DNA from: Acidimicrobiales bacterium
GTDB lineage: Bacteria > Actinomycetota > Acidimicrobiia > Acidimicrobiales > GCA-2861595
DNA length: 54,741 nucleotides
Assembly: GCA_036262515.1 (NCBI GenBank)
Contig: DATAIT010000006.1
Coordinates: 1-54,741, forward strand
Reading direction: 5' to 3'
Part shown: in pieces, positions 1-54,741 of the stretch
Numbering within the stretch: the first letter of the stretch is position 1
Layout of the letters: each line of letters starts with the position of its first letter
Made by a program: the position numbers and the translations under genes
Notes under the pieces: model-generated
The model's input: the letters and a program-made list of their open reading frames with translations, nothing else
The model's database searches: none
Told to the model about the DNA's origin: nothing

Positions 1-1233
1 CCGGCCGCGCACCAGCGCCGTCCAGTCGATGCGCACCAGGATGCGGGTGGGCACCGGCGAGCGGGCCCGCCCTCGTGCCACTCCGGCCGCCGGCGCCACC
101 GGCTCGGGCCGCCGCTGGGGTTCCAGTCCCGGCAGGACCCCACCTGTGGCGGCCGGGCCGGCCACGATCCGGTCGGAGGAGGCTGTGTCGGGGGCGGCCG
201 GGGCGGAGCCGGTGGTCGCACGGCCTGCCTCGGAGCCCGAGGCGGCGCCCTCGACGCCTGCCAGTGCGCCCGCTGCGCCGACACTGACCAGGACCGGCGA
301 TGCGACGCCGTCGACACCCTCGGGCATTGGTCCGCCACCACCACGGCCCGCGCCGGCGTCCGGCGGCGCGGCGTCGCTGCCGGTCGGGGCGGTGGCGTCG
401 GCCGTACCGGCCGGCACTCGTGCGCCCCCGGGCGTGGCGTTGGCGCCGCCGCCTGCGGGTGCGCCCACTTCGTCCGTCGGGGCAGGCCAGCCACAGACCG
501 GCGCACCGCCGCCTCCCGTCGAAGCACCGCCGCCTCCCGTCGGACCCGTCACCGTCGGAGTGCCGCCGGCGGCGGCCAGGGCCATGGCCAACAGGCCGTC
601 GGCCGCATAGGCCTCGGCCGGCTCGTGGTGCCCGGCTCGGCGAGCGCGCCCGAAGGCGTCGTTGGCGAAGCCGCTGACCACGGCCCACGCCTGAGAGATG
701 TCGCTTCGGGTGGAGCGGTAGACGATCTCGGCCGAGCCGTCCGCACACGAGCGGCGCCGGGCGTAGCGGGCGGCGTGGATGCGCCGGTGGCGGGCCTCGG
801 CATCGGCGTCGGCCGCTGCTTTGGTGCGCTCGCACTCGTTGCGCAGCTCGACCAACGACGACCGGGGAGCGCTCGCCACCAGGCGGGCCTCGGCCCCCGG
901 ATCGGCGGCCACGGCGTCGGAGATGGCCACCGCCTCCTCCACCGACAGCGCACCGGCGCGCACCGCCGCGTCGAGGTGGGGCTGGGCTCCCAGGCGGCGG
1001 GCCGTGCGCAAGGCGTCGGCCGCCTTGGACACCGACGTGCCACTGTGCCGGGCCAGGGCGTGGGCGAAGCTGGCATCGCCCTCCGCGCCCAGCCCGGCCG
1101 TGTCGGCCCGGGCGCCGGCCAGGGCCTTGAAGGTGGCCGCCATCTTCTCGATGCGGGCCGCCTCGTCGACCACCACCACGGCGTCGGCCGCGGTGAGCAC
1201 CGAGGCGTCGAAGCCGGCCAGGTAGCGGCCCAC
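1..1233 (-). CDS. DUF222 (13E12-type) domain protein, N-terminal part, cut by the left edge
   Basis: An open frame runs leftward from about 1233 to the first base with no stop, so the C-terminus lies outside the window. The visible product of about 410 residues starts with a helical DUF222-like region (roughly residues 1-215, with segments such as YLAGFDASVLTAADA and SGTSVSKAADALRTARRLG). This is followed by a long Gly/Ala/Pro/Thr-rich low-complexity linker. In this family an HNH nuclease domain usually follows, but none is visible here, so nuclease function is an inference. The GTG at 1233 is the chosen start. An in-frame GTG at 1290 would place the SOS box inside the gene, so it is less likely. 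There is no clear ribosome binding site. The SOS box about 33 bp upstream implies LexA control and DNA-damage induction, as known for some mycobacterial 13E12 genes. Start uncertain. Confidence 0.8.
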   Translation of the reverse strand, partial: MGRYLAGFDASVLTAADAVVVVDEAARIEKMAATFKALAGARADTAGLGAEGDASFAHALARHSGTSVSKAADALRTARRLGAQPHLDAAVRAGALSVEEAVAISDAVAADPGAEARLVASAPRSSLVELRNECERTKAAADADAEARHRRIHAARYARRRSCADGSAEIVYRSTRSDISQAWAVVSGFANDAFGRARRAGHHEPAEAYAADGLLAMALAAAGGTPTVTGPTGGGGASTGGGGAPVCGWPAPTDEVGAPAGGGANATPGGARVPAGTADATAPTGSDAAPPDAGAGRGGGGPMPEGVDGVASPVLVSVGAAGALAGVEGAASGSEAGRATTGSAPAAPDTASSDRIVAGPAATGGVLPGLEPQRRPEPVAPAAGVARGRARSPVPTRILVRIDWTALVRGR

Positions 1234-1265
1234 CTCCCACCCGTAGCCGACCCACCTCCGGTCTG

Positions 1266-1281
1266 TCGAACATATGTTCGA
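1266..1281. promoter_or_regulatory. LexA-binding SOS box
   Basis: TCGAACATATGTTCGA is a perfect 16-bp palindrome that matches the actinobacterial SOS box pattern TCGAAC-N4-GTTCGA. It lies just upstream of the leftward DUF222 gene and about 213 bp beyond the end of comEC, so the DUF222 gene is the likely target. No second perfect copy was noticed in the window. Confidence 0.85.
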
Positions 1282-1494
1282 GAATACCACCCGACACCCG
1301 CCAAGTCCACCGCTTCCCGATTTTCGAGGCATTCGTTGCACCCTTGTCCTCGCCCAACCGAGGCCGAACCCGACGCTGAGGGTGAGGGGACCTGGCAGCC
1401 CATCCGGCGTCGCGGTCCGGACCGCTGACGCCGCCGCCACGCCGCCGTCCGCCCATTCGGACTCACGCCGCGGCTCCCCCTCGCGCTCACAGGA

Positions 1495-3249
1495 TCAGCG
1501 CCTCAGCGGCGGGTCGCCCGCTGGCGGACAGGGTCGCTCGCGGGCACACGTACCGACTTCGACGACCAGCCTGGGGGCGGTCGATCGCACGATCACCCGG
1601 AGCCGGCCGGCGGTCACGACGGCGCCGGGCACGGTGTCCGCTGGCGTGAGCACGAGGCCCGCCCTGTGCCGGGTAAGGACAGTGTCGAGATCGGCCTTGG
1701 CGGACCGGCTCGGGCTGGCCAGTGCCACCACGCTGATTCCGCGGACACCAGCCATCCGCAAGGCACCGAGCAGGGGTCCCGGCCGTGGCCGCCCGACGAC
1801 CAGGACCGTGGCGGCACCGTCCCGCCACAGCTGGGCGTCCCCGCCGAGCGATCGTCCATCTGCCGGCGGGCCCGGTCGCACCATCGGCAGCAGGCAGACG
1901 AGCACGGCCAGCGCCGCGGCGGCCGGGCGCAGCCGTCTTCGCCATGCGACGGCCGCCAGCACACACAGGGCAACCACGTGACCCGCACCCAGCTGGCCCA
2001 GGGGAAGCGAGGCGGCCCACCGCGCCACCCCCGCGATCCACCGGACGAGGCTCCGGTTCGGCAGGTGCACGACGGTGGCAATGGGTTCGCCCAGCAGGCC
2101 GGCAGGAAGACCGGCGACCAGGCCCCAGACCATCACCGGCCCGGCAGCAGGGACGGCCAGCAGGTTGGCGGGGATGGATGCGACGGGCAGCCCGCCGAAG
2201 ACGGGCACCAGCACCGGCGCCACACCCACCTGGGCGGCAACGGTGACGGCGAGCGCCATGGGCATCCGCCGCGACAGCGGCCCGGCCAGCACGGCGATCC
2301 CCGCACACGCGCCGCACGAGAGCAGGAACCCCACCGAGCCCACCAGCAGCGGGTCGATCACGAGCAGCACGGTCACGGCCAACGCCAGGACCCGCAGCGT
2401 CGAAGCCGGCCGACCGAGCGTGGCGGCGAGCAGGGTGACCGCCGCCATCATCGACGCCCGCAGCACCGACGGCTCCCACCGGGTCAGCACGCCGAACCCG
2501 AAGAGGATCAGAACGCCGGCGATCAAGCGGCCCCGCAGCCCGAGGAACCGGAGAACGGGCGCGGCCAGGGCGAGCACGAAGGCGACGTTCTGTCCCGACA
2601 CGGCCAGCAGGTGCGTCAAACCGGCAGCCCGGAAGTCGTCGACGCTCACGGGGTCCTGATCGCGGTCGTCGCCGAGCACGAAGCCGGCGAAGAGCGCTCG
2701 CTCGGAGTCGCCGAACGAGGTCGTGCCCCGCAGCAGCGTCCGCCGCACGTCGTTGGCCAACCGCGCCACCGCGCCGCCGGCGCCCGGGTGCTCCGCCGAC
2801 GTCACCGTGAGCCGGGCGGCCACATGCCGGCGGACGAGGTAGGCCCGGGATCGTGCAGGCACCGCCGACAGCCGACCGGCGACCTCCACCGTCTCACCAG
2901 CCAGCAACGGGCGCAGCGCCGACGCCGGGGAGCCGCGCGCCCACGCCTCCACCCGCCGGGAGCCGAGACGGAGCTCTGCGCGGAGAGCACCGTCGACGTC
3001 CACGGGATCCGTCACCAGCGTCGCATGGGCGCGCACCGGCGTCCCCGGCTCGGGCGGCCGGAGGCCGGCGTGCGAACGGGCGCCCAACGAGGAGCAGAGC
3101 ACAACCGCACCGAGGCACAGCAGGGCCGGGCGCCGACCGGCCAGGGCGACCAGCACGAGGACGACGCCGAGCCACAACGGCATGGGACGAGAGGCCACTG
3201 CGCCGACGGCGGCGCTGAAGGCCAGGGCCACGGCCCAGCGGTCACTCAC
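1495..3249 (-). CDS. comEC: ComEC/Rec2 family DNA-uptake channel protein
   Basis: Product of 584 residues. ComEC is the inner-membrane channel that carries single-stranded DNA into the cytoplasm during transformation. The N-terminal membrane segment is followed by a DUF4131-like region. The Competence domain core then carries the hallmark stretch LTHLLAVSGQNVAFVLAL near residues 210-230 and many hydrophobic segments up to about residue 460. The C-terminal part (about 125 residues) resembles a shrunken metallo-beta-lactamase-like domain. It lacks any HxHxDH zinc motif, and the protein is shorter than the usual 700-800 residues. It starts with GTG 7 bp after the comEA stop, so comEA and comEC form one operon. 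Identity is firm; whether it supports transformation is unknown. Confidence 0.9.
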   Translation of the reverse strand: MSDRWAVALAFSAAVGAVASRPMPLWLGVVLVLVALAGRRPALLCLGAVVLCSSLGARSHAGLRPPEPGTPVRAHATLVTDPVDVDGALRAELRLGSRRVEAWARGSPASALRPLLAGETVEVAGRLSAVPARSRAYLVRRHVAARLTVTSAEHPGAGGAVARLANDVRRTLLRGTTSFGDSERALFAGFVLGDDRDQDPVSVDDFRAAGLTHLLAVSGQNVAFVLALAAPVLRFLGLRGRLIAGVLILFGFGVLTRWEPSVLRASMMAAVTLLAATLGRPASTLRVLALAVTVLLVIDPLLVGSVGFLLSCGACAGIAVLAGPLSRRMPMALAVTVAAQVGVAPVLVPVFGGLPVASIPANLLAVPAAGPVMVWGLVAGLPAGLLGEPIATVVHLPNRSLVRWIAGVARWAASLPLGQLGAGHVVALCVLAAVAWRRRLRPAAAALAVLVCLLPMVRPGPPADGRSLGGDAQLWRDGAATVLVVGRPRPGPLLGALRMAGVRGISVVALASPSRSAKADLDTVLTRHRAGLVLTPADTVPGAVVTAGRLRVIVRSTAPRLVVEVGTCARERPCPPAGDPPLRR

Positions 3250-3256
3250 GAGGCGG

Positions 3257-3997
3257 TCACACCCGCACGCGTGAACGGATGGCCGCCAGCTTCGCCTCGC
3301 CGATGCCGCGCACCTCGAGCAGCTCCTGCACCTGAGCGAAGCGGCCGTGCTCCTTGCGGTAGTCGAGGATCGCCTGGGCTGTCGCAGGACCGACCCCCGG
3401 AAGCGCGTCGAGCTGATCGAGGGTCGCGGTGTTCAGGTCGACCGGGCCGCTGGTCGCTCCCTCCCCGGACGTCCCGCCGCCGGCGACGACACCAGGCACC
3501 GCCTGGCCCCGGCGGGGGATGTACACCCGCTCGCCGTCCGTGACCTTGGCTGCGAGGTTCACCTGGTCGAGGTCGGCGTCCGACGCCGGACCTCCGGCGG
3601 CGTCGAGCACGTCGGCCACCCGGCCACCGGCGCGCACCTTGTAGACACCGGGTCGGGCAACGGCCCCGGCGGCGTGGACGAGGGCGCTCGGCTCGGAGTC
3701 GGCGCCATCCGCCGGTGATGCGCCTCCCCCCGCTGGGCTGGCTCCCTGCCCGGCGGGCGTGGCGCGCTCGGCAGTTGCTCGTGTGCCGGCGGTGGGGATG
3801 GAGGAGTCGGCGCGCGGCAGGGTCAGCTCAGGTGCCGCCGGTGCGCCGCGGAACGCCACTACGGCGACGGCGACGAACACGGCCAGGCCCCCGGCGGCCA
3901 GCGCGGCGGCGAGGACCCGCGGCGAACGGGCGAGCGCGGCAGCAGCGAGCGGCGTGGCGGCGAACCGCTCCCACCTGGACACAGGCGTGTCGGGCAC
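3257..3997 (-). CDS. comEA: ComEA family DNA-binding protein (SLBB plus helix-hairpin-helix)
   Basis: Product of 246 residues. ComEA is the membrane-anchored receptor that binds double-stranded DNA outside the membrane and feeds the ComEC channel. One transmembrane helix lies near residues 28-50, followed by a Pro/Ala/Gly/Ser-rich spacer. A SLBB-type domain covers about 105-160 (HAAGAVARPGVYKV). The C-terminal domain has two helix-hairpin-helix motifs (VDLNTATLDQLDALPGVGP, then VRGIGEAKLAAIRSR). This is the standard actinobacterial architecture and length. It starts with GTG and directly precedes comEC. The roughly 150-bp gap upstream, toward the thioredoxin gene, may hold the operon promoter. 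Confidence 0.93.
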   Translation of the reverse strand: MPDTPVSRWERFAATPLAAAALARSPRVLAAALAAGGLAVFVAVAVVAFRGAPAAPELTLPRADSSIPTAGTRATAERATPAGQGASPAGGGASPADGADSEPSALVHAAGAVARPGVYKVRAGGRVADVLDAAGGPASDADLDQVNLAAKVTDGERVYIPRRGQAVPGVVAGGGTSGEGATSGPVDLNTATLDQLDALPGVGPATAQAILDYRKEHGRFAQVQELLEVRGIGEAKLAAIRSRVRV

Positions 3998-4146
3998 GGG
4001 GCAACCCCAGGGACGAGAACACGTCGACCGGGGGAAGCGGCAGGGCCGAGGCTACTCCCCACCACCCCACGGCGAAAAGGCCCGAGCCGCGACCGCCCGT
4101 TCCGACGTCCGCTCCGGAGGAGCCAAAGCCCGGCCGGGCCGCTCGG

Positions 4147-4842
4147 CTAGAAGAGGCGAGCGGTGAGGGCCTTGCGGTACTGAGCGGTCCGCGAGTCGGC
4201 GGGACCGAGGACCTCCAGGAGGTCGAGGAACCGCTGGCGGGCCGCCTCGTCGTCCTTCACCCGATCGAGCAGCGAGTCGAGCTCGGCCACGGGATCAGTC
4301 GGCGACTCGGCACCCACGCGTGCGAGGGCGGCGACCCGCCGCACCTCCGCCGTCTCGGGCACTCGGGCCAGGAGGGCGAGCGCCTCCTCGCCTTCGCCCT
4401 GCCGGGCCAGCAGCTCGGCCAGGCCCAGGACGGCGACCGGGTGGTCGGCCTCGACGTCGAGCGCGGCCCGAAGCGAGGCCTCGTCGCCCTTCTCGGCCAG
4501 CAGGTCCACGTCGCGCCTGGCCGGCGCCAGTGCCTCGACGAACAGGCGCACCTGCGACTCCGGGACGGCGCCGATGAACTGGTCGACGACCTGCCCGTCC
4601 TTCACCGCGAAGACCGCTGGGATGGACTGCACCCGGAACTGCCCGGCCACGCCGGGGTTGGCGTCGATGTCGACCTTCGCCAGCTCGACCTTGCCGCCGG
4701 TCTCGCCGACGACCCGTTCCAGGATCGGGCCGAGGGTGAGGCACGGTCCGCACCACGAGGCCCACAGGTCCACCACCACGGGAACCTGGGCTGACCGCTG
4801 GATGACATCGCGCTCGAACGTGGCATCGGTGACATCGGCCAT
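4147..4842 (-). CDS. Thioredoxin-TPR protein (CnoX/YbbN-like chaperedoxin)
   Basis: Product of 231 residues. The N-terminal thioredoxin fold (about 1-110) keeps the redox centre W30-C31-G-P-C34 and the cis-proline segment QSIPAVFAV. The rest is helical with TPR-like repeats (for example LGLAELLARQGEGEEALALLARVP). This two-domain layout matches the CnoX/YbbN family, cytosolic holdases that protect clients during oxidative stress. Here the active-site cysteines are intact, so disulfide reductase activity is also likely. It starts with ATG at 4842 and is divergent from the PAC2 gene across 103 bp. Downstream, a short GC palindrome at 4128-4139 might end the transcript, but the stem is weak. Confidence 0.88.
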   Translation of the reverse strand: MADVTDATFERDVIQRSAQVPVVVDLWASWCGPCLTLGPILERVVGETGGKVELAKVDIDANPGVAGQFRVQSIPAVFAVKDGQVVDQFIGAVPESQVRLFVEALAPARRDVDLLAEKGDEASLRAALDVEADHPVAVLGLAELLARQGEGEEALALLARVPETAEVRRVAALARVGAESPTDPVAELDSLLDRVKDDEAARQRFLDLLEVLGPADSRTAQYRKALTARLF

Positions 4843-4945
4843 GGACCCATGCTACGGGCTGGTCGCGGCATTCCGGTCCCCGTCGGGCGTCGGACGACCC
4901 TGCCGCTTCTCGCGAGGCACCGCGTCGCAGGTCTACGGTGCCACC

Positions 4946-5824
4946 GTGGACGGCGCGTACACCCGGCAGAGCGACGTGACCCTCGACGCACCGGTCCTCG
5001 TCCTCGGCATGGAGGGCTGGATCGACGCCGGGCTCGGCGCAGGGGCGGCCATGGCCCACCTGCTGTCCTCCACGCCCACCGAGGTGGTCGCCATCTTCGA
5101 CACCGACCGCTTCCTCGACTTCCGCGACCGGCGCCCGGTGGTGCGCATCGCCGACGGGCTCACCGAGGGCGTCTCATGGCCCATGATCGAGCTGCGGGCC
5201 GGGAAGGACCGGAACGGCCGCGACATCCTCCTGCTCGTCGGGCCCGAGCCCGACATGGCCTGGCACGCCTTCGTGTCCTCGGTCGTGCAGTTGTGCACCG
5301 ACCTCGGCGTGCGCATGGTCATCGCCCTGGGCGCGTTCCCGTTGTCCGTCCCCCACACCCGGCCCGTCCGCCTGGCGGCGACGGCCACCTCGAGCGACCT
5401 GGCCGAGAAGGTCGGCGTCGTGCGCGGCAGCCACACCGTCCCCGCCGGGATCCATGCCGCCCTCCAGGAGGGCTTCGGGGCAGCCGGGATTCCCGCCGCA
5501 GGTCTGTGGGCACGGGTCCCCCACTACGCGGCCGCCATGCCCTATCCCGCCGCCAGCGCCGCCCTCATCGACGGGCTGGCATCGCTCGCCGGACTCGATC
5601 TCGACGCCTCCGACCTGCACTCCGCCGCCGCCCTGGCCTCGGCCCGCATCGACGAGCTCATCGCCGCCAGCGCCGAGCACCGGGACATGGTGCGGCAGCT
5701 CGAGGCGGCAGTCGACGCCGAGCAGGCACCCACCCCGTTCGACCCGACCGAGATCCCGTCGGGCGACGAGATCGCGGCCGAGCTCGAGCGCTTCCTCAGA
5801 GGCGAGACGGGGAACAACCCGTGA
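4946..5824 (+). CDS. PAC2 family protein
   Basis: Product of 292 residues from the GTG at 4946. The open frame continues upstream of this codon, but that extension would run into the thioredoxin gene and is not family-like. The core resembles the PAC2 fold (VLVLGMEGWIDAGLGAG at the N-terminus, then LLVGPEPDMAWHAFV and MVIALGAFPLSVPHTRPV), followed by a helical C-terminal region. PAC2 proteins are related to eukaryotic proteasome assembly chaperones. Their bacterial role is not established. The stop overlaps the GTG of the next gene (GTGA), implying translational coupling with the receiver-GAF-EAL protein. The family call is good; the function is open. Confidence 0.85.
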   Translation: MDGAYTRQSDVTLDAPVLVLGMEGWIDAGLGAGAAMAHLLSSTPTEVVAIFDTDRFLDFRDRRPVVRIADGLTEGVSWPMIELRAGKDRNGRDILLLVGPEPDMAWHAFVSSVVQLCTDLGVRMVIALGAFPLSVPHTRPVRLAATATSSDLAEKVGVVRGSHTVPAGIHAALQEGFGAAGIPAAGLWARVPHYAAAMPYPAASAALIDGLASLAGLDLDASDLHSAAALASARIDELIAASAEHRDMVRQLEAAVDAEQAPTPFDPTEIPSGDEIAAELERFLRGETGNNP

Positions 5825-7464
5825 CGGTGTCCGGCCGAGCCGCTGGAGAGGAGCCCAGACGACTTCGCGCCGCCGCGTCGGAGGCTCCTGGGTCTGCGAC
5901 GGGCCCAGGCTGCGGCGCAGACCCCGTCCTGGTGGTGGACGACGACCCGAGCGTCCGCATGCTCCTGTCGATCACGCTCACCGATGCCGGGCTGGCGGTG
6001 GAAGAGGCGGCGTCCGGAGGCGAGGCCCTCGACCTCGTGCGCCGGCGGTCGTACTCCGTCGTTCTCCTCGACAACAACATGCCCGGGATGACGGGCATGT
6101 CGGTGCTCACCCGGCTCCGATCGGAGGAGTCCACGCGCACGCTGCCCGTGCTGATCGTGACCGCCGAGGAGGACGTCGCGGCCCGGGTGAACGGGCTCCA
6201 GCAGGGCGCCGACGACTACATCATCAAGCCGTTCCACCCCGCCGAGCTGGTCGCGCGGGTGCGGGCCCAGCTGCGCGAGCGGGCGGCCTGGGCCGACGCC
6301 GTCGAGCGGCGGCTGGCCGAGCGTTCGGCCATCGCCGCCGCCCTCTGCCGCATGCACCCGGAGATCTCGGCCGAGCGGACGGCCGAGGCGCTGTGCGCCG
6401 AGCTGTGCGAGCTGCGCGACCTCGCCGGCGCCGCCGTGATCGGGTTCACGGCGGACGACGTGGCCGTCCCCCTCGGCGTCAAGGGCATCCCGCCTCCGGG
6501 ACTCCGCGCGGGCATCCCGCTCCCGCCGGCCACCGCCGCCCGGCTGCGGGCCAACGCCCGCACCGGGCCCTGGGTCGAGACGGTGGACGGGGCCAGGGCC
6601 TGGGCGCCCTTCGGCCCCGCCGGTGACCCGCTCGGCCTCCTCGTCCTGAGCGGGAACGGAAAGGTTCGTGGCGGCCCGGCGAGCGGCGCCCAGGTGCTGG
6701 CGGCGGCCATCGACTTCGCCGCCGTCGCCGGCGGCCTGGTGACGCCGGCGCTCCTCGAGGGCGGGGGGTACGACGCGCGCGCCCACCTGGCCGAGGTCCT
6801 CCGCCGCGAGGCGTTCTCGCCCGTCTTCCAGCCCATCGTGACGCTGGCGACAGGGTCGGTGATCGGCTTCGAGGCGCTCACACGCTTCGCCGACGGGTCC
6901 CATCCCCAGGCCCGCTTCGCCGAGGCGACCGCCCTCGACCGGGGCATCGACCTGGAGACCGCGACGATCACGGCCGCGCTACGGGCCTCGTCGGGCCTCC
7001 CGCCGGGATGCTGGGTGAGCGTCAACGTCTCCCCTGCGCTCGTGCTCGACCGGCGCGTCCTGCCGCGGCTCCTCGGGGGGGGCCGGCTCAAGGTCGTCCT
7101 CGAGATCACCGAGCACGACCCCGTGGAGGACTACGCCGAGCTCGGCGCGGCGCTGGCCGACCTGCGGCCATTGGCCGGGTTGTCGGTCGACGACGCCGGC
7201 TCGGGCTTCGCCAGCCTCCGACACGTCGTCACCCTCGAACCCGACTTCGTGAAGCTCGATCAGTCCTGGGTCACGGGGATCCACGCCGATCCGGCCCGTC
7301 AGGCCCTGGTGGCCGGCCTCGCCCACTTCGCCGGCAAGACCGGGAGCGAGCTGATCGCCGAGGGCGTCGAGACGGATACCGAGCGGGGCACGCTGACCGA
7401 GCTCGACGTCGACATGGCCCAGGGATTCCTCTTCGGCCGGCCCCGCCCGGCCGATGCCGACTGA
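5821..7464 (+). CDS. Response regulator with GAF-like and EAL (c-di-GMP phosphodiesterase) domains
   Basis: Product of 547 residues from a GTG overlapping the PAC2 stop. The receiver domain (about 36-150) has the acidic pair near D40-D42, the phosphoacceptor D84 (LLDNNMPG) and K136 (IIKPF). A GAF-like middle region spans about 165-305. The EAL domain (about 320-545) keeps the residues expected for an active phosphodiesterase: E351 in EAL, N402 (VNVSP), E428 (LEITEHDP), D457-D458 (SVDDAGSG), K478 and E514 (IAEGVET). It should hydrolyse c-di-GMP in the cytosol under control of a sensor kinase, but no kinase gene is visible nearby. The GAF call is the weakest part. The overlap suggests co-expression with the PAC2 protein. 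Confidence 0.92.
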   Translation: MTVSGRAAGEEPRRLRAAASEAPGSATGPGCGADPVLVVDDDPSVRMLLSITLTDAGLAVEEAASGGEALDLVRRRSYSVVLLDNNMPGMTGMSVLTRLRSEESTRTLPVLIVTAEEDVAARVNGLQQGADDYIIKPFHPAELVARVRAQLRERAAWADAVERRLAERSAIAAALCRMHPEISAERTAEALCAELCELRDLAGAAVIGFTADDVAVPLGVKGIPPPGLRAGIPLPPATAARLRANARTGPWVETVDGARAWAPFGPAGDPLGLLVLSGNGKVRGGPASGAQVLAAAIDFAAVAGGLVTPALLEGGGYDARAHLAEVLRREAFSPVFQPIVTLATGSVIGFEALTRFADGSHPQARFAEATALDRGIDLETATITAALRASSGLPPGCWVSVNVSPALVLDRRVLPRLLGGGRLKVVLEITEHDPVEDYAELGAALADLRPLAGLSVDDAGSGFASLRHVVTLEPDFVKLDQSWVTGIHADPARQALVAGLAHFAGKTGSELIAEGVETDTERGTLTELDVDMAQGFLFGRPRPADAD

Positions 7465-7497
7465 CACCACTGGGGCCGCCCTCGGCCCGCCCCGTGC

Positions 7498-8388
7498 TCA
7501 GTGGCTCTGCAGCACGGCGTCGTCGCGCATGTCGGCGAACAGCCCTGGCGCGGCGCCGCCCACGGTGACGATCGACTGGCTCCCGGCGCTGCCGATGCCG
7601 CCGGGCATCACCACGCTGCGAACCTTGGCCGGGTCGATCGTGACCGCCAACCGACCCAACCGGTACAGCTCCACGGGAGTCACCCCGGTCATGCCGACAT
7701 GGCGCCCCAGGATGGCCAGGTAGCGGGCGACACCGGTGGCGCCGGGGTTCTCGGCGCGGAGCTTGGTGAGGGCGGACAGGATCAGCAGGCCCTGGTGCTC
7801 GCTGCGGGTGAAGTCGCCACCCGGGATGTGCCGGTTGCGGGAGAAGGACAGCGCGGCCCGGCCGTCCATGTGGACCCGACCCTGCGGGAAGTCGGCACCC
7901 GAGAACCGGTCCTTCATGGCGGCGGGGACGTCGACGTCGACGCCGCCGGCGTCGTTGACCAGGTCCTCGAAGGGCCCGAACCGGGTCGCCAGCACGAAGC
8001 TCACGTCGATGCCGGTCAGCTCCTCGATGGTGTTCGCGGCCAGCCCGGGACCGCCGAACGCGTAGGCGTCGTTGATCTTGCTCCGGCCGTGCCCGGGGAT
8101 AGGGACGTAGGTGTCGCGCGGGAAGTTGAGCATCGTCCCCTCCCCTGTGGCCGGGTTGAGGCCGATCAGGTGGATGGCGTCGGAGCGATCGCCGTCGATC
8201 CCAGGGCGGCCACCGTCGAGGCCGAGGGCCAGCATGAACACGGGCCTGTCCGGCCGCGGCGAGAAGGTGCCGGTGTCGACCTTGTGGATCTCGAGGGCGG
8301 GGGCGCTGCCGGCCCCGCCGGCGACCAGGGCGGCGGAGATGCCGAGCATCCCGAGCACGGTGGCCGCGAGCGTGACCGCCCGATTCAC
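7498..8388 (-). CDS. LytR-CpsA-Psr (LCP) family protein
   Basis: Product of 296 residues starting with a GTG that overlaps the stop of the upstream lipoprotein gene. An N-terminal membrane segment (about 5-27) is followed by the LCP catalytic domain. Conserved stretches include DRSDAIHLIGLNPATGEG, MLNFPRDTYVPIPGHGRSKI, a DAYAFGGPGL block and FSRNRHIPGGDFTRSEHQ. LCP enzymes attach cell-wall glycopolymers such as arabinogalactan or teichoic acids to peptidoglycan on the outer face of the membrane. The Arg and Asp residues that bind the lipid pyrophosphate appear present. No C-terminal LytR_C domain is attached. It is co-transcribed with the lipoprotein behind leuS. Confidence 0.9.
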   Translation of the reverse strand: MNRAVTLAATVLGMLGISAALVAGGAGSAPALEIHKVDTGTFSPRPDRPVFMLALGLDGGRPGIDGDRSDAIHLIGLNPATGEGTMLNFPRDTYVPIPGHGRSKINDAYAFGGPGLAANTIEELTGIDVSFVLATRFGPFEDLVNDAGGVDVDVPAAMKDRFSGADFPQGRVHMDGRAALSFSRNRHIPGGDFTRSEHQGLLILSALTKLRAENPGATGVARYLAILGRHVGMTGVTPVELYRLGRLAVTIDPAKVRSVVMPGGIGSAGSQSIVTVGGAAPGLFADMRDDAVLQSH

Positions 8389-9041
8389 TTGGCTCTCGTG
8401 TCGTGCTTGGTGACGATGTCGAAGCCGTCGATGCGCCAGCTGCCCCGGTCGGGCACCAGCACGACCTCCCCTGCCCGCACGACGTCGACCGCGCCGTCGC
8501 CGGACGAGACCGTGTGGACCATGTCGATCTGGGCCGTGACGAGAACGACCTCGCCACCCGGGGCGGTGAGCGCCGTCAGCCGGGCGTTGGCCCGCTCCTG
8601 GTGGACGTCGCCGGACAGCGGAGTCCCCTCCTCGACGAGGGCGGCCCGCTCGGTGCCCGGAGTCGCCACCTTCGCCAGCGCCGGCTCGGTGAACACGGCG
8701 TCGAGCCCCGAGGCCGGCTTCCCGGTCCGCAGCGGAGCGACGATGGCGTCGGCCAGCCAGGCGTCGAGGCTGGTGCTGACGGCGGCGGTCACATCGGTAG
8801 GGAAGTCGGGTGCCTTCGTCGCCATCGGCTCGACGGCGGCGGTAGTGACGGCGAAGGCGAAGCCGCCTGGCGCCGTCGACGCACTCGCAGCACCGTCGCC
8901 GCCGCCCGCCCTCTCGGGGGCGCCGTCGTCGCTCGAGCACCCGCCGGCGACCGCCAGCACCAGGACGACGAGCGTGCAGGCCAGCGACCGCCGAGAAAAA
9001 CTCCGCGCTTGCGCGTCATGGGAAGCGCCGCCCCACGTCAA
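8385..9041 (-). CDS. Predicted lipoprotein of unknown function
   Basis: An Arg-rich N-terminus leads into a hydrophobic segment ending in a lipobox (LAVAGGC) about 34 residues from the chosen TTG start, so the mature protein should be a membrane-anchored lipoprotein. An Asp/Gly/Ala-rich linker and a soluble domain of about 170 residues follow; I do not recognise the domain. Its tail (VVLVPDRGSWRIDGFDIVTKHD) resembles the end of small Mce-associated or NTF2-like domains, but this is weak. The start is uncertain. A GTG at 9179 overlaps the leuS stop as GTGA but would put 80 residues before the lipid cysteine. The stop overlaps the LCP start (GTGA), so the two are translationally coupled. Confidence 0.7.
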   Translation of the reverse strand: MTWGGASHDAQARSFSRRSLACTLVVLVLAVAGGCSSDDGAPERAGGGDGAASASTAPGGFAFAVTTAAVEPMATKAPDFPTDVTAAVSTSLDAWLADAIVAPLRTGKPASGLDAVFTEPALAKVATPGTERAALVEEGTPLSGDVHQERANARLTALTAPGGEVVLVTAQIDMVHTVSSGDGAVDVVRAGEVVLVPDRGSWRIDGFDIVTKHDTRAK

Positions 9042-9175
9042 TCTCAGGCGGGGCCACTCCGGCCGCTCGATCCGCCGGCGGCGACGCGCCGCCCCCCGGA
9101 TGCGGCCACTCGGTGTGGTCCGCTCGACCGCCGACCCGTTCGTCGCCGTTGGAGGGTGCGGGTGGAGGCGCAGGG

Positions 9176-11593
9176 TCACACCACCACGTTGACGAGCCGT
9201 GGCGGGCGGACGATGACCTTCCTGGGCGGGCGCCCCGCCAGGTGCTCCCGGACCCGCTCGGAGCCAAGGGCGAGGGCTTCCGCCGTTGCCGCGTCGAGAT
9301 CGGGGGTCACCTCGATCCGGTCGCGGACCTTGCCGTTCACCTGCACGACCAGCGTCAGCGACTCCTGACGCACCAGGTCGGGATCGGCCACCGGCCAGGG
9401 CTCCGTGTGGACGAGGCCGCCCCGGCGGCGCTCCCACAGCTCGGCTGCGATGTGGGGTGTCATGGGCGCCAGCAGCTTCAGCATGGTGTCGACGGCGAAG
9501 TCGGTCGCGCCGTCGCGGTACACGAGGTTCGTGAACTCCATGAGGGCGGCCACGGCCGTGTTGTAGGACCAGCGCTCGTAGTCGTCACTCACCTTGGCGA
9601 TCAGCCGGTGGGCGGCCCGGTCGACCTTTTCGGCGTTCGCCGCCGGCCCGGGAGCGTCGCCCAGGGCTAGCCGCCAGACCCGCTTCAGGAAGCGGTTGCA
9701 TCCCTCGATCAGCTCGTCGGTCTGCTCGGTCCAGTCGACGTCGTCGGCCGGCGGCCCCACGAACAGGTGGTACAGGCGCAGCGAGTCGGCGCCCACCGAG
9801 TCCAGGTACTGGGCGGGCGCGACCAGGTTCCCCTTGGACTTCGACATCTTGGTGCCGCCCATGCGGATCATGCCCTGGGTGAACAGCCGCTTGAACGGCT
9901 CCCGGACGCCGGCCGGCCCGATGCCGAGGTCGGCCAGCGCCTTGGTGTAGAAGCGGGCGTACATCAGGTGGAGGATGGCGTGCTCGATGCCGCCGATGTA
10001 CTGGTCGACCGGCATCCACCGCTCGGCGGCCTCCTTGTCGACCGGCGAATCGGCGGTCCACGGGTCGCAGAAGCGCAGGAAGTACCAGGACGAGTCGACG
10101 AAGGTATCCATGGTGTCGGTCTCCCGCTCGGCCGGCCCGCCGCAGGTGGGGCAGGTGGTGCGGCGGAACCCCTCGTGGGCCTTGAGCGGCGACTCCCCCG
10201 TGGAAAGCATCTGCACGTCGTCTGGCGCCAGCACGGGCAGTTGGTCGTCTGGGACGGACACGATGCCGTCGGTCGGGCAGTAGACGACGGGGATGGGGCA
10301 ACCCCAGAACCGCTGGCGGGACACCAGCCAGTCGCGCAGGCGGAAGTTCACCCTGCGTTCCCCCAGGCCCTGCTCCTCCAGCCAGTCGATGGCCTTCGCC
10401 TTGGCCGTGGCCACATCGGTCAGCCCGTTGAGCCACTCGCTGTTGATGACGGGCCCGTCGCCGGTGTAGGCCTCGCCCTCCCAGCCGTCGGGGGGCTGCA
10501 CGGTGCGGATCTTGGGGAGGCCGTAGGCCTCGGCGAAGTCCCAGTCCCGCTGGTCCTCGCCGGGCACGGCCATGATCGCCCCCGTGCCGTACCCCATCAG
10601 CACGTAGTCGGCCAGGTACACCGGCACCGGCTGCCCGTTGAACGGGTTGACCACCGACGAGCCGGTGAAGACGCCCCGCTTCTCGGCCGGGCCCTCCGTC
10701 GACAGTCGGTCGATCTCCGACTCCTTCGAGACCCGCTCCCGGAACTCGTCCACCTCGGAGCGCTGTGCGGGAGTGGTCAGCTCGTCCACCAGAGGGTGCT
10801 CGGGCGCCAGCACCGCGTACGTCATGCCGAAGCTGGTGTCGGGCCGGGTGGTGAAGACGCGCACCTTCACGTCGGGCCGGCGGTCGACGCGAAGGTCGAA
10901 CTCGGCGCCCTCGGAGCGGCCGATCCAATTGCGCTGCATGGTCTTCACCCGCTCCGGCCAGTCGAGGTCGGCCAGCCCCTCCAGCAGCTCGTCGGCGTAC
11001 CTGGTGATGGCGAAGAACCACTGCTCCAGGTTCCGCTTGGTGACGACGTCGCCGGAGCGCTCGCACGTGCCGTCGGGCAGGACCTGCTCGTTGGCCAGCA
11101 CCGTGTTGCAGCCCGGGCACCAGTTCACCGGCGCGTTCGCCCGGTAGGCCAGGCCGGCGGCCAGGAACCGGTTGAAGATCACCTGGTTCCAGCGGATGTA
11201 CTCGGGATCGTGGCTGCGCACCTCCCGCCGCCAGTCGTACATGGCGCCGAGCCGCAGCATGCTCGCCTTCAGCTCGCCGATCCGGGCATCGGTGAAGGGG
11301 CGGGGATGGCTGTTCGCCTTGATGGCGGCGTTCTCGGCCGGGAGGCCGAAACTGTCGAAGCCCATGGGCGAGAGCACGGCGTGGCCCTGCATGGTCCGGT
11401 GGCGGACGATGAGGTCACCGAAGGTGTAGTTGCGCACGTGTCCCTGGTGGGCCGGTCCGCTCGGATAGGGGTACATCGACAGCACGTACCAGGCCGGGCG
11501 AGGGTCGTCGTTGTCGACCTCGTAGGTGCGGTCGGCGGCCCATCGTGCCTGCCACTTCGCCTCGACCGCCTGCGGGTCGTACGCCTCTGCCAT
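9176..11593 (-). CDS. leuS: Leucyl-tRNA synthetase
   Basis: Product of 805 residues from the ATG at 11593; an ATG ten codons upstream (11623) is also possible. It charges tRNA-Leu with leucine in the cytosol. The class I signatures are clear: the HIGH-type motif HQGH within [15 protein letters not shown], and KMSKS within [13 protein letters not shown]. The zinc and editing insertions are present (CPGCNTVLA near residue 155, [20 protein letters not shown] in the CP1 editing domain). The C-terminal anticodon-binding and tail regions are complete, and the length is normal for a bacterial LeuRS. It is divergent from the tRNA-Ala gene. No strong Shine-Dalgarno sequence is seen. Confidence 0.97.
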
Positions 11594-11711
11594 TGTGAGG
11601 ATGGTAGCGGCGGCGGCCGTCACGGGGCCGGTACCGGGGGGAACGTGTGTTCGCTTTGCCGGCGAAACGAGAATGTGGCTCGGGGCGCTCCTGCTAGGGT
11701 GCGCGCTGTTC

Positions 11712-11785
11712 GGGCCTGTAGCTCAGCCTGGTAGAGCGCCTGCATGGCATGCAGGAAGTCCGGGGTTCAAGTCCCCGCAGGTCCA
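11712..11785 (+). tRNA. tRNA-Ala (anticodon GGC)
   Basis: A full cloverleaf can be drawn. The acceptor stem GGGCCTG pairs with CAGGTCC (one G-T pair). The D arm is AGCTCAGCCTGGTAGAGC. The anticodon stem CCTGC/GCAGG closes the seven-base loop ATGGCAT with anticodon GGC, and the T arm is CGGGGTTCAAGTCCCCG. The discriminator base is A and CCA is not encoded (CCC follows). It reads GCC, a favoured alanine codon in this high-GC genome. Confidence 0.95.
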
Positions 11786-11887
11786 CCCCCGAACCCGCTG
11801 GTCAGGACCTCTTCCCTTCCCCCCGACGGAGCGGCCACGGCCCTGGGGGAACACGTGCTCCGGCTCCGGGGCCCCGCACGCCAAGAG

Positions 11888-12271
11888 CTACGACGTCGCT
11901 GCGCTCGGCTCCTCTTCCCACGCCACACGGGGGGCGTCGGACCACAAGCGCTCGAGGTCGTAGTAGCGGCGGACCTCGTCGAGGAACACGTGCACCACGA
12001 AGTCGCCGTAGTCCAGGAGCACCCAGCGGGCGTCGTCGAGGCCCTCGGTGCGCAGGGGCTTGGGCCCGCACTCCGCAGCCACACGCGCCTCGACCTCCTC
12101 GGCGATGGTGCGGACCTGGCGAGGGTTGGTACCGCTCGTGATCACGAACGCGTCGGTGATGGCCAGGATCTGGCCGACCTCCAGGATCACGGGGTCGTCC
12201 CCCTTCTTGGCCGCGGCCGCCCGTGCGGCCACCACCGCCTGCTGCCGGATGTCGTCTGAGCTGCTCTTCAC
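11888..12271 (-). CDS. rsfS: Ribosome silencing factor RsfS
   Basis: Product of 127 residues from a GTG overlapping the stop of the LCP-like gene (GTGA). RsfS binds ribosomal protein uL14 and blocks joining of the 30S and 50S subunits when nutrients are low. Family features are visible: the ITDAFVITSGTNPRQVRTI block, the GLDDARWVLLDYGDFVVHVF block and the RRYYDLERLWSDAP segment. Length is typical. It is the last gene of the nadD - LCP-like - rsfS unit; nadD-rsfS linkage is common in bacteria. Confidence 0.95.
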   Translation of the reverse strand: MKSSSDDIRQQAVVAARAAAAKKGDDPVILEVGQILAITDAFVITSGTNPRQVRTIAEEVEARVAAECGPKPLRTEGLDDARWVLLDYGDFVVHVFLDEVRRYYDLERLWSDAPRVAWEEEPSAATS

Positions 12272-13497
12272 GCAGTGCCGAAGTCCTTTCCGACGATGAT
12301 CGTCACGTCTACAACGTCGAGCGGGTTGCGGCTGAACACGAGGGTCCCGACGCCGAGGGCATCCCGCACCTGCTTCGCCTTCGCCGCGTTGGCCCGGTCG
12401 TAGTACACGACCTCGGTGCGGGCGTGGTCGAATGTCCCCGCATTTCCGGTCAGGCGGACGTCGAACCCGGCGCCCAACCTGTTGCGGACCGCCTCCGCCA
12501 ACCCAACGGCCCCCGTGCCGTTGAGGATCTGCACACGCGGTCTGGCCGTCGTGACGGCGGCAGGGAATGCGTCGGTCACCATCTCGGCCAGCTCGGCATC
12601 GCGGACCCGGTACAGCTCCCCTTCGGCGGCGCCGGTGCCGAACGCCTCGACCGGGAGGACGCGCGTCCGCACGTCGCCGGCGACGAGGGCGTCGAACGCC
12701 TTGGCCAGGGCGGGCGGCTGGGTCGGAGCGGTGTCGGGCCGGGCGCGCACGGCCGCGATCCACGCTTCGAGGAACTTCTGGTGCCGGGCCAGGCGGACCA
12801 GATCGTTCGAGCGTCCCTTCACGGTGAGGAACCGGCTGGCGTCCTGCGGCTGGACCGTCACCGGTCCGGCCGCGTAGAGCACCTCGACGCGTCCTGTCGC
12901 GTCCACCTGCTCCACCCGCTCGGGAACGTCGACCGTGAGGGGGCCGACCGGTCCGAGGAGCCCGCTCAGGCCGTTGTCGTCGAGCACGACGGCGGCGCCC
13001 ATGGGAACGCCGAGGAGGTTCTCCACCGTGGCCTGCAGCCGTGATTCCCCTCCGAGCTCGAGCGACCGGGAGATCGGCTCGAGCCCGAGCGAGACGACCT
13101 CGGTGAGGGTGCCCGGCGGGATGAGCAGGATCGTCCCACCCTTGGTCGCCGCCGGGGACAGGACGAACAGTGAGGTGGCACGGCCCGACGCGTCGCGCTG
13201 GGCCACGAGCACGGGCGGGACGGCGACTGCGGGGCGCGCCGCCGGGACGTCGGAGCCGTCGCCGTCGTGGCCGCCGCCACCCGAGCCGACCAGGACGGCC
13301 ACCAGGCCAACGACGACCGCCACCGCGCCGGCGACGCCGAGGTAGCGGATCCGCCGTTGCCGGCGACGCTGCCGGCGCAGCTGTGCCCGGCTCCCACCCC
13401 GTCTGGTCGACGGCATGGAGATGCGGCCGTACGACGAGGGATCATCGGGATCGACCGGTCCGGCCGGGTCGGCCGTGTCGGTGCTGCTCTCGGTCAT
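12268..13497 (-). CDS. Membrane protein with LCP-like domain and C-terminal LytR_C domain
   Basis: Product of 409 residues. A cytoplasmic Arg-rich N-terminus (about 30-50) precedes one transmembrane helix (about 52-72). The middle region (about 100-280) resembles a divergent LCP fold (SLFVLSPAATKGGTILLIPPGTLTEV) but lacks the usual Arg-rich catalytic segments. The C-terminal 85 residues form a LytR_C domain (VQILNGTGAVGLAEAVRNRL ending in VDVTIIVGKDF). It is likely an extracytoplasmic, wall-associated protein with doubtful ligase activity. It sits 3 bp after nadD and overlaps rsfS, in one operon. The LytR_C call is strong; the LCP-like call is moderate. Confidence 0.82.
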   Translation of the reverse strand: MTESSTDTADPAGPVDPDDPSSYGRISMPSTRRGGSRAQLRRQRRRQRRIRYLGVAGAVAVVVGLVAVLVGSGGGGHDGDGSDVPAARPAVAVPPVLVAQRDASGRATSLFVLSPAATKGGTILLIPPGTLTEVVSLGLEPISRSLELGGESRLQATVENLLGVPMGAAVVLDDNGLSGLLGPVGPLTVDVPERVEQVDATGRVEVLYAAGPVTVQPQDASRFLTVKGRSNDLVRLARHQKFLEAWIAAVRARPDTAPTQPPALAKAFDALVAGDVRTRVLPVEAFGTGAAEGELYRVRDAELAEMVTDAFPAAVTTARPRVQILNGTGAVGLAEAVRNRLGAGFDVRLTGNAGTFDHARTEVVYYDRANAAKAKQVRDALGVGTLVFSRNPLDVVDVTIIVGKDFGTA

Positions 13498-13500
13498 CCT

Positions 13501-14085
13501 TCACCCAGGGTACAGACCGAGGCGGCGGATCTGTCGCACGGCGGCGGGGGGTACGAGCGCGTCGATGGGCCGGCCGGTGGCGACGCGCGCCCGCAGGTCA
13601 CTGCTCGACACGTCGATTGAGGGGACGACGACGGTGAGCGCCCGCCACGGCGGTGGTGGCAGGAGCGGCTCGGCGCCCGGCCGGTTCACCACGACGAGGG
13701 TGACTGCGGCCATGACCTCGTCGACCCGCTCCCAGGTCGGCAGATCGGGAACGATGTCGGAGCCGACCACGAGGAAGAGCTCGGCACCCGGATGCATGCC
13801 CGCCAGTTCGGCCACGGTGTCGGCGGTGTACGACGGGCCGCCGCGGTCGATCTCCAGGCGGCTGGCCTCCACCCCGTCGATGCCTTCCGCTCCGGCCCGC
13901 ACCACGACGAGACGCTGCTCCGCCGGGGTGACCCTCCGCGTGCCCACCTTCTGCCACGGCACATTGGCCACCATCAACAGGACGCGCTCGAGATGGAGCG
14001 ACGCCCGTACCTCGGCGGCGGCGGCAAGGTGGCCGACGTGGATGGGATCGAAGGTGCCCCCCAGGATGCCGATGCGAGCTGGCAC
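13501..14085 (-). CDS. nadD: Nicotinate-nucleotide adenylyltransferase
   Basis: Product of 194 residues. It transfers AMP from ATP to nicotinate mononucleotide, giving deamido-NAD in NAD biosynthesis. The nucleotidyltransferase signature GGTFDPIHVGHL lies near the N-terminus (residues 9-20) with the (H/T)xGH motif. The C-terminal SSSDLRARVATGRP matches the second ATP-binding motif. Length is typical. It is the first gene of a three-gene leftward unit with the LCP-like protein and rsfS, with a 123-bp divergent spacer to the hydrolase gene. Confidence 0.95.
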   Translation of the reverse strand: MPARIGILGGTFDPIHVGHLAAAAEVRASLHLERVLLMVANVPWQKVGTRRVTPAEQRLVVVRAGAEGIDGVEASRLEIDRGGPSYTADTVAELAGMHPGAELFLVVGSDIVPDLPTWERVDEVMAAVTLVVVNRPGAEPLLPPPPWRALTVVVPSIDVSSSDLRARVATGRPIDALVPPAAVRQIRRLGLYPG

Positions 14086-14208
14086 TCAGCGTCCTCGGGC
14101 GGATCTCGGAGGTGCAGGGCGCAGCGCTGTGGCAGGTGGAGGGGCGGTTCCCGGTTGTGGCACGGGCGGAGCGTACGGAGTGCGCCGGCAGGGGTACCGT
14201 CGCAGGCC

Positions 14209-15378
14209 GTGCCCGACGCCCCCCTGCCCGACGGCGTCGACGGTTGGTGCCACCCGCGGTTCGCGGCCGTGGCTGCGGTCCTCGGCCGCCAGCTGGAGAG
14301 CGGCGTCCACCACGGCGTGGCCGCCGCCGTGCGCCATCGGGGCCAGCCGGTGGTCGACCTCTGGGGCGGCGCCTTCGCCGAGGACACCCTGGCGGTGTCG
14401 TTCTCCACGACCAAGGGGCCGGTCGCCGCCTGCCTCCACATGGTCCTGGAACGCGCCGGTGTGCCATACGACACACCGGTGGCCGACGTCTGGCCGGAGT
14501 TCGCCCAGGCCGGCAAGGCCGGCGTCACCATCCGTCAGGTGCTGTGCCACGAGGCGGGCATCCCGCAGATCCGCGGCGAGATCGCCGATGTGTGGGCCAT
14601 GGCCGACTGGGACGCCATGGTGGCGACGGTCGAGGCTCTCCCGCCGTTGTGGGAACCGGGGACGGCCAACGGCTACCACGCCCTGACGTGGGGCTGGCTG
14701 GCCGGTGAGCTCCTGCGCCGGATCGACGGGCGGCCGCCGGCGACCTTCCTGGCCGAGGAAGTGGCCGGTCCCCTCGGCCTCGACGGGTGCTTCCTCGGGA
14801 CCCCCGCCACCGAGGTCGGCCGGCTGGCACCGGTGGCCTGGAACCCCATCTACCTCGACATGCCGCCGCTCGAGCAACTCCTCCCGGCCGACTCCCTCAC
14901 CCTGCGGGCCGTGGCGCCGGCCGGCGACATCGTCGAGTTCGTGAACAGCGAGGTGGGCCGGTCGTCGTGCGTCCCCGCCATCTCTGGAGCCTTCACGGCC
15001 CGTTCGCTCGCCTCGGTGTACGCACTCCTGGAACGCGGCGGCGCGCTCGGCGGCGACCGTCTGCTCTCTCCCGAGACCGTGGCGGCGGCCACGACCGTCC
15101 AGAACGACCGACCCGACCTGGTGCTGTTCGTGCCGGTGCACTGGCGGCTCGGTTTCATGGGCGTCGGCCTGGGCGGTGGCCTGGGCGGTGCCGGCGGCGA
15201 CCGGGCGACGTCGGCCGCCTTCGGCCACGCCGGGCTCGGCGGTTCCGTGGCCATGGCCGACCCCCGCACGGAGCTGGCCGTGGCGGTCACCCTCGACCGC
15301 CTCGAGCTCGACCTCGTGGGCGACGACCGAGCGGGCGCCGTGATCCAGGCAGCCATGGGTGCGGCCGACGCGGCCTAG
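14209..15378 (+). CDS. Serine hydrolase of the class C beta-lactamase / esterase family
   Basis: Product of 389 residues from the GTG at 14209. The fold is that of class C beta-lactamases and EstB-type esterases. The nucleophile motif is S66-T-T-K69 (SxxK), the general base region is Y156 within NGYHALTWG, and a late HAG motif occurs in FGHAGLGGS, replacing KTG. There is no signal peptide, so the enzyme is probably cytosolic and more likely an esterase than an antibiotic resistance enzyme. The substrate is unknown. An upstream in-frame extension overlaps nadD and was rejected. It appears to be a single-gene unit. Confidence 0.87.
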   Translation: MPDAPLPDGVDGWCHPRFAAVAAVLGRQLESGVHHGVAAAVRHRGQPVVDLWGGAFAEDTLAVSFSTTKGPVAACLHMVLERAGVPYDTPVADVWPEFAQAGKAGVTIRQVLCHEAGIPQIRGEIADVWAMADWDAMVATVEALPPLWEPGTANGYHALTWGWLAGELLRRIDGRPPATFLAEEVAGPLGLDGCFLGTPATEVGRLAPVAWNPIYLDMPPLEQLLPADSLTLRAVAPAGDIVEFVNSEVGRSSCVPAISGAFTARSLASVYALLERGGALGGDRLLSPETVAAATTVQNDRPDLVLFVPVHWRLGFMGVGLGGGLGGAGGDRATSAAFGHAGLGGSVAMADPRTELAVAVTLDRLELDLVGDDRAGAVIQAAMGAADAA

Positions 15379-15476
15379 GGCCGGACGGTCGAGCGACGCC
15401 GACGGCCGTCCCGTCAGGTCTTCTCCCGCCAGCTCTTCCCCTCCACCCGCCACGACGGGCGACCGGCCCTCCTCGG

Positions 15477-16415
15477 TCACTGGCCGGCGAGGCGGGCGAC
15501 GACCGGCGCGAACGCCTCGCACGAGTCGCCCGGCACGCCCCAGTAGCTGAACCCGAACTCCTCGCGCCGGCGCTCGAGGCTGGCGCAGATCTCGTCGACG
15601 CTGCCGACGAGCGCCACGGGGACCTCGAGCGCCTGGTCCGGCGTTATCCCGAACCCGGGCGCCATGGCGTCGGCCGTCGCCCGGCGATCGGCGCCCACCA
15701 GGCAGAACGAGGTGTTGCAGTGGAGCTCGAGCTGCTCGAAGCGGTCGCCCGCCTCCTCGCGCACCCATGCCACGCGCTCCTTGAAGCGATCGGCCACGGC
15801 CGAGCGGGCCGCGTCGGGACCCACCCAACCGGCGGTGAGGCTCATGTTGAACCCGACGATGTCGGCCTCGCGGGCGGCGAGGCCCAGGACCCGCCTGCCC
15901 CCGCCGGCGATCATGATGGGTGGGCGGGGCGACTGCACCGGACGGGGCCGGTTGGTGGCCTGGCGCAGGCGGTAATGGCGGCCGTCGAAGTCGGCTCGCC
16001 CCTCGGCCCACATGGCCTTCACCACGCCCACGCCCTCCTCCAGACGGTCGACCCGGGTGCCCGGGGGGTCGTAGGCGATCCCCAGCTCGTCGTAGTCGGA
16101 CTTCATCCACCCTGCGCCCATGCCGAGCTCGACACGGCCCTCGGAGACGATGTCGAGCGTGGCCATCTCCTTGGCCAGCACGGCCGGGTGCCGGTAGTCG
16201 TTGTCGAAGACCAGCGAGCCGATCCGGATCGTGCTGGTGGCGGTCGCCGCGGCGGTGAGACCGACCAGCGGACCCCACTGGTGGTCGAAGTGGTCGGGCA
16301 TCCACAGCGCGGCGTACCCGAGGTCCTCGGCCGCCCTCGCCCGGTCGCGCCACGTGCGGGCGTCCGGCGCCGAGGCCAGCTGCACCCCGAAGCGGAACGG
16401 TCGACGCAACATCAC
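15477..16415 (-). CDS. Luciferase-like monooxygenase family oxidoreductase (probably F420-dependent)
   Basis: Product of 312 residues with the TIM-barrel luciferase-like fold. Typical segments are FRFGVQLASAPDARTWRD at the N-terminus, DLGYAALWMPDHFDHQWGPL, the EMATLDIVSEGRVELGMGAGW block and PRPPIMIAGGGRRVLGLAA. Many actinobacterial members (TIGR03621-type) are predicted to use coenzyme F420, but the sequence alone does not exclude FMN. The substrate is unknown. It is divergent from the DAHP synthase gene across a 90-bp spacer that must hold both promoters. Confidence 0.88.
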   Translation of the reverse strand: MMLRRPFRFGVQLASAPDARTWRDRARAAEDLGYAALWMPDHFDHQWGPLVGLTAAATATSTIRIGSLVFDNDYRHPAVLAKEMATLDIVSEGRVELGMGAGWMKSDYDELGIAYDPPGTRVDRLEEGVGVVKAMWAEGRADFDGRHYRLRQATNRPRPVQSPRPPIMIAGGGRRVLGLAAREADIVGFNMSLTAGWVGPDAARSAVADRFKERVAWVREEAGDRFEQLELHCNTSFCLVGADRRATADAMAPGFGITPDQALEVPVALVGSVDEICASLERRREEFGFSYWGVPGDSCEAFAPVVARLAGQ

Positions 16416-16505
16416 CAGACCCTATGGCCGTCGCCGCCCGCCGGCGTGGCGGTCCGCCGGGCTCGCAGCCTCGCCCGATCGGCGGGGTCGCCGTAGGCTG
16501 GGGGC

Positions 16506-17846
16506 GTGGAAGCTCGGGCCTGGACGCCCACCAGCTGGCGGGAACGGCCTGCATCCCAGCAGCCGGACTGGCCCGACGAGGCGGCGCTGGAGCGCGCCCT
16601 CAAGCAGCTGACCGGCATGCCGCCGCTCGTGTTCGCGGGCGAGGCCCGCCAGCTCACCGCCTCGCTGGCCGACGCCGCCGAGGGCCGGGCATTCCTGCTG
16701 CAGGCGGGTGACTGCGCCGAGTCCTTCGGCGACTTCTCGGCCGACGCCATCAGGGACAAGCTCAAGGTCATCCTCCAGATGGCCATCGTCCTCACCTACG
16801 GGGCCGGTGTCCCGGTGGTCAAGGTCGGCCGGATCGCCGGGCAGTTCGCCAAGCCGCGATCGTCGCCCACCGAGCTGGTCGGCGACGTGGAGCTGCCGTC
16901 CTTCCGGGGCCACATCGTCAACGGCGACGCGCCCGATGCGGAGTCGCGGGTGGCGGACCCGAACCGGCTCATCGGGGCGTACCACCAGTCGGCGGCCACC
17001 CTCAACCTGGTGCGGGCGTTCACCAAGGGCGGCTTCGCCGATCTGAACAAGGTCCACGTGTGGAACCAGCAGTTCGTCGCCACCAGCGCCGGAGGGCGCC
17101 GCTACGAGGCGATCGCCTCGGAGATCGACCGGGCCATCCGGTTCATGCAGGCCTGCGGCATCATCGTCAAGTCCGAGGCGCGCCTGCGCGAGGTCGACTT
17201 CTACACGTCGCACGAGGCACTCCTCCTGGGGTACGAGGAGGCCCTGACCCGTCTCGACTCGCTGAGCGGCGACTGGTACGACTGCTCGGCCCACATGCTG
17301 TGGGTCGGCGACCGCACCCGGGATGTCGACGGTGCCCACGTCGAGTTCCTGGCCGGCGTGCGCAATCCCATCGGGTGCAAGATCGGCCCCACCGCCACCG
17401 CCGAGGACGTGGTCGCCCTGTGCGACCGTCTCGACCCCGACCGGGTAGCAGGCCGGCTGACGCTGATCTCCCGAATGGGAGTCAAGCGCGTCGCCGACGC
17501 CCTCCCGCCGTTGCTGCGCGCCGTGGGCGACGCCGGGCACCCCGTCCTCTGGGCGTGCGACCCCATGCACGGCAACACCTTCGTGAGCGCCGGGGGCCGC
17601 AAGACCCGCCACTTCGACGACGTGATGGCCGAGATCGAGCTGTTCTTCGCCACCTGCCGGGCCGAGAGCACATGGCCCGGAGGTGTCCACGTCGAGCTCA
17701 CCGGAGACGACGTCACGGAGTGCCTCGGCGGCGCCGAGGACGTCTCCGATCTCGAGCTGCGCTACACCAGCGCCTGCGACCCCCGGCTGAACGGCCGCCA
17801 GTCGCTCGATCTCGCCTTTCGGGTGGCCGAGCTCCTCCGCAGCTGA
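16506..17846 (+). CDS. aroG: Class II 3-deoxy-7-phosphoheptulonate (DAHP) synthase
   Basis: Product of 446 residues from a GTG start. It condenses phosphoenolpyruvate with erythrose 4-phosphate, the first step of the shikimate pathway. Class II signatures are clear: WTPTSWRERPASQQPDWPD at the N-terminus, LLQAGDCAESF with the metal-binding cysteine, KVGRIAGQFAKPRS, HMLWVGDRTR and CDPMHGNTF. Length matches the plant/actinobacterial type II enzyme. It stands alone, and other aro genes are not nearby. It converges on the phosphatase gene with only a 24-bp gap. A small inverted repeat at 17853-17868 could serve as a shared terminator, but it is weak. Confidence 0.96.
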   Translation: MEARAWTPTSWRERPASQQPDWPDEAALERALKQLTGMPPLVFAGEARQLTASLADAAEGRAFLLQAGDCAESFGDFSADAIRDKLKVILQMAIVLTYGAGVPVVKVGRIAGQFAKPRSSPTELVGDVELPSFRGHIVNGDAPDAESRVADPNRLIGAYHQSAATLNLVRAFTKGGFADLNKVHVWNQQFVATSAGGRRYEAIASEIDRAIRFMQACGIIVKSEARLREVDFYTSHEALLLGYEEALTRLDSLSGDWYDCSAHMLWVGDRTRDVDGAHVEFLAGVRNPIGCKIGPTATAEDVVALCDRLDPDRVAGRLTLISRMGVKRVADALPPLLRAVGDAGHPVLWACDPMHGNTFVSAGGRKTRHFDDVMAEIELFFATCRAESTWPGGVHVELTGDDVTECLGGAEDVSDLELRYTSACDPRLNGRQSLDLAFRVAELLRS

Positions 17847-17870
17847 GCCGGCGCCCGACGAGGCGGGCCG

Positions 17871-18548
17871 TCAGTCGAGGGCGCTCAGGTGGGCGGCGTC
17901 GTTGAAGCGGGCGAGCGTCCATCGGCGCTCGTCGGTCTCCGCCCCGCTCTCCCACTCCGTGATCGACGTGTTGTCGATGCGCACGAGGAACTGCGGGTTG
18001 AGCGAGAGCTGGCCGAGGGCACGGAAAGAGTTCTCGATGACGCCGCCGTGGCACGCCACCACGACCGTCCGCCCCGCATGGTCGGTGGCCAGGCGGGTCA
18101 GCGCCCGCCCGACGCGCGCCGAGAACAACGCCCAGCTCTCCGCGCCCGGGGCGATGGGCCGGTAGAAGCTGCCGTCCCAGCCGCCCGGCCACGTGTACTG
18201 CGCACGGAACTCCTCCCACGTGATGCCGTCGGCCTCACCAGGGTGGAGCTCGCACAGGTCCTCGTCCTGCTCGACCGGGACGCCACCAAAAGCCGGTGCC
18301 AGGAGCTCGGCTGTCTCGACGGCCCGGGGCAGCGTGCTGGCGTACAGCACGTCGGCGCCGGCCAGCTCTCCGCTCGCCGCCAGGCGGTCGCGCAGCGCGA
18401 CCGCCTGGCGGCGACCGAGGTCCGACAGCCCCGTGCAGCCCTTCAGCCCGCCGACGATCTGGTCGACGTGGCACTGGGCCTCGCCGTGACGGACGAGGAC
18501 GATGCGGGTCGGCGACGCCCCTGCCACCGGACCGGCCGCGTCGGCCAT
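17871..18548 (-). CDS. Histidine phosphatase (phosphoglycerate mutase-like) family protein
   Basis: Product of 225 residues from an ATG sharing one base with the stop of the VWA gene (TGATG); longer upstream starts would overlap that gene further. The RHG catalytic motif lies in RIVLVRHGEAQC and the second catalytic histidine in VVVACHGGVIENSFR. The phosphate-binding arginine and acidic residue are visible (STLPRAVETAELL, EDLCELHPGEADG). Substrate cannot be read from the sequence. The tight coupling to VWA and MoxR-type genes is unusual for a metabolic phosphatase. Confidence 0.88.
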   Translation of the reverse strand: MADAAGPVAGASPTRIVLVRHGEAQCHVDQIVGGLKGCTGLSDLGRRQAVALRDRLAASGELAGADVLYASTLPRAVETAELLAPAFGGVPVEQDEDLCELHPGEADGITWEEFRAQYTWPGGWDGSFYRPIAPGAESWALFSARVGRALTRLATDHAGRTVVVACHGGVIENSFRALGQLSLNPQFLVRIDNTSITEWESGAETDERRWTLARFNDAAHLSALD

Positions 18549-19957
18549 CAGCCGAGCTGCTCCACGAACCGAGCGAGCTGACGCAGGCTGCGGCACTCGA
18601 AGACCCCGTCGCAGTGGGCCGCGTAGCGGCCCACGATGGAATCGCCCGTGTCCCAGTAGGACCGTGGCTCGGGGTTCAGCCAGTACACGTGACGTGCCCT
18701 CCTTCGGATGGCGGCCACCACCCAGTCTTCTGCGGCGTGGTAGTTGTTGCGGGCGTCACCCAGGAAGATGACGGTGGTGCGGGAGCTGATCTCCTCGCCC
18801 CACCGCCCCCAAAAGGCGCCGAGGGCGTGACCGTAGTCCGAGTGCCCGTCGACCCAGACCACGTCGGCCTCGGCGTTCACGCGTTGGACCGCCTCGGCCA
18901 TGTCCTCGGCTCGCTCGAACAAGCGGGTGACCTCGTCGACACCGTCGATGAACACGAAGCTGCGCACCCGCGAGAACTGCGACGAGATGGCATGCACGAA
19001 CTGGAGCGTGAAGCGGGCGAACGCGGCCACCGAGCCCGAGATGTCGGCGATCACGACGATCTCCGGCTTGGCCGGATGCGGGCGGCGGAAGCGAGGTTCG
19101 GCCGGTACGCCCCCGTACGACATCGACTGGCGCACGGTGCGGCGGTAGTCGAGATGACCCCTGCGGCGGTGGCGGCGGCGACGGGCCAGGCGAACGGCGA
19201 GCTTGCGGGCCAGTGGCTGGAGCGCCTGGCGCAGCGCCACCAGCTCCTCCCGGGACGCGTGCATGACATCGAGGTCCTCGGGCAGCGGCTTGCGCAGCGT
19301 GCGGGCCAGGGCCTCGGCGCCGCGGTCGGCCACCAGGCGACGACGGATCTCCCGCTCGACCTCCTCGCGGAAGCGCTGCACCCTCGTCTCGAAGCGGTCG
19401 CGGGCCAGGCGCTCCTCCAGCGGCGTCAGCTCGCGACCGGCCGCCGATCGGGCGCCCGAGACGAGGCGCTCGAGGGCTCCGTCGAGGTCGAGGCCGCGCA
19501 GCGTGCGGTACAGGTAGTAACTGCCCCCCATCGGTCGGCCAGGGGCCATCCCGGCGGCGTGGGTGACCGCTCGTGCCGCCAGCGCCCGCAACCGCTCGTC
19601 GTCCCCCTCCCGCAGGGCGGCCTCGATCTCGGCGGCCAGCTCGGAGACGTCGACCTCCGCCCGCTCGCCGTCCCCCGACATGACCCCGCCCTCGGCCGGG
19701 CCCGCGGCGAGGGCCGGCCCCTCCGGCCCGGTCTCGCCGGCAGGTCGGAGCGAGAAGAACACGTCGAACACGGTGTCGAAGGTCCGGCGATGGGCCTGCG
19801 ACTTCACCAGCGTGGCGGCCAGGGCACCCTTGAACGCCTCGCGGTCGGCCAGCGGGACGTGGCGCAGGGCCTCCATGGCGTCGAGGTCCTCGGGAAGACT
19901 CACGGGCAGGCCGGAGGCCCGCAGCTCGCGGACGAACGCGGCCAGCACGTCGAGCAC
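18548..19957 (-). CDS. CoxE-like VWA domain protein
   Basis: Product of 469 residues. The N-terminal half is a helical CoxE-type region starting FVRELRASGLPVSLPEDLDAM. An Arg-rich stretch follows (RLARRRRHRRRGHLDYRRTV, about 270-290). A VWA domain follows (about 305-460) with an intact MIDAS motif DISGSV (DxSxS), a HSDYGHALG segment and FLGDARNNY. CoxE-like proteins work with MoxR-type AAA+ ATPases in metal-cofactor insertion or protein-complex maturation. The MoxR partner is immediately upstream with a 10-bp gap. No CO dehydrogenase or other target enzyme gene is visible in the window. Confidence 0.9.
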   Translation of the reverse strand: MLDVLAAFVRELRASGLPVSLPEDLDAMEALRHVPLADREAFKGALAATLVKSQAHRRTFDTVFDVFFSLRPAGETGPEGPALAAGPAEGGVMSGDGERAEVDVSELAAEIEAALREGDDERLRALAARAVTHAAGMAPGRPMGGSYYLYRTLRGLDLDGALERLVSGARSAAGRELTPLEERLARDRFETRVQRFREEVEREIRRRLVADRGAEALARTLRKPLPEDLDVMHASREELVALRQALQPLARKLAVRLARRRRHRRRGHLDYRRTVRQSMSYGGVPAEPRFRRPHPAKPEIVVIADISGSVAAFARFTLQFVHAISSQFSRVRSFVFIDGVDEVTRLFERAEDMAEAVQRVNAEADVVWVDGHSDYGHALGAFWGRWGEEISSRTTVIFLGDARNNYHAAEDWVVAAIRRRARHVYWLNPEPRSYWDTGDSIVGRYAAHCDGVFECRSLRQLARFVEQLG

Positions 19958-19967
19958 GATGCGCCCT

Positions 19968-20866
19968 TCAGGCCTCGACGGGAAGCTCGCTCGCCGCCTT
20001 GGCGATGTCGGTCTGGTACTTCAGCAACAGGTGCAGGGTGTCCCGCACGAATGCGCCGTCGACGGCGGTCGCCCCCATGAGCACGAGCGTGTGCGCCCAG
20101 TCGAGCGTCTCCGACACCGACGGCGGCTTCTTCAGCTCGAGGCGCCGGATGGAGCGGACGACGCCTGCCACCTGGCCAGCCAGGTGCTCGGAGATGCCGG
20201 GCACCTTGGCCAACACGATCTGCTGCTCCCGCTCCAGGTCGGGATAGTCGATGTGGAGGTACAGGCACCGTCGCTTGAGTGCCTCGGACAGCTCGCGGGT
20301 GTTGTTCGACGTGAGGAACACCAGGGGCACCTGCGTGGCGGTCACAGTGCCGAGCTCGGGAATCGAGACCTGGTAGTCGGACAGCACCTCGAGGAGCAGC
20401 GCCTCCGTCTCGACCTCCACCCGGTCGACCTCGTCGACGAGCAGCACGACAGGGTCCTTCGCCCGGATGGCCTCGAGCAGCGGTCGGGTCAGCAGGAACT
20501 CCTCGCTGAAGATGTCCTCCTCGAGGTCCGACCACGCGGCGACCCCGCCTGTGCCCTCTTCCACCACCCGGGCGGCCTGGATGCGCAGGAGCTGCTTGCG
20601 GTAGTTCCATTCGTACAGCGCCTTGGCCTCGTCCAGCCCCTCGTAGCACTGGAGGCGGATGAGGCGGGCGCCGGTCATGGCCGCTACCGACTTGGCGAGC
20701 TGGGTCTTCCCCGTTCCGGCCGGGCCCTCGACCAGCACGGGCTTGCCCAGGCGATCGCCCAGGTACACGACGCCGGCGATGCCCGGATCGGCGAGGTACC
20801 CGGCGGCGGCGAGCCGGTCCTGCACGTCGGCGACGGATGCGAACCGCTCGCCGGCCGGCCCGCCCG

Positions 20867-20870
<4 letters not shown>
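19968..20870 (-). CDS. MoxR-type AAA+ ATPase (CoxD-like)
   Basis: Product of 300 residues starting with a GTG that overlaps the proA stop (GTGA). The Walker A motif is [13 protein letters not shown], Walker B is [11 protein letters not shown], and sensor 1 is [20 protein letters not shown]; all are intact. MoxR ATPases act as chaperones with VWA proteins, and the next gene encodes such a partner. Substrate protein unknown. The overlap with proA suggests these accessory genes have been captured into the proA transcript. Confidence 0.92.
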
Positions 20871-22108
<1,238 letters not shown>

Positions 22109-22146
22109 GAGCTCAGGTTACGACCGGGCGCGGCAGACTCTCGCCC

Positions 22147-23541
22147 GTGGGCGATCCTCTTCACGACACCGTGCAGGAGTTCATCGACGACCTCGCACCC
22201 GTGCTCGCCGAGCTGGCCGACGAGGCGAGGATGCAGAGCAGCCGGGCGGACGCCGACGTGGCCCTCGAAGCGTCGAACATCGCCGGGGCCTTCATCGACG
22301 TCGACGGCCTGCACACCGACGAGGAGGTGTGGGCCTACGTCGGCACCTTCGCACCGCATTTCGACACGCTGCTGCAATTCGCCCGCCCGGCCCAGGTGCG
22401 CAAGGCCGGCATCTTCGACGACCGTCGGGAGTGGCTGGCCAAGCCGTCGGTGCTGTTCGAGATCCTCGTGGCCAAGGACCACCGCGCCGGGACCCGCCAC
22501 TCGTGGCGGTACTACGAGCGGGCCATGGCCATCGCCCACGCCGTGTGCGCCCTCGACCGTCATCCCGCCCACGTCGAGCTCGAGGCCGTCGACCGCTTCC
22601 GTACCATGCTGCTGGGGCGCATGGAGAACTGGGCCGTGCCCCGCCCCGGCCACGACGCCGGCCCCGGGTCGGCGCCCGCCCGCCCGGATGCGAGCTCGCC
22701 GGCCACGGTCGTCGAGGCGCTCCGGCGGCCGCTCGACGAGCTCCTGGCCGAGCTCGACGCCCTGGTCGGGCTCGGGCCCGTGAAGGCCGAGGTGCGCCTC
22801 GTCGCCAACCTCATCCAGGTCCAGAATTTGCGACGGAGCCGAAACCTGGCCGTGGCCGAGTCCAGCCGCCACCTCGTGTTCACCGGCAACCCGGGCACGG
22901 GCAAGACCACCGTGGCCCGGCTCCTGGCCCAGATCTACCGGACCCTCGGCGTGGTGGCCAAGGGCCACCTGGTGGAGAGCGACCGGTCGCAGCTCGTGGC
23001 CGGCTACGTCGGCCAGACCGCCATCCAGGTCCGCAAGGTCGTGGAGTCGGCGCTGGGCGGCGTGCTGCTGGTGGACGAGGCGTACGCCCTCGCCCGCGGC
23101 GACGAGCGGGACTTCGGCCAGGAGGCCATCGACACGCTGGTGAAGCTCATCGAGGACCACCGCGACGACGTGGTGGTCGTCGCCGCCGGCTACCCGGACG
23201 AGATGGCCGACTTCATCGACTCCAACCCCGGGCTCCGCTCACGGTTCCCGAAGACCATCGCCTTTCCCGACTACAGCGACGACGAGCTCGTCGCCATCTT
23301 CCTGTCGATGGCCGCGAAGTCGGCGTACGCCTGTGCACCCGGCCTCGAGGAGCGCCTCCGTGCCTGGTTCGCAGCCCAGCCCCGGGACAAGGGGTTCGGC
23401 AACGCGCGCCTGGCCCGCAACCTCTTCGAGGCCGTCATCGCCCGCCAGGCGAGCCGCATCGTCGGCATCACCAGCCCCTCCGACGAGCAGCTCATGGCCC
23501 TCACGACCGACGACGTGGGGCCGATCGAGGCGACGGCCTGA
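22147..23541 (+). CDS. AAA+ ATPase (CbxX/EccA-like) with TerB-like N-terminal region
   Basis: Product of 464 residues from a GTG start, 38 bp from the divergent proA start. An N-terminal helical region (about 1-160) resembles TerB-type domains by its all-helical acidic layout, though this match is tentative. A short Pro/Ala linker leads to a CbxX/CfqX-type AAA+ module (about 195-460). Walker A is G247-NPGTGKT-254 and Walker B is LLVDEAYAL near 307. The module also has an LVAGYVGQTA pore-loop-like segment and an arginine-finger region NPGLRSRFPKTI. The family includes RuBisCO activase CbbX, type VII secretion EccA and SpoVK. No such partner genes are present. It is the first gene of a rightward run ending in pspA. 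Confidence 0.87.
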   Translation: MGDPLHDTVQEFIDDLAPVLAELADEARMQSSRADADVALEASNIAGAFIDVDGLHTDEEVWAYVGTFAPHFDTLLQFARPAQVRKAGIFDDRREWLAKPSVLFEILVAKDHRAGTRHSWRYYERAMAIAHAVCALDRHPAHVELEAVDRFRTMLLGRMENWAVPRPGHDAGPGSAPARPDASSPATVVEALRRPLDELLAELDALVGLGPVKAEVRLVANLIQVQNLRRSRNLAVAESSRHLVFTGNPGTGKTTVARLLAQIYRTLGVVAKGHLVESDRSQLVAGYVGQTAIQVRKVVESALGGVLLVDEAYALARGDERDFGQEAIDTLVKLIEDHRDDVVVVAAGYPDEMADFIDSNPGLRSRFPKTIAFPDYSDDELVAIFLSMAAKSAYACAPGLEERLRAWFAAQPRDKGFGNARLARNLFEAVIARQASRIVGITSPSDEQLMALTTDDVGPIEATA

Positions 23542-23552
23542 GGACCGCCGGC

Positions 23553-23575
23553 CCGGTGCGGCGCGCCGGCACCGG
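23553..23575 (+). terminator. Possible hairpin after the AAA+ ATPase gene
   Basis: CCGGTGCGGCG pairs with CGCCGGCACCGG, with one extra G as a bulge and a very short loop. It lies 12 bp after the stop of the ATPase gene. No T-run follows, so it may only be GC-rich background or an attenuating hairpin before the next gene on the same strand. Confidence 0.3.
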
Positions 23576-23623
23576 CAGCGGGCCCGGTCCGGTCAGCGGC
23601 CACGCCCTCCTACGCTCACCGTC

Positions 23624-24661
23624 ATGGCTGCCCGCGTCCTCGCCGTCGTGGCCGCCATCGCCATGGTGGCGGGCGCCCTGTTCGCACGCAGTCGCATCGA
23701 CGACGACGACGAGGAGCGCTCGACCACCACGCTGCGCCTCGTGTGCACGACCGAGCTGGCGGGCGTGTGCGACGGGCTGGCGGCCAGCGAGGAGAGCAGG
23801 ATCGAGACCAGGGTCGAGCCTCCCGCCACGACCGCGGACGCGCTCGTCCACCTCGGGCCCGGACAGCGGCCGTCCTTCGACGGTTGGCTGGCGACGGCGC
23901 CCTGGCCCGCCATCGTGGCGGAGAACCGCAGTCGGGCCGGCGACGCCGGGCTCGACGTCACCACGGGACGAGTACTGGCCCGCTCGCCCGTCGTGCTGGC
24001 GGTACGGGCCGACCGGAGAAGCGTCCTCGAGGCGGCCTGCGGCGGCACGCCGGGGTGGAAGTGCCTCGGACAGGCGGCCGGCAAGCGGTGGGAGGCGCTG
24101 CCCGGGGGCAAGGCGGACTGGGGCGACGTGAAGCCCGGCCACCCGTCGGTGGACACTGCATCCGGCCTCACCGTGCTCGGGGGCGCCACCGTCGGCTACT
24201 TCGACGGCCGCGGCGACCTGTCCAGCGCCGACCTCGACGAGGCGGGCTACCAGGATTGGCTCGACCGGCTGGAGCGGGCCGTACCCGGCCGACCGGCCTC
24301 GCCCTTCCAGACCATGCTCACCCGCCTCTCCTCGTTCGACGCCGTGGGCACGCTCGAAGCGGAGGCCGGACCGCTCCTGGCGACCGCCTCCAACAAGAAC
24401 GTGGGGCTCCTCTACCCTTCACCCGTGGCGACCGCCGACGTGGTGCTGGCGACGACGGGTGGCCGGGCCGCCGACCTGCTGACCGCCATCGTGTCCGGGG
24501 CGCCCGGCCGTCGGGCTCTGGCCCGATCGGGGTGGCGGGTCGCGGGCGAGCCGGCCGCCGCCGGCGTGCCGGGCGAACCGGAGCTGCCCGCCGCCAGCAA
24601 CCTGCCGGAGCCCGGGGTCCTGGAGGCACTCCGCCGGCGGGTGCACACGGCGGGCGGATGA
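23624..24661 (+). CDS. Membrane-anchored protein with a solute-binding-like domain
   Basis: Product of 345 residues. One N-terminal hydrophobic segment (about 4-21) acts as signal or anchor, followed by an acidic Asp/Glu run. The remaining 300 or so residues look like a divergent type 2 periplasmic-binding fold (TLRLVCTTELAGVCDGL, a LARSPVVLAVRADRRSV segment, SGLTVLGGATVGYF). This is the architecture found in the next gene without its VWA domain. The stop overlaps the ATG of that gene (GGATGAG). It is probably an extracytoplasmic binding or sensing partner. No ABC permease or ATPase is nearby, so classical solute uptake is unlikely. The fold call is moderate. Confidence 0.7.
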   Translation: MAARVLAVVAAIAMVAGALFARSRIDDDDEERSTTTLRLVCTTELAGVCDGLAASEESRIETRVEPPATTADALVHLGPGQRPSFDGWLATAPWPAIVAENRSRAGDAGLDVTTGRVLARSPVVLAVRADRRSVLEAACGGTPGWKCLGQAAGKRWEALPGGKADWGDVKPGHPSVDTASGLTVLGGATVGYFDGRGDLSSADLDEAGYQDWLDRLERAVPGRPASPFQTMLTRLSSFDAVGTLEAEAGPLLATASNKNVGLLYPSPVATADVVLATTGGRAADLLTAIVSGAPGRRALARSGWRVAGEPAAAGVPGEPELPAASNLPEPGVLEALRRRVHTAGG

Positions 24662-26526
24662 GCGGGTACCCGGACCCGGCCAGCGGCGCTCGTCGTCGCC
24701 GCAGGGGCTCCCCACTGGGCGGCGTGGTGCTCGCCGTGCTGGTCGTGCTCGGCGTCGCCCAGACGTGCGCCAAGGACGACGACGCCACCGGAGGTGGCAA
24801 GGCGGGTGCCGGGCTCGACGCCGTGCCCAAGGGGTGCACGGCCGTCGACGCCGCCTCGTCGCCCGAGAAGGTCGAGCTCCTGACGAAGCTGGCCGCCACC
24901 TTCAACGACTCGCCGTCCGCGCGCGAAGGCGGCCGGTGCACGTTCGTCCGGGTCCAGAAGAAGTCCTCGGGCGTGGCCGCCACCGCTCTGGCCAACGGCT
25001 GGCGGGACGAGGCCGTCGACGGGCCCCGCCCCACCATCTGGTCGCCGGCGGCCAGCTCGTGGGGCGCCGTGCTCAACTTCCGGCTGAGCAAGGCCGGCCA
25101 ACCGGCCATGGCGCCGGCCGACGCCAAGCCGTTCATGCTCACGCCGCTCGTCCTGGCCATGCCCCGGCCGATGGCCGAGGCTCTCGGCTACCCGGCGACA
25201 CCCATCGGCTTCAGCGACCTCATCGCCCTGGCCCAGGACCCTGCCGGATGGGCATCCAAGGGCCACGAGGAATGGGGGAAGTTCAAGCTCGGCAAGACCA
25301 ATCCCAACTTCTCGACCAGTGCCCTGTCGGCCACCATCGCCCAGTACTACGCGGCCACCGGCAAGCAGGGCGACCTCACGCTGGAGGACCTCAACGACCC
25401 GAAGGTGCAGGCGTTCAGCCGGAGCGTCGAGTCGTCGGTGGTCCACTACGGCGACATCACGCTCACGTTCCTGAACAACTGGTTCCGTAACGACGCCCGG
25501 GGGACGTCGCTCACCTACGTGTCCGCCGTGGCCGTCGAGGAGAAGTCGGTGATCGACTACAACCGCGGCAACCCGGACGGGATCACCGATCCCGGCGAGC
25601 ATCCTCGCCCTCCGCGGGTCCCCCTGGTGGCGGTCTACCCGAAGGAGGGCACGCTCTTCTCCGACAACCCCTTCTACGTCCTCGACGCGCCGTGGGTCAG
25701 CGCCGCCGAACGGGCCGGTGCCCGCGCCTTCGAGACCTTCGTGCAGCAGCCGGTCAACCAGCGGAAGGTCCTCGAGTTCGGGTTCCGCCCGGGCAACCCG
25801 TCGGTGGCCGTCGGCGCCCCGATCGTCGCCGCCAACGGCGTCGACGCCGACCAGCCGCAGACGGAGTTGCGCGTCCCGTCGCCTCCGGTGCTGGCGGCCG
25901 TGATCGACCGCTGGGCGCAGGACCGCAAGAGCGCCCGCGTCCTCCTCGTGATCGACGTGTCCGGGTCGATGGGCGACGAGGCGGCGGACGGCCGCACCAA
26001 GCTCGATCTGGCGAAGGATGCGGCCGTCAACGCCCTGGACCAGTTCAAGAACGAGGACCAGGTCGGGCTGCGGGTGTTCTCGACCGGCATCGGTCCCGAT
26101 GCGCATCCCGACTACATCGACCTCGTGCCGATGGGAGGCATCGGCGCCAACCGCGAGACGATGGCCGCCAAGATCCGCAACCTGGTGCCTACCAACAGCA
26201 CCCCCCTGTACACCGTGGCGCGCGACTCGCACCGCGAGCTCCGGGCCTCCTACGACCCCACCCGCATCAACGCGGTGCTGCTGCTCACGGACGGGCGCAA
26301 CGAGGACGAGCGCAACGACGACCTCGACGGCACGCTCTCCGCGCTGCGGGAGGGCAGCGAGGGCCAGGTCACCAACCCGGTCCGTCTCTTCCCCATCGCC
26401 TACGGCTCGGGGGCCGACCTCGGCGTCCTCAAGAGGATGGCCGAGGCCACCAACGCCCTCGCGTACGACGCCAGCGACCCCGCCACCATCGACAACGTCT
26501 TCACCAACGTGGTCAGCAACTTCTGA
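24658..26526 (+). CDS. Membrane-anchored solute-binding domain fused to a VWA domain
   Basis: Product of 622 residues from an ATG overlapping the previous stop. An Arg-rich N-terminus and a transmembrane segment (about 20-36) anchor it outside the membrane; the cysteine at 37 is not in a good lipobox. Residues about 60-410 look like an extracellular solute-binding domain (TIWSPAASSWGAVLNF, LTPLVLAMPRPMAEALGYP, PLVAVYPKEGTLFSDNPFY). Residues about 425-622 form a VWA domain with a full MIDAS motif, D433-V-S435-G-S437, and a later LLTDGRNEDERNDDLDG loop. Such fusions are known in actinobacteria beside stress genes of the Ter/TelA type. It probably senses or assembles envelope components with the AAA+ ATPase. 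The specific role is unknown. Confidence 0.87.
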   Translation: MSGYPDPASGARRRRRGSPLGGVVLAVLVVLGVAQTCAKDDDATGGGKAGAGLDAVPKGCTAVDAASSPEKVELLTKLAATFNDSPSAREGGRCTFVRVQKKSSGVAATALANGWRDEAVDGPRPTIWSPAASSWGAVLNFRLSKAGQPAMAPADAKPFMLTPLVLAMPRPMAEALGYPATPIGFSDLIALAQDPAGWASKGHEEWGKFKLGKTNPNFSTSALSATIAQYYAATGKQGDLTLEDLNDPKVQAFSRSVESSVVHYGDITLTFLNNWFRNDARGTSLTYVSAVAVEEKSVIDYNRGNPDGITDPGEHPRPPRVPLVAVYPKEGTLFSDNPFYVLDAPWVSAAERAGARAFETFVQQPVNQRKVLEFGFRPGNPSVAVGAPIVAANGVDADQPQTELRVPSPPVLAAVIDRWAQDRKSARVLLVIDVSGSMGDEAADGRTKLDLAKDAAVNALDQFKNEDQVGLRVFSTGIGPDAHPDYIDLVPMGGIGANRETMAAKIRNLVPTNSTPLYTVARDSHRELRASYDPTRINAVLLLTDGRNEDERNDDLDGTLSALREGSEGQVTNPVRLFPIAYGSGADLGVLKRMAEATNALAYDASDPATIDNVFTNVVSNF

Positions 26527-26548
26527 TGGACGAGCGGCCACCCGCCTG

Positions 26549-27313
26549 ATGCTGGAACGGCTGCCCGAACGCGCCCGGACCCCGGCGGTGGCCCGGGCGG
26601 TCACGTCGCCGTCGGCCGTATTGCTGGCCGGAGCGGGCATGTCGGCGGCGATCCTCGGCGGCCTTCCCCTGGTTGCCGCGGCCGCCGTCGGCGTCCTCGC
26701 CTGGGGAGCGCGTGTGGCCATGGCCGTCCCCCGCCGGCCCCGCGAGGAACGCATCGATCCGTTCACCGTGGGCGAGCCGTGGCGCCATTTCGTGACCGAC
26801 GCACTCCAGGCCCGGTCGAAGTTCGAGCAGACGGTCGCTCGGGCCCGACCGGGGCCTCTCTGCGACCGGCTGGTCGCGTTGGGGGAGCGGCTGGACCATG
26901 GGGTGCGCGAGTGCTGGCGGATCGCCCGCCAGGGTGACGGCCTCCAGGCTGCGCTCGGCCAGCTCGACATCGACCAGATCCGGAACGAGCTGGCCGAGGT
27001 CCAGCGCGAGCTGAAGCGGTGCCCGTCGGGCGAGCGGGCCTCGCTCGAGCGGGCCGAGGCGGCGGTGCGGTCGCAGCTGGCCTCAGCCGAGCGGCTGGCG
27101 GGGGTGTCGCGCGACGCCGGGACGCGCCTGCGGGTTCTCAACGCGCAGATGGACGAGGCCGTGGCCCGGGCCGTGGAGCTCTCGGTCACCGCCGCCGACG
27201 GATCGGACCTGGCCCCGCTGTCCGATGACGTGGAGTCGCTGGTCGGCGAGCTGGAGTCGCTTCGGCTCGCCCTCGAGGAGACGGCTGCTGCCGGAGGACG
27301 ACCCGGCCGGTAG
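26549..27313 (+). CDS. Membrane protein with coiled coil, preceding pspA
   Basis: Product of 254 residues from the ATG at 26549. Two adjacent hydrophobic segments (about 19-37 and 38-58) form a membrane hairpin. A long charged helical region follows (about 70-250) with heptad-like Leu/Ala spacing (QLDIDQIRNELAEVQRELKR, LERAEAAVRSQLASAERLAG). No enzymatic motif is visible and I do not recognise the family. It lies 22 bp after the VWA fusion and 11 bp before pspA, so it is probably a membrane partner of PspA. By position it resembles XpaC-type proteins next to TelA genes, but sequence similarity cannot be claimed. Confidence 0.75.
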   Translation: MLERLPERARTPAVARAVTSPSAVLLAGAGMSAAILGGLPLVAAAAVGVLAWGARVAMAVPRRPREERIDPFTVGEPWRHFVTDALQARSKFEQTVARARPGPLCDRLVALGERLDHGVRECWRIARQGDGLQAALGQLDIDQIRNELAEVQRELKRCPSGERASLERAEAAVRSQLASAERLAGVSRDAGTRLRVLNAQMDEAVARAVELSVTAADGSDLAPLSDDVESLVGELESLRLALEETAAAGGRPGR

Positions 27314-27324
27314 GATCGACGGTC

Positions 27325-28104
27325 ATGCTCCAGCTCCTTCGCCGCGTCAGTCGCTACATCACGGCGGCGCTCACCGGGCGGTTCAACGAGATGGCCGATC
27401 CGAAGGTCCAGCTCGAGCAGGCCATCACCGAGGCCCAGGATCAGCACAGGCGCCTCACCGAGCAGGCCGCCAACGTCATCGCCAACCAGAAGCAGGCCGA
27501 GCTCCGGCTCAACCGGGCTATGGGTGAGCTCGAGAAGACCAACGCCTCCGCCCGCCAGGCCGTGCTCATGGCCGACGAGGCCACCAAGCGCGGCGACCCG
27601 GCCAAGGCGGCCGAGTACACCCGTGCCGCCGAGGCCTTCGCCGGTCGCCTCATCGCGGTCGAGAAGGAGGTCGAGTCGCTCAAGGCCATGAGCCTCCAGA
27701 CGGCCCAGGCCTCCGACCAGGCCAAGGCAGCCGTCGCCCAGAACTCGGCCGCCCTCCAGAAGAAGCTCTCCGAGCGCCAGAAGCTCCTGTCCCAGCTCGA
27801 CCAGGCCAAGATGCAGGAGCAGATGAACAAGGCGATGGCCGGGCTGTCGGAGACGGTCGGCCAGGACGTCCCGTCCCTCGACGAGGTGCGCGACAAGATC
27901 GAGCAGCGCTACGCACGTGCCGTCGGCCACGCCGAGCTCCAGGGGCAGACGGTGGAGGGCCGCATGCTCGAGGTCGAGCACGCGGCCATGGACTCCGAGG
28001 CCCAGGCCCGCCTGAGCCAGATCCGGTCCCAGCTCGGGCTGGGTGAGGCCACCGCGCGGACGTTCGACCCGGAGACGCAGCCTGGCGGCGGAACCTCCGC
28101 CTGA
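27325..28104 (+). CDS. pspA: PspA/IM30 (Vipp1) family protein
   Basis: Product of 259 residues, almost entirely alpha-helical. An N-terminal amphipathic helix (MLQLLRRVSRYITAALTGRF) leads into the family motif NEMADPKVQLEQAITEAQDQ. A long coiled-coil hairpin follows and a short unstructured tail ends the protein. PspA proteins are ESCRT-III relatives that polymerise on stressed inner membranes and maintain integrity. It is the last gene of the rightward cluster with the AAA+ ATPase and the VWA fusion. No pspBC or clgR homologue is present here. It converges on proB with a 28-bp gap. Confidence 0.92.
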   Translation: MLQLLRRVSRYITAALTGRFNEMADPKVQLEQAITEAQDQHRRLTEQAANVIANQKQAELRLNRAMGELEKTNASARQAVLMADEATKRGDPAKAAEYTRAAEAFAGRLIAVEKEVESLKAMSLQTAQASDQAKAAVAQNSAALQKKLSERQKLLSQLDQAKMQEQMNKAMAGLSETVGQDVPSLDEVRDKIEQRYARAVGHAELQGQTVEGRMLEVEHAAMDSEAQARLSQIRSQLGLGEATARTFDPETQPGGGTSA

Positions 28105-28132
28105 TCGGGCGGCGGGCGACCGGCAGGCCCCG

Positions 28133-29233
28133 CTACGAGGGCAGGACCACCAGGTCGTCGCGGTGGACGACCTCGTGGGGCAGGTCGGGCGGCAGATCCG
28201 ACGTTCGACGCCCTCCCCACTCCGCCAGCCGACCCGACGGATGGCGCACGAGGCCCTTGGCGAAGACGCGACCGCCGCTGTCGGCGATCTCGACCGCGTC
28301 GTCCGCCTCGAACGTGCCGTCCACCCGTACCACTCCCGCCGGCAGCAGCGAGGTGTTGCGCTCCACCAGCGCCCGGCGGGCCCCGTCGTCGACGACCACC
28401 GTTCCCGACGACCCCACGGCGAACGCGATCCAGAGCTTGCGGGCCGGCAGCCGCCGGTCGTGCGGGCGCACCAGCGTGCCGACGCCGGGCGCGCCCGCCA
28501 CCGCATCGGCCAGGACGCCGGGCCGGTCGGCGGCGGCGATGACGGCACGCACGCCGGACCACGAGGCGATCTTGGCGGCCGCCAGCTTCGAGGCCATGCC
28601 GCCGCTCCCGCGGGGCGTCCCCGGCATGCCGGCCACCCGCTCGAGCTCGTGGTCCACCTCGACGATCTCCTCGATGAGCGACGCCCCACTGTCCAAGCGG
28701 GGGTCCGCCGTCAGCATCCCCGGCGTGTCGGTGAGCAGCACCAGGACCGAGGCGTCGACCATGTTGGCCACCAGTGCGGCCAGTCGGTCGTTGTCGCCGA
28801 AGCGGATCTCGTCGTCGGCGATGGCGTCGTTCTCGTTCACCACCGGCACCACGCCGAGCTCGAGCAGCCGGTTGAGTGTCTGGCGGGCGTGGAGGTACTG
28901 GTTGCGGTGGGCCGGGTGGAAATCGAGAGGCGTCAGCAGGACCTGGCCGCCCACCAGCCCCGACGCGGCGAGGGCGTCGTCGTAGACGCGCATCAGCCGG
29001 CTCTGGCCGACGGCGGACAGCGCCTGGAGCGTGGCCAGGTCGCTCGGGCGGGCGCCGGCCAGGCCGAGGGCGGGCTGCCCGGCGGCGATGGCTCCGGAGG
29101 TCACGACCACGACCTTGTGCCCACTGCCCCGCAGTCCGGCCACCTCCACGCACAGCTTGTCGATGGCGTGGTGGTCGATCACGCCGGCTGCGTTCGTGAG
29201 CGACGACGAGCCGATCTTGACGACGACGATCAC
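28133..29233 (-). CDS. proB: Glutamate 5-kinase
   Basis: Product of 366 residues from a GTG. It phosphorylates glutamate with ATP, the first and feedback-controlled step of proline synthesis. The amino-acid-kinase domain opens with VVVKIGSSSLTNAAGV and contains VVVVTSGAIAAGQPAL, VPVVNENDAIA and the GSGGMASKLAAAKIA loop. A PUA domain covers about 275-360 (LWIAFAVGSSGTVVVDDGAR), the usual arrangement in bacteria. It starts 1 bp after the obg stop, so it is co-expressed with obg, rpmA and rplU. Confidence 0.96.
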   Translation of the reverse strand: MIVVVKIGSSSLTNAAGVIDHHAIDKLCVEVAGLRGSGHKVVVVTSGAIAAGQPALGLAGARPSDLATLQALSAVGQSRLMRVYDDALAASGLVGGQVLLTPLDFHPAHRNQYLHARQTLNRLLELGVVPVVNENDAIADDEIRFGDNDRLAALVANMVDASVLVLLTDTPGMLTADPRLDSGASLIEEIVEVDHELERVAGMPGTPRGSGGMASKLAAAKIASWSGVRAVIAAADRPGVLADAVAGAPGVGTLVRPHDRRLPARKLWIAFAVGSSGTVVVDDGARRALVERNTSLLPAGVVRVDGTFEADDAVEIADSGGRVFAKGLVRHPSGRLAEWGGRRTSDLPPDLPHEVVHRDDLVVLPS

Positions 29234-29234
29234 G

Positions 29235-30497
29235 TCAGCGCCCGACGACCTGATCGGGCTCGTACTCGAAGGTGAAGCCCCCGATGTGCACCATCTCGCC
29301 GTCGCGGGCCCCCGCCCGCGCCAGCGCCCGGTCGACGCCGAGCTGCTTCAAGCGGTGCTGGACGAAGTCGAGGGCGTCGGCGTTGGTGATGTCGCTCACG
29401 GCCACGGCCCGTTCGGCCTTGCGGCCCCGGACGACCCAGGCGCCGTCGACGCCGCGTTCGACCACCACCCCCTCGGGCTCCGGCCGGTGGATCACGAAGC
29501 CGGCAGAAGGGCGGGCGGACGTCTCCGCGTCCCTGGCCTGGGTGACGAGATCGGCCAGGTGTCCCACCAGCTGCGGCAGGCCCTCGCCGGTCACGGCCGA
29601 GATGCGCATGCCGTCGAAGGGGCACGTCGCCATGTCGGCCTTGCTGCCCACCACGACGCGAGGCCGCTCGAGCAGCTCCGGCCGGTAGCCCTCGAGCTCG
29701 CCCAGCAGGACACGCTGCTGTTCACCGGGAGCCATGGCCGGGTCGTCCGGGTCGGCCGGTGCCAGGTCGACGAGCACCACCATCACCCGTGCCCGCTCCA
29801 CGTGTCGCAGGAACTGGTGGCCCAGCCCCTTGCCCTCGCTGGCCCCCTCGATGAGACCGGGGATGTCGGCCACTACGATCTCCCGCTCCCCCACCCGCAC
29901 CACGCCGAGGTGGGGCTGGAGGGTCGTGAACGGGTAGTCGGCGACCTTGGGCTTGGCCGCCGAGATCCGCGAGATCAGCGTGCTCTTGCCGGCGTTGGGC
30001 AGGCCTACCAACGCCACGTCGGCCATCAACTTCAGCTCGAGGTCGAACCAGTGCTCCTCGCCCACCTCGCCCTGCTCGGCGAACGCCGGCGCCCGCCGGC
30101 GGTTGGACAGGAACCGGGCGTTGCCGCGCCCGCCCCGCCCGCCCTCGGCGGCGCGCCACCGGTCCCCCGGGTTGGGCAGGTCGGCCACCACCGAGCCATC
30201 CAGGCTCTTGACCACGGTGCCGACGGGCACCTTCACCTCGACGGAGCTCCCGGCGGCGCCATGGCGTGCCTTGCCCTGGCCGTGCACCCCGCTGGCCGCC
30301 CTGCGGTGCGGATGGTCGCGGAAGCCCAGGAGCGACGCCACGTTGGGATCGGCCAGCAGCCAGACGTCGCCGCCGCCGCCCCCGTCGCCGCCGTCAGGGC
30401 CACCCTTGGAGACGTGGGCCTCGCGCCGGAACGAGACGGCTCCGGCGCCGCCGTCGCCCGCCTTGACGTGGATCTGCGCTTCGTCGACAAAGCTCAT
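29235..30497 (-). CDS. obg: Obg family GTPase
   Basis: Product of 420 residues. Obg is an essential GTPase for 50S ribosome maturation and stress signalling. The glycine-rich OBG fold occupies about 1-158 (HVKAGDGGAGAVSFRREAHV, KGGPDGGDGGGGGDV). The GTPase domain has G1 GLPNAGKSTLI, G3 DIPGL and G4 VGSKAD. A C-terminal OCT domain follows (about 345-420, FVIHRPEPEGVVVERGVDG). This three-domain form is typical of actinobacteria. Order rplU-rpmA-obg-proB is conserved. Confidence 0.97.
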   Translation of the reverse strand: MSFVDEAQIHVKAGDGGAGAVSFRREAHVSKGGPDGGDGGGGGDVWLLADPNVASLLGFRDHPHRRAASGVHGQGKARHGAAGSSVEVKVPVGTVVKSLDGSVVADLPNPGDRWRAAEGGRGGRGNARFLSNRRRAPAFAEQGEVGEEHWFDLELKLMADVALVGLPNAGKSTLISRISAAKPKVADYPFTTLQPHLGVVRVGEREIVVADIPGLIEGASEGKGLGHQFLRHVERARVMVVLVDLAPADPDDPAMAPGEQQRVLLGELEGYRPELLERPRVVVGSKADMATCPFDGMRISAVTGEGLPQLVGHLADLVTQARDAETSARPSAGFVIHRPEPEGVVVERGVDGAWVVRGRKAERAVAVSDITNADALDFVQHRLKQLGVDRALARAGARDGEMVHIGGFTFEYEPDQVVGR

Positions 30498-30539
30498 CGG
30501 CTCGGAACCGGACGTGCGGCCATGGTGCCGCCCGGGTGC

Positions 30540-30797
30540 TCAGGCGTCGGTGGTGACGATGTCGACCAGCTTGCGTCCCTTGCGGGACCCGAACTTCACC
30601 GCGCCGTCGGCGGTGGCGAACAGCGTGTCGTCGCCGCCGCGCCCGACGTTGATCCCCGGATGGAAGCGGGTGCCCCGCTGGCGGACGATGATCGCTCCGG
30701 CCCGCACCACGGTGCCGTCGAACACCTTCACGCCCAGGCGCTGGGCGTTGGAGTCGCGGCCGTTCCGGGTGGAGCCCCCACCCTTGGTCTTCGACAT
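30540..30797 (-). CDS. rpmA: 50S ribosomal protein bL27
   Basis: Product of 85 residues. bL27 reaches the peptidyl-transferase centre of the large subunit. The sequence [19 protein letters not shown] at the N-terminus, [20 protein letters not shown] in the middle and GRKLVDIV at the end are diagnostic. It begins 1 bp after rplU and is followed by a 42-bp spacer to obg. Confidence 0.97.
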
Positions 30798-30798
30798 G

Positions 30799-31140
30799 TC
30801 AGCTCCCTGTCGCCGAGGCCGAGCCGGAGCCCGAGCCGCGCGTGATGCCGGTGATCTCGATGGTGGTGTAGTGCTGGCGATGGCCCCACCGCTTGCGGGC
30901 CCGGTTCTTGGGCTTGTACGTGAAGCCCTTGATCTTGGGTCCCTTGGCCTCACCGACCACGCGGGCGGACACCTGGGCGCCGGCCAGCGCGGCCCCGGAC
31001 ACGACACTGCCGTCGTCGACCAGGAGCAGGGGGTCGAAGCCGACCTCGTCGCCCTCGGCGACGTGGAGCAGCTCCACGTCGACCCGCTGGCCCTCGGCCA
31101 CCTTCTCCTGCTTCCCACCCGTCTTGATCACTGCGTACAT
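30799..31140 (-). CDS. rplU: 50S ribosomal protein bL21
   Basis: Product of 113 residues starting [18 protein letters not shown], the bL21 signature. A middle [20 protein letters not shown] block contacts 23S rRNA. The C-terminus carries a short Gly/Ser/Ala tail ([13 protein letters not shown]) beyond the conserved domain. It is the first gene after the RNase E/G spacer. On the leftward strand TATAGA lies about 12 bp before the start codon and could be a -10 element, giving a very short leader. This promoter idea is weak. Confidence 0.96.
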
Positions 31141-31211
31141 GAGACGACCACTCTATAGGACGCCCGCTCCGGAGGCGCAGTCCGGCGGACGGTCGTTCCC
31201 CCCGGCAGTGT

Positions 31212-33122
31212 CTAGAGCAGTGACTCGTCGAAGAGGATGCCGCGCCCGGCGCAGGTGGGGCAGGTCAGCGAGAACGCCTCGACCAGACCCTCGGAGACCC
31301 GCTTGCGGGTCATCTGCACGAGCCCGAGCTCGGAGATCTCGAACACCTGGGTGCGGGTCTTGTCGCGCGACAGGGCGTCGCGGAACACCCGGAGCACCTC
31401 GGCCCGGTTCTCGAGGATCTCCATGTCGATGAAGTCGATCACGATGATCCCGCCCACGTCCCGGAGGCGCAGCTGGCGTGCGACCTCCTCGGCCGCCTCC
31501 AGGTTGTTGCGGAAGACCGTCTCCTCGAGGTTCGACTTGCCCACGTTCTTGCCGGTGTTCACGTCGATGACCGTGAGCGCCTCGGTGCGCTCGATGATGA
31601 GGGATCCGCCGGAGGGCAGCCAGACCTTGCGGTCGAGGGCGCGGTGCAGCTGCTCGTGGACGTGGAACCGCTCGAACATCGGGAGCGGGTCGGCGGCGGG
31701 ATCGAAGTAGTCGACCCGGTCGGCCAGCTCCGGGCTGATGCTGGCGACGTAGTCCCGCACCTCGCGGTAGAGCGACTCGTCGTCGATGACGACGCCGCGG
31801 TAGTCGTGGTTGAACTCCTCGCGGATGACGCGCACGGCCATGTCCGGCTCGCGATAGAGCAGCGCCGGAGCGGAGACCTTCTTGGCCTTCGAGTCGATCT
31901 CGCTCCATTGCCGCAGCAGCATGGCCACGTCTCGTGACAGCTCCTCGGCGCTGGCGCCCTCGGCAGCCGTGCGGACGATGAGGCCGTGGCCCTCCGGACG
32001 GACGTCGTCGAGGATCCGCCGCAGCCGCTTGCGCTCGTCGTCGGACAGCCGCTTGGAGATGCCGTACGTGCTCGACCCGGGGACCAGGACCACGAAACGG
32101 CCGGGAATCGACACCTCCTGGGTGAGGCGGGCCCCCTTGGTGCCGATGGGGTTCTTGGTGACCTGGCAGAGGATGCTCTGGCCGGGCCGGAGCAGGTGCT
32201 CGATGCGGGCCTGGCTCGGCCGGGTGCCGCCCTCCACGTCGTCGGCGTCGTAGCGGACGTCGCCGCGATAGAGCACCGCGTTCTTCGGCGTCCCGATGTC
32301 GACGAACGCCGCCTCCATCCCCGGGAGCACGTTCTGGACGCGACCGAGGTACATGTTGCCGTCGATCTGGTTGGCGTCGTCCTGCGCCCGGCTCACGTAG
32401 TGCTCGATCAGCGACCGGCCCTCCAGTACGGCGATCTGGGTCGTGCCCCCCTGGACGTGGACGCACATCAGATAGCGCCCGACGGGCCGGCCCTTGCGCT
32501 CGCGCGCCCGCGGCCGCTCCACCGCGTCGTCGACGGCAAGCGCCGCCAGCCGGCCGCCAGCCTCTGGGCGGCGCCCCGGGCTCGCCTTCTTGGCCCCGCT
32601 CCGCCCCCGGCCACCTCTGCGCCTGCTCTTGCGTGCCGGGCCGTCCTGGTCCCCTGAGGGCTCGGGCGACGGGACGGACCGCTCGGCGTCCGCCAGCAGC
32701 TCCGGGGCCGTGGCACGCGTCGACGGGCGGGGCGGCGGCATCTTCGGGACGAGCGGTGGAGCAGGCCGCGAGTCGCCGATGCGCGGCCTCGGCCGTCCCT
32801 CACCGGGCGGGTCCGGCAGGTCGGGTCGGCGGTCGGCCGGGACGGGTCGTGGCGCACCGGCCACCGGCGTGGAGGCAACGGCGTCGACGGCCGCGTCCGC
32901 CGGCGCCGCCTCCTTGCCGGAATCACCCGGACCGGTGGTCGACGTGGAGCGGGCCCGGCCCCGGCCGCCGCGCGATCCGCGGCGGCGGCTGGAGCGACTG
33001 GGACCCTGGCGGTTCTCCTCCGGGCCGGCGGGCCCGTCCTCAGCGGGGGAAGCGGCTGAGGAGGCGGCTGGACGGGGCGGCGGACGCCCGTCCTCGGTCG
33101 GCCCGGGGTACGGGTCGGACAT
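31212..33122 (-). CDS. rne: Ribonuclease E/G family protein
   Basis: Product of 636 residues. It is an endoribonuclease for rRNA maturation and mRNA decay. The first 240 or so residues are disordered and rich in Pro, Arg, Gly and Ser, with basic patches (RSSRRRGSRGGRGRAR, KSRRRGGRGRSGAKK) that probably bind RNA or partners. The catalytic core starts near YLMCVHVQGGTTQIAVLEGR. An S1-type region follows (NMYLGRVQNVLPGMEAAFVDI), then the DNase I-like active site with TVIDVNTGKN and IIVIDFIDM, and the zinc-link CPTC in the last 20 residues. There is no C-terminal scaffold, unlike E. coli RNase E. Position before rplU-rpmA matches mycobacterial order. Confidence 0.94.
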   Translation of the reverse strand: MSDPYPGPTEDGRPPPRPAASSAASPAEDGPAGPEENRQGPSRSSRRRGSRGGRGRARSTSTTGPGDSGKEAAPADAAVDAVASTPVAGAPRPVPADRRPDLPDPPGEGRPRPRIGDSRPAPPLVPKMPPPRPSTRATAPELLADAERSVPSPEPSGDQDGPARKSRRRGGRGRSGAKKASPGRRPEAGGRLAALAVDDAVERPRARERKGRPVGRYLMCVHVQGGTTQIAVLEGRSLIEHYVSRAQDDANQIDGNMYLGRVQNVLPGMEAAFVDIGTPKNAVLYRGDVRYDADDVEGGTRPSQARIEHLLRPGQSILCQVTKNPIGTKGARLTQEVSIPGRFVVLVPGSSTYGISKRLSDDERKRLRRILDDVRPEGHGLIVRTAAEGASAEELSRDVAMLLRQWSEIDSKAKKVSAPALLYREPDMAVRVIREEFNHDYRGVVIDDESLYREVRDYVASISPELADRVDYFDPAADPLPMFERFHVHEQLHRALDRKVWLPSGGSLIIERTEALTVIDVNTGKNVGKSNLEETVFRNNLEAAEEVARQLRLRDVGGIIVIDFIDMEILENRAEVLRVFRDALSRDKTRTQVFEISELGLVQMTRKRVSEGLVEAFSLTCPTCAGRGILFDESLL

Positions 33123-33137
33123 GGGTCGATTCCCTTC

Positions 33138-33839
33138 TCACGACGCACGCCTGACGACGTGCGGCGCGTCCGTCGCGTCGGTCGGGAGCTCGATCGGCTC
33201 CCGCCGCGCGCCGTCGCGCGTGATCCATTGCGATGTCCTGCGCACACGCACCTCGTCGAGACCGCCGCCGAGGGCGACGAGCAACTCGGAGGGCCGGAGG
33301 GCGCGGGGCTGGGCGGCCAGTTCCGCGGTGAGAACGCTGCCGTCGGCGGAGCAGCGGAGGATGCCGGGGCGGATGTCCTGGGCGCTGCGCTGGCCCTTGC
33401 GTTCGCGTTCGATGACCAGCGTGGCCGACGACAGAGCGGCGGCGACCCGCTCCTCCAGTTGGCCGGACGACAGGCCCGACGTCTCCACGACCCACGAACA
33501 CGAGGTCACCTCCTGCTGGAGCGACGGCGTGCCGACGTCGAGGGCCGTGGTGGCCTGGACGTCGATTCCGGCCGGCAGTGCGGGGCTGAGACGCCCGGGC
33601 AGGGCGGCCATGTCGGCCTCCGTGCCGGCGGCCAGCTCGACGTCGAGGTACTCGGCGATCGACTCGGCCCCTGTGGGAAGGGCGAGCCCGAAGCTGACCT
33701 TCGGCCGGGGGGAGAACCCCTGGGTGTACTCGAGCGGGAGGCCGACCCGCCGAAACGCCCGCTCCCACATCCGGGCCAGATCGCGATGGCTGGTGAAGCG
33801 CACCTTGCCCACCTTCGAGAAGCGGAAGCGCACCTTCAC
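33138..33839 (-). CDS. TIGR03936 / DUF2344 family protein
   Basis: Product of 233 residues from a GTG that overlaps the stop of the radical SAM gene (GTGA). The N-terminus VKVRFRFSKVGKVRFTSHRD, then RAFRRVGLPLEYTQGFSPRPK and FGLALPTGAESIAEYLDVEL are the family hallmarks. These proteins are nearly always linked or fused to the radical SAM protein encoded upstream. The molecular role is not established in the sequence; a function in RNA or ribosome modification is suspected from linkage to rne and ribosomal protein genes. It ends 15 bp before the RNase E/G start. Confidence 0.88.
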   Translation of the reverse strand: MKVRFRFSKVGKVRFTSHRDLARMWERAFRRVGLPLEYTQGFSPRPKVSFGLALPTGAESIAEYLDVELAAGTEADMAALPGRLSPALPAGIDVQATTALDVGTPSLQQEVTSCSWVVETSGLSSGQLEERVAAALSSATLVIERERKGQRSAQDIRPGILRCSADGSVLTAELAAQPRALRPSELLVALGGGLDEVRVRRTSQWITRDGARREPIELPTDATDAPHVVRRAS

Positions 33840-35791
33840 CGCGCCAGCGCCGGCTTGGCGGACAGCAGCTGGACAGGCACCGCGCTGGCCGTGGAAAGGT
33901 CCTGGCCGGTTCCCTGGCTGCCGCCGGCCGGTGGGAGAGGCGACGCCACCACGTGCTCGATCCCGAACCCGGTGCATGCGCCGCAGTCGTAGCACGGCGT
34001 CCACCGGCAGTCCTCCACCCCCGACGCGGCCAGGGCGTCCTGCCAGTCCTGCCACAGGAAGTCCTTGTGCAGCCCGGCGGAGACGTGGTCCCACGGAAGC
34101 ACCTCGTCCTCGGAGCGGTGGCGGTGGACGTACCAGTCGACCGACAGCCCGTGGCGCTCCATGGCCGACTCCCACAGCCGCACGTCGAAGTGCTCCGACC
34201 ACTCCTGGAACACACCGCCGTTGCGCCACACGTCCTCGATCACCGCTCCCATGCGGCGGTCGCCGCGGCTGGCCAGACCCTCGGCCAGCGTGGCGTGCGG
34301 GTCGTGCCACTTCAGCGTGACGCCCCGATCACGGCGGACGGCGTCCTTCAGCAGGTTCACCTTGGCCCGCAGGTTCTCGGCCGTGGCCTGGCCGAACCAC
34401 TGGAATGGCGTCTGCGGTTTGGGCACGAAGCCTCCGACCGACGCACTCACCGTCACCCGCCCCGTGTGGCGCCGCCCGATGGCCGCACAGCGCCTGGCCA
34501 GTTCGGCGATGCCGAGCACGTCGTCGTCGGTCTCGGTGGGCAGCCCGATGAGGAAGTACAGCTTCATCCGCTGCCATCCCTGCGAGAAGGCCGACTCGGC
34601 CGCGCCGTAGAGGTCCTCCTCCCGGATCAGCTTGTTGATGACCTGGCGCATCCGCCATGTCCCGCCCTCGGGAGCGAACGTGAGGCCGGTACGGCGCACC
34701 TTGGCTATCTCGCTGGCGATGCCGACCGTGTAGGCGTCGACCCGCAGGCTCGGAAGGCTGACGCCCACCGACCCCTGGCACATCGGGTCGTTGATGATGC
34801 CGCCCACGACGTCCTCGATGCCCGAGTAGTCGGCGCTCGACAGCGACGTGAGGCTGACCTCGTCGTACCCCGTCCGGCGGAGCCCGGCCGACACCATGGA
34901 CCGAACCTGCTCCGACGACCGCTCGCGGACCGGGCGGGTGATCATCCCGGCCTGGCAGAACCGGCAGCCTCGCGTGCACCCCCGGAAGATCTCGACGTTG
35001 AGCCGGTCGTGCACCACCTCGGTGAGGGGGACGAGTTGCTGCTTCGGATACGGCCAGTCGTTGAGGTCGGCGATCGTGCGCTTCTCGATCCGTTCCGGAA
35101 CGTCGGCGAAGCGGGGCGTGACCGACACCAGCCGCTCCCCGTCGTAGGCGACGTCGTACATCGACGGCACGTACACGCCGGGGACGCGTGCGAGGTCGCG
35201 CAGCACCCGCTGGCGCGAGCCGGGCGTGCGCCCACCCGCCTTCCACGCCGAGACGGCGTCGGTGATCTCGGCCACGACCTCCTCGCCGTCGCCGATGACG
35301 AACAGGTCGACGAAGTCGGCCAGCGGCTCCGGGTTGAACGTGCAGTGCCCGCCCGCCGCGACCAGCGGGTGCTCCGGGCCGCGCCCGGCGGCGCGGACCG
35401 GCAGGCCCGCCAGATCGATGCAGTTCAGGACGTTGGTGTACACGAGCTCGGCCGACAGGTTGAACGCGACGAGGTCGAAATCGCCTGCCGCCCGATGGGT
35501 GTCGACGCTGAAGAGCGGTACCCGGCGTCGCCGCAACTCCGCCTCCATGTCCACCCACGGCGCATAGCTCCGTTCGGCGACGGCATCCGGCCGCTCATTC
35601 AGGATTTCGTAGAGGATCTGCAGGCCCTGGTTGGGCAGGCCGATCTCGTAGGCGTCCGGATACACGAGGAGCCACGCCACCTTGTGCGGTGCGTGCACAG
35701 GGTCCTGGGCCCCGTCCTCGCATCCGATGTAACGGGCGGGCTTCTGGACCTTGGCCAGGATTGGCTCGATCCGCGGCCACAGCGAGGTCAT
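33836..35791 (-). CDS. B12-binding-type radical SAM protein (TIGR03960 family)
   Basis: Product of 651 residues from the ATG at 35791; an upstream GTG would add 52 basic residues unlike the family. It begins MTSLWPRIEPILAKVQKPAR and contains a B12-binding-like N-terminal region (WLLVYPDAYEIGLPNQGLQI). The radical SAM cluster motif is C-x3-C-x2-C in FRGCTRGCRFCQAGMI, and PEGGTWRMR and FLIGLPTETDDD occur in the SAM barrel. A late cysteine group (CYDCGACTGFG) may hold another metal site. Its target is unknown. It is translationally coupled to the TIGR03936 protein and lies upstream of RNase E/G. Confidence 0.92.
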   Translation of the reverse strand: MTSLWPRIEPILAKVQKPARYIGCEDGAQDPVHAPHKVAWLLVYPDAYEIGLPNQGLQILYEILNERPDAVAERSYAPWVDMEAELRRRRVPLFSVDTHRAAGDFDLVAFNLSAELVYTNVLNCIDLAGLPVRAAGRGPEHPLVAAGGHCTFNPEPLADFVDLFVIGDGEEVVAEITDAVSAWKAGGRTPGSRQRVLRDLARVPGVYVPSMYDVAYDGERLVSVTPRFADVPERIEKRTIADLNDWPYPKQQLVPLTEVVHDRLNVEIFRGCTRGCRFCQAGMITRPVRERSSEQVRSMVSAGLRRTGYDEVSLTSLSSADYSGIEDVVGGIINDPMCQGSVGVSLPSLRVDAYTVGIASEIAKVRRTGLTFAPEGGTWRMRQVINKLIREEDLYGAAESAFSQGWQRMKLYFLIGLPTETDDDVLGIAELARRCAAIGRRHTGRVTVSASVGGFVPKPQTPFQWFGQATAENLRAKVNLLKDAVRRDRGVTLKWHDPHATLAEGLASRGDRRMGAVIEDVWRNGGVFQEWSEHFDVRLWESAMERHGLSVDWYVHRHRSEDEVLPWDHVSAGLHKDFLWQDWQDALAASGVEDCRWTPCYDCGACTGFGIEHVVASPLPPAGGSQGTGQDLSTASAVPVQLLSAKPALAR

Positions 35792-35937
35792 TTGGTGGAA
35801 AGTGTAGCTGCGGGGTCCGTCCGGCCCGTGCCCTCGCCCGGATGCGTGGCCGGCCCGAGCGCCGCAGCCCGGTTGTCCTCGCGATCTTCGGGGTACGACC
35901 CGCAACGATTCGTACGGACCGACCCAAGGAGACACCC

Positions 35938-36507
35938 ATGGACGCACTGGCCCTTCTCACCGCAGACCACAACCGCGTTCGCGGACTGTTCGCCAGGTTC
36001 CAGGAAGCCGAAAAGGCCGACGACACGGCCCTGCTGGCCCAGCTGGGCCAGACCATCATCACCGAGCTCGAGGTGCACGCCACCATCGAGGAGGAGATCT
36101 TCTATCCCGAGGTCTCGGCCGCCAACGACGAGATCCGCGAGACGGTGACCGAGGGGATCGAGGAGCACGGCGTCGTGAAGACGCTGGCCGAGGAGATCGC
36201 CTCGCTCCAGCCCGGCGACGAGGTGTGGGTCGCCAAGTGCAAGGTGATGATCGAGAACGTCGAGCACCACGCCGAGGAGGAGGAGAGCGAGCTGTTCCCG
36301 GCCGTGCGCAAGGCGCTGTCGACCGACGCGCTGGTCGACCTGGCCGAGCGCATGGAGGCCAGGAAGGCGGCCCTGGGCGCCCCGACCGCCGAGGACAAGC
36401 AGCACCTGTCGTCGGAGGACCTCCACCGCCTGGCGAGCGAGCAGCAGATCCCCGGCCGGTCGAGCATGAACCGCGACGAGCTGGTGGCGACCGTCGCCCC
36501 CGAGTGA
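35938..36507 (+). CDS. Hemerythrin-like (HHE) domain protein with C-terminal Rho_N-like tail
   Basis: Product of 189 residues. The ATG at 35938 follows a good ribosome binding site (AAGGAG at 35926-35931). The four-helix HHE domain (about 1-130) carries likely di-iron ligands H11, H47, E51, H77, H111 and E115. It could bind oxygen, NO or iron. The last 35 residues (LSSEDLHRLASEQQIPGRSS, ending in DELVATV) look like the small Rho_N/SAP-type helical motif seen in actinobacterial stress proteins, which may bind nucleic acid. It is a monocistronic gene ended by the hairpin at 36543. Iron binding is predicted from residues only. Confidence 0.87.
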   Translation: MDALALLTADHNRVRGLFARFQEAEKADDTALLAQLGQTIITELEVHATIEEEIFYPEVSAANDEIRETVTEGIEEHGVVKTLAEEIASLQPGDEVWVAKCKVMIENVEHHAEEEESELFPAVRKALSTDALVDLAERMEARKAALGAPTAEDKQHLSSEDLHRLASEQQIPGRSSMNRDELVATVAPE

Positions 36508-36542
36508 CGGGCCTGCGGAACGGCCCTGCGGAATGACGCGAC

Positions 36543-36572
36543 GCCGCCCCCCGACAGAGGTCGGGGGGCGGC
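36543..36572. terminator. Bidirectional hairpin terminator between convergent genes
   Basis: GCCGCCCCCCGAC pairs perfectly with GTCGGGGGGCGGC around the loop AGAG: a 13-bp uninterrupted GC-rich stem. It lies 35 bp after the hemerythrin-like gene and 17 bp beyond the end of the cupredoxin gene on the other strand. No T-run is present, as is common in high-GC actinobacteria. Confidence 0.75.
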
Positions 36573-36589
36573 AATCGGAGTGCGAGACA

Positions 36590-37846
36590 TCAGGTGACCT
36601 TGACGGTTTCCTTCATGTCGGGGTGGATCTGGCAGGAGATCTGGTACGTCCCCGCCTTGGTGAACGTCAGCTTGTACTGGTAACCCGGTGGCCCGAAGGA
36701 GAGGATGGCCCCCGAGCTGTGGTACCCGGTCCCGTCGTAACTGCCACCGTCGACGAGCACCGGCTTGGCGTTGGGATCAGGCGGGCCGGACTGCTCGGGC
36801 GGCGGTGGTGCGCCGGGGCCGCCTTCGGGGGCGAACACCTTTTCGTTGGCGTGCCACGTGCCGTCCGGTGCCTTCGTCATCAAACCGACGGCGTCCTGGG
36901 GCGCGTTGACGGCGATCGTGTGTGCACCGAACACCGTCCAGGTGACCGCTGATCCGGCCTTGACCGGGACCTCCTCGGGGCCGAACGCGTTCAGGCTCGC
37001 TTCCAGCTCCTCCTCGCCTTCGGCCGGCTGCGCTCCGGCGACGGGCTGGTCGGCGGGGCTCTTGGCCAGGTCGGTCGCCGCAGGGCGCAGCTTCGACAGG
37101 AACCTCGCCTCCAGCTCCTCGGTGCCGGCCTTTTCGACCTTGCCCGGTCCCAGCGTCTTCTCGGCCTCGGCCACCACGGTCACCGTGCCGGTCATCCCCT
37201 GGCGGTGCAGCAGGCAGAAGTAGTTGTAGGTGCCGGGGGCGATGTCGTCCGCCAGCGTCATCTCGAAGCTGGCGTCGTCGGCCAGGTACCCGCTGTTGTA
37301 GACGACCTGCGTGCCGTCGAACGCCGGTTGCTCCCCCTTGGGGCAGGCGCTGTCCGTCGACGGCTCGCCGGTGTCGAGGAAACAGGGATTGGCCGAGAAC
37401 TGGTTGGCGTCGCCGGGCCCGTCGGGAAGCAGGGACGGGAGCTTCTCGTCGATGGCCATCGCCTTCTGCACCAGCGCGGCCTGGTCGGGCGGGAGCTTCG
37501 ACGGGTCGGGCGGCTCCTCGGAGTTCTTGATCTCGTCGGGCAGGGCGTTGAAGGCGTTCAGGCCCTCGTCGACGATGGTGCCGAAGGTGACCGTGTGCGG
37601 CTCGCCGCTGTCGTTGGAGTGGAAGGAGACCGTGTCGCCGGCGTGGACGGTGACGGCCTGGGGAAAGTACGCGAGCGCCGACATGGGCAGCTCGTCGCTG
37701 CTGGAGTCGACCTCGACGGTGATCGACTTCGCCCCGCCTGCCGCCGCTGTCGTGTCCGACGACTTCGAATCGGATCCGTCGTCGTCGTCGCCACAGGCCG
37801 CCCCAAACAGGGCGATAACCGCAAGTACCGCCAGAACTCGTCGCAT
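36590..37846 (-). CDS. Lipoprotein with two cupredoxin (plastocyanin-like) domains
   Basis: Product of 418 residues. A signal peptide ends at a lipobox (GAAC, lipid cysteine C18), followed by an Asp/Ser-rich linker. The first cupredoxin domain (about 40-226) has a full type 1 copper set, H84, C211, H214 and M218, with a long insert between H84 and C211. The second domain (about 275-418) also has a full set, H309, C405, H408 and M411, with a Pro/Gly-rich insert. It would therefore carry two blue copper centres on the outer membrane face, as an electron carrier or copper store. No oxidase genes are adjacent. It appears monocistronic. Confidence 0.88.
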   Translation of the reverse strand: MRRVLAVLAVIALFGAACGDDDDGSDSKSSDTTAAAGGAKSITVEVDSSSDELPMSALAYFPQAVTVHAGDTVSFHSNDSGEPHTVTFGTIVDEGLNAFNALPDEIKNSEEPPDPSKLPPDQAALVQKAMAIDEKLPSLLPDGPGDANQFSANPCFLDTGEPSTDSACPKGEQPAFDGTQVVYNSGYLADDASFEMTLADDIAPGTYNYFCLLHRQGMTGTVTVVAEAEKTLGPGKVEKAGTEELEARFLSKLRPAATDLAKSPADQPVAGAQPAEGEEELEASLNAFGPEEVPVKAGSAVTWTVFGAHTIAVNAPQDAVGLMTKAPDGTWHANEKVFAPEGGPGAPPPPEQSGPPDPNAKPVLVDGGSYDGTGYHSSGAILSFGPPGYQYKLTFTKAGTYQISCQIHPDMKETVKVT

Positions 37847-37940
37847 CGTGCTCCTGTCAAACGTGTCGTGGACCTGACGCCCCGAAAGTTAGTCCGACCG
37901 CACGACCGGCCGTGGCAACTCGTCGCGCGCTGCTCGTCAG

Positions 37941-39080
37941 TCAGGAGAACCGACGCATGTGGACGTTGAGCACGAGTCCGACGGCGGCGAAGCTGGCGAT
38001 GGTGGCCGACCCGCCGTAGCTCATGAACGGGAGGGGGATCCCGGTGATCGGCATGATCCCCATCGTCATCCCCACGTTCTCGAACACCTGGAAGACGAGC
38101 ATCGCGAGGACACCGATGCAGATGACCGTCCCGCAGAGGTCCTTGGCCAGGGCGGCGGCGCGCCACGTGCGCCACACCAGCACGGCGAAGAGGCCGAGCA
38201 CCAGACCCGAACCGACGAGACCCAGCTCCTCCCCCACCACGGTAAAGATGAAGTCGGTGTGCTGTTCGGGCACGTAGGAGAGCTTGGTCTGGGTCCCCTG
38301 GAACAGTCCCTTGCCGGTGAGGCTGCCGTTGGCGATGGCGATCTTGGACTGGTTGAGGTTGTAGGAGGACTCCTGCGTGTTGTGCGTGGGGTTCAGGAAG
38401 GCTCCCAGCCGGTCCTTCTGGTAGTCCTTCAGGAGGCCGAGCTGGAACACGGCGACCACGGCGACCACACCGGCCAGGCCCAGCAGAGCCATGTGCCGAG
38501 GGCGGGCGCCGGCCACCAGCAGGGTGGCCAGCAGGATGGCGGCGAAGACGAGCATGGTGCCGAGATCCGGCTGCAGCTCGATGAGCAGCATCGGGACCGC
38601 GGCCAGAGCCAGGGCCGCCAGCATCCGGCGCCCGTCGAGGTCGCCCCGGTGATGGGCGGCATAGGCGGCGATGCAGATGATGAGACCGACCTTGGCCGGT
38701 TCGGACGGCTGCAGCTGGAACCCGCCCAGCTGGAACCACGCCTGGGCCCCCCGACGGTTCGACCCGAGGGGCGACAGGACCAGCACCAGGCCCACCACGC
38801 TGGCGCCGTAGATCATCGGGGCGAAGTCCCGGGCGATGCGATAGTCGATCGTGGCCACGGCGGCCATCACGCCGGCCCCGATCAGGCAGTACACGGCCTG
38901 GCGGCGGAGGAAATAGGACTCGTCGGCGCCGAGGTTCCGGCTGGCGCTGTAGACCATCACCACACCGATGCCGGCGATGGCGCCGACGGCGGCGAGCAGG
39001 GTCACGTCGACGTGGCGCCACGGCGCCGCTCCGTCCCGGCGGGCGTAGGACGCCCCGGCCGACATCGAGGCCGACGCCAT
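37941..39080 (-). CDS. rodA: RodA (SEDS peptidoglycan polymerase)
   Basis: Product of 379 residues from an ATG that shares one base with the mrdA stop (TGATG). It polymerises glycan strands from lipid II for lateral wall growth. About ten transmembrane helices are evident. SEDS signatures are present: VMVYSASRN near the N-terminus, WFQLGGFQLQPSEPAKVGLI, ELQPDLGTMLVF with the catalytic aspartate region, DFIFTVVGEELGLVGS, and GIPLPFMSYGGSATI at the end. Adjacent mrdA and mreBCD favour RodA over FtsW. Confidence 0.94.
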   Translation of the reverse strand: MASASMSAGASYARRDGAAPWRHVDVTLLAAVGAIAGIGVVMVYSASRNLGADESYFLRRQAVYCLIGAGVMAAVATIDYRIARDFAPMIYGASVVGLVLVLSPLGSNRRGAQAWFQLGGFQLQPSEPAKVGLIICIAAYAAHHRGDLDGRRMLAALALAAVPMLLIELQPDLGTMLVFAAILLATLLVAGARPRHMALLGLAGVVAVVAVFQLGLLKDYQKDRLGAFLNPTHNTQESSYNLNQSKIAIANGSLTGKGLFQGTQTKLSYVPEQHTDFIFTVVGEELGLVGSGLVLGLFAVLVWRTWRAAALAKDLCGTVICIGVLAMLVFQVFENVGMTMGIMPITGIPLPFMSYGGSATIASFAAVGLVLNVHMRRFS

Positions 39081-40996
39081 CAGTCGATCCCGCCCGAGAG
39101 CTGGACCGGCGCCGGCGGATTGCCGGCCAGGCCGTCGAGGATGCGCCTCGCCACGGGCGCCGCGACGGCGCCGCCGAACCCCGACTCCTCCATCACGACC
39201 GCCACGACGTACTGCGGTGCGTCGGCCGGCGCCAAGGCCACGAAGACGGCGGTGTCCTCCTTGCCGACCACCTGGGCCGTGCCCGTCTTGCCGGCCACGG
39301 GGAAGGCATCCTGGGGGAACCCGGCGAAGGCACCGGCGCCAGTGCCCTCTGGCCGTGCGATGGCCCCCCGGAGGCCTTGCAGGATCGCCGACCGCTGGGC
39401 CGGATCGAGCGCCACCTTCGAGGTCGCCTCCGGCACCAGTTCGCGGATCGGCTCGCCATTGGGCTGGAGCACCCGCGCCGCAACCCGCGGCTTGAGCACC
39501 GTGCCGCCGTTGGCGAAGGCGGCGTAGGCGTTGGCCAGTTGGAGCGGCGTGACCGCCGTGTCGCCCTGACCGATGGCCAGGTTGACGTTGTCGCCGGCGT
39601 ACCAGCGCCCGTTCGGGAAGGCCTTGGGATAGTCCTCGTGCGCCTTCTTGCGCGACACGGGATCGGGGATGCGACCCCGCATCTCCCCGGCCAGGTCGAT
39701 TCCCGACCGGGCTCCGAGACCGAGGTCGCGCGCCGCGCCCTGGATGGCGTCGGCGTTCGGACCGCCGTTGAACCACAGGTTGGCTCCCACGTTGTAGAAG
39801 AACGCGTCGCTCGACACCGTGAGCGCCTGGGACAGGTTGACCCGGCCGTACGCCCGGCCGCCGGCGTTCCGGAACACGCACTTGTCGCCGCGGCAGCTGC
39901 GCAGACGGTACGACCCCTCGTCCACGAACGTGGTGTTCGGTGCGATCAGTCCCGTTCGCAGCGCGGCGAGGGCGGTGAAGAGCTTGAACGTGGACCCCGG
40001 GGCGTACTGGCCCTGGATCGCCCGGTTGGTGAGCGGGTAGTGGTTGGCCGGATCCTGGAGGGCGGCGAAGATCTCCGGGCGGATCCCGTTCACGAAGTCG
40101 GCCGGGTTGAACGCCGGGTTCGAGGCCAGGGCGAGGAGCGACCCGTCGCGGGGGTCGAGGACCACGACGGACCCGGCCGGAGCCGCGAACCCTTTGCCCG
40201 TGCTGCGGTCGTGCTGCGAGCGGGCGGCCTCGAGCCCCTTGGCCAGCGACTCCTCGGCCAGCGCCTGCACGTCGAGGTCGATGGTGAGCTGCACGTCGTC
40301 GCCCTGGTGCGGCGGACTCGATGACAGTGCGGGAAGCAGGACCTTTCCGGTGGCGTCGACCTCGAGGCGCGTCTTGCCGGGCGTGCCCCGCAGATCCTCC
40401 TCGAACGACTGCTCCACGCCGAACTTGCCGATGTCGTCGCCCAGCCGGTACCCGGCGCCCTGCCGTTTGGCCAGCTCCTTGTCGTTGATCTCGCCCACGT
40501 AGCCGAGGACGTGGGCGGCCAGCACCCCGTGCGGGTAGGTGCGCTCGGCGACGGCCCTGGCGGCCACGCCGGGGAAGTCGGTCCCGTGCTCGCGCAGGTA
40601 CACGACCGTCTCCTCGGGGACGTTCTCGGCGACCGGCACGGGCTTGTAGGGGCTGTAGCGCTGATCCGCGATCCGCTTCTCGAGCTCCTGCTGCGGGAGC
40701 CCGAGGAGGGCGGCGAGTCGGGCGACGACCTCGGGCTTGTCCTGGACGTCGAGGCGGGTGACCGTGACGGCCTGGTAGCCGCGGTTCTCGACCAGGGGCC
40801 GGCCCTGGCGGTCGAGGATGCGGCCGCGGGGCGCCGGTTCGTACACGGTGCGAACGCGGTTCTGGGTGGCAAGGGCCTGGAAGGTGCCCGTGTCCATCAC
40901 CTGGAGGTACCAGAGCCTGGCGAACAGCGCGGCGAAGAGCGACACGACCACGACGCCCACGATGGACAGCCGCAGGCGGGCGTTGTCGGTGCTCAC
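39080..40996 (-). CDS. mrdA: Penicillin-binding protein 2 (class B transpeptidase)
   Basis: Product of 638 residues from a GTG. One N-terminal transmembrane helix (about 9-30) precedes the dimerisation/pedestal domain, which has RGRILDRQGRPLVENRGYQA. The transpeptidase domain begins near residue 235. The catalytic motifs are S335-T-F-K338, SSD in LTVSSDAFFYNVG, and KTG in VAGKTGTAQVVG. It cross-links peptidoglycan during elongation and activates RodA, whose gene overlaps its stop. It starts 7 bp after mreD. It is a likely beta-lactam target. Confidence 0.95.
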   Translation of the reverse strand: MSTDNARLRLSIVGVVVVSLFAALFARLWYLQVMDTGTFQALATQNRVRTVYEPAPRGRILDRQGRPLVENRGYQAVTVTRLDVQDKPEVVARLAALLGLPQQELEKRIADQRYSPYKPVPVAENVPEETVVYLREHGTDFPGVAARAVAERTYPHGVLAAHVLGYVGEINDKELAKRQGAGYRLGDDIGKFGVEQSFEEDLRGTPGKTRLEVDATGKVLLPALSSSPPHQGDDVQLTIDLDVQALAEESLAKGLEAARSQHDRSTGKGFAAPAGSVVVLDPRDGSLLALASNPAFNPADFVNGIRPEIFAALQDPANHYPLTNRAIQGQYAPGSTFKLFTALAALRTGLIAPNTTFVDEGSYRLRSCRGDKCVFRNAGGRAYGRVNLSQALTVSSDAFFYNVGANLWFNGGPNADAIQGAARDLGLGARSGIDLAGEMRGRIPDPVSRKKAHEDYPKAFPNGRWYAGDNVNLAIGQGDTAVTPLQLANAYAAFANGGTVLKPRVAARVLQPNGEPIRELVPEATSKVALDPAQRSAILQGLRGAIARPEGTGAGAFAGFPQDAFPVAGKTGTAQVVGKEDTAVFVALAPADAPQYVVAVVMEESGFGGAVAAPVARRILDGLAGNPPAPVQLSGGID

Positions 40997-41003
40997 GACG
41001 CCG

Positions 41004-41507
41004 TCACCCGGCGTAGGACCGGTCGGCCCTTGTGTCGAGCGCCCACGCCATGGCCCGCACGATCGGCACGGCGAGCGCGGCGTTCATGGCGCCGACGCCG
41101 GCGGCGACGATCACCAGCCGCGGCGACACGAAGTGAGACTGGCCGATGATCGCGCCGAGGACGCCGTACAGGAGGATGCCGCTGAAGCTGGCCAGGAGGG
41201 CGGTGACCGGCGCGATCCACCACGCGGTGTGGACGATCCCGGTCTGGAGCGACCCGACGACGAAGCCGACGAGGGCGAAGGTGAGGGCCGACAGGCCGAG
41301 GGGCGTCTGCACGAACAGATCGGCCAGGAGGCCGGCGGCGAATCCGATCAGCGCACCCCGCTCGGCTCCCGCCAGCAGGCCACCGGCCACGGCCACGAGC
41401 AACATCACCTGCGGGTGGGCGTCATCGACGCGCAGCGTCACGAACAGCGACTGGTGGAGGGTGAGCGCCAGCAAGAGCACGATGGCGAGGCGAAGCCGCG
41501 ACGTCAT
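41004..41507 (-). CDS. mreD: Rod-shape-determining protein MreD
   Basis: Product of 167 residues from an ATG overlapping the mreC stop (ATGA). It has about five hydrophobic segments and little else conserved, as usual for MreD (LRLAIVLLLALTLHQSLFVT, GALIGFAAGLLADLFVQTPL). MreD is an integral membrane part of the elongasome that works with MreC. The call rests on size, hydropathy, the GLLADLF motif and the position between mreC and mrdA. Confidence 0.92.
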   Translation of the reverse strand: MTSRLRLAIVLLLALTLHQSLFVTLRVDDAHPQVMLLVAVAGGLLAGAERGALIGFAAGLLADLFVQTPLGLSALTFALVGFVVGSLQTGIVHTAWWIAPVTALLASFSGILLYGVLGAIIGQSHFVSPRLVIVAAGVGAMNAALAVPIVRAMAWALDTRADRSYAG

Positions 41508-42340
41508 TTGGCCGGGCTCCATTGCAGCACCTTCACGAAGGTGACGCGGGGCAGGTCGACGATCGGCTCGATGGTCACATCCTGCTGCAGCGCACCGGTC
41601 GCCGTGTTGGCGGCCACCACCTTTCCCACGGGGATTCCCGGCGGGTAGACGCTGTTCTGCAGACCGCTGGTGACGACCGTCTCGCCCTTGTCGACCTTGG
41701 TGGCCGGGTCGACCAGGTCGACCCGCAACGTCGACCCGGCGCCGCGGCCGGCGGCCACGCCCACGTCTCCCGATGCGGCGAGACGGACACCCACGCTCGA
41801 CGACGCGTCGGTGAGGAGCCGCACGGTGGCCCGCGTGCGGGAGACGTCGATGACCTGGCCCACCAGGCCGCCGCCCGACACCACGGGCATGCCCCGCACC
41901 ACACCGGCGTCACGGCCCCGGTCGATGCTCAGGGTCAGGTCGAACCCCGACGCCGGCGTGAGCACCACCCGGGCCTCCACCGTGGGGATGTCACCCACGA
42001 AGTCGAGGCCGGCCAGGTCGAGCAGCGCCTCACGCTCCCTCGCCGCGTCGGCTGCCTGGAGCACCGCCGACTCGCGTTCGGCGAGCTGTTCGCGCAGGCG
42101 ATCGTTCTCGGCCGTCAAGTCCCCGTAGTGGAGCGCCCCGTCGAAGAAGTTCGTCACTGGTGAGAACACGGCGTCCGCCGCGTCCTTCACCGGCGCGAAG
42201 AGGTCCTGGGCACCGTCGCGGGCGCCGTCCACCAGCCCGAGGCCGTTGCTCCGCTCGTCCAACGTGAGCAGGGTGATCGCGGTCAGGACGAGTAGGAGCA
42301 GGGTGAAGCGGGGGCGGGAGGTGCGCCGGTAGACAGCCAC
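41504..42340 (-). CDS. mreC: Rod-shape-determining protein MreC
   Basis: Product of 278 residues. A short cytoplasmic N-terminus, one transmembrane helix (about 11-26) and a coiled coil (about 75-105) precede the extracytoplasmic beta domains. Family stretches include VVSGGGLVGQVIDVSRTRAT, LLTDASSSVGVRL, and GETVVTSGLQNSVYPPGIPV. MreC scaffolds PBP2 and RodA. It starts 18 bp after mreB and overlaps mreD. Confidence 0.94.
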   Translation of the reverse strand: MAVYRRTSRPRFTLLLLVLTAITLLTLDERSNGLGLVDGARDGAQDLFAPVKDAADAVFSPVTNFFDGALHYGDLTAENDRLREQLAERESAVLQAADAAREREALLDLAGLDFVGDIPTVEARVVLTPASGFDLTLSIDRGRDAGVVRGMPVVSGGGLVGQVIDVSRTRATVRLLTDASSSVGVRLAASGDVGVAAGRGAGSTLRVDLVDPATKVDKGETVVTSGLQNSVYPPGIPVGKVVAANTATGALQQDVTIEPIVDLPRVTFVKVLQWSPAK

Positions 42341-42358
42341 GAAGGGCGGGTCTCGTGC

Positions 42359-43408
42359 TTACTGATGCCCGCTCGAGGAGATGAGCACCTGCTTCAGTGC
42401 GTCGAACTCCTCCAGGCACTGGCCGGCCCCGATGGCCACCGAGTGCAGCGGGTTGCGGGCGATGACGATCGGCATCCCCGTCTCCGCCGACAACCGGGCG
42501 TCGAGCCCGTGGAGCAGCGCGCCGCCTCCGGTGAGGACGATGCCCTGTTCCATGATGTCGGCGGCGAGCTCGGGCGGCGTCTTGTCGAGAGTGACCTTCA
42601 CCGAGTCGACGATGGCCGACAGCGGCTCCTCGATGGCGTCGCGGATCTCCTGGGTACTGGTCACGATCGTCTTGGGCAAGCCGGTGATCAGGTCGCGGCC
42701 GCGGATCTCGGCGTGCATCTCCTCTTCGAGGGTGCATGCCGAGCCGAGGGCGATCTTGATCTCTTCGGCCGTGCGCTCGCCGAGGGCGAGGCTGTACTCC
42801 TTCTTGATGAACTGGATGATCGAGTGGTCCAGCTTGTCGCCACCGATGCGGATGGACTGGCTGGTGACGATGCCGCCGAGAGAGATGACGGCGACCTCGG
42901 TGGTGCCACCGCCGATGTCGACCACCATGTTCCCGGTGGGCTCGTGCACGGGAAGGCCGGCGCCGATGGCGGCCGCCATGGGCTCCTCGATGATGTAAGC
43001 GGGCTTGCGGGCGCCGGCGTACTCGGCTGCCTCCTGTACGGCCCGCTGCTCCACGCCGGTGATGCCCGACGGGACGCAGATCACCATGCGCGGCTTGGCG
43101 AAGCGGCGCTGGTGGATCTTCTGGATGAAGTAGCGGAGCATCTTCTCGCAGATCTCGAAATCGGCGATGACGCCGTCCTTCAGAGGCCGGATGGCGCGGA
43201 TGTGGCTGGGCGTGCGACCGATCATCCGCTTGGCCTCGACGCCGACCGACAGCGGCCGGCCGTCCTTCACGTTGACGGCCACCACCGAGGGCTCGTTGAG
43301 CACGATGCCGCGGCCTCGCACATAGACGAGGGTGTTCGCTGTCCCCAGGTCCACGGCCATGTCGCGGCCGAGGAAGGAGGAGAAAAAGTTTTCCGACACG
43401 ACGGCCAC
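42359..43408 (-). CDS. mreB: Rod-shape-determining protein MreB
   Basis: Product of 349 residues. MreB is the bacterial actin that directs lateral wall synthesis. It carries [20 protein letters not shown] (phosphate 1), [19 protein letters not shown] (phosphate 2) and [15 protein letters not shown] (adenosine motif), with normal length. It is the first gene of the mreBCD-mrdA-rodA unit. The likely promoter is in the 58 bp toward ndk, which also contains the ndk hairpin. Confidence 0.97.
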
Positions 43409-43439
43409 CCCTCTCCGCAGCGGCTCAGGCTAGGTGCAA

Positions 43440-43461
43440 GCCCGGCGAAGCGCCAGCGGGC
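43440..43461 (-). terminator. Hairpin after ndk
   Basis: GCCCGGCG pairs with CGCC-(AGC)-GGGC around the loop AAG, with a three-base bulge. Read leftward it follows the ndk stop by 6 bp and is followed by TTGC rather than a T-run. It probably ends the folC-ndk transcript ahead of mreB. Moderate support only. Confidence 0.45.
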
Positions 43462-43466
43462 GCGTA

Positions 43467-43874
43467 CTACAGGTCCGGGAAGAAGAGGTGGATCTCCCGC
43501 TCCGCTGACTCGGGCCCGTCGGACCCGTGGACCAGGTTCTCCCCGACGAGGGTGCCGAAGTCGCCCCGGATCGTCCCGGGAGCGGCCTCTTTGGGGTCGG
43601 TGACGCCCATGAGCGTGCGCACCACCTTCCAGGTGTCCTGCGGACCCTCGACGACCACCAGCAGGGCGGGCGACCGGGTGATGAACTCCACCAGCTCGCC
43701 GAAGAAGGGGCGCTCGGCGTGCTCGGCGTAGTGCCGGGCGGCCAGATCGGCGTCGATGAGGCGCAGTTCGGCGGCGACCAGTGTGAGGCCCTTGCGCTCG
43801 AGCCGGCCGACGATCTCCCCGGCCAGGCCGCGCTCGACGGCGTCGGGCTTGACGATGACGAAGGTGCGATCCAT
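43467..43874 (-). CDS. ndk: Nucleoside diphosphate kinase
   Basis: Product of 135 residues. It transfers the terminal phosphate between nucleoside triphosphates and diphosphates. It begins MDRTFVIVKPDAVERGLAGE. The usual NASD segment near the C-terminus, with its active-site histidine, is modified: the sequence reads ENLVHGSDGPESAEREI, so HGSD replaces HGSD/HASD forms and the catalytic histidine is present. Length is typical. It lies 13 bp after folC, as in mycobacteria. Confidence 0.95.
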   Translation of the reverse strand: MDRTFVIVKPDAVERGLAGEIVGRLERKGLTLVAAELRLIDADLAARHYAEHAERPFFGELVEFITRSPALLVVVEGPQDTWKVVRTLMGVTDPKEAAPGTIRGDFGTLVGENLVHGSDGPESAEREIHLFFPDL

Positions 43875-43887
43875 GAGGCTGGGGACC

Positions 43888-45291
43888 CTACAGGTCCGCC
43901 GGCGCCGACCTCACATCGCCGTCCCGAGATCGCAGCACGGTACGGGCTGCGCCCACGACGTACAACGACCCGGTGATCAGCACCCGGTCGTCCTCCCCGG
44001 CCTCGGCCAGGGCGGCCTCGACTGCGCCGGGCACCGACGCCGCCTCGACGGCCGCCACACCCAACGACCGCGCCGCGGCGGCGATCGCGGCGGCCGGCTG
44101 CGACCGGGGAGACGGCGCAGGGCAGGCGACGATGAGGCGGGCGGTCTCGAGGCCCAGCGCCACGAGCATCTCGGCCGCGTCCCTGCCCTGGAGCATGCCC
44201 ACGACGGCGATGAGGCCGCCGTCGCCGGCGAACTCCTCGGCCACCGTGGCGGCCGCCGCCTTGGCGCCGGCCACGTTGTGGGCGCCGTCGAGGAGAACCA
44301 GGGGATGGCGCCCCATCACCTCCATGCGCCCCGGCAGCCGCAGCCCACCGAAGGCCTCCGACACCACGTCGTCGGGAAGGGGTCCGCCGAAGAACGCCTC
44401 GGCGGCGGCCACGGCGAGGGCGGCATTGGTGGCCTGGTGGGCGCCGTGGACGGGCAGGTAGACGTCGTCGTACTCCCCCGTCGACGTGCGCAGGCTGACC
44501 AGCCGCCCGCCCACGGCGGCCCGATCGGCGCGCACGCCGAAGTGGCGGTCGATCTCCACCGTCCGCCCGGCGCCGGCCCGGCGGAACACCGCAGCGAGGG
44601 CGTCGCTCGTCTCCCCGAGGACGAGCACGCTGCCCGGCTTCACGATGCCGGCCTTCTCGGCTGCGATGCCCGCCAGTTCGGGCCCGAGCACGTCGGTGTG
44701 GTCGAGGCTCACGTTCGTGACGACCGCAACCTGGCCGTCCGCCACGTTGGTGGCGTCGTAGAGGCCGCCGAGCCCGACCTCGACGACGGCTGCGTCGACG
44801 GCCACGTCGGCGAACCAGCGGAACGCGGCTGCGGTGAGGATCTCGAAGCGGGTCAGCTGGCTGTCGAGCAAGCCCTCCAGAGCGGCGACGGCCTCCAGCA
44901 CGGCAGCCAGGTCGTCGTCGGCGATCGGCTCCATCGACGGAGCCGGCACCGGCCCCGCCCGACCGGAACCCGCCGCCGGAGCGTCGATGTGTCCCTGGGT
45001 GAGCGCGATGCGCTCGTTCACCCCTTCGAGGTCGGGACTGGTGTAGGTGCCCACGGTCAGGCCTCGCCCGGCCAGCAGCGCGGTGATCATACGGGCGGTG
45101 GAACCCTTGCCGTTCGTGCCGGTGAGGTGGACCACGGGGAAGGCGGCCTGCGGGTCGCCCATGAGGGCGCACAGGCGCCGCATCCGGTCAAGGCTCGGCT
45201 CCGGGCGGCCGGCCACGACGGCCTCGAGGTTGACGTGGGCCTCCAACCAGGCCAGCGCCTCGGCGTAGCTCCACCCCGTGCCGGTGCTCAC
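43888..45291 (-). CDS. folC: Folylpolyglutamate synthase / dihydrofolate synthase
   Basis: Product of 467 residues from a GTG overlapping the stop of the ValRS-like gene (GTGA). It adds glutamate to folates and may also make dihydrofolate from dihydropteroate. The ATP loop VVHLTGTNGKGSTARMI, the TSPDLEGVNERI segment, VVEVGLGGLYDATN, NVSLDHTDVLG and the C-terminal domain motif VLLDGAHNVAGAKAA are all present. The valS-folC-ndk order is widespread in actinobacteria, which helps identify the gene upstream. Confidence 0.95.
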   Translation of the reverse strand: MSTGTGWSYAEALAWLEAHVNLEAVVAGRPEPSLDRMRRLCALMGDPQAAFPVVHLTGTNGKGSTARMITALLAGRGLTVGTYTSPDLEGVNERIALTQGHIDAPAAGSGRAGPVPAPSMEPIADDDLAAVLEAVAALEGLLDSQLTRFEILTAAAFRWFADVAVDAAVVEVGLGGLYDATNVADGQVAVVTNVSLDHTDVLGPELAGIAAEKAGIVKPGSVLVLGETSDALAAVFRRAGAGRTVEIDRHFGVRADRAAVGGRLVSLRTSTGEYDDVYLPVHGAHQATNAALAVAAAEAFFGGPLPDDVVSEAFGGLRLPGRMEVMGRHPLVLLDGAHNVAGAKAAAATVAEEFAGDGGLIAVVGMLQGRDAAEMLVALGLETARLIVACPAPSPRSQPAAAIAAAARSLGVAAVEAASVPGAVEAALAEAGEDDRVLITGSLYVVGAARTVLRSRDGDVRSAPADL

Positions 45292-47039
45292 CGGCCCACG
45301 AACGGGCCGGTGAGTTCCTGCACCGTCGCCGTGCCGAGCGCGCCGGCGCCCTCGGAGGCGGCGGCGAGGACGTCGAGGGCGGCCGCGGGTGCAGCGGCGG
45401 CGAAGGCGGCGTCCATGGCTGCCTCGACCACCACGTCGGTCCGCGCCGGACCGGCCTGGTCGAGGCGAGCGACGAGTTCGCGGGCGGCGCGCACGTCGAG
45501 GGCTCCGCCCAGGAGGGCGAGGCGCACGGTCGGGGTGCCCTCCCGGGCCACCAACGCCTGGACATCCACGGGAGCCGAGGGGTCGACCTCGTCCACCGAG
45601 TGGGTCCACGGCAGGACGGCGACCTCGTCGAACGGGACGGCACCGTCGAGGCGGAGGCCGAGGCCGACCATGGCGAGCACGTCGTCACCGCCCGCGCCGC
45701 CGCGCATGAGGAACAGGACCGGCCCGGCCGTGCTCTCGGCGTCGCCGCGCCCCGCCTCGGGCCACCCGGTGACGGACAGAGGCACCAGGCAGCGGACGAA
45801 CCGGGCGTCGAGCACGTCGGTCTCCGGGACGAGGTCTCCCATGCAGCTGCCGCACGACGGGGTGGGATCGACCGAGACGTCGACGTGGCCGCAGTCCAGG
45901 CAGCGCCCGACGGGCACGGGGACACCGGCCCAGAGCTGGCGGCTCAGGCACCATTCGTCCGCCGTCCCCGCGCCAGCCAGGAGGTCCTCACGGGCTGCGG
46001 CCGGCCACACCGCCAGCCGGCCGTCGCGGATGGCGTCGGCCGCCGCCGTCTCCAGGTCGATCGCCGAGAGGAGCCAGTGCGTCCCGAGCAGCGGGACCAG
46101 GACGCTGCGGCAGGCCGCGCAGCGCTCCACCTCCTCCACCCCTGGGGCGGCGGTCACCACCACCCGTTCCGCCTCGAGAAGCTGGCGGGCGGAGGAGCGG
46201 GCCGCGTACCGGGCAAGACCCTCCAGCGGTCCGGCGCTGCGCACGAATCCGTCCGGGTCGAGAACGGGGACGGAGGGAAGCCCCTGCCGCCTGGCCAGTT
46301 CGAACGCCGGCTGATCGTGGGCCGGCATCACGAACGTCGGGCGGGCGACGCCGGAGTCCTCCACCACGGGGACCATCGACGGAGCCAGCGGCACGTCGGC
46401 GAACCGGCCGGCTGCCGGGTGCCCCTCCGGCACGGCCACCGCCACCGTCCCCGGCAGGAGCTCGGCGGCGAGGCAGGGCGCGTCCAGATGGGCCTCGCCG
46501 GCGCCGTCGTCGGCGAGCTCCACGCGCACGGTCAGGACGTCTGCGTCGAGCTGCGCCGGGACTGTGCCAGGCGGGCCGACGGTGGAACGACACACCGGGC
46601 ACGCGCCCACCACCCGATCGCCTCGGCGCACCACACCGGCGTCGAAGAGGCGGACGAAGGCGGTGCGGGCCGCCTCGGCCGCCGCCTCTCCGGCGCGGAC
46701 GGCATTCCCTGCGTCGAGCCCGAGGGCCAGCGCCGACGCTGCGGCGGCCAGGTCGGCCTGCGCCCTGTCCCTGCACGCGTCGAGGCGGGCCGCGAACGCC
46801 TCTCGCCCGATCACCGCCTTGTCCAGACCCTCGTGGACGAGCTCGTCCTCGGCCGCTCGCTGGGCCGCCGGCCCCCCGAAGAGGGCAGACGCCCGCCAGC
46901 GCAGCGCCCCGCCCGTGGTCCGGGCCCGCCGCAGGAGGACGTCGGCGGCCACGAGCGGAGCCAGATGCGCGGTGGAGATCCCGCCGGGGAGGGGAACCGG
47001 GCTGGTGAGGACCAGCGAGCGGGCCGGTGGGCCCTCCAC
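45288..47039 (-). CDS. Degenerate valyl-tRNA-synthetase-like protein lacking HIGH and KMSKS motifs
   Basis: Product of 583 residues, against about 850-900 for ValRS. Similarity to class I ValRS is spread along its length: EDELVHEGLDKAVIGREAF (64-82), CPVC (147-150), the editing-like PAHDQPAFELARRQGLP (239-255), CAACRSVLVPLLGTHWLLS (307-325), DEWCLSRQLWAGVPVPVG (361-378), a CxxC pair at 380/383 and 396/399, and DVLDARF (408-414). The HIGH site reads STAH (22-25) and the KMSKS position reads THSVDEVDP (479-487), so amino acid activation is unlikely. The GTGA.K editing segment is altered but the PAHD aspartate remains. The C-terminal anticodon-binding domain is missing. It occupies the valS position before folC and has an intact frame with normal codon use. 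Possible roles are trans-editing or regulation; both are guesses. Confidence 0.8.
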   Translation of the reverse strand: MEGPPARSLVLTSPVPLPGGISTAHLAPLVAADVLLRRARTTGGALRWRASALFGGPAAQRAAEDELVHEGLDKAVIGREAFAARLDACRDRAQADLAAAASALALGLDAGNAVRAGEAAAEAARTAFVRLFDAGVVRRGDRVVGACPVCRSTVGPPGTVPAQLDADVLTVRVELADDGAGEAHLDAPCLAAELLPGTVAVAVPEGHPAAGRFADVPLAPSMVPVVEDSGVARPTFVMPAHDQPAFELARRQGLPSVPVLDPDGFVRSAGPLEGLARYAARSSARQLLEAERVVVTAAPGVEEVERCAACRSVLVPLLGTHWLLSAIDLETAAADAIRDGRLAVWPAAAREDLLAGAGTADEWCLSRQLWAGVPVPVGRCLDCGHVDVSVDPTPSCGSCMGDLVPETDVLDARFVRCLVPLSVTGWPEAGRGDAESTAGPVLFLMRGGAGGDDVLAMVGLGLRLDGAVPFDEVAVLPWTHSVDEVDPSAPVDVQALVAREGTPTVRLALLGGALDVRAARELVARLDQAGPARTDVVVEAAMDAAFAAAAPAAALDVLAAASEGAGALGTATVQELTGPFVGR

Positions 47040-47047
47040 GACGGTGG

Positions 47048-47863
47048 TTACGCGACCTCGATCAGCACGTGCGGTCCGCCGCTCGACGGCGCGGCCGCAG
47101 CCGGGGGGCTGGCCGGGACGGCGGCTCGCGCCGCCTTCTCACGGGCCAGATCGGCGACATCGTGCGCGCGCCGGGCCGCCTGCTCGACGTGCGGGCGGGC
47201 GACCACGGCCGCCTTGGCCGCCTGCTGGCGACCGACGGCGGCGGCGTGCTCCAGCTGCGGGAGGGCGGCGCGGGCCGCCTTCCTCGCTTGGCGCCGAGTG
47301 GTCTTGGCCGCACGCTCGACGCGGGGGCGCGCCTTCTCCGCCGCCTTGGCCGCCTTGGCGGCCTGCCTGCGGCCGAGGGCGGCGGCGTGCTCCACGTGGG
47401 GTCGGGCGGCGCGGGCCGCCTTCTTGGCCTGGCGCCGGGTGGTCTTGGCCGCTCGCTCGACACGGGGCTTGGCCGCCTCGGCCGCGCCCTCGGCCTTGTC
47501 GCGGGCGGCCCTGGCCGCCGTCTCGACATGGGGCCGCGCCATCTCGGCCGCGTGCATTGCCACTTCGAGGGCGTGCTCGAACGCCGGGCGTGCCGAGCGG
47601 GCGACGTCGTACTTCGCGGCATGGCGGGCAGCGGCGGCCGTCGCTGCCGCGGCCGCCTTCCGGGCCTTCTTGCGGGCTCTCCGCTTGCCGCGCACGGTGA
47701 ACAGGAGGCCCACGGCGGCGCCGGCGGCGGCCGCCTCGGCGCCCACCTTGGCGGCCTGGTTCACCATCTGATCGATGGTCTCGTCGCGGGTGTAGGCCTG
47801 GTAGGCCGTGTACCCGGCGCCACCCAGCCCGCCGAGCAGGGCGAACTTCAGCATCTTTCCCAT
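47048..47863 (-). CDS. Ala/Arg-rich helical repeat protein
   Basis: Product of 271 residues; family not recognised. A short hydrophobic N-terminus (about 5-22, glycine-rich) and a second apolar patch (about 41-56) precede a basic stretch ([15 protein letters not shown]). Residues 91-230 form repeats of about 22 residues, each opening with a P-x-(V/L/F)-E motif (prolines at 93, 111, 133, 155, 180, 202, 224). Within these, residues 133-179 and 180-226 are a near-exact 47-residue duplication. The tail is Pro/Ala-rich. It may be a long amphipathic helix or a histone-H1-like basic protein. It lies between clpX and the ValRS-like gene, 8 bp from the latter, so it probably shares its transcript. Confidence 0.75.
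47186..47467 (-). repeat. Tandem 141-bp repeat, two copies
   Basis: Two adjacent 141-bp units (47327-47467 and 47186-47326) encode the 47-residue duplicated segments beginning [14 protein letters not shown] in both. The match is clear at the DNA level too, for example GTGGTCTTGGCCGC occurs in both units. This suggests a recent duplication inside the gene, on top of an older 22-residue periodicity. Confidence 0.75.
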
Positions 47864-47989
47864 GCCGAGACCCTATCGCCGCCTCGAGCGCCCGCGCCCG
47901 GGTGTGCCCGGATGTCCGCAGCCCATCGACCGGCGGCGGGCACGCAGGCGGGCGCCAGCCGGCGGCCGCGCCCCGCCACACCGGGTGGA

Positions 47990-49264
47990 TCAGGAGGCGG
48001 CGCGCCTCGGGCGGGTCTCCTTTTCGGGCGCCGTCCGCGGCACGAGGGTGGGGTGGACCCGGTCGAGCACGACCGCCCGGTCGACCACGCACTTGCCGAT
48101 CTCGGGCCGGCTGGGCAGCTCGTACATGACCTGGAGGAGGACCTCCTCGAGGATGGCCCGCAGGCCACGGGCCCCGGTGCCACGCAGCAGGGCCTGCTCA
48201 GCCACCGCCTCGAGGGCGTCGGCGGTCAGCTCCAGCTCCACGTTGTCCAGCTCGAGGATCTTGCGGTACTGCTTGATCAGGGCGTTCTTGGGCTCCATCA
48301 GGATGCGTACCAGCGCCTCCTTGTCGAGCCCCGACACGGCGCCGATCACCGGCAGCCGCCCCACGAACTCGGGGATGAGGCCGAACTTGAGCAGGTCCTC
48401 GGGCAGCACGTGGGCCAGCGTCTCGCCCTCGTCCCGCTCGGCCTGGCGCTTGATCTCGGCCCGGAAGCCCATCCCCTTGCGACCGATGCGGTTCTCGATG
48501 ATCTTGTCGAGGCCCGCAAAGGCCCCACCGCAGATGAACAGGATGTTGGTGGTGTCGATCTGGATGAACTCCTGGTGGGGGTGCTTGCGCCCCCCCTGGG
48601 GCGGCACCGAGGCGGTGGTGCCCTCCAGGATCTTCAACAGCGCCTGCTGGACCCCCTCGCCCGAGACGTCACGGGTGATCGAGGGGTTCTCCGACTTGCG
48701 GGCGATCTTGTCGATCTCATCGATGTAGATGATTCCCGTCTCGGCCTTCTTGACGTCGTAGTCGGCGGCCTGGATGAGCTTGAGGAGGATGTTCTCGACG
48801 TCCTCCCCCACGTAGCCGGCCTCGGTCAGCGCCGTGGCGTCGGCGATGGCGAACGGCACGTTCAGCATCCGCGCCAGCGTCTGTGCCAGCAGCGTCTTGC
48901 CGCAGCCTGTGGGGCCCAGGAGGAGGATGTTGGACTTGGCCAGCTCGACCTCGGCGTCGTGGTAGGCGTCGGCCTGGACCCGCTTGTAGTGGTTGTAGAC
49001 GGCCACGGACAGGATCTTCTTGGCCCGGTCCTGGCCGATCACGTAGTCGTCGAGGAAGGTGAAGATCTCGCGGGGCTTGGGAAGCTCGTCGAAGCGCAGC
49101 TCCGACGACTCGGCCAGCTCCTCCTCGATGATGTCGTTGCAGAGGTCGATGCACTCGTCGCAGATGTAGACGCCGGGCCCGGCGATGAGCTTCTTGACCT
49201 GCTTCTGCGACTTGCCGCAGAAGCTGCACTTGACCAGATCACCGCCGTCTCCGAACTTGGCCAC
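47990..49264 (-). CDS. clpX: ATP-dependent Clp protease ATP-binding subunit ClpX
   Basis: Product of 424 residues. ClpX unfolds substrates and feeds them to ClpP. The N-terminal C4 zinc finger is CSFCGKSQ ... CDECIDLC (residues 13-41). Walker A is [15 protein letters not shown], Walker B is [11 protein letters not shown], and the [20 protein letters not shown] and [10 protein letters not shown] blocks and the R-rich sensor 2 region are intact. Length is typical. It follows clpP by 21 bp. Confidence 0.97.
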
Positions 49265-49285
49265 CGCTGCTCTCCCCCCAGATCC

Positions 49286-49921
49286 TCAGCTGACCCCGGC
49301 AGCCTGCGGCAGGTCCGCCAGCTCCCGGGTCGTGATCACTTCGTCAATGATGCCGTACTCGCGAGCTTCCTCGGCGCTCATGATGAAGTCGCGGTCGGTG
49401 TCGGACTTCACCCGCTCCACGCTCTGCCCCGTGTCGTGGGCGATCATCTCGTTGAGCAGGTCCCGCATGCGCAGGATCTCTTTGGCCTGGATCTCGATGT
49501 CGGCCGCCTGGCCGGCCGCCCCCCCGTAGGGCTGGTGGAGCAGGATCCGGGCATGGGGCAGGGCGTAGCGCTTGCCCGTGGTTCCGGCGGCGAGCAGCAC
49601 GGCGGCGGCCGAGGCCGCCTGCCCGTAGCAGAAGGTGGAGATCGTCGGCTTGATGTACTTCATGGTGTCGTAGATCGCGAACAGCGCTGTGATGTCCCCG
49701 CCCGGGGAGTTGATGTAGAGGCTGATCTCCTTGTCGACGTTCTCGGCCTCCAGGAACAGCATCTGGGCGCAGATGAGGTTGGCGATGGTGTCGTCGATGG
49801 GTGTCCCCAGGAAGATGATGTTCTCCTTGAGCAGCCGCGAGTACAGGTCGTAGGCCCGCTCGCCCCGATTGCTCGACTCCACGACCGTGGGAACGAGGTA
49901 GTTGTACACGGGCTGGATCAC
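49286..49921 (-). CDS. clpP: ATP-dependent Clp protease proteolytic subunit
   Basis: Product of 211 residues from a GTG overlapping the tig stop (GTGA). It is a serine protease forming a tetradecameric chamber with ClpX. Active-site serine lies in [16 protein letters not shown] (usual form GQAASMAA), histidine in [13 protein letters not shown] and aspartate in TDRDFIMS. Only one clpP is visible here; actinobacteria often have a second copy in tandem, which is absent at this locus. Confidence 0.95.
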
Positions 49922-51270
49922 TCTTGGATCTCCGCTTCCTCTGCTCCCGAGGGTGCAGCGTTCGGGTTGGGCGACAGGAGCGCCCGGTCGACCGTGTTGC
50001 CCTCCTCGTCGACGATCTCCACGTGCTCGACGAGCCATTCGAGGGCTTTCGACTTGCGTACATCCGAGCGTACCGTAGCGATGGCGTCCTGCTGTTCCAG
50101 CTGGCGACGGACCTCGGACGGCTTGCGCTGCATCCGTTCGGCCAACCGGCCGATCTCCTCGTCGAGCTCCTCGTCGGTCGCCTCGATGCGCTCGGCATCG
50201 GCGACGGCCCGCAAGGCCAGGTCGGCCTTGACGCCGGCGATGGCCTCCTCCCGGAGGGAGGCGATGAACTCCTCCTCGGTGGACCCCGAGGCCTCGAGGT
50301 ACTGGGCGACGGTGGCCCCTCGGGAGTCGAGACGCCTGGCCAGCTCTTCGACCCGCCGCTCCATCTCCGGGCGCACCATGGGCTCGGGCACGTCGTCGGC
50401 CACCAGCTCGGCCAGGGCCTTGATCGACTCCTCCCGCACGGCGAGGGTCGCCTGGAGCCGGCGCCCGGCGCTGACCCGCTGCATGAGGTCGGCGCGCAGC
50501 TCCTCGACCGTGTCGAACTCCGAGGCCTCGCTCGCCCACCCGTCGGTGACCTCGGGGAGGACCTGCTCCTTCACGTCCTTCACCAAGACCTGGAACGAGA
50601 CGGGTCCGGACTCGTCGATGGTGGCGTCGAAGGTGACGATGTCACCGACCTTGGCGCCCACCAGCGCCGTGTCGAGCTCCGGGACGACGATGCCACTGCC
50701 GACCTGGTACAGGTAGTCGTCCGCCGTCAGCCCGGCGACCGTCTCCCCCTCCCGCTCGCCCTTGATGTCGATGAAGACGTGGTCGCCGTCGGTGGCCGGC
50801 CGGTCGACGACACGCAGCTCGGCGGACTGCTGGCGCAAGCGGTCGATGTGGCGTTCGATCTCGGCCTCGTCGGCCACGGGCGACGGGATGGTGACCCGAA
50901 GGCCGCCGTAGCCGGCGACGGACACCTGTGGCCGCACCTCGACCACGGCGTCGAAGGCGACCGGCCCCTCGGACTCGCCGGCCGTGATGTCGATCTCGGG
51001 GGCGGCAATGGGATCGACGTCGGCCTCACGAAGGGCCTTGGCGTAGAAATCGGGAAGCGACTCGCGCAGCGCTTCTTGGCGGGCGACCCCGGCTCCGATG
51101 CGCGCTTCGAGGAGACGGCGGGGGGCCTTGCCGGGGCGGAACCCAGGGACCCGGACCTCGCGTGCGATCTTCTTGAAGGCGGCATCGACCGCCTTCTCGA
51201 ACTCCTGCTCGTCGACCTCGACCGAGAGCTTGACCTTGTTGCCCTCGAGGGGCTCGACGACGGCTTTCAT
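49918..51270 (-). CDS. tig: Trigger factor
   Basis: Product of 450 residues from the ATG at 51270. It is the ribosome-bound chaperone with peptidyl-prolyl isomerase activity. The ribosome-docking signature [19 protein letters not shown] lies near residues 40-60. The FKBP-like domain covers about 160-245 ([31 protein letters not shown]), and the helical C-terminal domain follows. The tail is acidic. It is the first gene of the tig-clpP-clpX unit. Its promoter should lie in the 372-bp spacer upstream. Confidence 0.96.
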
Positions 51271-51374
51271 GTGGTCGCGGAGTCTACGCCGGGTCAGTGC
51301 GGATGCCGGGACCCTCTCGGGGCTCACGCCGTGGCCCACGGGAGAAGCGCTCGGGCGCCCACGGGGCAGGACCC

Positions 51375-51402
51375 GCGGCTGGGTCGGCGTCGAACCCACC
51401 GC
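51375..51402. other. Inverted repeat in the tig-luxR spacer
   Basis: GCGG-C-TGGGT pairs with ACCCA-CCGC around a nine-base loop, with one bulged C. It lies about 105 bp upstream of tig. It could be a leader hairpin or an operator; there is no T-run. Confidence 0.4.
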
Positions 51403-51480
51403 ATCCGGCGCGTGGCGGAAGAAAGGCGTCGGCTTCGAGCGAGTTCCTCCGTGCGGGAGTAGGCCATCTGACCAATTGCG

Positions 51481-51512
51481 CTCCAAGGGGCATTCCGCGA
51501 GAATGCTTGGAG
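51481..51512. other. Long imperfect inverted repeat in the tig-luxR spacer
   Basis: CTCCAA then GCATTC pair with GAATGC then TTGGAG around the loop CGCGA, with a three-G bulge on one side: 12 paired bases. It is AT-richer than its surroundings and sits about 130 bp before the regulator gene and 210 bp before tig. Candidate operator or RNA hairpin. Confidence 0.5.
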
Positions 51513-51642
51513 AGCTAACGGGCGCTGCAAAAGGCGGAGAACGTCGTATTTCTCCGGCGTCGAGCAGATCAGGTACCCGGAGTTCACGGCAGGGGAATGC
51601 GGGCGGACAGGACAAAGCGCCCGCCAGACTGGGGGGTTCGAA

Positions 51643-52179
51643 ATGAAGGCAGATGTTCGCGCGCACGTTGCCGACGTTGACGTGCGTCGCGCTTTGGCGC
51701 GGATCACGGCGCTTCTCCAGTCCGCCTATGCCCACACGGGGGTCCCGACCGAGACCCGTCACTGCCTCGACCAGCTCTCTGCCGAGGTCGAAGGGCTCAC
51801 CGAGGTCTACGGGCGCCTGACGCAGCCCGGGGCCGGTGCGGGAGGTACTGCCGTCGGCCCGGCCGTGCGCGACGCGCTCTTCCTGGGAAGCATCGGCGCC
51901 CCCTCCCGTCCATCAACGGATCCCGAAGCCCAGCTCCGAAAGCTCACTCCCCAGGAGCGGAGGATCCTCGACTTCATCGCCGAAGGCTGCACGAACCGCC
52001 AGATCGCGACTGAGCTGTTCCTGGCCGAGAAGACCATCAAGAACTACGTCTCGAACATGCTCCGCAAGCTGGGCATGGAGCGCCGCACCCAGGCCGCCGT
52101 CTTCGCCACCCGCCTCGACCAGACCTCGACGTCGGACGCGAAGGCCAGAAGCGCTTTCGCCGAAGCTGCGTGTACGTGA
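51643..52179 (+). CDS. LuxR/DosR-type helix-turn-helix protein without receiver domain
   Basis: Product of 178 residues. The C-terminal HTH (about 100-160) reads LTPQERRILDFIAEGCTNRQ, then IATELFLAEKTIKNYVSNML and GMERRTQAAVFATRL. It is very close in pattern to the DosR/DevR DNA-binding domain. The first 95 residues are a helical region with no phosphoacceptor aspartate pattern, so this is not a classical response regulator. It is probably a transcription factor responding to another input. It is preceded by GGGGGG at a proper distance from the ATG. The secreted-protein gene follows 61 bp downstream and may be co-transcribed. Confidence 0.87.
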   Translation: MKADVRAHVADVDVRRALARITALLQSAYAHTGVPTETRHCLDQLSAEVEGLTEVYGRLTQPGAGAGGTAVGPAVRDALFLGSIGAPSRPSTDPEAQLRKLTPQERRILDFIAEGCTNRQIATELFLAEKTIKNYVSNMLRKLGMERRTQAAVFATRLDQTSTSDAKARSAFAEAACT

Positions 52180-52240
52180 CTTCCGTCCCGGCTCGCCCGA
52201 TCCGCCGGCGCCCGTCGTCGGCCGTCGTCGGGACCGCGAC

Positions 52241-54741
52241 GTGAGCCGGAGCAGTCCGACGGCGTCTCACCCGTCGCCTCGTCGGGGTCGGGCGGCCGTT
52301 CTCGCCCTGGTCATCGCGCTCGTCGCGACACTCCCCTTCGTGACGCCGGTCCGCGCCGCCAGCCCGTGCGACCCCCCGGTCACCAGCATCATCGCCTGCG
52401 AGAACTCCAAGCCGGGGAACCCGGAGAGTGAGTGGGACGTCACCGGAGCGGGGGACACGTCGATCCAGGGCTTCACCACCGACGTGAGCGTCAACGTCGG
52501 GGGGACCGTCGGGTTCAAGGTCAACACCAACGCCCGCTCGTACGTCCTGAACATCTACCGGGTCGGCTACTACGGCGGAGCGGGCGCCCGGAAGATCGCG
52601 ACGGTCTCCCCGTCGGTCGGACTTCCCCAGAGCCAGCCCGCCTGCATCAACCAGTCGTCCACCACCGGCCTGGTCGACTGCGGGAACTGGGCGCTGTCCG
52701 CGTCCTGGTCGGTGCCGTCCACCGCCGTTTCCGGTGTCTACATCGCCCGGCTCGTCCGCTCCGACACGGGCGGAGCAAGCCACATCCTGTTCGTGGTCCG
52801 AGACGACTCGAGCCACTCCGATCTGCTGCTGCAGACGTCGGACACCACGTGGACCGCATACAACTCTTACGGCGGGAACAGCTTGTATGTCGGCCAGCCC
52901 GCAGGCCGGGCGTACAAGGTCAGCTACAACCGGCCCCTCATCCTGCGCGGCGACCAGTACATGCGGGCGAACTTCTTCGCCAATGAGTACCCGATGGTCC
53001 GATGGCTGGAGTCCAACGGCTACGACGTGTCGTACACGTCCGGAGTGGACACCGAGCGGGCGGGAGCACGCATCCAGCAGCACGGGACGTTCATCTCCTC
53101 CGGCCACGACGAGTACTGGTCCGGAGGCCAGCGGGCGAACGTGGAGGCGGCCCGCGACGCGGGCGTGAACCTTGCCTTCTTCAGCGGGAACGAGGTGTTC
53201 TGGAAGACGCGTTGGGAGAACAGCGTCGATGCCTCCTCCACCGCCTACCGCACCCTCGTGACGTACAAGGAGACGAAGGCGGGGGCCAAGATCGACCCAA
53301 ACCCGGCGTGGACGGGGACGTGGCGGGACCCGAGGTTCAGCCCGCCGGCGGACGGGGGGCGGCCCGAGAACGGGCTCACGGGCACCATCTTCACCGTCAA
53401 CTGCTGCTGGGCGGCGTCCATCAAGGTTCCCGAGGACGACGGCAAGCTGCGCTTCTGGCGAGGCACGAGCGTCGCCTCGCAACCCACGGGCGGCGTCGCC
53501 ACGCTGGCGGCCGGGACGCTCGGGTACGAGTGGGACGAGGACCTCGACAACGGGTCTCGCCCCGCCGGACTGGTCGGGCTGTCGTCCACGACCATCGACG
53601 TCTCCCAGAAGCTGCTCGACTTCGGCGACACCTACGGGAACGGGCGGGCCACGCACCGCCTCACGCTCTACGGCGCGCCGAGCGGCGCGCTGGTCTTCGG
53701 CGCAGGCACGGTGCGGTGGTCCTGGGGGCTCGACGAGGTGCACGACGACGGCAGCTCGACCGCCGACGTGCGCATGCAGCAGGCAACCGTGAACCTGCTC
53801 GCCGACATGGACGCGCAACCGGCGACCATCCAGGCCGGGCTCACGGCAGCATCCAAGACCAGTGACACGACGGCGCCGACGGCCAGCATCACTGCTCCGG
53901 CGGCCGGAGCGAGCTACACGAACGGCAGCACGATCACCGTCGTCGGCACCGCCTCCGACGGCGGCGGTGGCCGGGTGGGGGGTGTCGAGGTGTCACTCGA
54001 CGGCGGGGCGTCGTGGCACCCGGCCACCGGACGCCAGTCGTGGAGCTACAGCGGACGGGCCACGGGGCTCGGCCCAACGACCGTGAAAGCCCGTGCCACC
54101 GACGACAGCGGGAACATCTCGCCGACCCCGGCGTCCGTCAACGTCACCGTCAACTGCCCGTGCTCGCTGTTCGCCACGTCCGCCGTCCCAACGGTGACGT
54201 CGTCGAGCGAGGCGGCTGCGCTCGAGCTCGGGGTCAAGTTCAGTTCGGACGTGAACGGATCGGTCACGGGCGTGCGCTTCTACAAGGGGACCGGCAACAC
54301 CGGCACCCACACCGGCACCCTGTGGACGTCGGGAGGAACACGGCTGGCGACGGCCACGTTCACCGCCGAGACCGGCTCCGGCTGGCAGCAGGTCACGTTC
54401 CCGTCACCGGTCGCCATCTCGGCCGGTGCCACGTACGTCGCCTCGTATTACACGCCCAGTGGGCGGTATGCGGTGGACGGCAACTACTTCGCCGTCGCTG
54501 TCGACAGCCCGCCGTTGCACGCGGTCAAGAGCACCGCGAACTCGGGCAACGGCGTCTACTTCTACGGCGCGGGGTTCCCCTACCAGAGCTACAACGCGTC
54601 CAACTACTGGGTCGACGTGGTCTTCACGGCCAGCACCACTCCCGACACCGTCGCCCCGACCGTCACGTCGACGTCGCCTGCCGCCGGAGCGAACGGTGTG
54701 GCCACCGGCGCCAAGCCCCAGGCCACGTTCTCCGAGGCCGT
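52241..54741 (+). CDS. Secreted N,N-dimethylformamidase-like protein with Ig-like and DUF4082 domains, cut by the right edge
   Basis: The frame opens with a GTG at 52241 and runs off the right end with no stop (833 codons visible). A signal peptide covers about residues 1-40 (basic start, hydrophobic core, cut near VRAAS). Residues about 50-525 resemble the large subunit C-terminal domain of N,N-dimethylformamidase (LNIYRVGYYGGAGARKI, the SYNRPLILRGDQYMRANFF region, SGHDEYWSGGQRANVEAARD, FFSGNEVFWKTRWE). A bacterial Ig-like domain follows (about 540-630, ITAPAAGASYTNGSTITVVG). Next is a DUF4082 domain (about 635-790, GVRFYKGTGNTGTHTGTLW), and finally the start of a Big_5-like domain (SPAAGANGVATGAKPQATFS). 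It is extracellular, with carbohydrate or surface binding likely. Enzymatic activity is unproven. The start lacks a strong ribosome binding site. Confidence 0.85.
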   Translation, partial: MSRSSPTASHPSPRRGRAAVLALVIALVATLPFVTPVRAASPCDPPVTSIIACENSKPGNPESEWDVTGAGDTSIQGFTTDVSVNVGGTVGFKVNTNARSYVLNIYRVGYYGGAGARKIATVSPSVGLPQSQPACINQSSTTGLVDCGNWALSASWSVPSTAVSGVYIARLVRSDTGGASHILFVVRDDSSHSDLLLQTSDTTWTAYNSYGGNSLYVGQPAGRAYKVSYNRPLILRGDQYMRANFFANEYPMVRWLESNGYDVSYTSGVDTERAGARIQQHGTFISSGHDEYWSGGQRANVEAARDAGVNLAFFSGNEVFWKTRWENSVDASSTAYRTLVTYKETKAGAKIDPNPAWTGTWRDPRFSPPADGGRPENGLTGTIFTVNCCWAASIKVPEDDGKLRFWRGTSVASQPTGGVATLAAGTLGYEWDEDLDNGSRPAGLVGLSSTTIDVSQKLLDFGDTYGNGRATHRLTLYGAPSGALVFGAGTVRWSWGLDEVHDDGSSTADVRMQQATVNLLADMDAQPATIQAGLTAASKTSDTTAPTASITAPAAGASYTNGSTITVVGTASDGGGGRVGGVEVSLDGGASWHPATGRQSWSYSGRATGLGPTTVKARATDDSGNISPTPASVNVTVNCPCSLFATSAVPTVTSSSEAAALELGVKFSSDVNGSVTGVRFYKGTGNTGTHTGTLWTSGGTRLATATFTAETGSGWQQVTFPSPVAISAGATYVASYYTPSGRYAVDGNYFAVAVDSPPLHAVKSTANSGNGVYFYGAGFPYQSYNASNYWVDVVFTASTTPDTVAPTVTSTSPAAGANGVATGAKPQATFSEA

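What the first reader, a model, noticed from the sequence alone, without database searches (positions are those of the whole stretch)
45288..47039. ValRS-like protein without catalytic motifs sitting in the valS slot of a valS-folC-ndk locus
The 583-residue product aligns by eye with ValRS along much of its length (EWCLSRQLW, DVLDARF, PAHD...FE, three zinc-type CxxC groups). However, HIGH reads STAH, the KMSKS site has no lysines, and the anticodon-binding C-terminus is missing. The frame is intact over 1.75 kb and the gene overlaps folC by 4 nt, so it is probably maintained and translated. A retained editing-type PAHD aspartate without activation motifs would fit a trans-editing or regulatory paralogue. 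A genuine valS must then exist elsewhere in the genome.
Basis: partly seen in the sequence, partly recalled or inferred. Interest (0 to 1): 0.75.

Follow-up and report, generated by a model that had tools for sequence, protein, structure and literature searches.

The report
Conserved dead remnant of valyl-tRNA synthetase
In an order of actinobacteria, the original gene for the enzyme that loads valine onto its tRNA was replaced by a foreign version, yet the old gene stayed in place, lost its catalytic parts and is still kept intact by natural selection in many genera, which suggests an unknown non-catalytic job.

Summary
The gene is on the minus strand (45288-47039, 583 codons). It encodes a protein with the fold of valyl-tRNA synthetase (ValRS). 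HIGH, GTDHAG and KMSKS are gone and the C-terminal anticodon part is missing; all eight zinc cysteines are kept. The host's real ValRS is elsewhere (852 aa, alt_ValS type). The window gene is not an isolated relic: 15 genomes from 13 genera and 10 families of the same order (Acidimicrobiales) carry it after clpX, mostly before folC, without frame damage in most. Sister orders hold a full active valS in exactly that place, so this is the native valS, displaced and turned into a pseudo-ValRS. Purifying selection is strong: in one close pair dN/dS is 0.05 at dS 0.29 (14/4/54 changes at codon positions 1/2/3). Trans-editing is not supported: the PAHD aspartate is kept in 11 of 13, but the threonine pair and the arginine of the editing site are lost. 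I conclude that it is a new family of non-catalytic, ValRS-derived proteins, acting most likely by binding; the partner is unknown. Some lineages have lost it cleanly and others have shortened it, so the order does not need it everywhere.

The parts
45288..47039 (-). pseudo-ValRS coding sequence, 583 codons, GTG start
   Evidence: fold of ValRS
46965..46976 (-). HIGH-equivalent, reads STAH (degenerate in all 13 aligned members)
46590..46601 (-). zinc CxxC 1 (C147, C150), invariant in the family
46458..46475 (-). editing-site TTRPET-equivalent, reads CLAAEL: threonine pair and arginine lost
46314..46325 (-). PAHD of the CP1 editing domain; aspartate kept in 11/13
46110..46121 (-). zinc CxxC 2 (C307, C310), invariant
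45843..45902 (-). zinc ribbon CxxC...CxxC (C380, C383, C396, C399), invariant
45798..45809 (-). DTWF-equivalent, reads DARF; W to R fixed in 12/13
45582..45596 (-). position of the KMSKS loop; no lysine, acidic or deleted in the family
45288..45291 (-). 4-nt overlap (GTGA) of the stop codon with the likely folC start
43888..45291 (-). folC
43467..43874 (-). ndk
47990..49264 (-). clpX, upstream flank of the slot
47048..47863 (-). Ala/Lys/Arg-rich repeat protein between clpX and the pseudo-ValRS; also present in some genomes without the pseudo-ValRS, so not a fixed partner

Best explanation
The gene is the native bacterial valS of this lineage, turned into a pseudo-enzyme. Early in the order Acidimicrobiales a foreign alt_ValS-type ValRS took over valine charging. 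The old gene between clpX and folC lost the motifs for adenylate formation (HIGH, GTDHAG, DTWF, KMSKS), the tRNA-anchoring end (most of the anticodon-binding part and the coiled coil) and most of the editing chemistry. It kept the folded core: the shell of the split Rossmann domain, the CP1 body and all four zinc CxxC groups. Shown: position by synteny, loss of motifs, predicted fold, purifying selection, occurrence across the order with absence in many lineages. Inferred: it is translated and works without catalysis, as a folded binding protein, much as HisZ works as a regulatory subunit. Its partner (a protein, a tRNA end or a small ligand) is not known. I take a protein partner or small ligand as more likely than tRNA, because the tRNA-anchoring C-terminus is gone and the protein is strongly acidic (pI 4.5-5.0) with 0-3 lysines.
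For: Fold: AF2 pLDDT 88.6, pTM 0.88; best solved match is Thermus ValRS 1gax, Z 28.1, 572 residues, rmsd 3.1. Working ValRS elsewhere: C111, 852 aa, HVGH and KMSKS, NCBIfam alt_ValS 1361 bits against a cut-off of 900. Orthologous slot: sister orders of the class have clpX-valS(HMGH, KMSKS)-folC-ndk-mreB, and a search with alt_ValS finds only that gene there. Family: 15 genomes, 13 genera, 10 families, next to clpX and, in all but one, followed by folC; one clade with 100% support. Motif loss: GTDHAG D and H 0/13, KMSKS 0/13; Zn Cys 13/13. Selection: the two G059 copies differ at 14/4/54 sites of codon positions 1/2/3, dN/dS 0.051, dS 0.285, LRT 129; G071/G018 0.031 and G000/G003 0.052, with saturated dS. 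The 21 positions fixed to a new residue are mostly hydrophobic, which fits packing rather than new chemistry. Acidic, lysine-poor. Precedent for non-catalytic aaRS-like proteins: HisZ, SLIMP (PMC9437257).
Against: No expression data and no known partner. It evolves faster than its neighbours (same-genus identity 61% against 82% for folC and 98% for clpX). Five of 15 members are C-terminally shortened or otherwise eroded (G012, G006, G008, G094, G051). G003 has no in-frame ATG/GTG/TTG near the expected start. Many genera of the order lack it cleanly. The join of the family to the class's own ValRS in the tree is weak, so descent rests mainly on synteny.
Confidence: 0.62

Rival explanations
1. 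Trans-editing factor: it hydrolyses Thr-tRNA(Val) made by the host's alt_ValS with its retained CP1 domain.
For: CP1 body, PAH(D) and zinc sites kept. The PAHD aspartate appears to correspond to IleRS Asp342 / LeuRS Asp345, which promote editing (PMC9023258; the correspondence is mine).
Against: The TT pair (3/13 and 1/13 kept) and the Arg (0/13) of TTRPET are lost, although the active slot ValRS of sister orders and the host's alt_ValS keep them; the PAHD Asp itself is lost in two of 13 (S, R); the second Asp is kept in only 4/13; the GTGAVK loop is shortened. ValRS is reported to edit mainly in cis (PMC9023258). The host's alt_ValS has its own TTRPEL and FGD editing motifs. No tRNA-anchoring C-terminus.
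Confidence: 0.08
2. Fading relic without a present function: a displaced valS on its way out, seen before it has been lost everywhere.
For: Faster evolution than neighbours; truncated members and one without a clear start codon; clean absence in many lineages.
Against: dN/dS 0.05 in a recent pair; protein identity 40-80% where synonymous sites are saturated; eight cysteines invariant in 15; no internal stop in most members; persistence in 10 families.
Confidence: 0.15
3. A new enzyme: the old synthetase cleft was rebuilt for other chemistry, as in other aaRS-derived ligases.
For: Fixed new polar residues such as R412 (from the DTWF Trp) and R305 (numbers as).
Against: Of 21 positions fixed to a new residue nearly all are hydrophobic or small; nothing conserved replaces the ATP-binding motifs; the HIGH region differs from genus to genus.
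Confidence: 0.1
4. The reading frame matters only in cis: its translation up to the folC start (4-nt overlap here) couples or tunes folC expression, and the protein itself is a by-product.
For: Overlap or very short distance to folC in many members.
Against: Codon-position pattern and dN/dS show selection on the protein sequence; genomes without the gene have folC right after clpX or after the Ala-rich gene; several members do not overlap folC.
Confidence: 0.05

Closest known systems
Bacterial-type valyl-tRNA synthetase (valS; TIGR00422, PRK14900, Thermus 1gax)
   Same: fold, domain order up to the start of the anticodon-binding bundle, zinc CxxC groups, slot between clpX and folC in sister orders
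   Different: no HIGH, GTDHAG or KMSKS, most editing residues lost, about 300 residues shorter, scores below all curated cut-offs
alt_ValS (NCBIfam NF000540), the host's working ValRS
   Same: same superfamily; serves valine charging in the same cell
   Different: only distantly related (bacterial-type slot ValRS align to it at about 32%), complete motifs, no CxxC groups at these positions, next to cysS on another contig
HisZ (HisRS paralogue, regulatory subunit of HisG)
   Same: aaRS-derived protein without adenylation activity, kept by selection
   Different: class II, known partner; here class I and partner unknown
LeuRS-I of Sulfolobaceae (and LeuRS2 of Halobacteria)
   Same: class Ia aaRS-derived second gene that does not serve ordinary charging; LeuRS-I has a damaged CP1 and an unusual acidic C-terminus
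   Different: LeuRS-I still makes leucyl-adenylate and binds tRNA(Leu) (PMC9437257); here the adenylation motifs are gone, and the dead gene is the native one
[quoted passage not shown]
   Same: aaRS paralogue with a role outside charging
   Different: class II, eukaryotic, known partners

Membership tests
valyl-tRNA synthetase (active enzyme) | class I HIGH signature | tested here: not met
   STAH here; first His 3/13, second His 5/13 in the family
valyl-tRNA synthetase (active enzyme) | KMSKS loop | tested here: not met
   0/13
valyl-tRNA synthetase (active enzyme) | GTDHAG and DTWFSS of the valyl-adenylate site | tested here: not met
   D and H 0/13; W to R in 12/13
valyl-tRNA synthetase (active enzyme) | anticodon-binding domain and C-terminal coiled coil | tested here: not met
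   no Anticodon_1 or Val_tRNA-synt_C match; structure match ends at 685 of 862 in 1gax; no stand-alone copy in six genomes
valyl-tRNA synthetase (active enzyme) | curated NCBIfam cut-offs | tested here: not met
   159/1783, 147/704, 145/612 bits
valyl-tRNA synthetase (active enzyme) | valine activation and tRNA(Val) charging | not testable with these tools
   needs ATP-PPi exchange and charging assays
class Ia aaRS fold of the I, L, M, V group (Pfam PF00133) | score over the Pfam gathering cut-off and fold match | tested here: met
   53.8 against 22.7 bits; 14 of 15 members match at E 0.01 or better; 1gax Z 28.1
class Ia aaRS fold of the I, L, M, V group (Pfam PF00133) | zinc-binding CxxC groups of bacterial ValRS | tested here: met
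   8 Cys invariant in 15; the metal itself was not tested
trans-editing protein | intact editing pocket (TTRPET, GTGAVKITPAHD) | tested here: not met
   PAHD Asp 11/13, but TT 3/13 and 1/13, Arg 0/13, Lys 0/13, second Asp 4/13. The Lys and the last Thr are also absent in alt_ValS, so the TT pair and the Arg carry the argument
trans-editing protein | deacylation of Thr-tRNA(Val) | not testable with these tools
   needs an assay
regulatory aaRS-like protein (HisZ kind) | binding to and control of a partner enzyme | not testable with these tools
   no partner known
pseudogene | absence of selection on the protein | tested here: not met
   dN/dS 0.03-0.05, LRT 129, 282 and 432 in three pairs

The most novel reading that the evidence does not exclude
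A displaced native aminoacyl-tRNA synthetase was turned, in its original operon position, into a non-catalytic protein family with a new function that has lasted through the diversification of an order of bacteria: the first such family derived from ValRS that I could find.
Probability: 0.5. Interest if true: 0.72.

Novelty: new variant of a known kind. Interest (0 to 1): 0.6.

Why it matters
aaRS-derived proteins with other jobs are usually spare copies. Here the order is reversed: the original gene became the dead one after a foreign enzyme took over, it stayed in its place, and selection still holds it. A 2022 review of aaRS-like proteins does not mention ValRS at all (PMC9437257), and I found no paper on this family in the library searched. 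It gives a natural before/after series (active slot valS in sister orders, dead slot gene here, clean absence in others) for studying how an essential enzyme becomes a pseudo-enzyme. It also warns annotators: automatic pipelines could call this gene valS.

Tried and rejected
Chance or frame artefact: rejected, since 15 genomes carry it. Split ValRS with a separate C-terminal partner: no stand-alone Val_tRNA-synt_C and no extra Anticodon_1 protein in six carrier genomes, apart from one partial Anticodon_1 match in G083 that lies in a 584-aa synthetase-like frame. Only ValRS of the cell: rejected. Long 1050-1160-aa frames matching the first half of the profile in other families looked at first like fusions with FolC; the one read in full (L176/L178, G011) is a complete bacterial-type ValRS at another place. 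Fixed partnership with the Ala-rich neighbour: rejected, it also occurs in genomes without the pseudo-ValRS. Remnants of the gene in non-carriers: none found in eight gaps examined. Using the last Thr of TTRPET (to Leu, 13/13) as proof of lost editing: dropped, because the active alt_ValS also has Leu there. The exact number of losses on the species tree is not firm: the tree is poorly resolved and the ingroup was not recovered as one clade. Plasmid search gave only ordinary ValRS.

Full report
WHAT IS THERE. The ORF runs on the minus strand from 47039 (GTG) to 45288 (TGA), 583 codons without a stop. Its neighbours are clpX (47990-49264), an Ala/Lys/Arg-rich repeat protein (47048-47863), folC (43888-45291), ndk and mreB, all on the same strand. 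It matches ValRS profiles along residues 4-473 (E 1e-46) but below every curated cut-off, and class I tRNA synthetases in Pfam. AlphaFold2 on 15 family members gives pLDDT 88.6, pTM 0.88, and the best solved match is Thermus ValRS 1gax (Z 28.1, 572 residues, rmsd 3.1, 24% identity), ending at residue 685 of 862.

WHAT IS MISSING AND WHAT IS KEPT. Against 22 bacterial ValRS, and against slot ValRS of the class and phylum plus the host's own ValRS type: GTDHAG Asp and His 0/13, KMSKS 0/13, HIGH degenerate, DTWF changed to DARF-like with W to R in 12/13, no coiled coil. In the CP1 editing site the TT pair (3/13, 1/13) and the Arg (0/13) are lost, the PAHD Asp is kept in 11/13 and the second Asp in 4/13. 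All eight zinc cysteines are kept in all members. Of 226 columns conserved in the slot ValRS of the class and phylum, 43 are retained; 21 columns have become fixed on a new residue, mostly hydrophobic.

THE REAL VALRS. The same genome (97.8% complete) holds a full ValRS on contig C111, 852 aa with HVGH and KMSKS, NCBIfam alt_ValS with 1361 bits against a cut-off of 900, beside cysS (by eye). The other 14 carrier genomes also have ValRS-profile matches besides the slot gene, in most of them one strong match in a frame of 846-1004 aa; in G094 it is interrupted, and in the incomplete genomes G071 and G006 only pieces were seen.

THE FAMILY AND ITS PLACE. Searches of the order found the short protein in 15 genomes from 13 genera and 10 families, downstream of clpX and in all but one followed by folC (in G059 clpX lies upstream but folC was not found). 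Named relatives are Acidimicrobiales/Actinomycetota MAGs. Searches of class and phylum found no further short members among the hits listed; there the best hits are full-length ValRS. In sister orders these sit between clpX and folC-ndk-mreB with the HIGH-type motif and KMSKS intact, and a search with alt_ValS finds only that slot gene, at about 32% identity. So the window gene is the positional orthologue of the class's native valS. The family forms one clade (100%) next to the slot ValRS of the class, but that join is weak and the branch long. Genomes of the order without the gene have folC directly after clpX or after the Ala-rich gene, with no remnant in the gaps examined. Carriers are spread among non-carriers in the tree, which fits one origin and several losses; the count is not firm.

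SELECTION. One MAG (G059) holds two alleles, 94.5% identical over 1306 bases without gaps: 14, 4 and 54 differences at codon positions 1, 2, 3, dN/dS 0.051, dS 0.285, LRT against dN/dS = 1 of 129. Deeper pairs give 0.03-0.05 but with saturated dS. The protein evolves faster than folC, ndk, clpX and mreB. The G012, G006, G008, G094 and G051 members are shortened, and G003 has no normal start codon near the expected place. The gene is thus constrained, but not equally in all lineages.

EXPRESSION HINTS. In about ten members a TAnnnT box lies a few bases before the start codon, as in leaderless transcripts; in the window genome and G003 the box is unclear and the gene follows the Ala-rich gene closely. 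The stop overlaps the folC start by 4 nt here. Neither is proof of expression.

HOW IT MAY WORK. With adenylation and charging motifs gone, editing residues mostly gone and the tRNA-anchoring end missing, catalysis is unlikely. The kept zinc core and CP1 body and the hydrophobic replacements fit a stable binding protein. HisZ and SLIMP are precedents for aaRS-derived non-catalytic proteins, and LeuRS-I of Sulfolobaceae for a class Ia relative that no longer charges tRNA (PMC9437257). What it binds is not known. The trans-editing proposal fails on the pocket residues; ValRS is also reported to edit mainly in cis (PMC9023258).

VERDICT.

Noticed in passing
window 47048-47863: Ala/Lys/Arg-rich protein with repeated PHVEHAA...GRRQAAKAA units and a short hydrophobic N-terminus; no Pfam match. 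Homologues sit after clpX in carriers and some non-carriers.
   Followed up: partly
L001 1417-3975 (G000 C111): The host's working ValRS belongs to NCBIfam alt_ValS, a model of type 'exception'; it lies next to cysS and apparently displaced the native valS in much of the order.
   Followed up: partly
L178 (G011), also G074, G030, G276: Other families of the order lack alt_ValS and match the profile with ~1050-1160-aa frames; the one read in full (G011, 1082 aa) is a bacterial-type ValRS without the zinc CxxC groups at another place: apparently a second replacement of ValRS.
   Followed up: partly
L012 and L216 (G059 C573 and C564): One MAG carries two alleles of the pseudo-ValRS, 94.5% identical; probably two strains in the bin.
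   Followed up: yes
L217 (G059 C573), just after the pseudo-ValRS: folC is not found downstream; a different frame (glycosyltransferase-like by eye) follows instead.
   Followed up: no
window 51836-54739: Long ORF open at the window end; its product looks secreted and repeat-containing by eye; not searched.
   Followed up: no
starts of members L011-L022: TAnnnT box about 7 bases before the start codon in about ten members, suggesting leaderless transcription.
   Followed up: partly
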